DNA of 64,000 bases from an uncultured Mycoplasmatota bacterium (GCA_947305065.1 CAMZCT010000004.1:1-64000); one strand, 5' to 3'. Positions 1-64,000 are shown, counted from the stretch's first letter. Notes: generated from the letters alone by a model not told the origin. Translations and numbers: made by a program.

Positions 1-42
1 TCACACGCCGACGATAGTTTTCGCGAAAATAGGTCGTTGCCT
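1..42 (+). rRNA. rrf: 5S rRNA, 3' end only (truncated by window start)
   Basis: ACGCCGACGATAGTTTTCGCGAAAATAGGTCGTTGCC matches the 5S 3' half pattern (CGCCGAUGGUAGU...GAGAGUAGGACGCCGCC), followed by a T12 run. Confidence 0.75.
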
Positions 43-191
43 AATTTTTTTTTTTTGGCTTTCTTTTTCTCGGGGGGACGTAAGGCTGTGGATGGGAAGA
101 GGTTATCCAAACTAGATAAGCGGCGATTATTAAATTTTTTAAATTTTTTTTTATAATTTTTTTTGATATAATAAATTTAGGTTGTGATAAT

Positions 192-848
192 ATGAGTGAT
201 GGTTTTAATTATTCGGTTGAAGAAAATACCAATAACGTCTTTGAATTTATTAACTATAAATTAGCTTTTGGATGTGGTGATCATGAATTTTATTTATCAA
301 AACAAGGAGAATATATAGTCGATGGTTATCCATTTAGATTTGATTGGAAAGAGTGGGCTTATAATCATGGTTTAGATACTGAATTCGGAGTAGAAGATTT
401 TGAAAATTGTTCGGAAGATATAATTGAAAATATAAAGTTTGAATATGAAGAAAGTAAAGAAGAATGGCTTAGATTATCTGGCATAGAAGAAAATGATTTT
501 AGAACATTAGAATTATTACATAAACAATATAAAGCTATTGAGGAATATTCGAAAAATCCAAATAATGAAGAAGCTAAACAAATTATATTAAAAACATTTG
601 CTTTAACAGGAATAAATTGTTTGAGGTATCTTGTTGATTTAAAAACAGCAGAAGAATGGCGTAATTTAACTGATGGTCAAGGTTCACAAATATGTGCTGT
701 TTTTACTGGTTATGATCCGTGGCGTTTTAGTGATGAACAAAGAAAAAGTATTTTATCTTACATGCATAGGGCATTTTGTTTTTATTTAGACCTAATAGAT
801 CAATTGACTGCTGAAAAAGAAATACAAAGTGAAAATCAGATAAAATAA
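192..848 (+). CDS. hypothetical protein
   Basis: 218 aa ORF, no recognised motif. Confidence 0.7.
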   Translation: MSDGFNYSVEENTNNVFEFINYKLAFGCGDHEFYLSKQGEYIVDGYPFRFDWKEWAYNHGLDTEFGVEDFENCSEDIIENIKFEYEESKEEWLRLSGIEENDFRTLELLHKQYKAIEEYSKNPNNEEAKQIILKTFALTGINCLRYLVDLKTAEEWRNLTDGQGSQICAVFTGYDPWRFSDEQRKSILSYMHRAFCFYLDLIDQLTAEKEIQSENQIK

Positions 849-1022
849 AAAAATGTAAAATGTTATTATAAAAGGTTGATAAGTAAGTCTATATTTTGAC
901 TTATTTTTTTTAATGACTATATCTATTATTTTTTATTTTTTTAAAGCTAGTAAAAGAGGAATAAATCTCTTTCATTTACTACTAACTATTTTACGTGATA
1001 TAATTATAACGAGGTGTTATAT

Positions 1023-1310
1023 ATGATACTTAGTTGGGAAATGTGTCAGCAAACTGTTAAAGGCTGGAGAGTTGTAGTTTTTTTCATGCTTATTGCTAGA
1101 ATAGTTGTTCCAACTATTATTATAATGACGGGTTTAGTTTCTGTTTATAATGCTGTTTTTAAAGGTACTGCTGATGAAACTGTAAAATCATGGAAACAAA
1201 TCGCTATAAAAATAGCTGCAGCTGTTATTATATTTTATGTTCCATATCTAATGAGTTCTGCTGTTAAGTTATTTACAAATGCTAAAGAAGATGATGATGT
1301 TTATATCTAG
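1023..1310 (+). CDS. two-TM pilin-like module protein, copy 1 (no C-terminal domain)
   Basis: CQQTVKGWRVV...VVPTIIIMTG...KSWKQIAIKIAAAVIIFYVPYL; paralogous to the next four ORFs; ATG after GAGGTG RBS. Confidence 0.7.
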   Translation: MILSWEMCQQTVKGWRVVVFFMLIARIVVPTIIIMTGLVSVYNAVFKGTADETVKSWKQIAIKIAAAVIIFYVPYLMSSAVKLFTNAKEDDDVYI

Positions 1311-1380
1311 CTTGTCCACAGGGAATTGCTAGAGTAACAAATTATACTGCAAATAAAATTGGATTAAGGAGTTGATTAAG

Positions 1381-2328
1381 ATGTTAATGGCTATTGATAT
1401 CTGTCAAAATACTGTAAATGCTTGGAGAATAGTGGGATACTTTATAACAATAATAAAAATAATTGTTCCAATAGTTATAATAGTTACAGGTGTGGTGCCT
1501 ATATTTAACGTAATAGTAAAAGGCTCTGCTGAAGAAATGTCTAAATCTATTATTACCTTTGGTAAAAAGCTTGCTGCTGGTATTTTAGTGTTTTATGTAC
1601 CTTATATAATTACATCTTCTGTTAATATATTAACAAGTGCTAAAGAAGACGATGATATATTTATTTGTACCTCTTGTTTTAATGAACCGAGTGGAGAAGC
1701 ATGTGTTTATCATGTAAATTTGTTAAAAAAGATAGAAGAAAATGAAATAAAAAAATTTTCTGGGGAATCACTTTCAGGTGAAATAAATACTGGTGAATTA
1801 AATGATAGTACAGAGGATGGAAATAGTACTAGTAGTGGAAGTAATTCTGCTACTGTAGAAAACTTGCTTAAAGAAGCTAAGAAAGTAACTGATTATGCAA
1901 GAGAGAATAACTTTAATTATGGAAATGCACCAATAAATCCTGCGGTTAATCACGATGCAAAATTAACTAGTTGTGATAGATGTGTTGGCTGGTTTTTGTA
2001 CAATATTGGTTATGATGATCAACCTTATCAAAATGGATTAACAGTACTTCCATTAAGGGATTATTGTGCTAGTCATGGATTTAAGAAAATAACAAGTGCA
2101 AGTGATCTTCAAGCGGGTGATATTGTATTTGTTAGTCCGAATGCAAGCGGAAATCCTGGTCATGTATATTTATTAGGTAATAATCTAGGGAATGGAATAT
2201 GGGAGAGATATGATTGTGGAAGTGTATATAGAATTAGATTAACAGGTCAATTTAGTAGTTATTCTTCACAACCATTTCATGAACCAATCGGTAGTTTTGT
2301 TTATGCTTATAGAATGCCTAACGCTTAA
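1381..2328 (+). CDS. two-TM pilin-like module + CHAP/NlpC-like amidase domain, copy 2
   Basis: shared N-terminus, CxxC-x7-C motif, then SCDRCVGWFLYNIG...LQAGDIVFVSPNASGNPGHVYLLG typical of Cys-His peptidoglycan hydrolases. Confidence 0.7.
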   Translation: MLMAIDICQNTVNAWRIVGYFITIIKIIVPIVIIVTGVVPIFNVIVKGSAEEMSKSIITFGKKLAAGILVFYVPYIITSSVNILTSAKEDDDIFICTSCFNEPSGEACVYHVNLLKKIEENEIKKFSGESLSGEINTGELNDSTEDGNSTSSGSNSATVENLLKEAKKVTDYARENNFNYGNAPINPAVNHDAKLTSCDRCVGWFLYNIGYDDQPYQNGLTVLPLRDYCASHGFKKITSASDLQAGDIVFVSPNASGNPGHVYLLGNNLGNGIWERYDCGSVYRIRLTGQFSSYSSQPFHEPIGSFVYAYRMPNA

Positions 2329-2354
2329 TTAAGCGATATAAAAGGAAGTATAAT

Positions 2355-2528
2355 ATGATATTAGTTGTTGGTATATGTCAAAATACAGTAAAAGTTTGGC
2401 AAATAGTTGATGTTATTTTTACGATACTAAGAATATTAATACCAATTATTATCATTGTTACCAGTCTAGTACCTCTTTTTAAGGCATTAATAAGCGGTAT
2501 AGCAATTGTTTATGATGATTATAAATAA
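2355..2528 (+). CDS. truncated two-TM module, copy 3 (57 aa)
   Basis: not in ORF track; MILVVGICQNTVKVWQIVDVIFTILRILIPIIIIVTSLVPLFKALISGIAIVYDDYK, same N-terminal motif with RBS AAGGAAG. Confidence 0.6.
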   Translation: MILVVGICQNTVKVWQIVDVIFTILRILIPIIIIVTSLVPLFKALISGIAIVYDDYK

Positions 2529-2549
2529 AGAAAAAGAGAAGTGATTAAA

Positions 2550-3593
2550 ATGATTCAATTATTGGATGCTATGATATGTCAAAATACAGTAAAGGGTTGG
2601 AGAGTAGTAGGACTTTTAGTAACTATAATTAAAATACTTGTTCCGGTAATAATTATTGTTACTAGTATTGTACCTATATTTAATTCTTTTTTAAAAGGAA
2701 CTGCCGAGGAAACTATAAAATCATGGAAACAAGTCGGTAGAAAGATAGCTGCTGGAGTTATTGTTTTTTTGATTCCTTCTTTAATTTCAGCATTAGTAAA
2801 ACTAATGGCTAATGTTGAGTTGGTTAATGATGATGCTTTAATATGTTCAACATGTTTAAGTTCACCTGGTGGAAGAGAATGTCAAGCATTTGTTAATAAT
2901 TTAGATAGAATGTTAGAAGAGGAGAAGAAAAGATTTGAAGGTGAGAAATTATCTGGAGAAACAAAAACATCTGAAATGGGTGAAGCAGAAAGCAGTGAAA
3001 GTCCTAATACTAAAAATGGATCTAAAGTAGCTGTACCTGGATCAGGTAATACTCAAGCGGGTGATTATAGAGACATAGCTAATGCTGCGTATGAAGGAGA
3101 TAGAGCAGCTAGACAACAAATAATTGATGTATTAGCTCCTGCTGCACAAGTAGCATGGAAAAGGGATGGTTATTTACCTTCTGTATTAATAGCACAAGCT
3201 ATCATGGAATCAGGATGGTTGAAATCTCAACTTGCTTACGATTATAATAATGTTATGAGTATGAATACAGACTTAAATAATAGTTTATGGACGTCTATTG
3301 ATTGGGATGGTACATCTACTAAAATAAGAGTTGTACATGGCGGTGATGGTAATAATCATTATACTTATGATGAAATGCGTGTTTATAAAAGTGTAGAAGA
3401 ATGCTTTTTAGATTATTCTCATTTTGCAACTACTTATAAAAATGGTAAATATGCTGGAATAATAGGAAATAAAGATCCAAATTATGTAATAGAAGCTTTT
3501 ATGCCTGGTTATACAGAATCTGTTTCAGCTAGAGATCAAGTAAGAAAAATAATTAGTGATTATGATTTAACCAAATATGATATAGATAGATAA
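2550..3593 (+). CDS. two-TM pilin-like module + glucosaminidase-type domain, copy 4
   Basis: shared N-terminus; C-terminal LPSVLIAQAIMESGWLKSQLAYDYNNVMSM...YKSVEECFLDYSHF typical of the mannosyl-glycoprotein endo-beta-N-acetylglucosaminidase family. Confidence 0.75.
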   Translation: MIQLLDAMICQNTVKGWRVVGLLVTIIKILVPVIIIVTSIVPIFNSFLKGTAEETIKSWKQVGRKIAAGVIVFLIPSLISALVKLMANVELVNDDALICSTCLSSPGGRECQAFVNNLDRMLEEEKKRFEGEKLSGETKTSEMGEAESSESPNTKNGSKVAVPGSGNTQAGDYRDIANAAYEGDRAARQQIIDVLAPAAQVAWKRDGYLPSVLIAQAIMESGWLKSQLAYDYNNVMSMNTDLNNSLWTSIDWDGTSTKIRVVHGGDGNNHYTYDEMRVYKSVEECFLDYSHFATTYKNGKYAGIIGNKDPNYVIEAFMPGYTESVSARDQVRKIISDYDLTKYDIDR

Positions 3594-3610
3594 AGTAAAG
3601 GAAGATAGAT

Positions 3611-4102
3611 ATGTTATTAGAATCATTTATATGTCAAAACACAGTAAAGGGTTGGAGAGTAGTAGGAGTTTTAGTAACTATAATTAAAATACTTGTTCCA
3701 GTAATAATTATTGTTACTAGTATTGTACCTATATTTAATTCTTTATTAAAAGGTAATGCAGATGAAACTATAAAATCATGGCAACAAATTGGTAGAAAGA
3801 TAGCTGCTGGAGTTATTGTATTTTTAATACCAACTCTTGTAGGATCGTCTGTAAAGATTTTCGTAGGAGAGGATTATCAATCTAGTGATGTAAGTTATTG
3901 TGTGGATTGTTTTGCAAATCCTGTTGGCGATGATTGTACTAAACATGTTAATGATTTTGATACTGCTGAGGAAAGAGAAGCAGAAGAGATTAAACAGATT
4001 CAAAAAGAAGAGCAGAAGAAGGAAGATAATGCAGATGAAAGTGTTATTGAAGGTGGTTCTGTAGATACAAATAAGATGGGAACATCTGATCCAAGTAATT
4101 AG
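3611..4102 (+). CDS. two-TM pilin-like module, Cys motif and acidic/charged tail, copy 5
   Basis: N-terminus nearly identical to copy 4; CVDCFANPVGDDC; no enzymatic domain recognised. Confidence 0.7.
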   Translation: MLLESFICQNTVKGWRVVGVLVTIIKILVPVIIIVTSIVPIFNSLLKGNADETIKSWQQIGRKIAAGVIVFLIPTLVGSSVKIFVGEDYQSSDVSYCVDCFANPVGDDCTKHVNDFDTAEEREAEEIKQIQKEEQKKEDNADESVIEGGSVDTNKMGTSDPSN

Positions 4103-4117
4103 TAAGGGAATGATACT

Positions 4118-5143
4118 ATGTTTCTAGTAAATTTTTGTCAAGAAACGGTTAATGCTTGGAAGTTAGCTGGAATATTAGTATTGATAGTTAGAGTAATGGT
4201 GCCAATAGTAATAATTATAACGTGTTTGGTACCTTTTTTGGATGCCTTAATTAAGGGAGATTCTAAAACTCTATTTGATGCTGGTAAAACTATGTTTAAA
4301 AAGATATTTGCGGGTTTAATAGTATTTTTTATACCAACTATTATTTCTACAACAGTGAATATTTTAGTAAATAGTGATTATGTAAATGAAAAAGTTAAAG
4401 TATGTTCTGTTTGTTTAGATAAACCCAACGGGGATGAATGTAATAGAGCTGTCGAGGAACAAAAAAGATTATTAGAGGAAGAAACAGAAGAATTTAAAGA
4501 AGAAGAAATAAATGGTAGTGTTGATACTTCTGAATTAAAAGATAATGAGGTGGATTCTAATCAAGAAAGTAATAGCAACAGAGTTAAGGGAACTATTAAT
4601 ATAATAATTGGAGATTCTAGAACAGTTGGTATGTGTGCATCTTTTACTGGTAATTGGACTGGATGTAATAAAGGTGATCCTTTTATTAATGGTAACAATA
4701 TTTATATTTCAAAAGGTTCAACGGGATATTCGTGGTTTGATAGTTCGGCAGTTCCAAGTGTTAATACAATATTAAATGCGGGAGCTGGAACAACGTATAA
4801 TATTATTTCTTTAATGGGTGTAAATTATTTATTAAGTGATATAGATAAGTACATTGTTAAATATAATGAATTGGCGCTTGGTAGTTGGGCAAAGCATAAT
4901 ATTATCATAGTTTCAGTTAATCCTGTTGATGAATCTGTTGAATCACAAAATGGATATAGTACTAAAAATTCTGATATAGAAAGTTTTAATGAGAAGTTAA
5001 AAAATGGAATATTAGGTAAAAGTAATATGACGTATTGTGATGTATATAATCAGATAAAAGACAATTTTGGAACAGAGGATGGACTTCATTATAACGATAC
5101 TACCTATCAAACAATTTATAACAAAATTATGCAATGTGTATAA
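4118..5143 (+). CDS. two-TM pilin-like module + SGNH-hydrolase-like domain, copy 6
   Basis: shared N-terminus; IIIGDSRTVGM (GDS block) ... MGVNYL ... DGLHY (DxxH block). Confidence 0.7.
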   Translation: MFLVNFCQETVNAWKLAGILVLIVRVMVPIVIIITCLVPFLDALIKGDSKTLFDAGKTMFKKIFAGLIVFFIPTIISTTVNILVNSDYVNEKVKVCSVCLDKPNGDECNRAVEEQKRLLEEETEEFKEEEINGSVDTSELKDNEVDSNQESNSNRVKGTINIIIGDSRTVGMCASFTGNWTGCNKGDPFINGNNIYISKGSTGYSWFDSSAVPSVNTILNAGAGTTYNIISLMGVNYLLSDIDKYIVKYNELALGSWAKHNIIIVSVNPVDESVESQNGYSTKNSDIESFNEKLKNGILGKSNMTYCDVYNQIKDNFGTEDGLHYNDTTYQTIYNKIMQCV

Positions 5144-5215
5144 TTTTATAAAAATATAACATTATGGTTGAAAAGTAAATAATATTATTGTTATAATCAT
5201 TTTGGGTGAACAATT

Positions 5216-5668
5216 ATGAATTATAAATATACATCTAGATCAGAAGATGACACTTTAGAAATAGCAGAAAATATTGAAAGTGAAAAATTCCCAGGTATGG
5301 TAATTTGTTTAAACGGAGAACTAGGTTCTGGTAAAACTGTGTTTGTTAAAGGTTTTGCTAAGGCATTAGAAGTAAAAGAAACTATTACTAGTCCTACTTT
5401 TAGTCTAATAAAGGAATATGATGATGGAGAGATGCCTTTATATCATATGGATTTATATAGATTAGAAGATAAGAAGAATGATATAGGATTATTAGATTAT
5501 TTTAATAAAGAAGGTATTTGTCTTATAGAATGGCCTGAAATGATGGAAGAAGATCTTCCTGAAGAAAGACTAGATATTACCTTTAAAGTAGTTGGTGAAG
5601 AGACAAGAATTTTAGTATTTACTCCACATGGTAGTAAGTATGAAGATGTCTGTGCTGCTATACTTTAA
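5216..5668 (+). CDS. tsaE: tRNA t6A biosynthesis ATPase TsaE
   Basis: GELGSGKTVFVKGFAKAL, SPTFSLIKEY, HMDLYRL. Confidence 0.93.
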   Translation: MNYKYTSRSEDDTLEIAENIESEKFPGMVICLNGELGSGKTVFVKGFAKALEVKETITSPTFSLIKEYDDGEMPLYHMDLYRLEDKKNDIGLLDYFNKEGICLIEWPEMMEEDLPEERLDITFKVVGEETRILVFTPHGSKYEDVCAAIL

Positions 5669-5733
5669 GCTCCGAAAGGAGTTTTTTATTTTTGCTTAAA
5701 TGTGGTATAATATGGGCACGAAAGGGGTATTTT

Positions 5734-6303
5734 ATGTATACGTTATTTATAGATACTCATAATCAAGAAGTAGTTGTGATTTTATATAAAAATAAAAAAA
5801 TTGTAAAACATGTTAATAAGTTAACTGGTTATCAACATAGTCAAGTTACATTACCAACTATAAAAAGTGTTTTAGAAGAAGAAAAAATAAAACCACAAGA
5901 TTTAAATGAAATAATTGTTGTAGTTGGGCCGGGATCATTTACTGGGGTTAGAATAGCAGTAACTATTGCTAAGACAATGGCTTATACTTTAAATATCCCA
6001 ATTAAAACGATTGATTCTTTATCTTTAAAAGCTATTTCATGTGATATGAAAGAAGATTTCTTTGTATCGGTGTTAGAAAAAAATGGGGCTTATGTAGGTA
6101 AATTTTCAAAAGATTATAAAGCTTTGGGAGAATTCTTATATTATAGTAAAAGTGAATACGAGAAATTCTTGCAAGAAAATAATGTGATTGATGTTGATAA
6201 GATAGACTATGATAAGTTAATTAACTTTATGGATAAGTGTGATGTTACTAATCCTCATGCTATTAAACCTTTGTATATTAAACGTATTGAGGTTTTAAAA
6301 TGA
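5734..6303 (+). CDS. tsaB: t6A biosynthesis protein TsaB
   Basis: VVVGPGSFTGVRIAVTIAKTMAY; start corrected to ATG at 5734. Confidence 0.9.
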   Translation: MYTLFIDTHNQEVVVILYKNKKIVKHVNKLTGYQHSQVTLPTIKSVLEEEKIKPQDLNEIIVVVGPGSFTGVRIAVTIAKTMAYTLNIPIKTIDSLSLKAISCDMKEDFFVSVLEKNGAYVGKFSKDYKALGEFLYYSKSEYEKFLQENNVIDVDKIDYDKLINFMDKCDVTNPHAIKPLYIKRIEVLK

Positions 6304-7724
6304 TAAGGGATTTAACTATTAATGATTCAGAAAACTATTTGCGTTTAGGAAAAGTACTAAATAATAACTTTAATAGTTTATTTAATTTAGATAGTATTCT
6401 AAATAATGATAATGAGAAAATTATTGGTTATTATGATAATGATAAATTAGTCGGATTTATCCACATTTCAATATCTTTTGAAGTATATGATATTGTAAAT
6501 ATTGTAGTTGATTCTGATTATAGAAATAAAGGAATAGGTACTAAACTTTTAAATTATGTAATTGATAATAATTTAGAATGTAAAAAACTGATGTTAGAAG
6601 TTAGAGAGAATAATAACAACGCTATTAAATTTTATAAAGATAATGGTTTTGAATTGATAAATGTAAGAAAAAATTATTATGGTGATGAAGATGCCTTAAT
6701 AATGAAAAGAGATGTAAATATGAAAGATGTTTTTATTTTAGCTGTTGAATCATCTTGTGATGAGACTAGTATGGCCATAATAAAAAATGGTAATGAATGT
6801 ATACAGTTAACGGTATTGACACAAATGGATGTTCATGCAGAATTTGGTGGAGTAGTACCTGAAATTGCTTCAAGAATGCATACAGAGAATATAACAATGG
6901 TGTTAGAGGAAACTTTAACCAAAGCTAAGATGACAATGGAAGAGATTGATGCAATTGCTGTTACTTATGCTCCAGGTTTGTTGGGTAGTTTATTAGTTGG
7001 TGTGGAGTTTGCTAAAACTTTATCATATATTTATGATAAACCGTTAATTGCTGTTAATCATATCGCAGGACATATATATGCTAATAATTTAGAAAGTCAA
7101 ATGAAATTTCCATTACTTGCTTTAGTAGTAAGTGGAGGTCATACTGATTTAATACTAATGAAGGATGATTATGTATTTGAAAAGCTGGGTGGAACTTTGG
7201 ATGACGCAATAGGAGAGTGTTATGACAAGGTAGCAAGGGTTTTAGGTTTAAAATATCCTGGAGGGCCTAATGTAGAGAAATTAGCTTTAGAAGGGGAATA
7301 TACATACGATTTACCTATACCTATGAATGATGAAACTCTAAATATTAGTTATAGTGGTTTAAAAAGTAGTATAATTAATTTAGTACATAATGAAACACAA
7401 AGAGGAAATGAAATTAGAAAAGCTGATTTAGCAAAATCTTTTCAAGAAGTAGCTGTAGATCAATTAGTAAGAAAGAGTGAAATAGCTATTAAAAAATATG
7501 ATGTAAAGAATATGATTATTGCTGGAGGAGTTTCCGCTAATAAGAGATTAAGAGAAAGAATAAAAGAATTAACGGATCAGTATAATATTGATTTATCTAT
7601 ACCAAGAATGATATATTGTACTGATAATGCTGCGATGATTGGTGCGGCTGCTTATCCTTTATATTTAAAAAAACAGTTTGCAGATTTGGATTTGAATGCT
7701 AGTAGTAATGAGGAAATATATTAG
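6300..7724 (+). CDS. tsaD: GNAT (RimI-like) - TsaD fusion protein
   Basis: N-terminal GNAT (DYRNKGIGTKLLNYVI, AIKFYKDNGFE) in frame with TsaD (LAVESSCDETS, EIASRMHTEN, NHIAGHIYA, SGGHTDL). Confidence 0.92.
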   Translation: MIRDLTINDSENYLRLGKVLNNNFNSLFNLDSILNNDNEKIIGYYDNDKLVGFIHISISFEVYDIVNIVVDSDYRNKGIGTKLLNYVIDNNLECKKLMLEVRENNNNAIKFYKDNGFELINVRKNYYGDEDALIMKRDVNMKDVFILAVESSCDETSMAIIKNGNECIQLTVLTQMDVHAEFGGVVPEIASRMHTENITMVLEETLTKAKMTMEEIDAIAVTYAPGLLGSLLVGVEFAKTLSYIYDKPLIAVNHIAGHIYANNLESQMKFPLLALVVSGGHTDLILMKDDYVFEKLGGTLDDAIGECYDKVARVLGLKYPGGPNVEKLALEGEYTYDLPIPMNDETLNISYSGLKSSIINLVHNETQRGNEIRKADLAKSFQEVAVDQLVRKSEIAIKKYDVKNMIIAGGVSANKRLRERIKELTDQYNIDLSIPRMIYCTDNAAMIGAAAYPLYLKKQFADLDLNASSNEEIY

Positions 7725-7738
7725 AAAGGTGTAATAGT

Positions 7739-8674
7739 ATGAAAAAAGTTTTAGTTACTGGTGCGGCTGGAACTATAGGGATTAGAACTATTAAATATCT
7801 CTTAAGTGAAGGTAAGTACGATGTTACAGCTTTAGATATTAAAAACCGTAGGCATTATAAAACATTAAAGAAATATCGTAAAAGGATTGATATTGTTTAT
7901 GCTGATGCTAATGACAAAGATATTATGGATTCGTTAGTAAAAGAGTCAGATATAATAATTCATTTAGCAGGTACATTACCTTGTTATGCCAATATAAATG
8001 AAGATATGATGAGAAATAATGAATACAATAGTACAAAGGTAATTACTGATTCTATAAGAAAGTATAATCCTGATTGTTATTTAATATATACATCATCTAC
8101 TAGTGTATATGGTGATGAAGATGAGAATGTTAATGTTAATAGTATAATAAAAGCTAATAGTTTTTATAGTAAGTATAAACTTAAGGGAGAAAAATATATT
8201 TCTAAGTATTTAAGGAATTATACTATTGCTAGAATAGCATATGTTTTAGGGGATTTAAGAAAAGATAACCCGATGTTTGGAGTAAAACTTGATACTAAGT
8301 TAGAACCAGTTACAGTTGATAATGTAGCTTATGGATTGGTATCAATTATTGATCATAAAAATCGATATAATAAGAAGATTATTAATATGACTGGTGGTAA
8401 AGAGTATAGAACTACGTATAGAGAATATTTATTAAGTATATTAAAAAGTTATGGTTTGACCTGTAAGATGATTTTCTCAATGCTTTTTGAAGAAAAGAGT
8501 TATTCAGAAGGTTATTTTAAAGAAGAAAATATTGATAAGTATTTAAAGTTTAGAACTAAAAATATAGAAAGTTATTATACATCATTAAATAGGTATAAAA
8601 AGGATGCGAGAAGGTTTTTCCCAAGATTATTTGCATTACCGTTTATTATGGTAATAAATAGGAAAAACAAGTAG
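7739..8674 (+). CDS. NAD-dependent epimerase/dehydratase family protein
   Basis: VTGAAGTIGIRTIKYLL, Rossmann GxxGxxG; YTSSTSVYG. Confidence 0.85.
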   Translation: MKKVLVTGAAGTIGIRTIKYLLSEGKYDVTALDIKNRRHYKTLKKYRKRIDIVYADANDKDIMDSLVKESDIIIHLAGTLPCYANINEDMMRNNEYNSTKVITDSIRKYNPDCYLIYTSSTSVYGDEDENVNVNSIIKANSFYSKYKLKGEKYISKYLRNYTIARIAYVLGDLRKDNPMFGVKLDTKLEPVTVDNVAYGLVSIIDHKNRYNKKIINMTGGKEYRTTYREYLLSILKSYGLTCKMIFSMLFEEKSYSEGYFKEENIDKYLKFRTKNIESYYTSLNRYKKDARRFFPRLFALPFIMVINRKNK

Positions 8675-8727
8675 AAAAAAATGTTTCTATAATATATAAT
8701 AGAAAAAGTTGAAAAAGAGGTGTAATT

Positions 8728-9447
8728 ATGGGAAGAGCATATGCAGTAAGAGAAGCTAAGATAAAAAAGAATGGGGCTGCTCGTGGTAAATTATATACTA
8801 ACTATGCTAAAGAAATATATTTGGTAGCTAAAAGAGGGGTACCAGAAATAGAAGCTAATAGTGCTTTAAAGCATTTAGTAGATAAAGCTAAAAAAGACCA
8901 AGTTCCTGCTGATGTAATTCAAAGGGCAATAGATAAAGCAAAAGGAGCAGGAAAAGATGAATATGAAGAAATTTATTATGAAGGTTTTGGTCCAGGAGCT
9001 TCATCTTTAATAATTAAAACTTTGACAGATAATGTTAATAGAACTGTTGGTGAAGTTAGAGCTGCTTTTAATAAAGTACATAAGAGTTTAGGAGTTACTA
9101 ATTCAGTTAAATATAATTATGATAATTTATCAGTTATGAGTTTTAAATCTGATAAAGAAGAAGATATATTAATGGCACTATTAGACGCTGGTATTGAACC
9201 AGTTGAGTGTGAAACAGATGAAAATGGAATGTTAAATATATCAGTTAATTATGTTGATAATGCTAAAACTAAAGAAATAATTGAAAGTATAGAAACTGAT
9301 GTTGATTACGATGTAGATGAAGCTGGATGGTATCCTAAAGATAGTGTTACTTTAGAAGGTGAAGATTTAGAATTATTTAATAGATTATATGATTTATTAG
9401 ATAAAGTAGATGATGTTACAGATATTTATCATAATGTTAATATTTAA
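8728..9447 (+). CDS. YebC/PmpR family regulator or translation factor
   Basis: NGAARGKLYTNYAKEIYLVAKRG, YEGFGPGASSLIIKTLTDNVNRT. Confidence 0.93.
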   Translation: MGRAYAVREAKIKKNGAARGKLYTNYAKEIYLVAKRGVPEIEANSALKHLVDKAKKDQVPADVIQRAIDKAKGAGKDEYEEIYYEGFGPGASSLIIKTLTDNVNRTVGEVRAAFNKVHKSLGVTNSVKYNYDNLSVMSFKSDKEEDILMALLDAGIEPVECETDENGMLNISVNYVDNAKTKEIIESIETDVDYDVDEAGWYPKDSVTLEGEDLELFNRLYDLLDKVDDVTDIYHNVNI

Positions 9448-9538
9448 TGATAAATATCTTTTTTTCAAACAGCTAACAGATAAATTTCATAATATTTTCA
9501 CATTTTTAATATATTATAACTATGTAGGGGTGACAAAT

Positions 9539-10207
9539 ATGAAGATATTAATTGTCGACGATGAAAAACTAATAAGAGATGTTATAAAGGAATATTTAAG
9601 CCTTGAAGGATTTGAAGTCGCTGAAGCAGAAGATGGTGTAGAGGCGGTAGAAAAAGCAATGAATAATGATTATGATTTAATAATCATGGATATAATGATG
9701 CCAAATAAAGATGGTTATCAAGCTTGTAAGGAAATAAAACAAGAAAAAAACATACCATTCATAATGCTATCGGCTAGAGGCGAAGAATATGATAAATTAA
9801 TTGGTTTTGATTTAGGAATAGACGATTATGTAACAAAACCTTTTAGTCCAAAGGAATTAGTAGCAAGAGTTAAAGCTATTTTAAAAAGAACTAATAATGA
9901 AGATAGTTTAATGTCTTTTGAAGGATTAGTAATTGATGATAAAGCTCATGATGTGTTTGTAGACAAAAAGAAAATTAATTTAACACCTAAGGAATATGAC
10001 CTACTTAAATATTTAGTCGCAAATATGAATATCGCTTTATCAAGGGAACAACTATTAACTAATATTTGGGGATATGATTTCTTTGGTGATGATAGAACTA
10101 TTGATACACATATAAAAACTTTAAGAAATAATTTAGGAGAATATAGAAAGTTTATTGTTACAGTAAGAGGAATGGGATATAAATTTGAATACAGAGAAGA
10201 AAAATAA
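9539..10207 (+). CDS. OmpR-family response regulator
   Basis: MKILIVDDEKLIRDV, LIIMDIMMPNKDG, C-terminal winged helix; start corrected to 9539. Confidence 0.95.
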   Translation: MKILIVDDEKLIRDVIKEYLSLEGFEVAEAEDGVEAVEKAMNNDYDLIIMDIMMPNKDGYQACKEIKQEKNIPFIMLSARGEEYDKLIGFDLGIDDYVTKPFSPKELVARVKAILKRTNNEDSLMSFEGLVIDDKAHDVFVDKKKINLTPKEYDLLKYLVANMNIALSREQLLTNIWGYDFFGDDRTIDTHIKTLRNNLGEYRKFIVTVRGMGYKFEYREEK

Positions 10208-11588
10208 AGGGTATAGTTTAAAAGTTAATACTATTTTATATTTCTCTGTATTTGCAGTTTTCATTTTACTTCTATTATGGGGAAGTCAAATGATGTTTTT
10301 AAAAGTTTTTTATGAAAGATATCAAATTAAAGATATGAATAAAATAGCTAATACTATTTCAGTTACTAGTTTAAAGAATATGGATGAGACTTTAGAGAAT
10401 ATTGTTTATAACAATACGGTTTGTATTGAATATACCGATAAGTACGGGGAAGTAAGTCTATATAATGATATGTTGACTGGGTGTATGATTGGTAAAAGAA
10501 ATGCCCAATTAGATGAGTATAAAAGGGAATTATTAAATTCTCAGGAAGATATAAAAGCTATTAAGTTTGTAAATAGCGACTATAAATCGAAAGCTTTACT
10601 ATATTTAGTTAGATTAAAAGAGGGAGGAAATGTTTTTGTTTTCTCTATGTTAAGTACTGTAGATAGTACTACTCTTGTTGTTAGAGGACAACTAATATAT
10701 ATAACATTTATAGTAATTATATTAGCTTTGATTATTAGTTTGTTTTTATCAAATATAATAAGTCAACCGATAATAGAAATTACTAAAAAATCCAAAGCCT
10801 TAGCTAAGGGAAATTATAACGTGGAATTTCCTAAAAACGGAATAATAGAAATAGATGAATTAGCTGATACGCTTAATTATCTTGAAAGTGAAGTAAGTAA
10901 AACAGATCAGTATAGAAGAGATTTAATGGCGAATGTTTCTCATGATCTAAAAACACCATTAACAATGATAAAAGCTTATGCGGAGATGATAAAGGATTTT
11001 TCTCATAAAGATAAGAAAAAAATGGATGAGCATTTAAATATTATTATTTCTGAAACAGATAGGTTAAATATATTAGTAGGGGATATATTAAGTTTATCTA
11101 AGTTGCAAGCTAATGCAGAAGTATTAAATATGGAAACTTATAATTTAAGAGAAGAAATAGATTCTTTAGTATCTAAATATCAGATTATAAAAGAAACTGA
11201 AGATTATCATATTGAAGTTGAAGCTCCTAAAAAGATAATGGTTAAAGCTGATAGAAATAAAATTAATCAAGTATTATATAATCTTGTTAATAATGCTTTA
11301 AACTATACTGGTGATGATAAGAAAGTAATTATAAAGGTTACTGAGGAGAAGAAAAAGTTTTTAATTGAGATAATTGACTCTGGGAAAGGAATAGACCCAG
11401 AACAAATTGAATATATATGGGATAGATATTATAAACATGAAAAGAATCATAAAAGAAATATTATCGGAACTGGTTTAGGATTATCTATTGTTAAAAATAT
11501 ATTAGTTAGTCATAAATTTGATTATGGTGTTAAGAGTAATAAAGGTAAAGGCTCAATATTCTATTTTAAAATTAAAAAAGATAAATAG
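10185..11588 (+). CDS. sensor histidine kinase
   Basis: HAMP, SHDLKTPLTMIKAYAEMI, NLVNNALNYTGD, GTGLGLSIVKNI. Confidence 0.95.
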   Translation: MNTEKKNKGYSLKVNTILYFSVFAVFILLLLWGSQMMFLKVFYERYQIKDMNKIANTISVTSLKNMDETLENIVYNNTVCIEYTDKYGEVSLYNDMLTGCMIGKRNAQLDEYKRELLNSQEDIKAIKFVNSDYKSKALLYLVRLKEGGNVFVFSMLSTVDSTTLVVRGQLIYITFIVIILALIISLFLSNIISQPIIEITKKSKALAKGNYNVEFPKNGIIEIDELADTLNYLESEVSKTDQYRRDLMANVSHDLKTPLTMIKAYAEMIKDFSHKDKKKMDEHLNIIISETDRLNILVGDILSLSKLQANAEVLNMETYNLREEIDSLVSKYQIIKETEDYHIEVEAPKKIMVKADRNKINQVLYNLVNNALNYTGDDKKVIIKVTEEKKKFLIEIIDSGKGIDPEQIEYIWDRYYKHEKNHKRNIIGTGLGLSIVKNILVSHKFDYGVKSNKGKGSIFYFKIKKDK

Positions 11589-11593
11589 TATTT

Positions 11594-11623
11594 AGAAGGA
11601 AGTGTTACTTCCTTCTATTTTTT
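11594..11623 (+). terminator. rho-independent terminator
   Basis: AGAAGGAAGT-gtt-ACTTCCTTCT followed by T-rich tract. Confidence 0.8.
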
Positions 11624-11700
11624 TAACATAATCTATGCTATAATTTTATTACTTAATTATGTTTAATAATTGATATATATATATTAGGAGAGTGTAAATA

Positions 11701-12168
11701 ATGTTTAAAAAATATATAATGGTATTCTTGATTTCAATGATACCACTAGTAGAAATAAGGGGGGCAATTCCCTATGCTGTAGGAATAGGGTTACCAAAAA
11801 TTACATCTTATATTGTAGCAATCATTGGTAATATGGCACCTGTACCAGTTATTTATTTATTTGCTAGAAAAGTATTGGAATGGGGCAAAGATAAAAAAGT
11901 AATTGGTAAGTTTTTTACTTGGTGTTTAGTTAAAGGGGAGCGAGGCGGAAAAAAATTATCTGCTAAAGCAGGGAAAGGATTATTCTGGGCTCTATTTATC
12001 TTTGTAGGTATACCACTACCAGGTACTGGCGCTTGGACTGGTACTTTAGCTGCAAGTATTTTAAATATGGATTTTAAAAAGAGTGTTGCAGCAGTTATGG
12101 CAGGGGTATTAATGGCAGGATTAATTATGATGGCAATATCATTTGGATTGTTTGAGGTGATTTTTTAG
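11701..12168 (+). CDS. small multi-drug export protein family (COG2426-like) membrane protein
   Basis: MIPLVEIRGAIPYAVGIG...GIPLPGTGAWTGTLAA. Confidence 0.8.
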   Translation: MFKKYIMVFLISMIPLVEIRGAIPYAVGIGLPKITSYIVAIIGNMAPVPVIYLFARKVLEWGKDKKVIGKFFTWCLVKGERGGKKLSAKAGKGLFWALFIFVGIPLPGTGAWTGTLAASILNMDFKKSVAAVMAGVLMAGLIMMAISFGLFEVIF

Positions 12169-12803
12169 TGAATACAACAGTTTATTTGATTAGACATTCA
12201 GAAGTAACGCCACTAGCAAATGTTAAAATAATTAGTTGCAAAGAAGGTAAACAAGAATCTAATGAAAAAGCATTTTTGTCTGTTAGTGGAGAAAAAAGAG
12301 CGGAAGAATTAAGTAAAAAAGATGAATTAAAAAACTTAGATGCTGTTTATTCATCTAATTATGTTAGAGCGTTAAGTACAGCTAAGTACTTAGCGTTAGA
12401 AAATAATACTGTTATAAATGTTGATGACAGATTAAATGAAAGAAAAATCGGGGATATGGGGGCTTTAGAAGCAAAAGAATTTGAAAGACTTCAAAAGAAA
12501 GATTTTGATTTTAAATTATCTGGTGGAGAATCACTAAATCAAACAAAAAAAAGAATGATTGAAGCAATGAAGAATATATTAATGTTTGAAACTGGTAATA
12601 GAATTGCTATTGTTAGTCATGCTACTGCATTAACTACATTACTAAGTACTTGGTGTGAACTAGGTTATAATTATGATGAAGATATTATTCTTAGTTATAA
12701 TGAAAAAACTATTATTGATGGAGCTTGGACAGCACCTCAAGTAATAAAAGTAATATTCGAAGGAACTAATGTATTGGATATAGAATACTTGGATAATATT
12801 TAA
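12168..12803 (+). CDS. histidine phosphatase family protein
   Basis: YLIRHSEV, SSNYVRALSTA, SHATALTTLL. Confidence 0.85.
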   Translation: MNTTVYLIRHSEVTPLANVKIISCKEGKQESNEKAFLSVSGEKRAEELSKKDELKNLDAVYSSNYVRALSTAKYLALENNTVINVDDRLNERKIGDMGALEAKEFERLQKKDFDFKLSGGESLNQTKKRMIEAMKNILMFETGNRIAIVSHATALTTLLSTWCELGYNYDEDIILSYNEKTIIDGAWTAPQVIKVIFEGTNVLDIEYLDNI

Positions 12804-12848
12804 GTGGTTTGATTCTATTTAAAGATTTATTTAAGGAGGAGTTAAAAG

Positions 12849-13199
12849 ATGATTAACAAAGAAGAATATTTGAAGTTTATAGAAGCATTTAAAAGACAAG
12901 CAAGTTATGCTAAAGTAAATGATCTTGTAATTAATAATATTGTAAATAGTATTCCGGAAAAAGAAGAGTATACAGTTAGAGATTTAATAAAAATATTATC
13001 ATCTGAATCTCAAAAAAACGGATTGGATCTTGATAGTATAATTACTATATTGGCGCAGGCGATTGATGAACGTGGAGATGAATTATATGGGACAGGGATA
13101 ATCGATTCTTCTATTGACAATGTATATTCTATTAAATCATCTTCAGCCGAATTAGATAGAAAAGATAATTTACAGATGACAGAATCTGTAAACGAATAA
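12849..13199 (+). CDS. hypothetical protein
   Basis: ORF with AAGGAGG RBS. Confidence 0.65.
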   Translation: MINKEEYLKFIEAFKRQASYAKVNDLVINNIVNSIPEKEEYTVRDLIKILSSESQKNGLDLDSIITILAQAIDERGDELYGTGIIDSSIDNVYSIKSSSAELDRKDNLQMTESVNE

Positions 13200-13229
13200 T
13201 TATTAAAAAAAAGTAATGATGATGATTCA

Positions 13230-14432
13230 TTACTTTTTAATTGCTCTATAAATTTTTAATAGGAATGGTAGGATGAAATACCAGAATGGTTTGTTTATTA
13301 AATCAAATTCACCGATGAATTCTATTAATTCTCCACCAATTTTTCTTTTGTATTCAAATATTCCTGCTAAGTTTTTATACTTAGTATTTGGATCTCCTAC
13401 AACCCCAAATAAATCAGCAAATTCATAGCCTCTATCATAGGCATCTTTTATAAATTCATAGTATAAACGATTAACAGTTCCAGTATATGTAGCTACGTCA
13501 TCGTTACCAATATACATCGACCATGAACCTTTTTTAGAGTAAGTACAGATTAAGGAAGCACAAGTGTATTCTTTATCATGTTCTTTAGCTACTTCTTTGA
13601 AATAATCTATATCTTTTTGAATTTTAACTCTTCGTTCTTCCTTCTTTTCTTGTTCTAGTTCTTTTTCAAATTTTTTAACTAATTTGTTAGGATCTATTTT
13701 AACGTTGAATACTTTTATATATCCTTTTTTACTCAACTCTTCATAAACATTTTTATAGTAATCATAACTATATTCATGAAAACCGTCTCTTTTAGATACT
13801 ATCTTAATTAGTTCATGGAATGTTTTTACTTCTTTAGCTTCATATACTTCTAAATCATAATTATAACTTCTTTTTACAGGTCGAAAGAATGATTTAGAAA
13901 AAGTTGCTTCAACTTCTTCAAAACTTTTATATTTTTTAAAATATGTTCTAAAGGTATATCTTGGTTGATTACCATCATATAGTTTTGTGAAACCATGATG
14001 TTTATAATTCAAGTTGATTAAATCATTAAATATTTTATAGTTATTTTTACCATCTTTTATTTTTTCACAATTAGTATCTAGTTCTTGATACATAAGAGGT
14101 GGATCCATTTTTAGGTATATAGCATTTTCCTCTTTTAAAAATTTCTTTAATTCATCAGTTAATTTTACCAGTACCTCTTTATTGTTATAATCCATAGTAA
14201 AGCCGCGTGGTGAATAAAAATAACACATATTAAGCGGAGTCTTCTTTTTTAATAATAGTGCCTCAGCAACTAACTCACCATCGTCAGTCATAAGTCCAAC
14301 GTAGTAGGGGATTTGATTTCGGTTTTTTTCACAAGCTTTTCCCCATTCATAACTCTGCATAAAGTGGTTAAATTCGCTTTCTTCCCAAAATTTTTGATAT
14401 TCTTTTTCACTTAAGTTTTTTATGAATCGCAT
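13230..14432 (-). CDS. FemAB-type peptidyltransferase (MurM/FemX-like)
   Basis: FMQSYEWGKACEK, FADLFGVVGDPNTKYKNLAGIFEYKRKIGGELIEFIGEFDL. Confidence 0.9.
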   Translation of the reverse strand: MRFIKNLSEKEYQKFWEESEFNHFMQSYEWGKACEKNRNQIPYYVGLMTDDGELVAEALLLKKKTPLNMCYFYSPRGFTMDYNNKEVLVKLTDELKKFLKEENAIYLKMDPPLMYQELDTNCEKIKDGKNNYKIFNDLINLNYKHHGFTKLYDGNQPRYTFRTYFKKYKSFEEVEATFSKSFFRPVKRSYNYDLEVYEAKEVKTFHELIKIVSKRDGFHEYSYDYYKNVYEELSKKGYIKVFNVKIDPNKLVKKFEKELEQEKKEERRVKIQKDIDYFKEVAKEHDKEYTCASLICTYSKKGSWSMYIGNDDVATYTGTVNRLYYEFIKDAYDRGYEFADLFGVVGDPNTKYKNLAGIFEYKRKIGGELIEFIGEFDLINKPFWYFILPFLLKIYRAIKK

Positions 14433-14518
14433 TTATATCACATCCAATACTAGTATATCATTATTTCCAAATTAATGCTTTAAATAATTATTTATCTATG
14501 TTATATTTTTTATAGAGA

Positions 14519-14677
14519 ATGACTTGGGTTGTATTTACTTTTTTGAATCATTTAATAGCTGACGGCTTTGGTCCAGTTTGTGAAAATGATGGATATTGTA
14601 ATGAGAAGAAGATTTGTGATAGTATATATCGCAAGGATATAAGCGATGATCATGGATATGTATATGTATTAAAGTAA
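14519..14677 (+). CDS. short Cys-containing ORF (52 aa), possible gene remnant
   Basis: MTWVVFTFLNHLIADGFGPVCENDGYCNEKKICDSIYRKDISDDHGYVYVLK; not in ORF track; no clear RBS. Confidence 0.3.
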   Translation: MTWVVFTFLNHLIADGFGPVCENDGYCNEKKICDSIYRKDISDDHGYVYVLK

Positions 14678-14684
14678 TAGGTAG

Positions 14685-15641
14685 GTGATAGTTTTGGAAT
14701 TTGTATGTATGAATGCTAATAAAAAAGACATAGATATAATAACTAGTATTAAGTTGGTAACAATGATAGATGATGTTATGGATAAAAAACTGTCACATGA
14801 AGAACGAAAAAAAATAGAAGAAGCTATTAAAATAGAAATTAAAGAAAACTATGATAAATATCAAATAATATATGTAGATAAAAAAAGGGCTGGGGTTTAT
14901 ATTGCTGTTCCTTATAAAAATGGTGTTATGATAGATGAATTGTATTTGTTTGATGAATATAGAGATAAAGGAATAGGAACAAGTATTATAAATAATATTA
15001 GAGGAAATAATGGTATTACATATATTTGGTTATATAAGGATAATAAAGAGATGTATAGATTCCTAAAGAGAATTGGTTTTGAAGAATACGAAAGTAAGAA
15101 TAGAATCGTTATTATGAAAATAAACGATGCTGCACAAAATATCTTAAAACAAATGGAAGATATAAAAATTGGATATGCCGATCGAAAGGGAAATTATTAT
15201 CATAATTGTAAAGATGATTTTTACGATGTGTATTATTTACAGAAACCTCAAGACTTAATGGAAAGTAAAGTAGGTCTTTGTTTTGATCAAGTAGAGTTGG
15301 AAAGATTTTTACTTAGTAAATACGATATGGATTTAAGAACGTATTATTTAATTTATCAAGATGGATTATTGGGTCCTTCTCACTCTTTTTTGATATATAA
15401 AGATAATAATAAATACTATTGGTTAGAAAATTCTTGGCTTAAACATCGTGGCATTCATGAGTACGAAAGTAAAGAATCTGCTTTTTTAGATATAGCTAAT
15501 AAATTTGGCAAAACTATAATAAATTTTAAAAAAGAAAAATTAAAATTGTATGAATTTGAAAAGCCGCGTTATGGAACTGGTTATGAAAAGTATAAAATTA
15601 ATGCGTTTAATGGTAAAGTAATAAAAATATTTAGAGGGTAA
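14685..15641 (+). CDS. GNAT acetyltransferase fused to transglutaminase-like domain
   Basis: EYRDKGIGTSIINNI (GNAT) then GLCFDQVELERFLL...SHSFLIYKDNNKYYWLENSW. Confidence 0.65.
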   Translation: MIVLEFVCMNANKKDIDIITSIKLVTMIDDVMDKKLSHEERKKIEEAIKIEIKENYDKYQIIYVDKKRAGVYIAVPYKNGVMIDELYLFDEYRDKGIGTSIINNIRGNNGITYIWLYKDNKEMYRFLKRIGFEEYESKNRIVIMKINDAAQNILKQMEDIKIGYADRKGNYYHNCKDDFYDVYYLQKPQDLMESKVGLCFDQVELERFLLSKYDMDLRTYYLIYQDGLLGPSHSFLIYKDNNKYYWLENSWLKHRGIHEYESKESAFLDIANKFGKTIINFKKEKLKLYEFEKPRYGTGYEKYKINAFNGKVIKIFRG

Positions 15642-15762
15642 TTGTAAATTAATTAACTTTGGTATTATATGTAAATAAGAGCTATTAAGCTCTTTTTTTG
15701 TGTTTTTTGACTAATTAGGACTATTGTTATATAATATTACATCTTGAACGGAGGGCTTTTTT

Positions 15763-16785
15763 ATGTCAAAAAAAAGTAGAGACAATATGGTCGTTTCTGA
15801 GGTAAATAGACTTTTTGAAACAAAATATAGAGATGTTATTGTTGGAGACGATTTTGAATTACTTGAAAAATACCCTGAATGTGGAACGTTTATTAAAACG
15901 TGTATAGTTGTTCACAATAGTGAATGCTTAGCAAAGAAAAGGCAAGAACTTCAAAGAAAAAAAGCTGCTGCTTCATCTTTAAAAAAACTTGAATTAAAGG
16001 CTGATGTACCTACTACAGCCAACAGTCCTTTGGAAGCAAAAAAAGAAAATGCTTTTTCTTTTAGTAAGGAAACCCTTGATAAATACAAAGAGTTAATAGC
16101 TTTAGTTGAGAAAGAAGAAGATGTTATAACTTGTTTGGATGATAAAACAGATTTAACTATTATTAGTTTGCTTATTTATAGAGATATAAATGAATTAGTT
16201 GGAAAAATAAGTTTTTTAATTTCTTTGGATCCTATGACAGATATTAGTGATGCTCAGAAAGAGTTGAAAAGATTGAGAATGATTTTTTCAATAGTTACAG
16301 ATTATAGTAATAAAAAGAGTATTTCTAGTAATAAAGTACAGATGCCTACAGTTATTCTTATAGAAGAGAATGATGGAAATGATGTTATATATAATTATAT
16401 AAAAAATAATCATAGTGTTATTATTAAAGCAAAAAAATGTTTGGAAAAATTCTTTAGGGGAGAAAGAAATAATGTAAAAAGGATAAAAGGGAAAAAAGAA
16501 GACTTATTAGAAATGGAGGATAAGAATGGTACTAGATTATTATTCTTTAGTTTGGGTAATAATACTTATGTACTTGCTCAAATATTTATCAAAGATAAAA
16601 ATAAAAGCACTAAGATTGATGGATGTTATGATAAAGCGATTTCTGCTTATTTAGATAGAAAAGAGTATATTTTAGCTAATTTAGAAGATGAAGAGTTTAG
16701 AAATAGGCAATCAGAATTAATTAATAAATTATTTGGACTATTAAACGGAGAAAAGGAGGTGGTTATTAGTGGAACAAAAATATAA
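15763..16785 (+). CDS. hypothetical protein
   Basis: 340 aa ORF with GGAGGG RBS; overlaps next gene. Confidence 0.7.
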   Translation: MSKKSRDNMVVSEVNRLFETKYRDVIVGDDFELLEKYPECGTFIKTCIVVHNSECLAKKRQELQRKKAAASSLKKLELKADVPTTANSPLEAKKENAFSFSKETLDKYKELIALVEKEEDVITCLDDKTDLTIISLLIYRDINELVGKISFLISLDPMTDISDAQKELKRLRMIFSIVTDYSNKKSISSNKVQMPTVILIEENDGNDVIYNYIKNNHSVIIKAKKCLEKFFRGERNNVKRIKGKKEDLLEMEDKNGTRLLFFSLGNNTYVLAQIFIKDKNKSTKIDGCYDKAISAYLDRKEYILANLEDEEFRNRQSELINKLFGLLNGEKEVVISGTKI

Positions 16786-18547
16786 AGGTTTTTATGATAA
16801 ATTAAAAGAATTCGACAAAGATTTAGAAAGATTAAAATATCGAAAAGATGAAGAAGAAAAGATAATAATCCCGCTAATAAAAGACTTCCGAGCAAAGTTA
16901 ACGAGAATTCCGAGATATGATTCGAAAAGTGGTTTGTTTGATATATCGAATACATGTCTAAGTTTAAATAATGAAGATGCTTTTAAAATATTTATTTTTA
17001 TAGAGAATGAGAATATACATCTTGATGAAATTGATTATTTAATTGGTCAAATGAAACTAAATCGTTTAGGATCAATAGAAGATATTGATAGGCTCTTTAA
17101 AGTAATGAGTTTTATTAAAAAAAAGGGTAATTATATAGACATTAAGGAAGATATTGATAAATTAGGATTATCATCTGAAATGTTATGTTATGAAGTTGGT
17201 GGTGCACTTGGTTATTTACATTCTTTATTAATGTTTAAGAATATGGTTAACTTATTAATGCGAAGTTTCTTATGCGGAGCTAAAACTATGAAAGAGTATA
17301 AAAAAGATTCTAATAATACTTATATGAAGATTTTTAGTGTTTATATTGATATGCTTGATACGTATGTTAGAGAAACTACTAAGTATAATATGTATATTTC
17401 TGGTTTGGTTAATAGTAGAAATAAGCTCGTAGAGTTATTTAATAAAGGAAATATAGAAGATATTGTAGAGGTAGAAGGTAGCTTTTATAATCTTGATGAT
17501 TTATTTTTGGAGTATTTGAAAATAATTAATGATAATATCAAAAGAAAACATGCTGAGACGGTTTTAGAACTTGGTTCTATTGAATCTGAATTTGAAAACA
17601 CTTATATAAAAAGGTTATTATTTGAAAATGGTATAGATTATAAAAGTGTAAATGCGAGTATTATTAATAGATTAAATACTTTAGATGAAAAACATTTAGA
17701 AAGGGTGATTAATCTTTTTGCCTTTATAGATATTGATTTATATAGAATTTTTAACGATTATTATAGATTATTCTATGATTTAGATGGTAATATGCTAGAT
17801 GTATTAGAAGAATTGATGTCTAAACATGTAGTAACTCCTTCAACACTAGGAAAACATTTAGGAGAATTAGATAGAAAAGTATATTTAATGAATACAAATT
17901 ATACAATATTAAAAGGTAATATTAATTTTGAAAACGAGTATTATTCTGATGAATTATTATTTCAAGATTCTTATTTATTAAAAACTAATATTTTGATATT
18001 AGGAATGTATAATATTAGTAATGATTTATTAATTTATTTAATGTCTCATATTGATAAAATTGATATATTAGATAAAATGTTAGAAAAGGGAATACCTAAG
18101 TATTTATTTATGAATATTGTAAACAGTTATAATCCTGAATTAGTTATTAGTAAAATAATAATTGCTTCTGAGCTTGGAATGGTGTATTCTAATGAAGAGA
18201 TGCAGTTGGATAAAAGTATAGTAGTTGCTAATAGGTTTAAGATACCTGATTCAATAGTTGGAGAATATTTAGCAAATGATAATATTGTAACTAGTAAAGG
18301 TGTGTCTCTTAGAAGTGATAATATAGATTGGGATTTAGTAAAGGCAGTTGATTCTTTATATAGAAGAAATGATATTTATGTAATAAATGGTATAAGTATT
18401 TCTAGAGCAAAGTTTATTAGAAATATTTCTGATGGAGATGATTTGTATAATGCTTTAATTCGTGGTAGTATTTTAAGTGCTAGTGAGTTACACATTATAA
18501 ATGGTTTGTTGAAACAGGAAAAAGGAATTAGCTGTTTAAAAAAATAA
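16769..18547 (+). CDS. hypothetical protein
   Basis: 592 aa ORF, GTG start inside the previous gene. Confidence 0.75.
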   Translation: MEQKYKGFYDKLKEFDKDLERLKYRKDEEEKIIIPLIKDFRAKLTRIPRYDSKSGLFDISNTCLSLNNEDAFKIFIFIENENIHLDEIDYLIGQMKLNRLGSIEDIDRLFKVMSFIKKKGNYIDIKEDIDKLGLSSEMLCYEVGGALGYLHSLLMFKNMVNLLMRSFLCGAKTMKEYKKDSNNTYMKIFSVYIDMLDTYVRETTKYNMYISGLVNSRNKLVELFNKGNIEDIVEVEGSFYNLDDLFLEYLKIINDNIKRKHAETVLELGSIESEFENTYIKRLLFENGIDYKSVNASIINRLNTLDEKHLERVINLFAFIDIDLYRIFNDYYRLFYDLDGNMLDVLEELMSKHVVTPSTLGKHLGELDRKVYLMNTNYTILKGNINFENEYYSDELLFQDSYLLKTNILILGMYNISNDLLIYLMSHIDKIDILDKMLEKGIPKYLFMNIVNSYNPELVISKIIIASELGMVYSNEEMQLDKSIVVANRFKIPDSIVGEYLANDNIVTSKGVSLRSDNIDWDLVKAVDSLYRRNDIYVINGISISRAKFIRNISDGDDLYNALIRGSILSASELHIINGLLKQEKGISCLKK

Positions 18548-18563
18548 TTTGAAGAGGTGTTTT

Positions 18564-18857
18564 ATGAAAGAAAAATTTTTACCAATAGGAACAGTGGTAA
18601 TGTTAAACGGGGGAACAAAAAGAATAATGGTTAATGGTTTTTGTGCAATTGATCCGGCTCAACCAAAAGTAATGTTTGATTATTCTGGAGTTTTATTTCC
18701 AGAAGGAGCTTTAAGTTCTGATCAAGCTTTATTATTTAATCATAGTCAAATTAAAGATATTCTTCATATGGGATTAGAAGATGACGAACAAAGAAAATTT
18801 AATTTACGTATGAAGTTATTATTAGAAAAATTACAAGAACAAAATAAACAAGAGTAA
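18564..18857 (+). CDS. DUF4176 domain-containing protein
   Basis: FLPIGTVVMLNGGTKRIMVNGFC typical of DUF4176 (often near type VII secretion genes). Confidence 0.75.
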   Translation: MKEKFLPIGTVVMLNGGTKRIMVNGFCAIDPAQPKVMFDYSGVLFPEGALSSDQALLFNHSQIKDILHMGLEDDEQRKFNLRMKLLLEKLQEQNKQE

Positions 18858-18939
18858 TTAGATGGTTAATTATGAGTAGGTTTAAAAGCAGGGAACGAGT
18901 AACTTACGAGTAATTGTGAAATTTTATTCAACCTTTAAA

Positions 18940-19311
18940 GATGGAAATACCTATAGAATTACAAAGTACATTTGTAATTAATAAAAGTTTGGGTTTGAAT
19001 TTAAAAAGTATTAATAGAGAAGTATTTTAACTCATGAAGAAGGAATATATGCTTTACCTAGTGATAGATTAGATATATTAGCGATGAACAAACAAAAAAT
19101 AAAAAAAGAAAAACAACAGGATGCAAGAATTAAAAAAATTAATCATGATCCAAAAAATACTTGGATAGATAGGGTTAATAATATAATTGAGGGAGCAAAT
19201 GTATCTTCTGCTATATTTACAGAGAAATTAAAAGAATTAGAAGAGAAAGGCATACTAACGCTGAGAAAAAAATATAAAAGCTATAGAAATATAGCTTTTT
19301 ATTTATTATAA
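18940..19311 (+). pseudogene. degraded/frameshifted ORF
   Basis: IPIELQSTFVINKSLGLNLKSINREVF then frame change to LTHEEGIYALPSDRLDILAMNKQK... continuing into ORF 19084-19311. Confidence 0.4.
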
Positions 19312-19329
19312 TTAATATGAGGTGTAAGA

Positions 19330-19827
19330 ATGTTATATACAGATTTAGATGAATGTATTAATGTGTTAACTAAGTTGATTATAAATAAAACATTACATAA
19401 TATAGCAAATAATGTAGGGGGTCCATTTGGAGCCGGTGTTATACAAATAGTTGATTCTAAATATAGGATAGTAGCAGTTCAATCAAATGAAGTGTTATTA
19501 CGAGATGATCCAACTGCTCACTCAGAGATGTTGGCGATAAAAGAAGCGTGTAAAGTACTTGGTAAAAAAATGTTAGATGATTGTATATTAGTTACAACTT
19601 CTAGAAGTTGTCCAATGTGTTTAAGCGCTGCTATGTGGGCGAGAATACCAACAATTTATTATTCTGAGGATTATGATAAAGCTCATAAACATGGCTTTAT
19701 TGATGATGACATTTATGATTATATAAATGGTAGAAATCATATAATAAAAGAAGTAAGAATAAAAAATGAAGTGTGTGATAAATTGTTTGCAGAGTGGGAT
19801 AAAAAGACTGAAAAGGAGATGTATTAA
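19330..19827 (+). CDS. nucleoside deaminase (guanine deaminase-like)
   Basis: GGPFGAGVIQ, DPTAHSEMLAIKEA, TSRSCPMCLSAAMWARI. Confidence 0.88.
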   Translation: MLYTDLDECINVLTKLIINKTLHNIANNVGGPFGAGVIQIVDSKYRIVAVQSNEVLLRDDPTAHSEMLAIKEACKVLGKKMLDDCILVTTSRSCPMCLSAAMWARIPTIYYSEDYDKAHKHGFIDDDIYDYINGRNHIIKEVRIKNEVCDKLFAEWDKKTEKEMY

Positions 19828-20240
19828 TGAAAAAAATAGCAATTGTTGTTTTACTTATTGTTTTTTGCGTAGTATTTTTAACAGGTTGTTCAAAGAAAGA
19901 AAAAGAAGAAAAGAAAGTTGATAATACGATTAAAATAATTTTATATAAGACCGGAACAGAGGAGATAATTAGAGAAATAAATATAGTGAATACTGAAGCA
20001 ATTAATAAATTGAACGAATATTTAGCTAGTATTGAACCGCTTAAGGAAGAAGAAATGGTTAATTTGGTTTTGCCACAAGAGATTAGTATTATATATAATG
20101 ATAATGTTTCAGTAGGAATGCAAAAAGGAGAAGAAGAATATTGTTATTATATAAATAAGGAGAAAGGCATATCATCATTATCAAAAATTCCAGAGGGAAT
20201 GTATGAAATGGTAATAAAATTAGTAAATAATGGTAAGTAA
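19827..20240 (+). CDS. putative lipoprotein
   Basis: MKKIAIVVLLIVFCVVFLTGCSKK lipobox. Confidence 0.75.
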   Translation: MKKIAIVVLLIVFCVVFLTGCSKKEKEEKKVDNTIKIILYKTGTEEIIREINIVNTEAINKLNEYLASIEPLKEEEMVNLVLPQEISIIYNDNVSVGMQKGEEEYCYYINKEKGISSLSKIPEGMYEMVIKLVNNGK

Positions 20241-20289
20241 ATACTAAAAAAACTTGCTATTATTGAGTATTTCTGTTATATTATTCAGG

Positions 20290-20345
20290 AAGTTTAATCT
20301 TGGTTTAGAAACCTCCGAATCTTTACTAGGATAAACGGATATATT
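20290..20345 (+). promoter_or_regulatory. possible structured rpsO leader
   Basis: TCCG-a-ATC...GAT-aaa-CGGA hairpin just before the RBS of rpsO. Confidence 0.3.
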
Positions 20346-20363
20346 ATTGAAGGAGGAATTATA

Positions 20364-20633
20364 ATGGCTGTTTCAAAAGAGACTAAAGCTAAATTAGTTA
20401 AAAAATTTGGTAAGAATGAAAAAGATAGCGGAGCTACTGAAGTTCAAATCGCTATACTTACTGAAGAAATTAACAATCTAACTGAACATTTGAAAGAACA
20501 TACTCATGATTATCATTCAAAGAGAGGTCTTCAAATGATGGTTGGTAAAAGAAGAAGTTTACTAGATTATTTAAAGAACAATGATGTAGTAAGTTATAGA
20601 AAAACTATTGAAGCCCTTGGCTTAAGAAAATAG
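20364..20633 (+). CDS. rpsO: 30S ribosomal protein S15
   Basis: [50 protein letters not shown]. Confidence 0.97.
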
Positions 20634-20687
20634 TTTTAAAAGTAGGCACTTGTTTTTAAGTGTCTTTTTTTAGGAAGGAAGATAGAA

Positions 20688-23006
20688 ATGAAGAAAATTT
20701 ATGAATTGGATTTTCTTGGTAAAAAGCTAACAATTGAAACCGGAGAATTAGCTAAACAAGCCAATGGGTCAGTTTTAGTAAGATATAATGATACTGTTGT
20801 TCTTACTGCTGCAGTTATGGGTCATAATGCTATAACTCAAGATTTTTTTCCATTAACTGTTTTGTATCAAGAAAAATTGTATTCTGTAGGTAAAATACCT
20901 GGAGGATTTATTAAAAGAGAAGGAAGACCTACTGATGCTTCAACATTGGCTGCAAGATTAATAGATAGACCTATTAGACCAATGTTCTCAGAAGGTTTTA
21001 GAAATGAAGTACAAGTAATTAATACTGTGTTATCAGTAGATCAAGATTGCTCAGCAGAAATGGCTGCAATGTTTGGGTCATCATTAGCACTAGGAATAAG
21101 TGATATACCATTCGATGGACCAATAGCTGGTGTTATAGTTGGTAAGATTGGTAAAGATTATATTATCAATCCAAGTGTTGAAGAAAATGAACAGTCTACT
21201 ATTCATTTAACAGTAGCTGGTACTAAAGATGCAATATGTATGGTAGAAGCTGGATCTAAAGAAGTTTCTGAAAAAGAAATGTTAGAAGCTTTGATGTTTG
21301 GACATGAACATATTAAAAAATTATGTGAATTCCAAGAAGAAATAATAAAAGATTGTGGCAAAGAAAAGATAGAAGTAGAGCTTGCTCATATTGAACCAGA
21401 GGTAGAAGAAGCAGTAAAAGAATTTGCTATGGATAAAATGTATGAAGCTTTATCTTCAAATAAAGGTACATTAGAAAAATATGCTGATGTTGATAAAGTT
21501 AAAGCTGATACCATGGAAAACTTTGCAGAAGTATATGGTGAATATGAAAACTGTGATGAGTTATTAGGACAAGTTAAAAAAGTTGTTGATAGTATTGAAG
21601 GTTTAGTAGTAAGAAGAATGATTACTATTGATAAAAAGAGAACTGATGGTCGTAAGATGGATGAGATTAGACCATTATCAGCAGCAATAGATTTATTACC
21701 TAGAACTCATGGTTCTGCTGTATTTACAAGAGGTGAAACACAAGCTCTTGCAACTACAACTTTAGGAAGTTTAGAGGAAAATCAAATACTAGATGGTTTA
21801 ACTTTAGAAGCTACTAAAAGATTTATGTTACATTATAACTTCCCTCAATTCTCAGTTGGTGAAGTTGGTAGATATGGTTCACCAGGACGTCGTGAAATTG
21901 GTCATGGTGCTTTAGGTGAAAGATCATTATTACAAGTAATGCCTGATGAAAAGGAATTCCCTTATACAGTTCGTGTTGTTTCAGAAATACTTGAATCAAA
22001 TGGTTCATCTTCACAAGCTACTATATGTGCTGGATGTTTATCATTAATGGCAGCAGGTGTACCAATTAAAGCTCCAGTAGCTGGTATAGCTATGGGATTA
22101 ATTACATCTGAAGATGGTAAGAAATATACTATTTTGACAGATATTCAAGGTTTAGAAGATCATATGGGAGATATGGACTTTAAAGTATCTGGAACAAGAC
22201 AAGGTATTACAGCATTACAAATGGATATTAAGATTAAGGGTGTAACTAAGAAAATATTAAAAGAAGCCCTAGATCAAGCTAAAGAAGCTAGAATGCAAAT
22301 ATTAGATGTTATGGAATCAGTAATACCTGAACCAAGAAAAGAATTATCTAAATATGCACCTAAGATAGAAATAATGCATATCGATCCAGAAAAGATTAAG
22401 GATGTAATTGGTAAAGGTGGAGAAATGATTACAAAGATCATTTTAGAATCTTCAAATGTAACATCTGTTAACGATATGAATGCTGTTAAAGTTGATCTAC
22501 AAGATGATGGAACAGTATTAATATATCATCAAGATAAAGATATAATTGCTAAGACTAAAGAAATGATTGAAGAAGTAGTTAGAGAAGTAGAATATGGGCA
22601 AATATATAATGGTACAATAGTTAAAGTTGAAGATTTTGGATGCTTTGTAGAATTATGGCCAGGATGTGAAGGACTTGTTCATGTTTCTCAACTAGCTTGG
22701 GATAGAGTAAATAAACCATCTGATTTATTTAAAGTTGGTGACGAAATCATTGTTAAGTCTTTAGGTTATGATAATAAGGGACGTTTAAATCTTTCTCGTA
22801 AAGAAGCTCTTCCTAAGCCTCAAAGAAGAGAAAAAGTTGAGAAAAAAGAAGAAAGAGAAGAAAAAAAGGAAGAAAAACAAGTTTCTGAAGGAGTAAAAGA
22901 AACTCTTAAAAAAGCTTTAAAAAAGGTAAAAGAAAAAGCCGAAGCAAAGAAAGAAGAAAAGGAAGAAAAACCTAAAAGAGGTAGAAAGAAAAAAGAAGAA
23001 CAGTAA
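20688..23006 (+). CDS. pnp: polyribonucleotide nucleotidyltransferase
   Basis: RNase PH repeats, KH ([11 protein letters not shown]), S1 domain. Confidence 0.97.
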
Positions 23007-23018
23007 TAAAATTTAAAG

Positions 23019-23045
23019 GTGTAGACAATTGTCTACATTTTTTTT
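23019..23045 (+). terminator. rho-independent terminator
   Basis: GTAGACAATTGTCTAC followed by T-run. Confidence 0.75.
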
Positions 23046-23069
23046 GATATTAATATATAATATTAAAAA

Positions 23070-23660
23070 GATGCTCTTAATGAAATGTTATTTGATGCAA
23101 ATGTAAATACTAATGATTCATCAGCAAAAAACAAAATTGATACTTGGTATAGAAATAATCTTTTAAATACTAATTATGAACAATATTTGGAGGATACTGT
23201 ATACTGTAATAATAGACTTGTTGCCGATTATGGTAATTGGTCGCCTAATAATAGTAATACAAAATGGGGGATGTATTATGCGACGTATAGTAATCGTATG
23301 AAACCAGCTGATTTAACTTGTCCTAATGAAAGAGATAGATTTACGGTTAGTTCTAGTATTGGTAATGGAATGTTAACATATCCTATTGGGATGTTAACAG
23401 CTCCAGAAGCTTTTTTAGCTAATGATGGTAACCAAGCTAATTCATATTTAAAATCTAGTAATACGTTCTTTACTATGTCACCGTCTACTTTTTATCGTGA
23501 TAATCAATCTGCGATAGCAATATCCCCAAGTGGTGTTTATAATGAGAGTGCTTTGGTATGGTATGGCTATGGATTAAGACCGGTTATCTCTTTGAAACCA
23601 GATGTGGAAATTGCTTCTGGTACGGGAACGATACTAGACCCATATATATTGAAGGATTAG
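23070..23660 (+). pseudogene. 5'-truncated copy of the surface protein encoded at 23813
   Basis: aligns with the C-terminal third of the downstream ORF (IDTWYRNNLL...LEDTVYCNNR / IDIWYMENLA...LEDTVFCNAR; GLRPVISLKPDVEIASGTGTILDPYIL); lacks signal/TM region. Confidence 0.65.
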
Positions 23661-23812
23661 TATATTGATATATTTATTGAGATAAAATTGAAAGTTCGAT
23701 TAAGAACTTTCTTTTTAAAATACTTTTTTGTTTATGATTGTACCATTGAATAAGAATAATATAGTAAATTATTATTTCTTTTGTTATAATTCTTATAGTA
23801 GGAGTATTAGAC

Positions 23813-25780
23813 ATGAAGTTACGAAAAAGAAGAAAATTCGTTAATCATAGAAAAAGAATTATGTACTTTTCTTTATTTTTTGTGTTGTTATTTATTTCGG
23901 TTGGATATGCTTATTTGAGTGCAACTCTATCTATTACTGGTCATACAGAAATAAGTGCTAATACTTGGGATATTCATTTTGAAAATTTAACAGTTACTCA
24001 AGGTAGTGTAAATGCTACAACACCTGCGGCTATACAAAGTAATACGACTAGTATTAATTATTCAGTAGAACTAGGTATGCCTGGAGACTTCTATGAATTT
24101 GAAGTTGATATAGTAAATAGTGGAACACTACCTGGTAAGGTTTCTATAGTAAATATACAGGGAATTGCTTCTGGACTAGAACAATATATAGAAACTTCTG
24201 TTGAATATAGTTATGGAATTCCTGTAAGTGTTGATGATATATTGAATTCTAATTCTAGAAAAAGGATAATAGTTAGAGTTGCTTATACAGATGATTTAAA
24301 TAATTTACCGGGTAGTAATATATCATTGGATTTAGTGTTTAGCATTGATTTTAATCAAACGAATCAAAATGTAAATAGTGCTGCTGGTTTTTTACAAAAC
24401 TTATTAACTGAAGGTAATACATGTATTGTTAAATACGAAGGACAGGTAACGGATAGTGTAGGAATTACTAAAACAGCAACAAATGTTTATTATGATAGAT
24501 GTTTAGATAAAAGAAATGTTATATTTGGCGGATTTTGTTGGCAGATAATACGTAGTACGGAGACTGGTGGACTTAAGATGATTTATAATGGAGAACCGGT
24601 AAATGGAGAATGTAATTCGTCAAGAGCGGATCATAAAGGAATAGTTCAAGTAGATAGAACTGATGATGATTTAGGTGCACAATATATGTATGGAAGTTCA
24701 TATACTTATGATACAACAACAGGTGAATTTACTCTTTTAGATACAACTACTGGTACTTTCAGTGAATCAAATTATGATGATTATGTAGGAAAGTACACAT
24801 GTAAAAACTTAACAGGTACTTGTGATACTATTTATTATGTTTTAATTCATTTTTACAATGCTTATGCTTATGTTATATCTTATGAAATTGCTGATACCAA
24901 TTATGCTGGAATAGGAAAAAGTGCTTACAATGGTAATACGATATTTCCAGGAGAGGTTGGATATATGTTAAACAAATATTATGATCGACTTAGTGGTTCT
25001 CCAACGAGTGAATCATTAATGGGAAATGATGTTTCATATTCCAATGGTGTTTATACTTTACTTCCAGCAAGTGGTGAATCAGTTCTTGGAACAACAAAAG
25101 ATAATAATCATCATTATACCTGTGATAATACAACTGGGACGTGCAGTACTGTAAGATTCTATTATTATGAAGATAATTATATAGAATTAAATGGGGAAGC
25201 GAACATTGAAGATACTGTAGATGGTATGTTGAAAGTTAATAGATATAATTCTGTTGCAAAATCAATTATAGATATTTGGTATATGGAAAATTTGGCAAAT
25301 GAAACAGATAAGTTAGAAGATACAGTATTTTGTAATGCTAGGGATATAATAAATCAAGCTACAACTGGATGGAATAAAAATGGTGATTTAAGTACATATA
25401 TGTATTTTAGAAATTCTGTTGATAATGGGGATATAACTTGTCCTAATGTAACCGATCAATTTGCTGTAGGTAATAATCTTGCTAAATTAACCTACCCGGT
25501 GGCTCTAACTATGCATGAAGATTTATATAATTTAGTAGATGGTCTTCCGTTTGGAGAGGGTGAACAATATGTTGCAACTAATGATTGGTGGATGACTATG
25601 TCTCCTAGACATTATGACTTGTATTATCCTTATATTCTTTCAGTGTATAATGAGGGACAAATGTCAAGTTATGGTACTGTAGCTACTGAACTTAGTATAC
25701 GACCTGTTGTTTCTCTTTCACATCAAACACGTATTGTATCGGGAACTGGTTCTGAGGCAGATCCATGGATAGTTGAATAA
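23813..25780 (+). CDS. exported surface protein with TasA/SipW-substrate-like N-terminus
   Basis: basic N-terminus + TM (ISVGYAYLSATLSITG) and C-terminal LSIRPVVSLSHQTRIVSGTGSEADPWIVE repeat-type domain. Confidence 0.7.
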   Translation: MKLRKRRKFVNHRKRIMYFSLFFVLLFISVGYAYLSATLSITGHTEISANTWDIHFENLTVTQGSVNATTPAAIQSNTTSINYSVELGMPGDFYEFEVDIVNSGTLPGKVSIVNIQGIASGLEQYIETSVEYSYGIPVSVDDILNSNSRKRIIVRVAYTDDLNNLPGSNISLDLVFSIDFNQTNQNVNSAAGFLQNLLTEGNTCIVKYEGQVTDSVGITKTATNVYYDRCLDKRNVIFGGFCWQIIRSTETGGLKMIYNGEPVNGECNSSRADHKGIVQVDRTDDDLGAQYMYGSSYTYDTTTGEFTLLDTTTGTFSESNYDDYVGKYTCKNLTGTCDTIYYVLIHFYNAYAYVISYEIADTNYAGIGKSAYNGNTIFPGEVGYMLNKYYDRLSGSPTSESLMGNDVSYSNGVYTLLPASGESVLGTTKDNNHHYTCDNTTGTCSTVRFYYYEDNYIELNGEANIEDTVDGMLKVNRYNSVAKSIIDIWYMENLANETDKLEDTVFCNARDIINQATTGWNKNGDLSTYMYFRNSVDNGDITCPNVTDQFAVGNNLAKLTYPVALTMHEDLYNLVDGLPFGEGEQYVATNDWWMTMSPRHYDLYYPYILSVYNEGQMSSYGTVATELSIRPVVSLSHQTRIVSGTGSEADPWIVE

Positions 25781-25858
25781 TATATCTATTGATTAAAAAT
25801 AAAATAGGTATTATAATTAGATAGTTCGATAACGAACTATCTTTTTTGGAGGGATAAT

Positions 25859-26293
25859 ATGCATGACGAATCTATTATGTTAGTTTTAAAGAAAACTAAT
25901 AAAAAAATAATAAAAATGTTATCTAATAGATATAAAGAAATGAATTTAGATATTACTCCTAATCAAAGTAAAATACTAATGTTTATTTATAATAATAAAG
26001 AGGTAGAAGCGAAGGAAATAGGAGATAGAGTACATACTAATAAGTCATCTTTATCTAAAGTATTAAATAATTTAGAAAATAAAGGTTATATTACAAGAAC
26101 TGGAGATAAAGATGATACAAGAAAGAAAATAATTAGACTTGCAAATAAGGGGTTAAAAGTTGTAGAAATAATTGAAAGTGATGCTATGATAATTGGTAAA
26201 GAATTAATGAAGGGGATTAATAAAGAAGAATATAGTACTTTTAAGAGTGTTTTAGAGAAAGTTGAAGACAATATAGAAAGGATGACAGTATGA
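25859..26293 (+). CDS. MarR family transcriptional regulator
   Basis: winged helix; LENKGYITRTGDKDDTRKKIIRLANKG. Confidence 0.9.
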   Translation: MHDESIMLVLKKTNKKIIKMLSNRYKEMNLDITPNQSKILMFIYNNKEVEAKEIGDRVHTNKSSLSKVLNNLENKGYITRTGDKDDTRKKIIRLANKGLKVVEIIESDAMIIGKELMKGINKEEYSTFKSVLEKVEDNIERMTV

Positions 26294-28050
26294 TAAAACT
26301 ATTTAAAAACTTAGAGAAGAAAGATCTATTAATTGCTTTAATCATTGTAATATTAGTAATATTCTCAGTATTTCTAGATTTAAAAATGCCAGAATATATG
26401 AGTGATATAACAGTACTTGTGCAAACTGATGGTAGTACAATGAAAGAAATATTGGTTGCTGGCGCTCACATGATGGCTTGTGCATTTGGTAGCTTGTTTT
26501 GTACGATAGTAGTTGGTTACTTTTCTTCATTATTATCGGCTAGATTTTCTAGAACAATTAGAAGAAAATTATTTGCTAAAGTTGAAGATTTTGGTTTAGC
26601 AGAAATTAAAAAGTTTCATACTAGTAGTTTAATAACACGTACAACTAATGATGTAACTCAAATAGAAATGTTGGTAGCTATGGGATTACAATTACTAATC
26701 AAGTCACCAGTAATGGCAGTTTGGGCTTTAATGAAGATAATTGGTAAGAGTGCAGCATTAAGTTCTGTTACGGCGATAGGTGTAGTAATAATAGTTATTA
26801 CTAATTTGATAATTATAAGTATTGTTACACCAAGATTCGTTAAAATACAAAAACTTACAGATAATATAAATGGGGTAACTAGAGAAAATATTACTGGTAT
26901 TAGAGTAATAAGGGCATTTAATGCAGAAAAGTTTGAACAAAAACGTTTTGATAATGTTAATGATAAATTAACGGGTATTCATTTAAAAATCACAAGAACT
27001 TTTGCTTTAATGGATCCAATAATGAATTTTGTGATGCATTTTCAACATCTAGCTATATATGTAGTTGGAGCAATACTAATTATGTCAGCTGGACTTTTTG
27101 ATAAAATTACAATATTCAGTAATATGGTCGTTTTCTCTTCTTGGGGAATTCAAGTAATTATATCATTCTTAATGTTAACGATGATATTTATGATCTTACC
27201 ACGTGCTAGAGTTTCAGCAATGCGTATAAATGAGGTGTTAGAAGAAGAAGTATCTGTTAAATCTGGTGGATTCTCTGGTAATACAGGTGAAAAAGGAACA
27301 GTTGAATTTAAAAATGTTAGTTTCAAATATCCAGATGCTGATGAATATGTCTTAAAAGATATATCATTTAAAGCTAATAAAGGAGAAACTGTAGCTTTTA
27401 TAGGTTCTACTGGTTCAGGTAAATCAACTTTAATTAATTTAATACCAAGATTATATGATGTGACTGATGGAGAAGTATTAGTAGATGGAGTAAATGTTAA
27501 AGAATATAAATTAGAAGCATTAAATAATAAGATAGGTTATATACCACAAACGGCAGTAATGTTTACTGGATCTGTAAAAGAAAATGTAGCATATGGAGAT
27601 AATGGTCGAGAAAAACCATCTTTAGATAAAATAAAAGGTGCTATTAGAGTAGCTCAAGCTAAAGAATTTGTGGAAAAAATGGATGATAAATATGAAGCTC
27701 ATATTGCTCGTGGAGGAACAAATGTATCTGGTGGTCAGAAACAAAGATTATCTATTGCTAGAGCAATAGCTAGAGATCCAGAAATTTATATATTTGATGA
27801 TTCTTTCTCAGCATTAGATTATAAAACTGATGCTACACTTAGAAAAGAACTAAAAAAATATACTAAAGAAGCAACTAGTATGATTGTAGCTCAAAGAATA
27901 GGTACAATAATGAATGCTGATAAAATAGTAGTATTAGATAAAGGTAAATGTGTGGGGGTTGGAACACATAAAGAGTTACTTAAGACTTGTAAGGTGTATA
28001 AAGAAATAGCCTTATCACAACTTAGTGAGGAGGAATTAAATAATGCATAG
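26290..28050 (+). CDS. ABC transporter ATP-binding protein/permease (multidrug type)
   Basis: GSTGSGKSTLINLIPRLYD, VSGGQKQRLSIARAI. Confidence 0.95.
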   Translation: MIKLFKNLEKKDLLIALIIVILVIFSVFLDLKMPEYMSDITVLVQTDGSTMKEILVAGAHMMACAFGSLFCTIVVGYFSSLLSARFSRTIRRKLFAKVEDFGLAEIKKFHTSSLITRTTNDVTQIEMLVAMGLQLLIKSPVMAVWALMKIIGKSAALSSVTAIGVVIIVITNLIIISIVTPRFVKIQKLTDNINGVTRENITGIRVIRAFNAEKFEQKRFDNVNDKLTGIHLKITRTFALMDPIMNFVMHFQHLAIYVVGAILIMSAGLFDKITIFSNMVVFSSWGIQVIISFLMLTMIFMILPRARVSAMRINEVLEEEVSVKSGGFSGNTGEKGTVEFKNVSFKYPDADEYVLKDISFKANKGETVAFIGSTGSGKSTLINLIPRLYDVTDGEVLVDGVNVKEYKLEALNNKIGYIPQTAVMFTGSVKENVAYGDNGREKPSLDKIKGAIRVAQAKEFVEKMDDKYEAHIARGGTNVSGGQKQRLSIARAIARDPEIYIFDDSFSALDYKTDATLRKELKKYTKEATSMIVAQRIGTIMNADKIVVLDKGKCVGVGTHKELLKTCKVYKEIALSQLSEEELNNA

Positions 28051-30088
28051 ACAAAGAGAAGTAGAAAAAGTAAATGATTTTAAAGGAACGGTATTACGTT
28101 TATTTAAAAACTTAGATAAATGGAGAATACCACTAATAATATCAATATTCTTGGCGATGTTGGCAGCTATATTATCTACTATTGGTCCTAACAAACTTGC
28201 TGATGTTACTGATGTAATTACAGGGGGAATTAAACCTCGTACAGAATATATAGAAAAGATAACGAAAGAAATATATCTAAATAGTAATTTAATGACTTTG
28301 AATGTTGATTATAAAGAATTAACTAAGAAAGATAAATTAGAATTAGTAAATGAATTTAAATTTGAAGGGGTAACAATTACTAAAGAAGATCAAGTAGTAT
28401 TCTTAGATATTTTAAGTACAATGGATAAGGATAATGTTGATGAAAAATCTTTAGCTAAGTTAGATAAAGTACCTAAATCTATTAAAGGCTTTATTGAACC
28501 TAAAATGGATACACAAGAGCTTAGATATAGAGCAATAGTACTTGGAGTAATATATTTACTTAATTCCATATTTACATATGCTGAAGGAGTTATAATGGCA
28601 TATGTAGGAATAGGTTATTCAAAGAAATTAAGAAAAGATATTAGTGGTAAAATAAATAGATTACCATTAAAATATTTTGATACTCATGAAACAGGAGATG
28701 TATTATCACGTGTTACAAATGATGTTGATACGATAGGTATTAATATGAGTAATGATATTACTTCTTTAGTAAGTAATGGAACTTTGTTCTTAGGTTCCAT
28801 AGTTATGATGTTTGTTACTAATTATATAATGGCTTTAACTGCAATAGCTTCTAGTATACTTGGATTTATTTTGTCATTTATACTACTAAAAATAAGTCAA
28901 AAATATTTTGTAAGGCGTCAGAAAGAACTAGGAGATTTAAATGGTCATATAGAAGAAATATATTCTGGTCATAATGTAGTAAAAGCTTATAATGGTGAAA
29001 AAGAAGCAATGGAAGAATTTGATCGTATTAATAATAATCTTTATGATTGTAATAGAAAGAGTCAATTCTTATCGGGTATTATGCAACCAATTATGCATTT
29101 TATAGGTAATTTTGGTTATGTGGCTGTATGTGTTGTGGGAGCAATACTAGTTATGAATGGTAAAACAACTTTTGGAGTTATAGTAGCATTTATGATATAT
29201 GTAAGATTATTTACAAATCCGTTGTCTAGAATAGCTCAAGCTATGACAACTTTACAGTCTATAGCAGCAGCTGGAGAACGTGTATTTGAATTTATGGATG
29301 AAGAAGAATTAAGTGATGAATCTAATTTAAATGAAAAACTATCTAGAAAAAAAGCTAAAGGAAATATTGAATTTAAAAATGTTAGATTCGGTTATAAAGA
29401 AGATAGAGTTATTATTAAGAACTTTAGTGCTGATGTTAAATCTGGTCAAAAAATAGCAATAGTTGGACCAACTGGTGCTGGTAAAACAACTATGGTAAAC
29501 TTACTTATGAAGTTTTATGAAATAAATGATGGAGATATCTTGATTGATGGAAAATCTATTAAAGAATTAAAAAGAGAGAATATACATGATTTATTTGTAA
29601 TGGTATTACAGGATACTTGGTTATTTGATGGAACTATTAAAGAAAATATTAAGTTTAATAGAAAAAATATCTCTGATGAAGAAATATGGGATGTATGTAA
29701 AGTAGTGGGAATAGATCATTTTATAAAAACTCTTCCTAATGGATTAGATTCTGACGTAGGAGATAACAATACGATATCTTCTGGACAGAAACAGTTATTA
29801 ACTATTGCAAGAGGTATGTTAGAAAATGCCCCATTTCTAATCTTGGATGAAGCAACTAGTAATGTTGATACAAGAACAGAAGAATTAGTGCAAAAAGCAA
29901 TGGATAAATTAACGGAAGGAAGAACTTCATTTATAATTGCACATAGATTATCAACAATCAAAAATGCAGATCTGATACTTGTTATGGATAATGGTAATAT
30001 TATTGAACAAGGTACACATAATGAACTTATGAAGAAAAAAGATGGTTTCTATGCTAAATTATATAATAGTCAGTTCGAAATAAACTAA
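28043..30088 (+). CDS. ABC transporter ATP-binding protein/permease, partner subunit
   Basis: GPTGAGKTTMVNLLMKFY, ISSGQKQLLTIARGM; overlaps preceding gene. Confidence 0.95.
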   Translation: MHRQREVEKVNDFKGTVLRLFKNLDKWRIPLIISIFLAMLAAILSTIGPNKLADVTDVITGGIKPRTEYIEKITKEIYLNSNLMTLNVDYKELTKKDKLELVNEFKFEGVTITKEDQVVFLDILSTMDKDNVDEKSLAKLDKVPKSIKGFIEPKMDTQELRYRAIVLGVIYLLNSIFTYAEGVIMAYVGIGYSKKLRKDISGKINRLPLKYFDTHETGDVLSRVTNDVDTIGINMSNDITSLVSNGTLFLGSIVMMFVTNYIMALTAIASSILGFILSFILLKISQKYFVRRQKELGDLNGHIEEIYSGHNVVKAYNGEKEAMEEFDRINNNLYDCNRKSQFLSGIMQPIMHFIGNFGYVAVCVVGAILVMNGKTTFGVIVAFMIYVRLFTNPLSRIAQAMTTLQSIAAAGERVFEFMDEEELSDESNLNEKLSRKKAKGNIEFKNVRFGYKEDRVIIKNFSADVKSGQKIAIVGPTGAGKTTMVNLLMKFYEINDGDILIDGKSIKELKRENIHDLFVMVLQDTWLFDGTIKENIKFNRKNISDEEIWDVCKVVGIDHFIKTLPNGLDSDVGDNNTISSGQKQLLTIARGMLENAPFLILDEATSNVDTRTEELVQKAMDKLTEGRTSFIIAHRLSTIKNADLILVMDNGNIIEQGTHNELMKKKDGFYAKLYNSQFEIN

Positions 30089-30115
30089 AGACTTTGGTCT
30101 TTAGTTTTTATTTTT
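30085..30115 (+). terminator. rho-independent terminator
   Basis: CTAAAGAC-tttg-GTCTTTAG TTTTTATTTTT. Confidence 0.85.
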
Positions 30116-30182
30116 GCTTATAAATAATATGTGTAGAAAAATATAAATAATTATGGTACTATTTTAGTGAGAGTGATAGTAT

Positions 30183-30413
30183 ATGGGTGAAAAAGAGTTT
30201 ATTGATGGGGAAAGAGAGATAAGAAAAAAATATGATTTGTTATTATTAGTTGAATTATTAAATTTTTATTATAAGAATACAGATAGATTTGAAGTTAAGA
30301 ATGTGGTTAATAGTTTACATGATGCGGTAATATATGACTATAAAGAAAAGGAAGAATTAATAGAAGAAGCTAAAAAGATAGTAAAGGAAAAATATGGTAT
30401 AGAATTGGACTAA
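30183..30413 (+). CDS. hypothetical protein
   Basis: 76 aa ORF. Confidence 0.6.
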   Translation: MGEKEFIDGEREIRKKYDLLLLVELLNFYYKNTDRFEVKNVVNSLHDAVIYDYKEKEELIEEAKKIVKEKYGIELD

Positions 30414-30474
30414 GAAAGTAAAAGTTGAACTTTCTTTTTTTTGTGATACAATATCTTTTGTCAGTGGTGAGAAT

Positions 30475-31431
30475 ATGAAAAATATTGATAGAATTAAACT
30501 ATCTAATTTGATATATGACACTATTTTACATAGACAATGTGTGCTTAGAAGTGGTAAATATTTAGCTACAGAGTTATATAATAATGGTGAAATGGAGTTA
30601 GCTAATCAACTTATTGAGAATTGCTTAGTACATGATATATCAAAATTAGAAGATATAAGAGAATTTGCTGCTTTAGCTTCAATAATAGACCAAAAAAAAG
30701 ATATGCAAGATATTAAACATGTATTAACTGATACGCAGAAGAGCATGATAGAGTTACATTGGGAGAATAATGCTCATCATCCTGAACATTATAATTCTCC
30801 TAATGAGATGCCGCATATTTTTTTACTAGAAATGGCTTGTGATTTACATGCTAGAAGTAAACAATGGAAAACAAATCCAGTAGAGTATTTAAGTTGCCAA
30901 CAAGATATTAGATATCATTTTGATAATAGTCACTACACTTATTTAAATGATCATTTACGTATGTTAGAAGAAGCAGCTATAGATGATGGCTATATTGATA
31001 TTTTCAATACTAATATTGGCTTATTATTTATATCTCAAGATCCGGTTGTTAAACATTTAGAAAACTTTTTTGATACTAGTTATTTAAGTAGAATAGAAAC
31101 AGAAAGATTGTTATTGGATAAATCACCAAAATCTGATTTTTCATCTATTATATATACGATGAAACAAAAAGATACAGAAAAGACTATTGGGGAAATAACA
31201 ATACTATGTAATGGTAAAATTTATTATATAATACCAAGTATTTATAGTAATCAAAACTATATTAAAGAAGTATTATTGAAATTTAAAGATATAATTAAAA
31301 GAAGAGAGTTATCTTTGGAAATAGGAAAAACAAATTTGTCAGATCAACAAATGGCTAATGAATTAGGCTTTATTCCTACAGAAGATTCTTTAGAAGGTAT
31401 TAGAACTTATAAATTTATTAAAGAAAGTTAA
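30475..31431 (+). CDS. DUF5662-like N-terminal domain + GNAT-like C-terminal domain
   Basis: HRQCVLRSGKYLATEL...CLVHDISKLEDIREFAAL...ELHWENNAHHPEHY; C-terminal IETERLLLDK...TIGEITI...ANELGFIPTED. Confidence 0.65.
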   Translation: MKNIDRIKLSNLIYDTILHRQCVLRSGKYLATELYNNGEMELANQLIENCLVHDISKLEDIREFAALASIIDQKKDMQDIKHVLTDTQKSMIELHWENNAHHPEHYNSPNEMPHIFLLEMACDLHARSKQWKTNPVEYLSCQQDIRYHFDNSHYTYLNDHLRMLEEAAIDDGYIDIFNTNIGLLFISQDPVVKHLENFFDTSYLSRIETERLLLDKSPKSDFSSIIYTMKQKDTEKTIGEITILCNGKIYYIIPSIYSNQNYIKEVLLKFKDIIKRRELSLEIGKTNLSDQQMANELGFIPTEDSLEGIRTYKFIKES

Positions 31432-31442
31432 AAGAAGTCAAA

Positions 31443-32399
31443 TTAGACTTCTTTTATTTTGTCTCCTTGGTATATATCTCTTTTTTTCATTTCTTTATCT
31501 ATATCATTTAATACAACGAATTTCTTTAATAACCAAGTTGGTTCTATTAGATCTTCTTTTTTAGGGTCACCGGTAATACGATGTATAACTATTTCTGGTT
31601 TTAAGTATTCTAACTGTTCACATACAATATCTATATATTCATCTTTAGTAAGTATATGAAAAGGATTAGAATTATAATAATCAGCTAAATCCGTATCTTT
31701 AATAATATGAAGCATATGAATTTTAATGCCGTCAATATTTAGTTTATTTAAGTATTTAACTGTTTCTATCATATCTTTTTTAGATTCATTCGGTAATCCA
31801 TTAATAATATGAACAATTACTTTGATATTTCTTTTTTGTAATTCTTTTACAGCTTTTTCAAAATTAGTTAAATCATGACCTCTATTAATAAATTTTAAAG
31901 TTTTATTATGGATACTTTGTAATCCTAATTCGACAATTAAATCAGTTCTTTTATTTAAATCTTCTAAATAATCATAACATTCTTCTGATATAGCATCACT
32001 TCTAGTAGCTATATTTAAACCAACGACATTAGGGAGATTAATAATTGTTTCAAATTTTTCTTTTAGTACCTTAACAGGAGCATAAGTGTTAGTATTAGCT
32101 TGGAAATAACCTATATAATAACTATCTGGCCATTTATGCTCCATTATTTCTTTTATTTCGTTAAATTGGGTGATTAAATCTTTTTCTTGATTGCCAGCAA
32201 AATCTCCAGATCCTAATCTAGAACAAAAGATACAACCTTTACCATCTTTTATCTTATTAGGGCAGCTAAAACCAGCATTTAAGGAGACTTTAAAAGTCTT
32301 CTTACCATATTTATTTTTAAAATAGTAATTGAGTGTATGATATCTTTTATTATCTAAAGTATATTGAAACATAAAATCACCGATCTTATTATAATACAT
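31443..32399 (-). CDS. TIGR01212-family radical SAM protein (YhcC-like)
   Basis: SLNAGFSCPNKIKDGKGCIFCSRLGSGDFAG; IGYFQANTNTYAPV. Confidence 0.92.
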   Translation of the reverse strand: MYYNKIGDFMFQYTLDNKRYHTLNYYFKNKYGKKTFKVSLNAGFSCPNKIKDGKGCIFCSRLGSGDFAGNQEKDLITQFNEIKEIMEHKWPDSYYIGYFQANTNTYAPVKVLKEKFETIINLPNVVGLNIATRSDAISEECYDYLEDLNKRTDLIVELGLQSIHNKTLKFINRGHDLTNFEKAVKELQKRNIKVIVHIINGLPNESKKDMIETVKYLNKLNIDGIKIHMLHIIKDTDLADYYNSNPFHILTKDEYIDIVCEQLEYLKPEIVIHRITGDPKKEDLIEPTWLLKKFVVLNDIDKEMKKRDIYQGDKIKEV

Positions 32400-32460
32400 T
32401 ATGAGGAATGATTCTATTGATACACTTGTATAAATAAATCTTTTTAAGTATAATATTTCT

Positions 32461-34212
32461 GTGAGTTTGCTCTTTTTGGGAGGTATTGACGTGGCAAAAA
32501 AGGTTAAAACACCATGGTATAAATATTATGATGGGGTAAAAGAACATTTAAATTATCCTAATATTTCTGTTTATAAATTATTAGAAACCACAGCAAATAA
32601 GCATTTAGATTCTATTAGTTATAATTATTATGGTAATAAAAAGAGCTATAGACAGTTCTTAGAACAAATAGATGAATGTGCAAGGTCATTTAAAGCAATG
32701 GGTGTAAAAAAAGGTGATGTAATATGCATTTGTATGCCAAATACTCCCGAAGCTTTGATTGCTTTTTATGCAGTGAATAAAGTTGGAGCAGTATCTAATA
32801 TGATACATCCGCTATCATCAGAAAATGAGATTAAATACTTTATTAATCTAACACATAGTCAGTATATAGTTACAATTAATGTCTCTTTAAATAAAGTAAT
32901 TAATATAGTAGAGGATACAGGACTTAAGAATATAATACTTGTTAGTCCAGCAGATTCAATGCCTACAACAATGAAAGTTGGATATAATCTTACTGTAGGT
33001 AGAAAACTAAAATTAAGTAAGAGTCCATTAGTTATAAAATGGAAAGATTTCATAAAAAAGGGTAAGGATTATAGTAGAAGAGTAACTGGTAATGGTTATA
33101 CTGGTTCAGATTTAGCAGCCATATTATATAGTGGAGGAACTACTGGGTATCCAAAAGGTATTGAGTTAACAAATCTTAATTTTAATGCATTAGCTATTCA
33201 AAGTGTAGAAATGGTAGCAAATTTAGAACCAGAGGATAAAGTATTAGCAATAATGCCAGTATTCCATGGGTTTGGATTAGGAATATGTGTTCATTGTGTT
33301 CAATACTTTGGAGGTTGCAGTATATTACTACCACAGTTTAGTGCTAAGACATTTGTTAAATTAATTAAAAAATATAAACCTAATATTATTGCTGGAGTTC
33401 CAACATTATATGAAGCATTATTAAAGAGTGAAGGTTTAGAAAATATTGATTTGTCATTTTTAAGATTAGTAATATCAGGTGGAGATTCGTTATCGATTGA
33501 ATTAAAGAAGAAAGTTGATAAATTTCTTCATGAGCATGGGGCTAATATACAAGTTAGAGAAGGATATGGTTTAACAGAGTGTGTTACAGGAAGTTGTTTA
33601 ACACCATTAAATTATTATAGAGAAGGAAGTATAGGTATTCCTTATCCAGATACTTATTATAAAATAGTAAAAAAAGATACTATACAAGAATTACCATATG
33701 GTGAAGAAGGAGAAATATGTATAGCTGGTCCAACTGTTATGAGAGGATATTTAGGTGATCCAGTAGATACTAAAATTACTCTTAGAAAACATTATGATGG
33801 AATGACTTGGTTACATACAGGTGATTTAGGTTTTATGGATAAAGATGGTTTTGTTTATTTTAAACAAAGATTAAAGAGATTAATAGTTAGCTCAGGTTAT
33901 TGTATATACCCACAATATATAGAGAATACTATAGATTCTCATCCAGATGTGTTAATGAGTTGTGTAATAGGGATACCACATCCTTATAAACAAGAAGTTG
34001 CCAAAGCATTTATTGTATTAAGACCAGGAGTGGAGCAGAGTGATGAAATACTTCAATCTATAAAAAAATTAGTAGAAGAAAAAATAGCTAAATATTCTTG
34101 GCCATATGAATATGAATTTAGAAAAGAATTACCTAAAACCCTTGTTGGGAAGGTTGCTTTTAAAGAATTAATGAAGGAAGAACAAGAAAAGAATTCAATT
34201 ATTGAAAAATAA
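32461..34212 (+). CDS. class I adenylate-forming enzyme (AMP-binding, acyl-CoA synthetase-like)
   Basis: ILYSGGTTGYPKGIELT, REGYGLTECVTG, WLHTGDLGFMDKDGFVYFKQRLKRLI. Confidence 0.92.
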   Translation: MSLLFLGGIDVAKKVKTPWYKYYDGVKEHLNYPNISVYKLLETTANKHLDSISYNYYGNKKSYRQFLEQIDECARSFKAMGVKKGDVICICMPNTPEALIAFYAVNKVGAVSNMIHPLSSENEIKYFINLTHSQYIVTINVSLNKVINIVEDTGLKNIILVSPADSMPTTMKVGYNLTVGRKLKLSKSPLVIKWKDFIKKGKDYSRRVTGNGYTGSDLAAILYSGGTTGYPKGIELTNLNFNALAIQSVEMVANLEPEDKVLAIMPVFHGFGLGICVHCVQYFGGCSILLPQFSAKTFVKLIKKYKPNIIAGVPTLYEALLKSEGLENIDLSFLRLVISGGDSLSIELKKKVDKFLHEHGANIQVREGYGLTECVTGSCLTPLNYYREGSIGIPYPDTYYKIVKKDTIQELPYGEEGEICIAGPTVMRGYLGDPVDTKITLRKHYDGMTWLHTGDLGFMDKDGFVYFKQRLKRLIVSSGYCIYPQYIENTIDSHPDVLMSCVIGIPHPYKQEVAKAFIVLRPGVEQSDEILQSIKKLVEEKIAKYSWPYEYEFRKELPKTLVGKVAFKELMKEEQEKNSIIEK

Positions 34213-34243
34213 TTGAATTTTTATTATGATAATTATGTGTTTT

Positions 34244-34318
34244 GTCTAAGTATTTCAATGGATAGAATAGTTCCCTCCGAAGGAGCTGATAGGGGTTCGA
34301 TTCCCTTCTTAGACACCA
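34244..34318 (+). tRNA. tRNA-Arg (anticodon CCG)
   Basis: acceptor GTCTAAG/CTTAGAC, anticodon arm GTTCC-CTCCGAA-GGAGC, T-arm AGGGG-TTCGATT-CCCTT, encoded CCA. Confidence 0.9.
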
Positions 34319-34324
34319 AAATTA

Positions 34325-34353
34325 AATAACTAACTATTTAGTTATTTTTTTGT
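34325..34353 (+). terminator. terminator after tRNA-Arg
   Basis: AATAACTAA-ctat-TTAGTTATT TTTTT. Confidence 0.75.
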
Positions 34354-34380
34354 TATATTTTACATAGTAGGTGAAAGATA

Positions 34381-34541
34381 TGAAAAAATTATTAATTTTA
34401 TTATTATTTATTCCTTTCTAAAAAAATATACCATTGATGGTAATACATTTAAGGAACCTAATACTGTAGATAAATTGTATTAATTGTGTTTATAAGTGTA
34501 TTATTAATTACTTATTTAAGGAAAAGGAAGGTATTTAGATA
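34381..34541 (+). pseudogene. decayed small secreted-protein gene
   Basis: signal peptide MKKLLILLLFIPF ends at a stop; frame-shifted YTIDGNTFKEPNTVDKLY, then TM-like VFISVLLITYLRKRK, then terminator GTATTTAGA...TCTAAATAC. Confidence 0.4.
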
Positions 34542-34623
34542 TTAAGTCTAAATACTTTTTTTATTTGCTTTTTCATTAAACTAATAGTAAACTGAAGTTA
34601 GGAAGTATAAGGGAGTATTGGTT

Positions 34624-35277
34624 ATGATTAAGTATTTTAAATATATAAAATATATATTGTTACTTGTTTTGATTATTATTCTTTTAATATATACAAATCA
34701 TAGTAAGAAAGAAATTACTATAGATGAAGTGAATAATTTGATGATAATAGCTCATAAAGAAGATGGGCTTATTTGGGGTGGTAATAATCTTTTGAATGAT
34801 AATTACTTAGTAGTATGTATAACTTGTAAGGAAAATGATAAAGATTTTATTAAAATAATGGATAAAACAAATAATTTGTATGTTTTATTGAATTATGATG
34901 AAGAAACTGATTTCTATGAAGAAAGAAATGTTTTAAATAGGGATTTAAGTAAGTATTTAAATATGAAAAATTGGGATAAAGTTGTTACTCATAATGAGGA
35001 AGGGGAATATGGTAGTAATCAGCATGTCATTATAAATAGTTATGTAAAAAAACTAATAAATAATAAAGATATTTTATACTATTTTAATAAATATTATACA
35101 AATGATAATCTTGAGGAAAACAGTTATTATTTTTATAAATTAGGTGGTAAAGATATAGATAAAAAAATAAAAATAATTGGTATGTTGAATGATTTGGAAT
35201 ATGTAAATGAGTTTAAACATATTATTCCATATGAAGAGTTTATTCCTTATGAAGAATGGAGGAATAAATATGAATAA
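34624..35277 (+). CDS. divergent PIG-L-type deacetylase-like protein, membrane anchored
   Basis: LMIIAHKEDGLIWGG (cf. HPDDE) and VTHNEEGEYGSNQH. Confidence 0.6.
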   Translation: MIKYFKYIKYILLLVLIIILLIYTNHSKKEITIDEVNNLMIIAHKEDGLIWGGNNLLNDNYLVVCITCKENDKDFIKIMDKTNNLYVLLNYDEETDFYEERNVLNRDLSKYLNMKNWDKVVTHNEEGEYGSNQHVIINSYVKKLINNKDILYYFNKYYTNDNLEENSYYFYKLGGKDIDKKIKIIGMLNDLEYVNEFKHIIPYEEFIPYEEWRNKYE

Positions 35278-37339
35278 GAAAGATATAAAAAATATTTGGT
35301 TATTAATAATATTTTTTATCTTGGTTTTAACAATCGTACTAAATGTAAAGTACAGGTTTGGGAATACAGCTAATTTTGTTAAAGAATTAGATGCTTTAAT
35401 ATCTATGAAGAAAAATTTCCTAGAAACAAAAAAAATAATTCCTACATTTATTAATGATGGAAAATTCTATATTAATTCTTATAATTTTATGAAGTATGGA
35501 CTAGTTAATCCAATAGTTATTATTAGTTATTTTATAAATATTAATTTGGCAGATTATTATAGTATTGTCAGTATAATATCTATAGGAATAGGAATTATAT
35601 TGTTATATAAGTTTTTATTTAATCAAGGTTTTAATAGATATAGTGTTTTATTGACTATAATGCTGTTAGTAGTAAGTACTAAGGTTTATACCATAATGTT
35701 TAACAGTATTATGGATTGTTTGGTATTTCCAATAGTTATTCTTTCTTTTATAGGAGCAAAGAATAGGTTAGAGAATAATAAGAGTTTCTTATTAAGTATA
35801 AGTATATTATTACTGAGTATTATCAATTATTTGTATGTAATACCAACCATTATTGGTTTAATAGTTTATGGTTTTTATCATTACTATGAGAATAATAAGA
35901 AGTTATTATTTAAGAAGTTCTTTTGGTATATTCTTTATTATATTATTCCTATTCTAGTTGGTTTATTATTATCTAGTTTTGTATTAATACCTGTAATAAA
36001 TAATATTGATTGGGAAATAATTAATTATTTGAGTATTAGTTATGATATTAATATAATCATTATTTTAAGTATTATCTACGCTATATTTGGAAGTAAGAAG
36101 AATAGATTCTTAAGTATAATTCTATTATTCTTTTTAGTATTATTTAATAATTATTACATTGGTTATTTAGTATTACTTAGTTTAGTAGTTAATAATTTTA
36201 TGGATGGTATTATTAAAAATAAAGTAGATTATAAAATATTATTACTAGGAGTATTAATTAGTCTTGTATGTTTATTAATAAATAGTAACAATCTTATTGT
36301 TATGATAATACTATTATTAAGTGTATTTATATATAAAGATACTAATAAAAAAGAATACTTGTTATTTATTATAATTATGTGTATTTTTGTTAATACTATA
36401 TTAGGTAGCTTGAAAATGGATTTATATAATAAAGATTTTGTTGTTAATTATAATAGTGAAACTAATGTCTTATATAATATGTTGATTGGTCAAAGTAAAA
36501 GTAATAATGAAATGAGTGGTTATGATAAAGTAATTAATGATCAAGGAGAAATATATTATAAGAATAATGATGTCTTATATAAGGGGTTTGCAACTAATAA
36601 TATAATTAGTTATGAAGATTATGAAAAGTTAAATGGATTAGCAAAACAAGAGGTAATGTTAACTAATATTGTGGCAGATACTAATAGTAGAAATGAATAT
36701 GTATCTTATGTTAAAGATATTAATGTTAAAGAGAAAAAATATGATATTAGTGTGAAAGATGTAAGTAGATATATTTTCAAATTAGAAAAAAAAGACATGA
36801 ATAAAATAATATATATAGAGTTTGAAGCATCAACTGATAATTGTGAGGATGGTAGAATTAAGATAAATAATGTTGATAACTATATAAGTTGTAAACAGGA
36901 GAAATATTCTTATACTATTAGTGATAAGAATACAGAAGAGATAGTAGTAACTATAAGTAAGGGAAAGTATAAGATTAAAAATATAAGAGCTTATAGTTTA
37001 GATTACGCTAGAGTTAATAATAGTAAAATTGAATTAGATGAGTTTGTAATATTACATAATAGTAGTAGTATTATTGGGAAGATACAGGCTTCTGGGGACG
37101 GATATTTTATGATAACTATTCCTTATGATCGAGGATATGAAGTAAAAGTAGATAATACTATTACTAAGTATGAAAAAGTAGATGGTAATTTTATAGGGGT
37201 TCCTATAAAGAAGGGTAAACATATTATAAGTATCAATTATGAAACTAAATATAGGTTAACAGCCTGGTTCTTCTCTTATTTAGGTTTTGTATTTATGTTC
37301 TTTATAAATTATATTGAGAAGAAAAGGAAATTTACGTAA
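35270..37339 (+). CDS. YfhO-like multi-TM membrane protein
   Basis: many TM helices, C-terminal extracytoplasmic region with SGDGYFMITIPYDRGYEVKVD. Confidence 0.7.
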   Translation: MNKKDIKNIWLLIIFFILVLTIVLNVKYRFGNTANFVKELDALISMKKNFLETKKIIPTFINDGKFYINSYNFMKYGLVNPIVIISYFININLADYYSIVSIISIGIGIILLYKFLFNQGFNRYSVLLTIMLLVVSTKVYTIMFNSIMDCLVFPIVILSFIGAKNRLENNKSFLLSISILLLSIINYLYVIPTIIGLIVYGFYHYYENNKKLLFKKFFWYILYYIIPILVGLLLSSFVLIPVINNIDWEIINYLSISYDINIIIILSIIYAIFGSKKNRFLSIILLFFLVLFNNYYIGYLVLLSLVVNNFMDGIIKNKVDYKILLLGVLISLVCLLINSNNLIVMIILLLSVFIYKDTNKKEYLLFIIIMCIFVNTILGSLKMDLYNKDFVVNYNSETNVLYNMLIGQSKSNNEMSGYDKVINDQGEIYYKNNDVLYKGFATNNIISYEDYEKLNGLAKQEVMLTNIVADTNSRNEYVSYVKDINVKEKKYDISVKDVSRYIFKLEKKDMNKIIYIEFEASTDNCEDGRIKINNVDNYISCKQEKYSYTISDKNTEEIVVTISKGKYKIKNIRAYSLDYARVNNSKIELDEFVILHNSSSIIGKIQASGDGYFMITIPYDRGYEVKVDNTITKYEKVDGNFIGVPIKKGKHIISINYETKYRLTAWFFSYLGFVFMFFINYIEKKRKFT

Positions 37340-37408
37340 ATAGAACAATTAAAAGACGACATTAATAACATTATATGGCATAATGATAATAGTGAAGAAG
37401 GTGATGCT

Positions 37409-38233
37409 TTGGAAGCTAAATGCGTTTTTATTGATATAGATGATACTTTAAATCCTTCTAATAGTTTTACTAGTTCTTATACAAAAGACGTAATGAGAAG
37501 ATTAAAAGAAAAAGGAATACTAGTAATAGTTGATACTGGCAGAAGTGCAAAGTATGCCATCGAAAAAGCTAAAGAAGCAAACTTATCTAACTATGTTATT
37601 AGTTCTAATGGTGCTGAAGTATATGATTATGTAAATGATATAGTGATTTTTGAACAATCTATTCCAGCTGAAACAGTAAAAAAAGTATATAGATACTGTC
37701 AAAGAATGGGATTAACGTTAATATTAAATACTTTAATAAATAGATATATCAATAAAAAAGATTATAAATATAATAATGAACCAGTAGAGTATTTTGATAA
37801 TATAGATGAGGTATTAAACAATAACTCTGTTAATCAGTTGGTTATTTTATCTGATAATTATGATCGAATGTTAGTAATACCTAATATGTTTAAAGAGAAA
37901 TTTCCTAATTTAAAAGTAGTTCATTCTTCTATGAGTTTAATAGAGGAGAGAAGAATAAAGAACAAAGAGTATTATCATGATTTGGTGTTGGAAAATACAG
38001 CTAAAAGTACTGGATTAGTAGAGATATTAGATTATTTAAATGTTAGTGTAGACGATGTCATAGCAGTAGGTAATGGTTATGATGATGTGTGTATGTTTGA
38101 TGTTGTAGGTACATCAATAGCTGTAGGTAATGCTAATGATAAATTAAAAGAAGTAGCAACTTATATAGCGGAATCTGTAGATGATGATGGTGCAGCTAGA
38201 ATGTTAGAACAGTTATTGTTAAAAGAGGATTAA
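37409..38233 (+). CDS. HAD-superfamily (Cof-type) hydrolase
   Basis: CVFIDIDDTLNPSN, VDTGRS, VIAVGNGYDDVCMFDV. Confidence 0.92.
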   Translation: MEAKCVFIDIDDTLNPSNSFTSSYTKDVMRRLKEKGILVIVDTGRSAKYAIEKAKEANLSNYVISSNGAEVYDYVNDIVIFEQSIPAETVKKVYRYCQRMGLTLILNTLINRYINKKDYKYNNEPVEYFDNIDEVLNNNSVNQLVILSDNYDRMLVIPNMFKEKFPNLKVVHSSMSLIEERRIKNKEYYHDLVLENTAKSTGLVEILDYLNVSVDDVIAVGNGYDDVCMFDVVGTSIAVGNANDKLKEVATYIAESVDDDGAARMLEQLLLKED

Positions 38234-38286
38234 ATCTTAGTGGTTAATTCTCTTTTTATATGTTAAAATTAGATTAGGTGATAGAT

Positions 38287-38802
38287 ATGAAAACAAAACA
38301 AAAAGTTGATAGTTTTATTGGAGTTATATTCTTATTAGTTGGAGTATTATATTTGTTATTTCCTTTATATCATATCAATGATATTAAAAAGATTAATATA
38401 GTAATGTTTAGTATTATGGGAATAGTATCATTAGGACAGTTTATTATTAATAAAAAAAGTAAAGATTATACTGGATTATTAAATTTTATCGCTTGTTTAT
38501 TATTTGTTATATTAATGTTTTCATTAGATGTAAGTAATCCGAAGGTACTAAGTACTTGTTTATTGATTTGGATAGCTTTAGAATCTATTATTAAGTTTAA
38601 AAAGAGTGATTATTATAATGATAGAAGAGATAGAATGTGGAAGATTAGTCTGGTTTTATTAGCTATTTTTATAGTAGGAGGAATATTGACTAGTATTAAT
38701 TTACATTATGAAGCTGATGTTAAAATGGTTGTTATGGGATTTTTCATATTTATAGACGGAATACTAGAAATAGTAGATCCAGTAGTAAAAAGTTTGATAT
38801 AG
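38287..38802 (+). CDS. multi-TM hypothetical protein (DUF308-like)
   Basis: six hydrophobic segments. Confidence 0.6.
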   Translation: MKTKQKVDSFIGVIFLLVGVLYLLFPLYHINDIKKINIVMFSIMGIVSLGQFIINKKSKDYTGLLNFIACLLFVILMFSLDVSNPKVLSTCLLIWIALESIIKFKKSDYYNDRRDRMWKISLVLLAIFIVGGILTSINLHYEADVKMVVMGFFIFIDGILEIVDPVVKSLI

Positions 38803-38855
38803 AGCTGTTAACAAAGCAGCTTTTTTTGTGCTATAATCTTAGGTAGGTGGCAATT

Positions 38856-39716
38856 ATGAAATTAGTGAATGATTTTGGAGATTATAGATTAATTGATTTA
38901 GGAAATGGTATGAAGTTAGAAAAGTGGGGAAATGTAACTTTGTATCGACCTGATCCTCAAGTAATATGGAATAAAGAGATAGATTTGGATAAAGTCGATG
39001 CTATATATCATAGAAGTAATAAAGGTGGCGGTAATTGGGAAATTAAAAATAAGAATATTCCCGATAGATGGCAAGTTAAGTATCATGATTTAGTGTTCAA
39101 TATAAAACTAATGGGATTTAAACATACAGGTTTATTTCCTGAGCAAGCTTATAATTGGAATACTATCATAGAAAAAATTAAAGAAGCTGATAGAAAAGTA
39201 AAGGTCCTTAATTTATTTGCTTATACAGGAGCCGCTTCTGTTGCGGCATTATCTGCTGGAGCAGAAGTAGTACATGTTGATTCGTCAAGAGGAATGGTTG
39301 ATTGGGCGAAAGAAAATGTAGAATCTTCAGGTTTAGCTGATAAACCAATTAGATATCTGGTAGATGATGTTATAAAGTTTGTAAAAAGAGAAATTAGAAG
39401 GGGTAATAAATACGACATAATTTTAATGGACCCTCCTTCTTTTGGAAGAGGATCTAATGGTGAAGTATGGTCACTCGAGAATAATCTATATGAGTTGGTA
39501 GAATTGTGTACAGAATTATTAAGTGATAACCCAATAATGTTTTTAATTAATTCATATACAACAGGTATTTCTAAAACTATATTAGAAGATGTTTTATATT
39601 TAACTGTTAATAAGAAATATAAAGGTACAATTACTAGTGATGAGTTAGGTATTCCTTGTGAAAATAATTTAGTATTACCTTGTGGAATATATGCAAGATG
39701 GGAGAATAAACAATAG
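38856..39716 (+). CDS. class I SAM-dependent RNA methyltransferase-like
   Basis: VLNLFAYTGAASVAALSAGAEVVHVDSS, DIILMDPPSFGRG. Confidence 0.85.
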   Translation: MKLVNDFGDYRLIDLGNGMKLEKWGNVTLYRPDPQVIWNKEIDLDKVDAIYHRSNKGGGNWEIKNKNIPDRWQVKYHDLVFNIKLMGFKHTGLFPEQAYNWNTIIEKIKEADRKVKVLNLFAYTGAASVAALSAGAEVVHVDSSRGMVDWAKENVESSGLADKPIRYLVDDVIKFVKREIRRGNKYDIILMDPPSFGRGSNGEVWSLENNLYELVELCTELLSDNPIMFLINSYTTGISKTILEDVLYLTVNKKYKGTITSDELGIPCENNLVLPCGIYARWENKQ

Positions 39717-39814
39717 TTTATTCTTTTTTTAAAGGAAATAAGAATAAAAATGCTAAAGAATTATATAGAGGGATAAGTATTAGTGATAAGAATGTGTTTT
39801 AGTAAGGAGTATTT

Positions 39815-42133
39815 ATGATAAGTTTAAAACACATTAGTAAAAAATATGGTAACAACTTAGTTTTAAATAATATTAATATAAAATTCAATAATAAAGAATT
39901 GGTCGCTATTTTGGGAGAATCTGGTAGCGGAAAGTCAACGCTATTAAATATAATTGGTGGGTTAGATAAATATGATTCTGGAGATTTAATTATTGATGGA
40001 ATTAGTACTAAAAAATACAAAAACTCTGATTGGGATAATTATCGAGAACAGAAGGTGGGTTTTATATTTCAAAATTATAATTTAATTAGTCATTTAAATG
40101 TGCTAGACAATGTTAAAAGTTCTTTGATTTTTAGAAATAATAAAGAGAAAAATAATGCTTGTTTGGAAATAATTAAAAAGGTTGGAATGATTAATCTAAT
40201 TAAAAGAAATGTTAATGACTTATCAGGAGGAGAGAAGCAAAGAGTTGCTATAGCAAGGGCTTTAGTTAAAGGGCCAGAAATATTATTGTGCGATGAACCA
40301 ACTGGCGCCCTTGATTCAAAAAATGGTATAGAAATAATGAAGATTCTTAAAAGGATATCTAAAAATAGGTTGGTAATAGTTGTAACTCATAATGAAGAAT
40401 TAGCAAATCAATATGCGGATAGAATAATAAGAATTAAAGATGGAACTGTTATTGAAGATTTTAGTGGTTTTACTGATTGTGATAAAAAGTATCTGTGTAA
40501 ATGTTGTAAAAAGAATAAAATGTCTCTTAAAACGAGTGCTTTTTTATCACTAAATAATCTATTATCAAAAATGAAAAGAACGACTCTTATTTCTTTAGCA
40601 GCTAGTATGGGAATAATTGGGATATCACTAATATTAAGTTTATCTAATGGTGTAAAGGAATATATTGATAGGGAACAAAAGGAGACTTTTTCTAATTATC
40701 CGATTGAAATAAGGAAAGTAGATATTAATTATAATAATATTGATGAAATACAAACAGATAATATAAAGTGTTCTAAAAATACTATATGTACTAAAGATGA
40801 TATTTCTAATAGTGATGAAATAATTGATTCGTTAGCAATAAAAGAAAATAATTTGATTAAGTTCAAAAAATTTTTAGATAGCAATAAAAAGATAAAGAAT
40901 TACACAAATTATATTAATTATAATTATGATTTGGAATTGAATGTTTATGATAATAACTACACTCGTGTTAATCCGGCTAGTAAAACATTTAATAGTGATT
41001 TATTAGGGACCGATGATAACCTATTTAAAGAAATAAATAAAGTTGAAAAATTAGAATTATTAGCAGGGGATTATCCGAAAGAATATAATGATTTGGTTTT
41101 AGTTGTTGATAAGGATAATAAAATTAATATGTCTCTATTATATAATTTAGGTATTGAAAATATGGAAGAATTAAATAAGGCAATAAAAGATAAGAATATA
41201 AAGTTAAAAAATAGAGAATATTCATATAAAAGTATACTGGGACAAAGTTATAAGATAGTGCTTAATTCTGCATATTATGAAAAGAGTGATAATTACTGGA
41301 ATAGAATTAATGATAATAAGTTAAAAGAAATAATAGATAAGTCAATAGATTTAAATATAGTAGGAATAGTTAGAAGTGATGTTAATAGTTCGTTTGTAGG
41401 TTATACTAGATTTTTAACTGATTATGTTATTAATAATAATAAAAAAAGTGAAATATATATGGAACAAGTTAATAATCCAGATATTGATATATTAACTAAT
41501 AAAAACTTTAGTGGTGTTACATACGAAGAAAGACTAAGTAGTTTAGGAATTATAGATTATAATCAACCTAGTTCTATTGAACTATATCCAAATACTTTTG
41601 AAGCAAAGAGTAAGATTGAAGAATTAATTAATAATTATAATAAAAAACAAACAAAGGAGAATAAAATAAGTTATACAGATATATTAGGAGTTTTATTAGA
41701 AACGATTACATCTATTGTAAATATTATTTCTTATATATTAATTGCTTTAGTAGCAATATCATTAGTTGTTTCTAGTATAATGATTGCTATTATTACTCAT
41801 ATTAGTGTTTTAGAAAGAACTAAAGAAATAGGTGTTTTAAGAAGTTTAGGAGCAAGTAGAAGGGACGTTGTAACTTTATTCCTTGCAGAAAAACTAATAG
41901 AAGGAATACTAGCTGGTATTATAGGAATAATAATATCAAGATTATTAATAATTCCTTGCAATATTATAATTGAAAGGATCACAAAAATAAGTAATATTGC
42001 TAGTATGAATTATAGGAATACTTTATATCTATTATTAATAAGTATTGTAGTTACAATAATATCTGGTTTAATGCCGGCCTTCCATGCAGCTAAGATGTCC
42101 ATAGTAGATGCGTTAAGAGACGATAATAATTAA
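39815..42133 (+). CDS. MacB-type ABC transporter, fused ATPase-permease
   Basis: GESGSGKSTLLNIIGGLD, LSGGEKQRVAIARAL, C-terminal FtsX-like permease. Confidence 0.93.
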   Translation: MISLKHISKKYGNNLVLNNINIKFNNKELVAILGESGSGKSTLLNIIGGLDKYDSGDLIIDGISTKKYKNSDWDNYREQKVGFIFQNYNLISHLNVLDNVKSSLIFRNNKEKNNACLEIIKKVGMINLIKRNVNDLSGGEKQRVAIARALVKGPEILLCDEPTGALDSKNGIEIMKILKRISKNRLVIVVTHNEELANQYADRIIRIKDGTVIEDFSGFTDCDKKYLCKCCKKNKMSLKTSAFLSLNNLLSKMKRTTLISLAASMGIIGISLILSLSNGVKEYIDREQKETFSNYPIEIRKVDINYNNIDEIQTDNIKCSKNTICTKDDISNSDEIIDSLAIKENNLIKFKKFLDSNKKIKNYTNYINYNYDLELNVYDNNYTRVNPASKTFNSDLLGTDDNLFKEINKVEKLELLAGDYPKEYNDLVLVVDKDNKINMSLLYNLGIENMEELNKAIKDKNIKLKNREYSYKSILGQSYKIVLNSAYYEKSDNYWNRINDNKLKEIIDKSIDLNIVGIVRSDVNSSFVGYTRFLTDYVINNNKKSEIYMEQVNNPDIDILTNKNFSGVTYEERLSSLGIIDYNQPSSIELYPNTFEAKSKIEELINNYNKKQTKENKISYTDILGVLLETITSIVNIISYILIALVAISLVVSSIMIAIITHISVLERTKEIGVLRSLGASRRDVVTLFLAEKLIEGILAGIIGIIISRLLIIPCNIIIERITKISNIASMNYRNTLYLLLISIVVTIISGLMPAFHAAKMSIVDALRDDNN

Positions 42134-42195
42134 TACTAGACATTATATATTTATTATAATAAAATGTATTTTAGTTGAATTTAATAATTCAATAT

Positions 42196-42232
42196 TGCTA
42201 GTTAACCTACACATCCTAGCATAAAAAAGGGA
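42196..42232 (+). promoter_or_regulatory. preQ1-I riboswitch (probably translational)
   Basis: TGCTAG-ttaacCTACACatc-CTAGCA-taaaaaaGGG: P1 stem, conserved CUACAC loop, A-rich tail running into the SD; 14 nt before a YhhQ-type gene. Confidence 0.85.
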
Positions 42233-42246
42233 AGGAGAGAGATAAG

Positions 42247-42906
42247 ATGAATATCGCTTTAGGTTTTGTTAATATTCTAGTGACTTTCTCATTAGTAGTA
42301 TTAATAGAAAAATTATTTAAAAAGGAAGGATTAATTGTTTGGGTAAGTATAGCTGCTATTATAGCTAATCTAACTGTTTGTAAAATGATTGATGTGTTTA
42401 ATTTTACTACTAGTTTAGGTAATGTAATATTTGCATCAACGTTTTTAGCTACAGATATATTATCAGAAAAATATAGCGCTAAAGATGCTAAAAAAGCAGT
42501 TTATTTAAGTATCTTTTCTAGTATTACATTTATAATTATTTCTCAATTAACATTATTATTTATACCTAGTAGTGAAGATGTGGTACAGGAAGCAATGAAA
42601 ACTTTATTTGCAATTAATCTTCGAGTTAGTATAGCGTCTATGGGGATGTTCTTTATAGCTAATATGTTAGATATTTATATTTACAATAAGTTAAAAGAGA
42701 AAATACCTGGCAAGTTGTGGTTAAGAAATAATGTAGCAACAATATCTTGTAATTGTATAGAGAACTACTTCTTTAATACTTTAGCATTTATAGGAATATT
42801 CTCTATACCAACTATTATTTCTATAGCTACAACGACAACTATTATTGAAATAGTTATTGCTCTATGTGATACCCCGTTTATATACTTATCTAAAAAGTTA
42901 AAGTAA
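42247..42906 (+). CDS. queuosine precursor transporter (YhhQ/VUT family)
   Basis: FASTFLATDILSEKYSAKDAKKAVYLSIFSS characteristic motif. Confidence 0.9.
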   Translation: MNIALGFVNILVTFSLVVLIEKLFKKEGLIVWVSIAAIIANLTVCKMIDVFNFTTSLGNVIFASTFLATDILSEKYSAKDAKKAVYLSIFSSITFIIISQLTLLFIPSSEDVVQEAMKTLFAINLRVSIASMGMFFIANMLDIYIYNKLKEKIPGKLWLRNNVATISCNCIENYFFNTLAFIGIFSIPTIISIATTTTIIEIVIALCDTPFIYLSKKLK

Positions 42907-42942
42907 GATAATTGATTATTTTAATTATATGTGGTATATTAT

Positions 42943-43139
42943 GGGCAATGTTGAAGGGGATAAACGTAGTAGTATCACTTACTAATAGAGACTTAGTGGT
43001 TGGTGGAAACTAAGAGTAAAATATTATTATTCCTACCCTGGAGTTGAATATGAAAATATTTCCGGTTAAACCCGTTAAAGTTAAAGAGTATATTAGGATG
43101 GTACCGTGCGTAAGCACTCCTTTGGTATCATCTTTTTTT
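42943..43139 (+). promoter_or_regulatory. T-box leader (Pro) with terminator
   Basis: T-box AGGATGGTACCGTGCG at 43095-43110; terminator GATGGTACC...GGTATCATC TTTTTTT; CCT/CCC candidates around 43032-43039; directly upstream of proS. Confidence 0.88.
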
Positions 43140-43156
43140 GTTAGGAGATGAGAAAT

Positions 43157-44581
43157 ATGGGAAATAAAGCAATTACAGAAAGAGATAAAGACTTTGCACA
43201 ATGGTATACAGATATTGTACGAGCAGCTAAATTGGCAGATTATACATCTGTAAAAGGATGTATTGCTATTGAGCCAAATGGTTATGCTATTTGGGAGAAA
43301 ATCCAGGAAATTATGGATAAAAAATTTAAAGAATTAGGACACGTTAATGTTCAAATGCCTTTATTAATACCAGAAAATTTATTTAATCAAGAAAAAGAAT
43401 TAATTAAGGGTTTTGCTCCTGAACTTGTTTGGGTAACTGAAGTAGGAAATGAAAAACTGGAAGAAAGATTTGCGATTCGTTCTACTTCTGAAACAGTTTT
43501 TTGTGATTATTATAAAAAGCATATTAACTCTTATAAAGATTTGCCTAAATTATATAATCAATGGTGTAACGTATTTAGATATGAAAAAGAAACAAGACCG
43601 TTTTTGAGATCTAGAGAATTTCTTTGGCAGGAAGGACATACAGTTCATGCAACTGCTGAAGAAGCTGAAGCTGAAGCTAAAAGAATGATGGATGTATATT
43701 TATGGTTTAATAGAGAAATTCTTGCTATTCCATCTATTTCTGGCAAAAAAACTGAGAAAGAAAAATTTGCTGGAGCAGAATATACAATTACTTGTGAAGA
43801 CTTAATGTATAATGGAGTTTGTTTACAAGATGGAACTTCTCATTATTTTGGTCAAAAATTTTGCAAAGCCTACGATGTGAAATTTACTAATAGAGATAAT
43901 AAAGAAGAATATGCCTATTATACAACTTGGGGTAAAACAACAAGAATGATTGCAGCAATTATCATGGTTCATGCCGATGATTATGGATTAGTACTTCCTC
44001 CAAGAATTGCTCCTAAGCAAGTTGTTATTATTCCAATTGGTAAAGATAATGAAGAGGTTGATTCATTAGTAAAAGAATTTAATACTAAACTAAATGAAAA
44101 TAATATAACAAGTTATATTGATGATTCTGAAAAATCTCCTGGATTTAAATTTGCTGAAGCAGAAGTTAATGGTATCCCAGTTAGAATTGAAATAGGAGCT
44201 AGAGATTTAGCTAATGGGACAGTTACTGTTGCAAGACGTGATACAAGAGAGAAGATTGTTATTAAAAAAGAAGAATTAACTGTTCAGTATATTTCTGATT
44301 TACTAGAAATAATTCAAAAAGATATGTATCAAAAAGCTTTAGAAAGACAAAATAAACTAACATTCGAAGCTCATACTTATGAAGAAATGAAAGAAATAAT
44401 TGATAAACAACCTGGTTTTATTCATGGCGATTGGTGTGGAAATGAAGAATGTGAAAATAAAATAAAAGAACTAAAAGGTTGTAAATCGAGATGTATCCTT
44501 GATGAAAAACTATTAACGGGAAAATGTGTATGTTGTGGTAAAGAAGCAAAACATCATGTAGTATGGGGAATACAATACTGA
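43157..44581 (+). CDS. proS: prolyl-tRNA synthetase, archaeal/eukaryotic-like type
   Basis: RSTSETVFCDYYKKHI, TRPFLRSREFLWQEGHTVHAT, C-terminal Cys-rich zinc region. Confidence 0.95.
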   Translation: MGNKAITERDKDFAQWYTDIVRAAKLADYTSVKGCIAIEPNGYAIWEKIQEIMDKKFKELGHVNVQMPLLIPENLFNQEKELIKGFAPELVWVTEVGNEKLEERFAIRSTSETVFCDYYKKHINSYKDLPKLYNQWCNVFRYEKETRPFLRSREFLWQEGHTVHATAEEAEAEAKRMMDVYLWFNREILAIPSISGKKTEKEKFAGAEYTITCEDLMYNGVCLQDGTSHYFGQKFCKAYDVKFTNRDNKEEYAYYTTWGKTTRMIAAIIMVHADDYGLVLPPRIAPKQVVIIPIGKDNEEVDSLVKEFNTKLNENNITSYIDDSEKSPGFKFAEAEVNGIPVRIEIGARDLANGTVTVARRDTREKIVIKKEELTVQYISDLLEIIQKDMYQKALERQNKLTFEAHTYEEMKEIIDKQPGFIHGDWCGNEECENKIKELKGCKSRCILDEKLLTGKCVCCGKEAKHHVVWGIQY

Positions 44582-44659
44582 TAAAGTTGAAAAATTTATA
44601 AAAGATGGCTTAAAATAAGTCATCTTTTTTGATATACTAATAATATGGTGATGATTATC

Positions 44660-46513
44660 ATGAAAGAGTTATTTAATAGATTTTGTATATATTATTTAAA
44701 CCATTTTGATAAAAGATACTATAAAAAAATAATTAAAGATGCTAAGAATGCTAAATTTAATTATGAAGAAATAGATAAAAATGCTAAAGAATATACTGAT
44801 ATATTGAAGAATAAATTAAGTGAATTTAATTATAAAGGTTTAAAAAAAGAAGTATACGAAATGATTAATAAGTATATAAAAATAAAAGATGATATGGATG
44901 AAGGGGATAAAAAAGTTTATTTAGAAATATTAAGTAGTCTTTGTAATATATATGGTATTAATCTTCGAGATGAACTGAAGGATTATGTAACAGAATTAAT
45001 GAATCCAGAAGATGTATTTAAGGAATTGTTTAAGTGTTATATCGAAGATAAATCGAAAGAAGAAATAGAAAGAGTCAGAGTAAAATGTAAATCAGAATAC
45101 TTTGCTGATGTTGATGAAAGAGCTAGTACGCTGGCTAAAGACACGAAAAAAATGTGTAAAAAGTATAATTATGTAATTAATAATAAAAATAGTATAAATG
45201 AAACTATTAACAATTATATAATGAATAAAGACGGTTATAGTAATAGTGAAAAAGGTGAAATATTAAAGACTTTAGCTTTAGTAGCAAATATATATGATAT
45301 AAATCTTAAAGAAGAGATAGAAAAACGTTATAGAAACGAAAGAAAAGAGTTATCTTTTAAAGATGAAATCAATAACCCTTTAGATAATAATGCCTTGTTA
45401 ATATCTTATTTATATCAGAGATATCACAATTGTAGTTTTAATATAAGAGAATTACAAATACCTAATTACTATAAAATAAAGAATAATAAAGATGATGATT
45501 ATACAGAAACACAAGCTAAATTAATAAAGAAAATAATCACTATTTATTTGGATAAAATGAATAATTATGGTACTCAAGATATTAGTCCACTTTATATTAA
45601 TACACTAAGTATTGATGATATGACAAGATTGGATGAAATAGAAGAGGAAGAAATATTAGCATTTATAGATTATGTTAATAAGAGAATAGAAGAAGATATT
45701 GTTCTTAGAAAATTAAATATTAGTGACGTTTTATATCATTTTTTAGTATTTTTAGTAAGAACTACAGATATTTATAACCCAAATATTGGGGGAGCAGATA
45801 AAAACTTGTTCTTATTGAATGATAATAAAGAAAATATCGCTATACATATTGGAACAGTGAATAATGAAAAAACCTTTAAATTTTTGGCAAGATATATTAT
45901 CAAGTGTATTGAAAATAATGTTAGTTACAATATGAAAAATATTTTGGATGATAATCTTACTAGAGAAAGAACTATTTTATTGGCTAATAAAGATAATCTA
46001 TATACTAAGTTATCTATATTAGATGAGATTGGGTGTGAAAGTGAAGATATAATTGATAGTTTTGATAAACCAATTATATCTAGTGCTACGTATGATAATA
46101 AATATTATGGAATAAGTGTTTATAAAGTTGGGGAATTAGAATATAATGATTTCTTTGATAATGTAGCTGAAGTAGCATACTATAGATTATTAGCTAAATT
46201 AGAAGTTAATAAAGTACATAATGAAGATAGTTTGAAATTGTTAAATAGTTTTTTAGCTTTAGATAAAGTAGAGGGGAATAATCCTCTAGAAGCAATATAT
46301 GATGGTAATAGTTTTAATGATATTAAAGATGTAATTAATAGATATATTGTAGAAATAAGTAAGACTTTAGATATGTATATGGAATCTAGGGATAAAGTAC
46401 AAATCTTAGTAAAAGAATTTGGTAAAAGTATGGGGTACATTGCTAGTATTTGTATGAATAACAAAAAAAGCAATAAGATCAATATTGCTTTAAGTGACAA
46501 GGAGTTTGATTAA
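44660..46513 (+). CDS. hypothetical protein
   Basis: about 617 aa ORF, no recognised motif. Confidence 0.7.
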   Translation: MKELFNRFCIYYLNHFDKRYYKKIIKDAKNAKFNYEEIDKNAKEYTDILKNKLSEFNYKGLKKEVYEMINKYIKIKDDMDEGDKKVYLEILSSLCNIYGINLRDELKDYVTELMNPEDVFKELFKCYIEDKSKEEIERVRVKCKSEYFADVDERASTLAKDTKKMCKKYNYVINNKNSINETINNYIMNKDGYSNSEKGEILKTLALVANIYDINLKEEIEKRYRNERKELSFKDEINNPLDNNALLISYLYQRYHNCSFNIRELQIPNYYKIKNNKDDDYTETQAKLIKKIITIYLDKMNNYGTQDISPLYINTLSIDDMTRLDEIEEEEILAFIDYVNKRIEEDIVLRKLNISDVLYHFLVFLVRTTDIYNPNIGGADKNLFLLNDNKENIAIHIGTVNNEKTFKFLARYIIKCIENNVSYNMKNILDDNLTRERTILLANKDNLYTKLSILDEIGCESEDIIDSFDKPIISSATYDNKYYGISVYKVGELEYNDFFDNVAEVAYYRLLAKLEVNKVHNEDSLKLLNSFLALDKVEGNNPLEAIYDGNSFNDIKDVINRYIVEISKTLDMYMESRDKVQILVKEFGKSMGYIASICMNNKKSNKINIALSDKEFD

Positions 46514-46576
46514 TAATAAAAACATCTATAAAATAAATAAATTAGATGTTATAATCATATAGTAGGTGATTGTTAT

Positions 46577-47215
46577 ATGGCATCAGCAATTATTCATTTG
46601 TGTATTGCAAAAGAAGTTAATAAAGTATTGGGAATGGATGAAAAGTTGTTGTTCTTGGGAACAATTGCTCCAGATATTTCTAAACAAATTGGTCAAAGTA
46701 AAGAGATAAGTCATTTTTTAGATCATTCTAATGAAGATGACATTCCTAATATAGATAGATTTTTAAAAAAATATGAAGCTGAGTTAGAGCATCCTTTTGA
46801 AATGGGATATTTTATTCATTTACTTACTGATAAATATTGGTATAGAGATTATGTTTATAATTATATAGAAAGATATGCTTCTGAAAGTGGAAAGAAAGAT
46901 TTAACATATTCGGCTTTAAAACAATTAATATATGATGATTATACAAATATTAATATAGACTTAATTGACAAGTATGGATTGTCATTAGAATTATTCTATG
47001 AAGATTTTAAATATCCTAATAGTAAAATAACGGAAATACCTATGGATAAGTTGCCAATCATAGTTGAAAAAATGGGAATGATTATTCAAGAGAGTAAAGA
47101 GGAAAAGACATTTATTTTTGATACATATGATATAGTAAAGTTTATTGATGAAACTGTTAAATATATCATACGAGATATTCAAATATTAGGACTAAATAAG
47201 GTATCACAAGAGTGA
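46577..47215 (+). CDS. zinc-dependent phospholipase C-like protein
   Basis: ASAIIHLCIAKEV, LGTIAPDI, GYFIHLLTDKYW. Confidence 0.7.
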   Translation: MASAIIHLCIAKEVNKVLGMDEKLLFLGTIAPDISKQIGQSKEISHFLDHSNEDDIPNIDRFLKKYEAELEHPFEMGYFIHLLTDKYWYRDYVYNYIERYASESGKKDLTYSALKQLIYDDYTNINIDLIDKYGLSLELFYEDFKYPNSKITEIPMDKLPIIVEKMGMIIQESKEEKTFIFDTYDIVKFIDETVKYIIRDIQILGLNKVSQE

Positions 47216-47226
47216 TACCTTTTTTT
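47199..47226. terminator. bidirectional terminator between convergent genes
   Basis: AGGTATCAC-aaga-GTGATACCT with A/T flanks. Confidence 0.8.
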
Positions 47227-47968
47227 AACTTAAAATATGTAATAGAAAGATACTTAAGCCAATCAGTACAGCCGAAATAGTTATGAAGATAGATACGATA
47301 TTTAAGTAACCAAAATTACCATCTTCTTCTCCTGTTTTATGAAGATTAGGATTGTTATAAGTTAGTACTTGTCCTTTATCAAAGCCCATAGATTCGTTAT
47401 AAGTTTCTAATACAGCGTTGCACTTAGCAACTACCTCTTCTTCAACACTATTAAGACAATCTTTCATAAGTTGTAACGTTGTTACAGCTCCTTCAATGTT
47501 TTTTACCCTTGTTTCAATATTAGGATTATGGTCATTTATCATTTTTTTTGTATTTTCTAAAAAAATGTTGATTTTTCCTATATCTTCAACAGAAAAATTA
47601 CCTTGGGATACAATAAGGGAAAATTCTTCATCATCGCTTAAAACGTTTTCAGTAGTATTATTTGCTGCTCTATTAGAGTCAGATATATTGCTTTTCACAG
47701 CGCTTTCACTATTTATACTTTCTTTTATTTCTTCTTTTGTAGTTGTCTCAGAAGATTTTTCTTCTTTAGTGTTTTCTAAAGCTTTAAATAGATTATCAGG
47801 AGTTAATTTTTCGTCAATGTCTCTAATAATCGTTTCTAAATCTATTTTATTAAGGTCGATGGTAACATTTCTAAATAAAAGATTAGTACCAACGATTTGT
47901 AAATCAGCGAATTGATTGGAATTGCTTAACGTTTGTATAATGATTTTATTCTTATCAAAATTATTCAT
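47225..47968 (-). CDS. hypothetical tail-anchored membrane protein
   Basis: single C-terminal TM (YLNIVSIFITISAVLIGLSIFLLHIL). Confidence 0.7.
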   Translation of the reverse strand: MNNFDKNKIIIQTLSNSNQFADLQIVGTNLLFRNVTIDLNKIDLETIIRDIDEKLTPDNLFKALENTKEEKSSETTTKEEIKESINSESAVKSNISDSNRAANNTTENVLSDDEEFSLIVSQGNFSVEDIGKINIFLENTKKMINDHNPNIETRVKNIEGAVTTLQLMKDCLNSVEEEVVAKCNAVLETYNESMGFDKGQVLTYNNPNLHKTGEEDGNFGYLNIVSIFITISAVLIGLSIFLLHILS

Positions 47969-48056
47969 AATCTCTACCTTCTTTATAGTTTAATAATAAC
48001 ATAAAAAAGAATATTTTAAAATAGAAAATATATGCTATAATACCATTGTGATTGTG

Positions 48057-49349
48057 ATGAAAAAGGAATTGAATGAGGATTTTATCAGAAATCTTTCCAA
48101 AAAGAAGGGTGAACCTAAGTGGATGTTAGATTTTAGATTTAAATCTTATAAAAAATTTTTAGAATTAGATAATCCTAATTTTGGACCAAAAATAGATATA
48201 GATTTTTCCAAAATTAATTATTATAAATCGGATGTTAAGAAGATTACTGATGATTGGAAAAGGGTCAATTGTAGTATCAGAAATAGTTTTGATAAATTAG
48301 GAGTTATTGAAGCTGAAGAAAAATATTTAGGTGGAGTTACTAATCAATTTGAATCAGAAGTAGTTTATCATAATCAAAAGGTAGAAGACGGAGTTATTTT
48401 TACTTCGACTGATGAAGCTTTAAAGAAATATCCTGATTTGTTCAAACAATATTTTAATAGTTTGGTTAAGTATGATGAAAATAAATATACTGCTTTAAAT
48501 GGGGCAGTATGGAGTGGTGGTTCATTTATCTATATTCCTAAAGGAGTAAAAGTAGATAGACCATTACAAAGTTATTTTCGTATTGAAACAGAATCGTTAG
48601 GGCAATTTGAAAGAACAATTATAATTGTTGATGAAGGAGCAGATTTATCTTATATAGAAGGATGTACTGCTACGCAATATAGTACAACAGCATTACATGC
48701 TGGAGTAGTTGAAATATTTGTTAAAGAGAATGGACATTGTCGTTATTCGACGATTCAAAACTGGTCTACAGATGTTTATAATTTAGTTACTAAAAGATCT
48801 ATAGTAGAAAAGAATGCTATCATGGAATGGGTAGATGGTAATATTGGTAGTAAAGTAACGATGAAATATCCATCTTGTATATTAGTTGGTGAAGGAGCAA
48901 CTGGAAATTCAATTTCTATTGCCTATGCTAAAGAAGGACAATTTTTAGATGCGGGTGCTAAGATGATTCATTTAGCTCCTAATACTAAAAGTAATATAGT
49001 TAGTAAATCTATTGCTGAAGCGGGAGGTACTAGTAATTATAGAGGAACAACAAGAATTACTAAGAATGCTATTAATTCTAAAGCCAGCGTTAAATGTGAT
49101 ACTATTATTTTAGATAGTATGAGTAAAAGTGATACTTTTCCTAAAAATATAGTTGGTAATTCTTCTTCTGTGTTAGAACATGAAGCAACTATATCAAAAG
49201 TATCTCAAGAGAAGATGTTTTATTTAACAAGTAAAGGTTTAAGTGAAAATGCTGCTAAAGAATTATTAATAATGGGATTTATAAGTGATTTTAAAAAAGA
49301 ATTACCTATGGAATATGCTGTAGAGTTAAATAGGTTGTTAAAAGAATAA
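48057..49349 (+). CDS. sufB: Fe-S cluster assembly scaffold SufB
   Basis: GAVWSGGSFIYIPKGVKVDRPLQSYFRIE, VDEGADLSYIEGCTA, EHEATISKVSQEKMFYLTSKGLSENAAKELLIMGF. Confidence 0.95.
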   Translation: MKKELNEDFIRNLSKKKGEPKWMLDFRFKSYKKFLELDNPNFGPKIDIDFSKINYYKSDVKKITDDWKRVNCSIRNSFDKLGVIEAEEKYLGGVTNQFESEVVYHNQKVEDGVIFTSTDEALKKYPDLFKQYFNSLVKYDENKYTALNGAVWSGGSFIYIPKGVKVDRPLQSYFRIETESLGQFERTIIIVDEGADLSYIEGCTATQYSTTALHAGVVEIFVKENGHCRYSTIQNWSTDVYNLVTKRSIVEKNAIMEWVDGNIGSKVTMKYPSCILVGEGATGNSISIAYAKEGQFLDAGAKMIHLAPNTKSNIVSKSIAEAGGTSNYRGTTRITKNAINSKASVKCDTIILDSMSKSDTFPKNIVGNSSSVLEHEATISKVSQEKMFYLTSKGLSENAAKELLIMGFISDFKKELPMEYAVELNRLLKE

Positions 49350-49540
49350 AAAAATTAAATATAGTAAAAAAAATTAAAGAAGACTTAAAATGATTTTTTG
49401 AGTCTTTTTTTGTGTTAGAAAAAGTTGTGCTTACTTACGAAATAGTTTTTTTGAACTTATTTAAATTTATAAACGTCTTTTTTCGTTGTTTGTTTTATTC
49501 TTCATCATTTGTTAGGATGACAAGCGAAAGGAGGGATGGA

Positions 49541-49894
49541 ATGTTAAATCAAGTGATTTTAGTAGGAAGATTAACTACTGATCCACAAGCAGAAACAACT
49601 GATAATGGTAAGAAGTTTTCACATATTACACTGGCGGTTCCTAGGAGCTTTAAAAATTCTGATGGAATATATGAAACTGATTTTATTCGTTGTACACTTT
49701 TTAGTGCTATTGCAGCTAATACTTCTGATTATTGTAAGAAGGGAGATATAGTTGGTATAAAAGGACGATTACAAGTAAGTTCATATAATGATGAAAAGGG
49801 AAATACTAAATATTCTACAGATGTTATTGCTGAAAAAGTCACATTTTTGACTAGTAAAGCCAGTGAATTAAATGATGAAGAAGAAGAGGAATAA
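49541..49894 (+). CDS. ssb: single-stranded DNA-binding protein
   Basis: MLNQVILVGRLTTDPQAETTDNGKKFSHITLAVPR; start corrected to 49541. Confidence 0.92.
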   Translation: MLNQVILVGRLTTDPQAETTDNGKKFSHITLAVPRSFKNSDGIYETDFIRCTLFSAIAANTSDYCKKGDIVGIKGRLQVSSYNDEKGNTKYSTDVIAEKVTFLTSKASELNDEEEEE

Positions 49895-49900
49895 AAAGTA

Positions 49901-50066
49901 AATAATTGAATGTGTTATCACTAATCTTATATCTGTTATATCCCTTAAGAAATAACACATTCTTATCTTAGTTCAATTGTTCATTAGTTTTGCTCCCCTG
50001 TATAAACTAATTGTAAAAGGTTTAATCTGTTGTGATTAAACCTTTATCTATTGATGCTTTACAATT
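49901..50066 (+). ncRNA. candidate structured small RNA (three hairpins, C-rich loops)
   Basis: GAATGTGTTAT/ATAACACATTC, TTAGTTT-(tgctcccctgtat)-AAACTAA, AAAGGTTTAATC-tgttgt-GATTAAACCTTT; strand is a guess. Confidence 0.4.
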
Positions 50067-50211
50067 GATGTGTAAATAATTGTAGTTCATAAACCGCTAT
50101 TTTTTAGGATGTTTTGAATAAATGTTTTTTAAATTTAGTAATTTCGCTTTTATTATTATTTTTATTGTGGTATTTTTCTTTTAAGGTAGAAGAGAAAAGG
50201 AGAGTTTTTTA

Positions 50212-51639
50212 ATGAAAATTATTATGCTTGGTAATGATACCAAAGAAGAAATTGAGAAAAGGTTGCGTATAGTGGCAACGGCCGGGAATCTATCCCGTGC
50301 TGATGGGACGGTAACGCAAGTTTATGAAACTAATAATGATTATGAAAATAATCTAAGATTAGCTAGAGCTATAGTTGGGTATGGACATAAATCTATATCA
50401 GAACATGATTATTTGGTTTTTGCTTTAGAAGATGTTACTCCTATTGTAGAACAAACAATTATTGGATATAGATTAACGTCATTTACCATAAAATCTAGGA
50501 GAAATGTCGATTTTAGAAATGTCGGATTTTATACTCCTGATTTTAAAGATAACGATGGTAATATTGTTGAAAAAAATGCATATTTGCAAAATATTTATAA
50601 AAACTATATGAATAGTTTGTTTAAAAAATATGGTGAGTTGGTTGATGAGGGATTACCAGTAGAAGATTGCCGATATATATTACCTTATTCATATCACAGT
50701 AATATTATTATGGGTTGTGATGCCAACGAACTTTTAAATATGACAAGCGATATGTTATATGGTAAGATATCTAACATTTCTGAGATACATGAACTTGGTG
50801 AAAAGTTAGCAGAAATGATAATTACTAAAGCTCCATATTTGTCTAGAGCTTTGGATAAAGAAGCTAAAAAAGATTATTACGAAGATAAGTTGTCATTTTT
50901 AGATAAAGAAGTTCAAATAGATAATAATGATTACCAATTATTGAATGAAGTTAAAATGATTGACTATACAAATAATGCTGACTGGAAAGTGTTAGTTTTA
51001 GCTATGATGGCAAGATATCAATATAGTTATGAAAAAGCAGAAGAAACATTACGTGAATTATGTAAACAGGATCCAGAAACGGAAAGAAATATAATGCAAG
51101 CTATTATTCACAAAAAGAATCAAAGGGAATTAGAGCAAGTTATTTATTCATTTCAAATGCCTATATCACTCGCTGTTTTAACACATATTACAAGACACAG
51201 AATGCATTCTTTACTAGTTCCAGACTTTGTTCCAATGTGGAATTTAGATAACTTTATTACTCCAGAAAGTATTAAAACAAACCACAAAAATGAGTTTAAT
51301 GATATATTTGCTAATAACAAAACTGTTAAAGATATGTTTAAAAGTTTTGGAATTAGAGATGAAGATTTGGTTTATTTCTATCTATCTGGTAATGCCTGCA
51401 ATATTACAACGACTATGAATGCTAGAACTTTGGAATGGATTAGTAGAATGAGATGTTGTAATAAAGCCCAATGGGAAATAAGAGAATTAGCAAACCAAAT
51501 GGTTGATTATGCTAAGGGTGTATCTCCTCTAATAGGCGAAGGTCTTGGACCAAATTGTAAAGTAAATGGTTTTTGCCCTGAAGGAAAAGATAGCTGCAAA
51601 GAAAGAGGAGTTGTAGTTTTCAAAAAAGAAATGAAATAG
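50212..51639 (+). CDS. thyX: double-length ThyX-type FAD-dependent thymidylate synthase
   Basis: two ThyX-like halves: IIGYRLTSFTIKSRRNVDF and LTHITRHRMHSLLVPDF. Confidence 0.8.
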   Translation: MKIIMLGNDTKEEIEKRLRIVATAGNLSRADGTVTQVYETNNDYENNLRLARAIVGYGHKSISEHDYLVFALEDVTPIVEQTIIGYRLTSFTIKSRRNVDFRNVGFYTPDFKDNDGNIVEKNAYLQNIYKNYMNSLFKKYGELVDEGLPVEDCRYILPYSYHSNIIMGCDANELLNMTSDMLYGKISNISEIHELGEKLAEMIITKAPYLSRALDKEAKKDYYEDKLSFLDKEVQIDNNDYQLLNEVKMIDYTNNADWKVLVLAMMARYQYSYEKAEETLRELCKQDPETERNIMQAIIHKKNQRELEQVIYSFQMPISLAVLTHITRHRMHSLLVPDFVPMWNLDNFITPESIKTNHKNEFNDIFANNKTVKDMFKSFGIRDEDLVYFYLSGNACNITTTMNARTLEWISRMRCCNKAQWEIRELANQMVDYAKGVSPLIGEGLGPNCKVNGFCPEGKDSCKERGVVVFKKEMK

Positions 51640-51854
51640 AAGCAAGTGCTTCTTTTTTCTTTTTGCTGCATAATTAAGATGGTGATGAGATTGATAAAGC
51701 ATTCGAGCGGGTTGCTTTTCCATCTTCTAGTTATAAAATATAATGACATTTATATGTCATTTTTTCTTGGAAAAAGTTGTATTTTATAATACTTTTTGTT
51801 ATAATTACCTAGACATAAGCCTTTATAATTTTTTTAGAAAAGAGATGAATTTTT

Positions 51855-53492
51855 TTGAGTAATATTAAGATATTTAGTCTTGGTGGACTAGATGAAATGG
51901 GTAAGAATTGTTATGTAATGGACATAGACAATGATATTTTTGTTTTTGATTGTGGAATAAAATATGCTAATGAAAATTTATATGGTATTGATTATATAAT
52001 TCCTGATTTTGGATATTTAGTACAAAATAAAGATAGAATAAAGGGAGTTTTTTTAACACATGGTCACTATGAGAACATGGGTGCTATTAAAGAATTATTA
52101 ATGGAAATACCAGATATTAATATTTATGCTACAAAATTTACAAAGTTTATTTTAACTAATGATGGAATAGATGGTAATAAGATTACAGAAATAAAGAAAC
52201 ATAAAAAGATTAATTTTGGAAAAGTTTCTATTTTTCCAATTAATGTTAGTCATTCAACACCAGATTCTGTAATGTATGTTGTTAACACTAGTGATGGTGC
52301 TATTGTTTATACTGGAGATTTTATTATTGATCCTAAAATGATGGATAATTATGCTATGGATTTAGGAAAGATCGCTTATGTCGGTAAACAGGGTGTGCTA
52401 GCACTATTGTGTGAATCTGTATTTTCTGAACATATTGGACATACTTCTCCTTCACATAGGTTGTTGGGATTCTTTAAAGATGTTATTAAACATACTGATA
52501 ATAGATTGATTTTTTCAATATTACCAACTCATATTTATACGATTCAAGAGATATTTACTAGTGCGGAAAATACACACAGAAAAGTAGTAGTAATGGGTAA
52601 GAATTTACAAAATATTATTTCTTTCGCTAAGAAGGAAGGTTATTTAAAGTATAGTGATAACTTATTAGGAGATTTATCTAATATTGATGATAAAGATTCA
52701 ATACTATTAATACAAGATAATAAAGAAGCCCCTTATGCTTCAATTAGTAAAATTATTAATAATTATGATAAGTTTATTAAATTAAAAAGTACTGATACTG
52801 TGGTATTTGCTGAACCAAAGTACGATAGTAATGAGAAGACGTTTGTTAAAATCGAAAATGATCTAGCTAGAAGTGGATGTGATGTAGTAAACGTACCAAA
52901 AGATAAAAACATATTACATCATGCTTCTTCAGAAGATTTAATGATAATGATAGATTTATTGAAACCTAAATACTATATTCCAGTCAAAGGTGAGTATAGA
53001 TATATGGTTAACAATGCAAATATTGCTTCAGAGTTACAAATGCCTAGTGAGAACATTATTTTAAAACAAAACGGAGAAATAATGGAGTTTGAAAATGGTA
53101 AATATTTAATCGATAATCATAATAGGATAGAGATAAATGATATCTTAATTGATGGAAATAGTAGTGAAGATGTAGGGGAATTAGTTATAAAAGATAGGGA
53201 AATGTTATCTGAGAATGGTATTGTCTTAATTAGTGCCACTATTTCTAAGAAGGAAAAAATATTATTAGTTGGTCCAGAGGTAACTACTAGAGGATTTATT
53301 TATGTTAAGGATTCTATTGAAATGATTAACGAAATAAAAAGAATATCATTGGAAATAATCGAAAGAAATATAACTCCTAACTATGTTGATTACAATAATA
53401 TTAAGAATGAAGTGCGAGAAGAATTGGGTAAATACTTATATCATGAGACAGAGTGTAAACCAATGATTATTGCGGTTATTCAAGAAGTTTAA
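51855..53492 (+). CDS. ribonuclease J family protein (J2-like, degenerate metal site)
   Basis: FSLGGLDEMGKNCYV, THGHYENMGAI, VYTGDFIID, IPVKGEYRYM. Confidence 0.88.
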   Translation: MSNIKIFSLGGLDEMGKNCYVMDIDNDIFVFDCGIKYANENLYGIDYIIPDFGYLVQNKDRIKGVFLTHGHYENMGAIKELLMEIPDINIYATKFTKFILTNDGIDGNKITEIKKHKKINFGKVSIFPINVSHSTPDSVMYVVNTSDGAIVYTGDFIIDPKMMDNYAMDLGKIAYVGKQGVLALLCESVFSEHIGHTSPSHRLLGFFKDVIKHTDNRLIFSILPTHIYTIQEIFTSAENTHRKVVVMGKNLQNIISFAKKEGYLKYSDNLLGDLSNIDDKDSILLIQDNKEAPYASISKIINNYDKFIKLKSTDTVVFAEPKYDSNEKTFVKIENDLARSGCDVVNVPKDKNILHHASSEDLMIMIDLLKPKYYIPVKGEYRYMVNNANIASELQMPSENIILKQNGEIMEFENGKYLIDNHNRIEINDILIDGNSSEDVGELVIKDREMLSENGIVLISATISKKEKILLVGPEVTTRGFIYVKDSIEMINEIKRISLEIIERNITPNYVDYNNIKNEVREELGKYLYHETECKPMIIAVIQEV

Positions 53493-53494
53493 AA

Positions 53495-53520
53495 AAGAAG
53501 TACTAGTGTACTTCTTTTTA
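53495..53520. terminator. bidirectional terminator
   Basis: AAAAAGAAGTAC-tagt-GTACTTCTTTTT. Confidence 0.8.
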
Positions 53521-54183
53521 CATGGCCATTGCTATTCTTTGAGTTCTTATTTGAACAAGACTCATTAAAATATCATATGTTAAATCATCTAATGGGTATC
53601 CCATATATGAAATAGAAAAAGAAAAGTTTTTTCTTGGAGCAGCAATTTCTTCTATTGCTTGAGCTTGAGCATCTGATATAGATTCTGGCAAATAAAATAG
53701 TGCATCATTTCCTTCTGATTGGAATACTACCAAATTATTTGCGCTAGCTTCACAACCTGCTAAATAAGGTTGATTTGTAGGTTCTAGAGTTATTCCTAAT
53801 TGGTTAGCAACTCTTATCGTAGCATCAGCGTGATGATTCAATGTACCATCTAGTTTTTCTTTTATTACTGTACCATCATCACCTATAGCAATTACTCCAC
53901 GATCCTATTCGTACACTAATCCAGCATTACTTCGTGGGCTCCATCTAGTAACATTTGTTGGACCTGGTGTTTGCGCAGATCTTTGTTTAAAAATACTACT
54001 TAAACTTGTAGCTTTCACATATTTATCAATTTTATCTTTAATAAAATACTTTTCGTTAATATAATACTTTGTATCAATCATATTTGGATTATGGTCAGCC
54101 TCTTTATAATCTATTATATTTATTATATTATCTATACCTTGCTTATTAATCTTTTCTTCTATCATGTCATTATTTCTACTCAT
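53518..54183 (-). pseudogene. hypothetical protein gene interrupted by one in-frame UAG
   Basis: ORFs 54183-53905 and 53841-53518 are in one frame; reading through gives NAGLVYE*DRGVIAIGDDGTVIKEKLDGTLNHHADAT with only a single stop (CTA at 53905-53907). Confidence 0.75.
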
Positions 54184-54296
54184 ATTACTTCATCTCTAAT
54201 AATATTGTATCATTTAAACATTTGTTGAGCAAGAAGACAAATTTATGATATAATATATTCTAGGAAGATGTGTAATAGAATAAAAAGGTGACTAGT

Positions 54297-56060
54297 ATGT
54301 TTGGAAAAGTCGTTGAAGTAAATAAAAATTATGTAAGAATGATAAACGGAAGTAGTGTTTCTCAACCTAGTATTATGAATTATCATGTTGTTTTTGATGA
54401 AGATGATAGAAAAATAATAGGCGAGATAATTTCATGTGACGATAAATTCATTGATGTTAATCTAGTTGGTGAAATAAGAGAAGATTTATTTACTTCTGGT
54501 GTTCTTAAAAAACCTAGTTTCCAAAAACCATGTCGTATCATTGCTAAAAGTGAGTTGGAAATGCTGATAGGTAAACAAAATTATTTAGACCCAGATACAT
54601 TACTAATAGGAAAATCTATAGTATATAAAGATTTTTTTGTTACAGCTAATGTTAATGATTTATTTGCTACTCATTTTGCAGTATTAGGTAATACTGGTTC
54701 TGGTAAAAGTTGTTGTGTAGCAAGATTGATACAAAATATAATTTTCCAAAATGCTAATGCTTATCCTTTGAATGCTCATTTAGTTATATTTGATGCTTTT
54801 GGTGAATATAATACAGCGTTTGCCAATATTAATAATGTAGAGGGATTGAACTTTAAATTCTATACTACAAATGTCGAAAATAATAATGGTAATCTAGTTA
54901 AGATTCCAGCATATTTCTTAGAAGTAGATGATTTAGCATTATTGCTTAATGCTAATGATTCTCAACAGTTACCAGTTATAGAAAAAGCTCTACAATTAGT
55001 TTATATATTTAAAAGTGATAGTGCTAGACAATATAAGAGTGATATAGTTGCTAAGAGTTTAATGGATATATTATCAAGTGGTAAACCATCACAACAAATA
55101 AGAGACCAAATAGTGGCGGTATTAACTACATACAATACACCAGATATTAATTTGGATACTCCAATTGTTCAACCAGGATATACTAGAACATTAAGACAAT
55201 GTTTAAATATAGATAATCAAGGTAAAATGCCTGCATTAGGTTTGGTTATTGATAAGTTATCACAATTCAATAAAACTGATTTGGATAATATTGAAATAAG
55301 ACATGACTATGTATATACATTAGAAGATATATATAATGCATTAGAGTTTGCATTAATTAGTGAAGGTGTTTTATCTTCTGATAAAGCATTTGATATAGCT
55401 AATACTTTAAAAGTAAGGTTACATAGTATAATTAATAGTGAGAAAAAAGAATATTTTGATGTACAAGAGTATATGACTAAAGATCAATTTATGATTGATT
55501 TCTTTACTACTTTTAACGATAAGAAAAAGGTATGTCAAATAATCAATATGAACTTTGCATACGTAGATGATAGATTTGCTAAAGTATTAACTAAGATTTA
55601 TTCAAAGATGTTTTTTAATTTCTCAACAGAATTGCAAGAAAGAGCTTCTTTCCCAATTCATATAATATTAGAGGAAGCACACAGATATGTTCAAAACGAT
55701 ACAGACCTTGAGGTTATAGGGTATAACATATTTGACAGAATTACTAAAGAGGGTCGTAAATATGGTGTTATTTTAGGATTTATTACACAGAGACCTTCAG
55801 AATTATCAACTACCGCCTTGTCACAGTGTTCTAACTTTATAACACTTAGAATGTATCATCCAGATGATTTGAAAATTATTGGTTCAATAACATCGAATGT
55901 TTCAGCAGATAATCTAGAACAAATTAAAACCTTAAGACCTGGTATGGCGATGACATTTGGTACAGCATTTAAACTACCGGCAATATGTAGTATTGATTTA
56001 CCAGATCCAATGCCACAAAGTACTAGTGTTGATATCGATAAGAGATGGTTTGGAAGATAA
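54297..56060 (+). CDS. HerA-like (DUF87) ATPase
   Basis: FAVLGNTGSGKSCCVARLIQNI, IHIILEEAHRYV, RITKEGRKYGVILGFITQRPSELSTTALSQCSNFITLRM. Confidence 0.88.
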   Translation: MFGKVVEVNKNYVRMINGSSVSQPSIMNYHVVFDEDDRKIIGEIISCDDKFIDVNLVGEIREDLFTSGVLKKPSFQKPCRIIAKSELEMLIGKQNYLDPDTLLIGKSIVYKDFFVTANVNDLFATHFAVLGNTGSGKSCCVARLIQNIIFQNANAYPLNAHLVIFDAFGEYNTAFANINNVEGLNFKFYTTNVENNNGNLVKIPAYFLEVDDLALLLNANDSQQLPVIEKALQLVYIFKSDSARQYKSDIVAKSLMDILSSGKPSQQIRDQIVAVLTTYNTPDINLDTPIVQPGYTRTLRQCLNIDNQGKMPALGLVIDKLSQFNKTDLDNIEIRHDYVYTLEDIYNALEFALISEGVLSSDKAFDIANTLKVRLHSIINSEKKEYFDVQEYMTKDQFMIDFFTTFNDKKKVCQIINMNFAYVDDRFAKVLTKIYSKMFFNFSTELQERASFPIHIILEEAHRYVQNDTDLEVIGYNIFDRITKEGRKYGVILGFITQRPSELSTTALSQCSNFITLRMYHPDDLKIIGSITSNVSADNLEQIKTLRPGMAMTFGTAFKLPAICSIDLPDPMPQSTSVDIDKRWFGR

Positions 56061-56111
56061 ACAATTGTTTATCTTTTTTTATGATATAATTAGTTTATAG
56101 GAAGTGATATT

Positions 56112-57188
56112 ATGATTAAACCAAGAAAATTAAATAAAGGAGATAAAGTTGCTATTATAACTTTGTCTAGAGGTTTATTAGGTATGCCTTTTATTAAGCA
56201 TGAATTAGATTTGGGAATTAAAAGATTAAAAGATTATGGCTTAGAACCTGTTATTATGCCAAATTCATTAAAAAACATGGATTATGTAGCTGAACATCCT
56301 GAAGATAGAGCTAGTGATTTAAAACAAGCATTTTTAGACGAAAGTATTAAAGGAATTATATGTGCAATTGGTGGAGATGATACTTTTAAAACAATTCCAT
56401 ATTTAATGGAAGATGAGGAATTTATTGAAGCTGTTAAAAACAATCCCAAAATATTTGTAGGTTTTTCAGATACAACGAATAATCATTTGATGTTAAATAG
56501 AATAGGGTTAGAAACTTTCTATGGCCCTTGTTTCTTAGTGGATTTAGCGGAATTAGATAAAGAAATGTTACCATATACTAGAGAATATTTTGAAAAATTA
56601 TTCTTAAATGAAGATAAATATGAAATTACTTCTAGTCCAATTTGGTACTATGATAGGGAAAGTTATTCAGAAGATCAATTAAATATACCTCGTGTTTCTA
56701 GTGAAGAAAAACATGGATATGAAGTATTAAATGGAAGAGGAAAAGTAACGGGAATATTATATGGTGGTTGTTTAGATAGTCTATATGATATTTATACTAG
56801 TGAACGATATGGAAATGAAAATGAAATATATACTAAATATAATATCTTACCTACTATGGATGAATGGAAAGAAAAAATATTGTTTATAGAAACTTCAGAA
56901 GAGAAAATGGCTCCTGAAAAATTAGAAGTAATATTAAATTATTTCAAAGAACAAAAAATATTAGAGTCAGTAAAAGGTATTATAGTTGGAAAGCCTGATG
57001 ATGAACAATACTATGAAGAATATAAATCTGTGTATAAAAGAGTTTTTGCAGATTTAAAAACACCGGTTTTATATAATGTTAACTTTGGACATTCTGTTCC
57101 AAGAGCACTAATTCCTTATGGAGTTTTAGCAAGTGTAGATTATGATAAAAAGAAAATAGTTGTTGAAGAGCCAATTTTTGAAAAATAG
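56112..57188 (+). CDS. S66 family peptidase (LD-carboxypeptidase/MccF-like)
   Basis: GDKVAIITLSRG, AIGGDDTFKTIPYL, FVGFSDTTNNHLML, FGHSVPRALIPYG. Confidence 0.9.
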   Translation: MIKPRKLNKGDKVAIITLSRGLLGMPFIKHELDLGIKRLKDYGLEPVIMPNSLKNMDYVAEHPEDRASDLKQAFLDESIKGIICAIGGDDTFKTIPYLMEDEEFIEAVKNNPKIFVGFSDTTNNHLMLNRIGLETFYGPCFLVDLAELDKEMLPYTREYFEKLFLNEDKYEITSSPIWYYDRESYSEDQLNIPRVSSEEKHGYEVLNGRGKVTGILYGGCLDSLYDIYTSERYGNENEIYTKYNILPTMDEWKEKILFIETSEEKMAPEKLEVILNYFKEQKILESVKGIIVGKPDDEQYYEEYKSVYKRVFADLKTPVLYNVNFGHSVPRALIPYGVLASVDYDKKKIVVEEPIFEK

Positions 57189-57299
57189 TTAGTTAAAACA
57201 TCTTATAATATATGTTTTTATTTGTGAAAATATAATATATAGGGCGATTGAAGAATGGATTATTTTATATTATAATTGTTTATAATAGAGGTGTGTCTT

Positions 57300-59180
57300 A
57301 TGAAAAAAGGATTACTATTTGTTTTATTGTTGCTGCTAATACCTTTAAAAATACATGCTGCAACGCTTTTGGTTAGTGAGGATAGGAGACCAATTGTAGG
57401 GTCAACTTTTGTTATAAATGCAAGTGTTGATTATGGTACTAATAAGCTGTTGACAGCTCATTACTTATTAACATATAATCCAGACTGTTTTAGTTTGGCA
57501 TCTACTTCTTGGCCACAGGGTTCAGTTTCAATGCGTAACGAAGAGGGTAATATTTATATAGATAAAGAAGCTACGACACCAGCTTGGGAGACAGGAGCTT
57601 TTGTAATATTAACGTTTAGAGTTAATAAAGTATGTACAAGTGATTTTAAAATAGCTGATAATGGTGGAGCAACTAATCAACATGGTAAAAGTATTAAACA
57701 ATCTTTCGTTACTTTGCCAATATCAACTGAGGAAAGTGCAACAAATAATCAATTGGGTTCTTTGGGAATAACAGCTCATACCTTAAATTCTACGTTTAAT
57801 AAGAATGATAATAATTATTCAGCTACTGTTGCAGCAGATGTTAAAACTATTGATATTGTTGCTGTAAAAGGTGAAGCAAAACAAACAATAACTAGTAACG
57901 GAACAGTTAGTGTAGATGATAATGATAAGAATAAAATTCATATTTCGTATGATTTAGTTGCAGGTTTGAACAAGATTAGTATAAAAGTTACGGCAGAGAA
58001 TGGTGCTAGTAATACATATATTTTAAAAGTTACTAGGGAAAGCGATGAAACTACAGAAGCAGATTTGAAAAGACTATCAGTTTCTAATACTAATATTAAG
58101 TATATGGATGGAAGAGATGTATATGAAGCTAGGGTAAATAGCTCTGTAGAAAACGTTTTTATAACTGCTGCTACTGTTGATCCAAAAGCGGAATTAATTG
58201 GTACGGGTACTAAGAAATTAATTGATGGAGAAAACGTATTCCGAGTTAGAGTTAAATCATCTAGTGGGAAGGAAAAAGAATATATTATTAAAATCATTAG
58301 AAGTGATGATTCATTAAATACTGAAGGTAGTAATAAAATTAAATCTTTAATGATAAATGGTGTAGTAATAGGGCAGATAGCTAAGAATACTTTAGTTGGT
58401 GTCGATGAGAGTGTTACTAGTTTAAAATTGGATATCGGTTTAGAGAGTGAAACTGCTGTATATTCTATAGAAGGAAATAAAAATTTTAAAGACGGATTAA
58501 ATACTGTTATTATTACTGTTAGTGATGATAATGTAGATAGTAATTTATACTATATAAGAGTATATAAACAAAATGAAAACTATATTGTTATAAAAGATTT
58601 GAAAGAATTGACAACTCTTCCTTCATCAATAATTGTAAATAGAACTTCTAAAGATACTCATATTATTGAGAAACAATATAATACAATGGTTTCTAAGAGT
58701 AATAATAAAACAATTCTATATAATGTAGTAAATGATAATGGGGGATTACTATATCAAATCATACTAAGTAAAGGTATGGAAAATAAAGAAGATATAGATG
58801 CTACAATTATAAAAGATAAAGACAATCCTCTTGTTTATCATTCTAAAATAAGAGAAGGAGTACAATTAAGATTATATTTAGATACTGATGAGTTTAGTGA
58901 TGGTGAAATAGTAAAAATATATTCTTATAATGAAGAAGGAAATTATGCGTTAGTTGGTAATGGTGCTACTATTGAAAATGGATATGTAGAGTTTACAACT
59001 AATGGAGATAATTATTATGTTTTTACTAAACAATTGTTAATTAAAGAAGAAGATAGCACTTTAAAACTATTAAAACAATTTAAAGATTATATTATATTTG
59101 GCATTGGCTTCGTAGTAATTATTATTATATTACTTTTACTTTCTAAGGTAAAAAAGAAGAAAAAGGTAGTAGAAAAGTAA
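57300..59180 (+). CDS. surface protein with cohesin-like and cadherin-like beta-sandwich repeats
   Basis: signal peptide, SLGITAHTLNSTFNKNDNNYSATV repeats, C-terminal TM + KVKKKKKVVEK. Confidence 0.8.
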   Translation: MKKGLLFVLLLLLIPLKIHAATLLVSEDRRPIVGSTFVINASVDYGTNKLLTAHYLLTYNPDCFSLASTSWPQGSVSMRNEEGNIYIDKEATTPAWETGAFVILTFRVNKVCTSDFKIADNGGATNQHGKSIKQSFVTLPISTEESATNNQLGSLGITAHTLNSTFNKNDNNYSATVAADVKTIDIVAVKGEAKQTITSNGTVSVDDNDKNKIHISYDLVAGLNKISIKVTAENGASNTYILKVTRESDETTEADLKRLSVSNTNIKYMDGRDVYEARVNSSVENVFITAATVDPKAELIGTGTKKLIDGENVFRVRVKSSSGKEKEYIIKIIRSDDSLNTEGSNKIKSLMINGVVIGQIAKNTLVGVDESVTSLKLDIGLESETAVYSIEGNKNFKDGLNTVIITVSDDNVDSNLYYIRVYKQNENYIVIKDLKELTTLPSSIIVNRTSKDTHIIEKQYNTMVSKSNNKTILYNVVNDNGGLLYQIILSKGMENKEDIDATIIKDKDNPLVYHSKIREGVQLRLYLDTDEFSDGEIVKIYSYNEEGNYALVGNGATIENGYVEFTTNGDNYYVFTKQLLIKEEDSTLKLLKQFKDYIIFGIGFVVIIIILLLLSKVKKKKKVVEK

Positions 59181-59225
59181 TAATAGTGATATAATTTAGT
59201 ATATTTTTCGAAGGGATGGGGTAAT

Positions 59226-60656
59226 ATGACGATGAATGACGTTTTAAAGGTTATTAATAAGTATAATCCCGAAGAGATAGACAGAGTAAAGAAAGCTTAT
59301 GAATTAGCTAGAGAATCCCATAAACATCAAAAAAGAGAAAGTGGAGAACCATATATCATACATCCTATTAACGTATGTATGAATCTTGCACAGTTATATG
59401 CTGATGGGGACTCACTATGTGCTGGTTTATTACATGATGTTGTAGAAGATACTGATTGTACACTAGAAATGATAGAAGAACAATTTGGCCCTTCTGTAGC
59501 TCATTTGGTAGATGGTGTTACGAAGATTAGCAATCTGCATTATAGTAGTAAAGATGAGGCTACAAATGCTAATATTAGAAGGCTTATAAATAGTTTAAAT
59601 GATGATGTTAGAATAATAATTATTAAATTATGTGATAGATTACATAATATTAGAACTTTGGAATATAAAGCTCCTGAGAAAAGAGTAAGAAATGCTTATG
59701 AAACATTAAATATATTCGCACCTTTAGCATATTTTATAGGTATGTTCAGAATGAAATGTGAATTAGAAGATAAGTGTTTATATTATATAGATCAAGAAGC
59801 ATATGAAAATATAAGAAAAATAAAGCAAGATGTAATGGCTGACTATGATAAATGTTTAAAAATGACTACTAAGGCTGTTAAAAAGATTTTGTCTGAACAT
59901 AATATAGAATTTGAATTTAGACCTAAGATATTAAATGTTTATCATATATATCAAAAATTAAATAAAGGTTATAAAATTGCTGATATTCATGATATGGTTA
60001 ATTATAAAATAATAGTTAATACTGAACAAGAATGTTATTTAACATTGGGCTTATTACATAAGTTATATACACCTATGAATAATAAGTTTAAAGATTATAT
60101 AGCTTCACCAAAGACTAATAGATATAAGAGTTTACATACGACTGTTTTTGGTCCGGATAATCATATTATACAATTCCAAATAAAAACAAAACTAATGGAT
60201 GATTTAAATACTTATGGTTTAACTGCTTATTGGCGTCAGTTAAGAGAAGATGGACGTGAAAAGATGCAAACCGAATTGATAAATCACTATCCATTCTTTA
60301 ATGCTTTAAGAGAATTAAATCAAGCAGTAGAAAATGATACTGATTTTGTGGATAAGGTTAAACAAGAAATATTTACTAAAAATATTTATGTGTATACCCT
60401 TAGTGGAGAAATAGTAGAACTTCCATATGGATCTACTGTTATAGATTTTGCTTATAAACTACATACAGAAGTAGGTAATCATTTAAAGAAGGCGTTCATA
60501 AATGGTAAAGAAGTAAAACTTACAAGAGTATTAAATAATAAAGATAGAATTATGATTTTACAAAGTGAAAATGCTAAACCTAGAGAATCATGGCTAAATC
60601 ATGTTGCTACTTTGAATGCTAAAAGAAAGATTAGAGATTATTTTAAAAATAAATAA
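59226..60656 (+). CDS. RelA/SpoT homolog (HD + synthetase-like + TGS)
   Basis: HD: HPINVC, LLHDVVEDTD, KLCDRLHNIRT; synthetase-like region with RYKSLHTTVFG; TGS IYVYTLSGEIVELPYGSTVIDFAYKLH. Confidence 0.93.
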   Translation: MTMNDVLKVINKYNPEEIDRVKKAYELARESHKHQKRESGEPYIIHPINVCMNLAQLYADGDSLCAGLLHDVVEDTDCTLEMIEEQFGPSVAHLVDGVTKISNLHYSSKDEATNANIRRLINSLNDDVRIIIIKLCDRLHNIRTLEYKAPEKRVRNAYETLNIFAPLAYFIGMFRMKCELEDKCLYYIDQEAYENIRKIKQDVMADYDKCLKMTTKAVKKILSEHNIEFEFRPKILNVYHIYQKLNKGYKIADIHDMVNYKIIVNTEQECYLTLGLLHKLYTPMNNKFKDYIASPKTNRYKSLHTTVFGPDNHIIQFQIKTKLMDDLNTYGLTAYWRQLREDGREKMQTELINHYPFFNALRELNQAVENDTDFVDKVKQEIFTKNIYVYTLSGEIVELPYGSTVIDFAYKLHTEVGNHLKKAFINGKEVKLTRVLNNKDRIMILQSENAKPRESWLNHVATLNAKRKIRDYFKNK

Positions 60657-60682
60657 GAGAAAGTTTTTTACTTTCTCTTTTG
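60656..60682. terminator. bidirectional terminator
   Basis: AGAGAAAGT-tttt-ACTTTCTCTTTT. Confidence 0.75.
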
Positions 60683-61177
60683 TAATTCTTCCTTTAAAGT
60701 GACAATATCAATTTCTTTAATTATTATATCTGCTAATTCTTCAGCAGTTTCTGTTCTTTTCTCTGATACATAATAATAATAAATATTGGCTAATCCACCA
60801 ATTAAGAAACTATTATAGAAGTTTGGTTCGGCAGTTATTGCTCTAACAAATTCTTCTTTTACTAAGTTGTATAAATCAGCAGCAATGATTATTTCGGTTA
60901 GTTTTCTTTCTTTAACTAAAAGTGTAACTCCTTGTAGTATTCTTTCTTCAATTGAGCAGTTTGAACCTTTGTACTTAGCTATGTACTCATCGGTTTTCGT
61001 GTCAAGAATGTATTTTAATATTTCCTTTTTATCGTAGAATTGACGATAAAAAGTCATTCTTGAAACACCAGCTTTTTCAACGATATCGTTGATAGTGATA
61101 TCTTCGTATTTTTTGTCTTTAAGTAAATATAAAAAGGCGTCAGAAATATACTTTCTTGATTTTTCAATTCTCGGCAT
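60668..61177 (-). CDS. TetR/AcrR family regulator
   Basis: ITINDIVEKAGVSRMTFYRQFYDKKEILKYIL. Confidence 0.92.
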   Translation of the reverse strand: MPRIEKSRKYISDAFLYLLKDKKYEDITINDIVEKAGVSRMTFYRQFYDKKEILKYILDTKTDEYIAKYKGSNCSIEERILQGVTLLVKERKLTEIIIAADLYNLVKEEFVRAITAEPNFYNSFLIGGLANIYYYYVSEKRTETAEELADIIIKEIDIVTLKEELQKRK

Positions 61178-61327
61178 AATGTTATAAAACCTCCCTTTTG
61201 TAACATAATCATCTATATGTTATATTAAAACTGTAAATTCTGCAAGTAAAAATTGAAAATTTATAGAAATTCTTGCATTTTGTTGGGATTTGTATTATTC
61301 TAATATCTCAGTTTAGGGGGGGATAAT

Positions 61328-62263
61328 ATGAAAAATGTTGATTTATTATGGATATTAATATTACTCCTTGTTACTTCTTGTATTATTTATTATAAGGATG
61401 ATATTAGTCAGTTATTAGATGATAATAGGGTTAGTTATTCGGTAAATGAAGAAGATAATAATTATAAAACTGATAGTATCGTTAGTTATAGTAGTAATGA
61501 ACAAATGAAAAAGGATAAGAAAGCTTTTATAACTGGTGAAAACCTTTATTTTAACGAAGAATATAATATATACTATACATATTTAAGCAGTGAGGGTAAA
61601 AAAATATATAATCAGGTTTATGCTAATGCTTTAGTTTATAATAAGACATTTACAACAGTTACTAAGATTAGTACAAATGAACTGAGTGATGTCATGGAAG
61701 CATTATTTAATGATCATCCTGAATTATTCTATTTAGATACTAATTACTCATATAAGTATAATAGTAATGGAATGTGTATAGAAATTACTTTAAATTATAA
61801 TGATACTGTTAATAATATAGAATACAATAAAGATGTATTTGAAAAAGAAGTTAATAGAATTGTTAACGAAGCTAATAAATTAGCTAATGACTTTGAAAAA
61901 GAAAAATATGTGTATATGGCTTTGATTAATGAAGTTGATTATGATAAGAGTGCAAACTATAACCAGAGTGCATTTAGTGCTTTGGTAGTAGGGAAATCAG
62001 TATGTGCTGGTTATGCAAGAGCTTTTCAATTGATTATGCAAAGATTAAATATTCCTACTTATTATGTATTGGGATTTGCTAAAGAAGAACATGCTTGGAA
62101 TATAGTTAAATTAAATGGAGGATATTATAATGTTGACTTAACTTGGGATGATACAGGAGGAGTTTATAAACACTTTAATTTAACTGATAGAGATATAGCA
62201 GTTACTCATGAAAGAAGAGGAATATCTAAGAACTTACCAAAATGTAATTATAGAATGGGTTGA
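61328..62263 (+). CDS. membrane-anchored transglutaminase-like domain protein
   Basis: N-terminal TM; SALVVGKSVCAGYARAFQLIMQRLNIPTYYVLGFAKEEHAWNIVKLNGGYYNVDLTWDD (Cys-His-Asp). Confidence 0.9.
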   Translation: MKNVDLLWILILLLVTSCIIYYKDDISQLLDDNRVSYSVNEEDNNYKTDSIVSYSSNEQMKKDKKAFITGENLYFNEEYNIYYTYLSSEGKKIYNQVYANALVYNKTFTTVTKISTNELSDVMEALFNDHPELFYLDTNYSYKYNSNGMCIEITLNYNDTVNNIEYNKDVFEKEVNRIVNEANKLANDFEKEKYVYMALINEVDYDKSANYNQSAFSALVVGKSVCAGYARAFQLIMQRLNIPTYYVLGFAKEEHAWNIVKLNGGYYNVDLTWDDTGGVYKHFNLTDRDIAVTHERRGISKNLPKCNYRMG

Positions 62264-62301
62264 ATAATAACAACTTTTATAAAAAAGTTGTTATTTTTTT
62301 G
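62264..62301 (+). terminator. rho-independent terminator
   Basis: AATAACAACTTTT-ataa-AAAAGTTGTTATT TTTTT. Confidence 0.75.
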
Positions 62302-62328
62302 CTATAATAATGAGCAGGTGGTTTATTT

Positions 62329-63198
62329 ATGATTTATTGTTTATTAACGTTCATTTTTTGGGGGACGGCAGATTTATTTTATAAGTTAGGTAATAAAGAA
62401 GATAAAAAATATAATGAATTAGTAACAGGAATTATAGTAGGTATTGTTATGGGTATACATGCTACTGTTTATTTATTAATAAATCATTTATCAGTTAGTT
62501 TTATAGAAATGATTAAATATTTACCAGTTTCTTTATGTTATATAATAAGCATGATTGTAAGTTATCGTGGTTTTAGATATATAGAATTAACTTTAGCTAG
62601 TCCAATAGAAAACACATCCGGGGCGATTACTTCTTTATTTTTAATTATATTTTTTAAAGATAAATTACCACCACTAGCTTATTTAGCTATAATATTGGTA
62701 TTTATTGGTATTTTAATGGTATCTATTTTAGAGAAAAAAGAAGGAAGAGCAATAAAGTTAAGAAAAATCAATTTCTTGATAATACTATTTCCTCTAATAT
62801 ATTGTTTATTGGATGGTATAGGAACCTTTTTAGATGCTGTATATTTAGATAAATTAAGTTTGATAAGTGAAGATAGCGCTTTACTTTGTTATGAATATAC
62901 ATTTCTAATATATGCTGTTATAGCTTTAATATTCTTGAAATTTAAGAAACAAAAAGTAAATTTATTTAAAGAAAGAGATAAAACGATAGCAGCTATATTA
63001 GAGACGGCAGGACAATTTTTCTATGTGTTTGCCATGAGTCATAATTCGACAATTGGAGCAACAATAGTAGGATCTTATTGTATATTATCGATGATACTAT
63101 CTCGTATTTTCTTAAAAGAAAAGTTATCAGAACAAAAATATGTAGGTTTATTAATTGCAATATCAGGTTTGATATTACTAGCATTTTTAGATATTTAA
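62329..63198 (+). CDS. DMT/EamA family transporter
   Basis: about 10 TM; repeated ELTLASPIENTSGAITSLFLIIFFKDKL / GATIVGSYCILSMILSRIFLKEKLS. Confidence 0.85.
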   Translation: MIYCLLTFIFWGTADLFYKLGNKEDKKYNELVTGIIVGIVMGIHATVYLLINHLSVSFIEMIKYLPVSLCYIISMIVSYRGFRYIELTLASPIENTSGAITSLFLIIFFKDKLPPLAYLAIILVFIGILMVSILEKKEGRAIKLRKINFLIILFPLIYCLLDGIGTFLDAVYLDKLSLISEDSALLCYEYTFLIYAVIALIFLKFKKQKVNLFKERDKTIAAILETAGQFFYVFAMSHNSTIGATIVGSYCILSMILSRIFLKEKLSEQKYVGLLIAISGLILLAFLDI

Positions 63199-63258
63199 GG
63201 ACAATTAAACTGGTCCTTTTTTCTATTTAAAGGTATAATATTTATAGGGTGGATAAGT

Positions 63259-64000
63259 ATGAATGAAAAAAATAATCGAATGAAAGAATTAATAGATTTA
63301 TTAACTAAAGCAAGTGTAGCTTATTATCAGAATAGTGAACCAATTATGACTGATTTTGAATATGATAAGTTATATGATGAATTAGTAGAATTAGAGAAAG
63401 AGACTAATATGGTATTATCTAATAGTCCAACTATAAGAGTAGAGCCAGAAATACAAAGTTCTTTACAAACAATTGAACATCCAGCACCAATGTTATCTTT
63501 AGGTAAAACTAAAAGTGTTGACGATTTGGTAGATTTTATTGGGGATAAAGAAGGATTATTATCTTGGAAATTAGATGGTTTAACAATAGTATTGACTTAT
63601 GAAGAGGGTAAACTAGTAAGTGGAGTTACAAGGGGTAATGGAATTATTGGCGAAATAGTAACAGAAAATGTTAAACAGTTTAAAAATATACCACTTACTA
63701 TTCCATATAAAGGTCATCTAGTACTAAGAGGGGAAGCTATTATTAAGTATTCTGATTTTAATAAGATGAACGAAGAAATGGATGATTCTTCTCAATATAA
63801 GAATCCTCGTAATTTATGTAGTGGATCAGTAAGACAATTAGACAGTAAAATAACTGCCAAAAGAAATGTCAATTGTATAATCTTTGCGTTAATTGAAGCA
63901 GATGAAGAATTTAAATATAAGAGCGAAGGATTTGAATGGTTAAAAACATTAGGTTTTGAAACTGTAGAATATTATAAAGTAAATAGTACTAATATACCTG
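63259..64000 (+). CDS. ligA: NAD-dependent DNA ligase, N-terminal part (runs off window)
   Basis: MTDFEYDKLYDELVELE, SWKLDGLTIVLTY, VTRGNGIIGEIVTENV, YKNPRNLCSGSVRQLDS. Confidence 0.92.
   Translation, partial: MNEKNNRMKELIDLLTKASVAYYQNSEPIMTDFEYDKLYDELVELEKETNMVLSNSPTIRVEPEIQSSLQTIEHPAPMLSLGKTKSVDDLVDFIGDKEGLLSWKLDGLTIVLTYEEGKLVSGVTRGNGIIGEIVTENVKQFKNIPLTIPYKGHLVLRGEAIIKYSDFNKMNEEMDDSSQYKNPRNLCSGSVRQLDSKITAKRNVNCIIFALIEADEEFKYKSEGFEWLKTLGFETVEYYKVNSTNIP

Follow-up and report, generated by a model that had tools for sequence, protein, structure and literature searches.

Tandem VirB2-like pilin modules bearing different wall-active heads are candidate subunits of a family-wide T4SS in RF39 Bacilli

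A tandem array of two-helix modules, some of which carry enzyme heads, was found in a 64,000-base stretch (hereafter, the window) that spans positions 1-64000 of contig C4 in a 1.67-Mb genome. Judged by its sequence, the module is homologous to VirB2-like pilins. We put at roughly 55% the probability that the array arose by lineage-specific expansion of such pilins and serves a relaxase-free T4SS found across a family of RF39 bacteria, in which the head-bearing copies would be minor or tip subunits.

The array consists of six copies of an approximately 85- to 120-aa module, all on the plus strand between positions 1023 and 5143, and its genes are separated by 15-70 bases (Table 1). The full hairpin is present in five of the six copies, and three copies bear C-terminal enzyme heads, each different; module 3 is probably a decayed copy. 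The promoter-like site just 5' of the array was called by consensus match, and the frequency of such sites here was only slightly above that in shuffles. A reading of the DNA made without database searches (the sequence-only reading) had described six consecutive genes with a common N-terminus. All six were recovered, the other copies showing 35-63% identity to module 5. The Cys motif that it had reported is indeed present in four copies, but with the spacing CxxC-x8-C and not CxxC-x7-C; the latter was found in a T4SS-locus pilin of the same genome.

Table 1. Features of the module array in the window (bits, score against the profile of pilins from T4SS loci only)
Feature	Position	Strand	Length (aa)	Description	Bits
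Promoter-like site	975..1004	+		TTTACT-18-TATAAT, TG before -10; just 5' of array; consensus match only	
Module 1	1023..1310	+	95	Complete two-helix hairpin, stop before Cys motif, no head	61.6
Module 2	1381..2328	+	315	Module (about residues 1-115), linker, NlpC/CHAP-like head	75.2
Module 3	2355..2528	+	57	Truncated after first helix	34.1
Module 4	2550..3593	+	347	Module, Ser/Gly-rich linker, glucosaminidase head	81.2
Module 5	3611..4102	+	163	Module, Cys motif, acidic tail, no enzyme head	80.8
Module 6	4118..5143	+	341	Module, linker, SGNH/GDSL hydrolase head (GDSR, DGLHY)	77.8

The C-termini had been described as CHAP/NlpC-like, glucosaminidase-like, absent and SGNH-like, and this description was borne out by Pfam, by motifs and by clustering of the heads. 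The head of module 4 matched Glucosaminidase (PF01832, E=4.9e-16). That of module 6 matched PF00657 (E=0.0056), retained both motifs and clustered with six heads of relatives, forming a cluster of seven. The match of the module 2 head was weak by Pfam (0.049), and this head shared a BLAST cluster with heads that either matched CHAP at 1.8e-5 or had DCSGF. PDB searches with the NlpC/CHAP-like and SGNH heads returned weak matches or none. Among relatives sought in collections of plasmids and phages, none spanned 80% of the fusion; the matches listed covered mainly the glucosaminidase head and were annotated as glucosaminidases or lysins.

Homology of the module was evaluated with a profile of 39 short pilins only, all from T4SS loci of other species, where they lie beside VirB4/VirB6. 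The six window copies scored 34-81 bits with this profile, whereas 24 bits was the highest score among 1,800 decoys, made by shuffling residues within the hydrophobic and the polar class, and the best unrelated ORF of the window reached 7.6 bits. PF18895 (T4SS_pilin) was matched by 42 of the 89 short relatives at E values up to 0.01 (best, 6.1e-7), and by 16 of the 116 N-fusions and 3 of the 43 C-fusions; the window modules reached 0.12, under the curated cut-off. CagC and TrbC/VirB2 were weakly matched in the Pfam scan of module relatives, in which the noise level is set by unrelated membrane families, matched by a few members at 1e-5 to 1e-4. A window module aligned with the pilin encoded on contig C1 of the same genome over 98 residues ungapped (27% identity, pairwise E 1e-18) with the CxxC kept, and Cys, Trp and Pro positions were common to the modules and T4SS-locus pilins. 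AlphaFold2 predicted a two-helix hairpin (helices 12-47 and 50-84, mean pLDDT 83.9). Searches of the PDB returned no pilin, as might be expected of an unrelated two-helix anchor that only resembles one: Foldseek gave nothing with E below 0.001, a two-helix hairpin being too plain to discriminate, and the hits of a sequence search with the module profile, for the most part GPCR helices and none better than E 0.012, were put down to hydrophobicity. The decoy scores, the common Cys/Trp/Pro positions and the PF18895 matches make such an anchor highly improbable, and the pilin likeness proposed in the sequence-only reading was thus upheld.

None of the VirB4, VirB3/PrgI, VirB6, VirD4 or VirB1-like genes was found in the 64-kb window. 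The statement in the sequence-only reading that VirB4 and VirB6 are absent is therefore true of the window but not of the genome; both lie on contig C1, which is why they had not been seen. A module search of the genome found copies also on C2 (two), C12 and C1. One C1 copy, a 123-aa pilin-like protein, is encoded in a cluster with a second pilin, a 1410-aa VirB6-like protein, PrgI and the two parts (193 and 596 aa) of a split VirB4; downstream in the cluster are a 904-aa VirB1-like protein with a SpoIID domain, a lipoprotein and a 1003-aa VirD4 (PF02534, 2.3e-56). VirD4 is followed by housekeeping genes, and no relaxase adjoins the locus. The NCBIfam model nearest to the C1 VirB4 was that of a mycoplasma ICE (NF045975, Mbov_0397 VirB4 family), matched at 2e-106, below the model's cut-off, and the VirD4 of a relative scored above the CD1115 cut-off. 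By its gene content, the C1 cluster is a relaxase-free chromosomal Gram-positive (MPF_FATA-like) T4SS.

To survey this locus, the 596-aa VirB4 part was used as the query, and at least 535 related stretches were found in named genomes. The best 80 of these were 74-90% identical and included Candidatus Coprovivens excrementavium and Candidatus Onthocola stercoravium; Coprovivens belongs to GTDB order RF39 (Gilroy et al., PMC8035907). VirB4, VirB3/PrgI, VirB6, VirD4 and the VirB1-like gene occurred together in C1 and in 80 further loci. The usual locus starts with a short pilin, none to several further pilin-module proteins, a signal-peptide pilin and VirB6, followed by PrgI, VirB4N, VirB4C, a wall enzyme with SpoIID, M23 or lysozyme-type domains, a lipoprotein and VirD4. 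Modules were present in 57 of the 60 T4SS loci with enough upstream DNA, and 42 of the 60 had one longer than 230 aa. Other VirB4 loci, of ICE type and several of them in the same genomes, contained no module. At one locus (L203), a gene for a T2SSE-type ATPase (4.1e-28) and small genes resembling those of pseudopilins precede the T4SS genes.

The distribution of the module was determined in 297 genomes of the class, 39 from the family and 258 from other Bacilli. Modules were detected in 36 of the 39 family genomes and in 1 of the 258 others, which rules out a module general in Bacilli; the sole outside case (L218) was a C39-fused copy on a 2.3-kb contig, possibly contamination. This restriction, taken with the identity between the copies and the decoy scores, indicates that the array is not a chance likeness. 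Of the 35 family genomes with modules that were tested for an orthologue of the split VirB4, 33 had one, and the three module-less genomes all lacked it (Fisher p=0.0012, relatedness of the genomes ignored). The two exceptions were G139 and G294, for which MAG gaps are possible. In a first survey, G007, G012, G015, G025 and G028 had modules and no VirB4, and the clade of the window copies occurred in G007 and G012. The sequence-only reading had regarded the array as the window's best candidate for an undescribed system. It does appear to be a modular wall-active set, but it is not free-standing, since the genome and nearly the whole family have a T4SS with homologous pilins.

The topology of the module was assessed in 295 modules (139 short, 41 C-fused and 115 N-fused). 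In these groups, the net charge of the loop between the helices averaged +2.1 to +2.4, and the flanks were neutral or negative. In 214 of the 295 modules, Cys residues lay on both sides of the hairpin, preceding helix 1 and following helix 2; 11 modules had Cys in the loop. These patterns fit a cytoplasmic loop with both module ends outside, so that heads at either end would also be outside, as the earlier proposal of displayed enzymes had assumed.

The collection of 302 distinct module proteins comprised 143 short proteins, 41 with a C-terminal extension, 116 with an N-terminal extension and two with both. VanY, NlpC/P60, CHAP, C39, M23, GDSL, glucosaminidase, GH114, NAGPA and YkuD domains were found among the 43 C-fused or doubly fused proteins. 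The 116 N-fused proteins included Amidase_3 (8), NlpC/P60 (7), C39 (4), M15 (2) and lysozyme-like (2) domains; the majority of their ectodomains had no family match, and in the AlphaFold2 model of one (L088) the ectodomain had a pLDDT below 50 over long stretches. Wall-hydrolase heads also occur within the T4SS operon, as in L098, where Amidase_3 and NlpC are fused to a pilin. The 41 C-terminal heads formed 17 clusters, and on the tree the C-fusion label required 10 changes, of which well-supported branches force at least four. The window copies formed one long-stemmed clade in four genomes of one genus. Since one head type was found on distant modules and adjoining modules carried unlike heads, heads have been exchanged. 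The interchangeability of the C-terminal heads, proposed from the window alone, thus extends to its relatives.

The source family has evidently kept its own cell wall, as PBP transpeptidases were found in 28 of 28 family genomes. This rules out the argument that the enzymes must target other cells because RF39 is wall-less. PurC was absent from 36 of 36 family genomes and present in 14 of 14 controls, in agreement with the reported lack of de novo nucleotide synthesis in RF39 (PMC13155120). RF39 may also need to scavenge muropeptides (PMC10868615).

We propose that the module forms a two-helix hairpin with a positive cytoplasmic loop and outer ends that are probably tied by disulfides, and that wall-active enzymes are fused at either outer end. 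Enzymes so placed would face outwards whether the subunit is held in the membrane or built into a pilus. Plain pilins would be the bulk subunits of the T4SS, and the head-bearing ones minor or tip subunits, or else membrane-held partners of the T4SS. At the contact site, the heads would cut or bind peptidoglycan and may clear a way across the wall of the cell itself, that of a neighbour, or both. Feeding on neighbouring cells or exchange with them would be the likeliest purpose, because members of the family cannot make purines de novo. A more specific version, tentative as a whole, is that of a Gram-positive T4SS pilus with exchangeable-tool minor subunits, in which wall hydrolases and adhesin-like ectodomains sit at either end of VirB2-like pilins and which is used across the family to breach neighbours and feed on or trade with them, paralleling epibiotic Patescibacteria.

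The tie between the headed modules and the T4SS may be questioned, since the fusions in the window lie outside the T4SS locus, where they could be simple anchors, and a dedicated wall enzyme, the VirB1-like protein, is already encoded with the T4SS. It is possible, though clearly less probable than a T4SS role, that a retired pilin hairpin now serves as a plain membrane anchor with no T4SS part, keeping enzymes that remodel the wall on the outside of the membrane of the cell itself, where they would act in growth, division or sporulation. LD-transpeptidase, VanY carboxypeptidase, M23, NlpC and SGNH heads would suit work on the own wall of this walled organism, and the restriction of the window copies to a single long-stemmed, genus-level clade is consistent with such a change of function. 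However, modules and T4SS were lost together, the same pilin family has head fusions inside the T4SS operon too, and the head-less modules 1 and 5 have nothing to anchor. The short C1 pilin, homologous to the modules and encoded beside VirB6, PrgI, the split VirB4, the VirB1-like protein and VirD4, argues for a T4SS role. If the T4SS were instead a conjugative mating-pair apparatus, with the heads acting as VirB1-like wall openers for DNA transfer, a VirD4 coupling protein of the CD1115 family and a VirB4 nearest to the mycoplasma ICE family would be readily understood. This is improbable, as no relaxase adjoins the locus, a genome-wide search for the MOBP family found a relaxase in only 9 of 36 genomes and never beside the split VirB4, retention across the family at 64-75% split-VirB4 identity is unlike a mobile locus, and the ICE-type T4SSs of the same genomes carry no modules.

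The expansion of pilins serving a relaxase-free T4SS that we favour has its closest parallel in Patescibacteria. VirB2 pilins are absent from Gram-positive T4SSs except in Patescibacteria, according to a 2025 review (PMC12857230) and to PMC12102498. The Patescibacteria arrays (PMC12102498) likewise belong to a chromosomal MPF_FATA-like monoderm T4SS without a linked relaxase, with tandem divergent PF18895-type pilins, in a genome-reduced nucleotide auxotroph; in Southlakia epibionticum, the VirB2-like pilin array is reported to be essential (PMC10633639). In contrast, the present system occurs in RF39 Bacilli, has a VirB4 split in two genes, a VirD4 and a VirB1-like enzyme, and its pilins bear wall-hydrolase or other heads at either end, fusions that are not mentioned in the available parts of these two papers. 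In our search of mostly open-access literature, excluding preprints, no T4SS in RF39 and no hydrolase-fused T4SS pilins were described. RF39 would thus be a second, unrelated monoderm lineage with VirB2-like arrays, here with enzyme-bearing pilins and a family-wide T4SS lacking a linked relaxase. It makes the presence of VirB2 in Gram-positive T4SSs testable, as well as roles beyond DNA movement, which the 2025 review leaves as an open question, and it offers a concrete candidate means by which uncultured gut bacteria of RF39, which lack nucleotide synthesis, interact with other cells.

Other known systems show partial likeness. The VirB1-type proteins PrgK, TraG of pIP501 and Orf14 of Tn916 are also membrane-held extracellular peptidoglycan hydrolases serving a T4SS, a tie that we infer for the present heads; each is a dedicated protein with its own anchor, whereas here many interchangeable enzymes are borne by pilin-family subunits, alongside which there is a separate VirB1-like protein. 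The T4SS of mycoplasma ICEs, the nearest by VirB4 model, differs in its unsplit VirB4, and mycoplasma ICEs lack VirB1- and VirB8-like parts (PMC12857230). The PF18895 hairpin is matched in the same register in the short pilins for which it is shown, and the heads are no part of that family.

Outside the family, the two-helix pilin module matched a single sequence, a fusion to a C39-like peptidase in a genome of another family (G319), and this copy sits on a 2.3-kb contig from a MAG that is 5% contaminated. Within the window's own genome (G000), no pilin module was found near either of the two ICE-type VirB4 loci.

Coordinates of the features described in this part
Feature	Genome, contig and position	DNA stretch
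Further VirB4 locus, ICE type	G000 C32:828-3194	L209
Further VirB4 locus, ICE type	G000 C1:127615-129837	L211
MOBP relaxase	G000 C1:136523-136894	
CHAP-headed module and WXG neighbourhood	G000 C2, ~86.8-91.6 kb	L014:6768-11629
Module outside the family	G319	L218:268-1197
Decayed module copy	G000 C12	L016:4765-5405
Genes upstream of T4SS pilins		L013:9696-12523
Genes upstream of T4SS pilins		L203:1-5162
Gene pair with similar C-terminal regions	window 23085-25780	

On contig C2 of G000, a fusion of the module with a CHAP-like head adjoins WXG100-type genes and a WXG-like protein bearing a glucosaminidase domain, and a headed pilin and a T7SS-type cluster thus lie side by side. The copy on contig C12 is decayed: its module frame stops early, and a separate frame downstream looks like its one-time NlpC/CHAP-type head.

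Directly upstream of the T4SS pilins in L013 and L203 are small pseudopilin-like genes and one for a protein of 340-367 aa that shows a weak CbiA/MinD-like match, joined in L203 by a T2SSE ATPase. This arrangement suggests that a Tad-like pilus is linked to the locus.

In the window, a 191 aa gene and the 655 aa gene after it resemble each other in their C-terminal regions (RPVISL...GTG...DP); the 191 aa gene possibly duplicates part of a surface protein.
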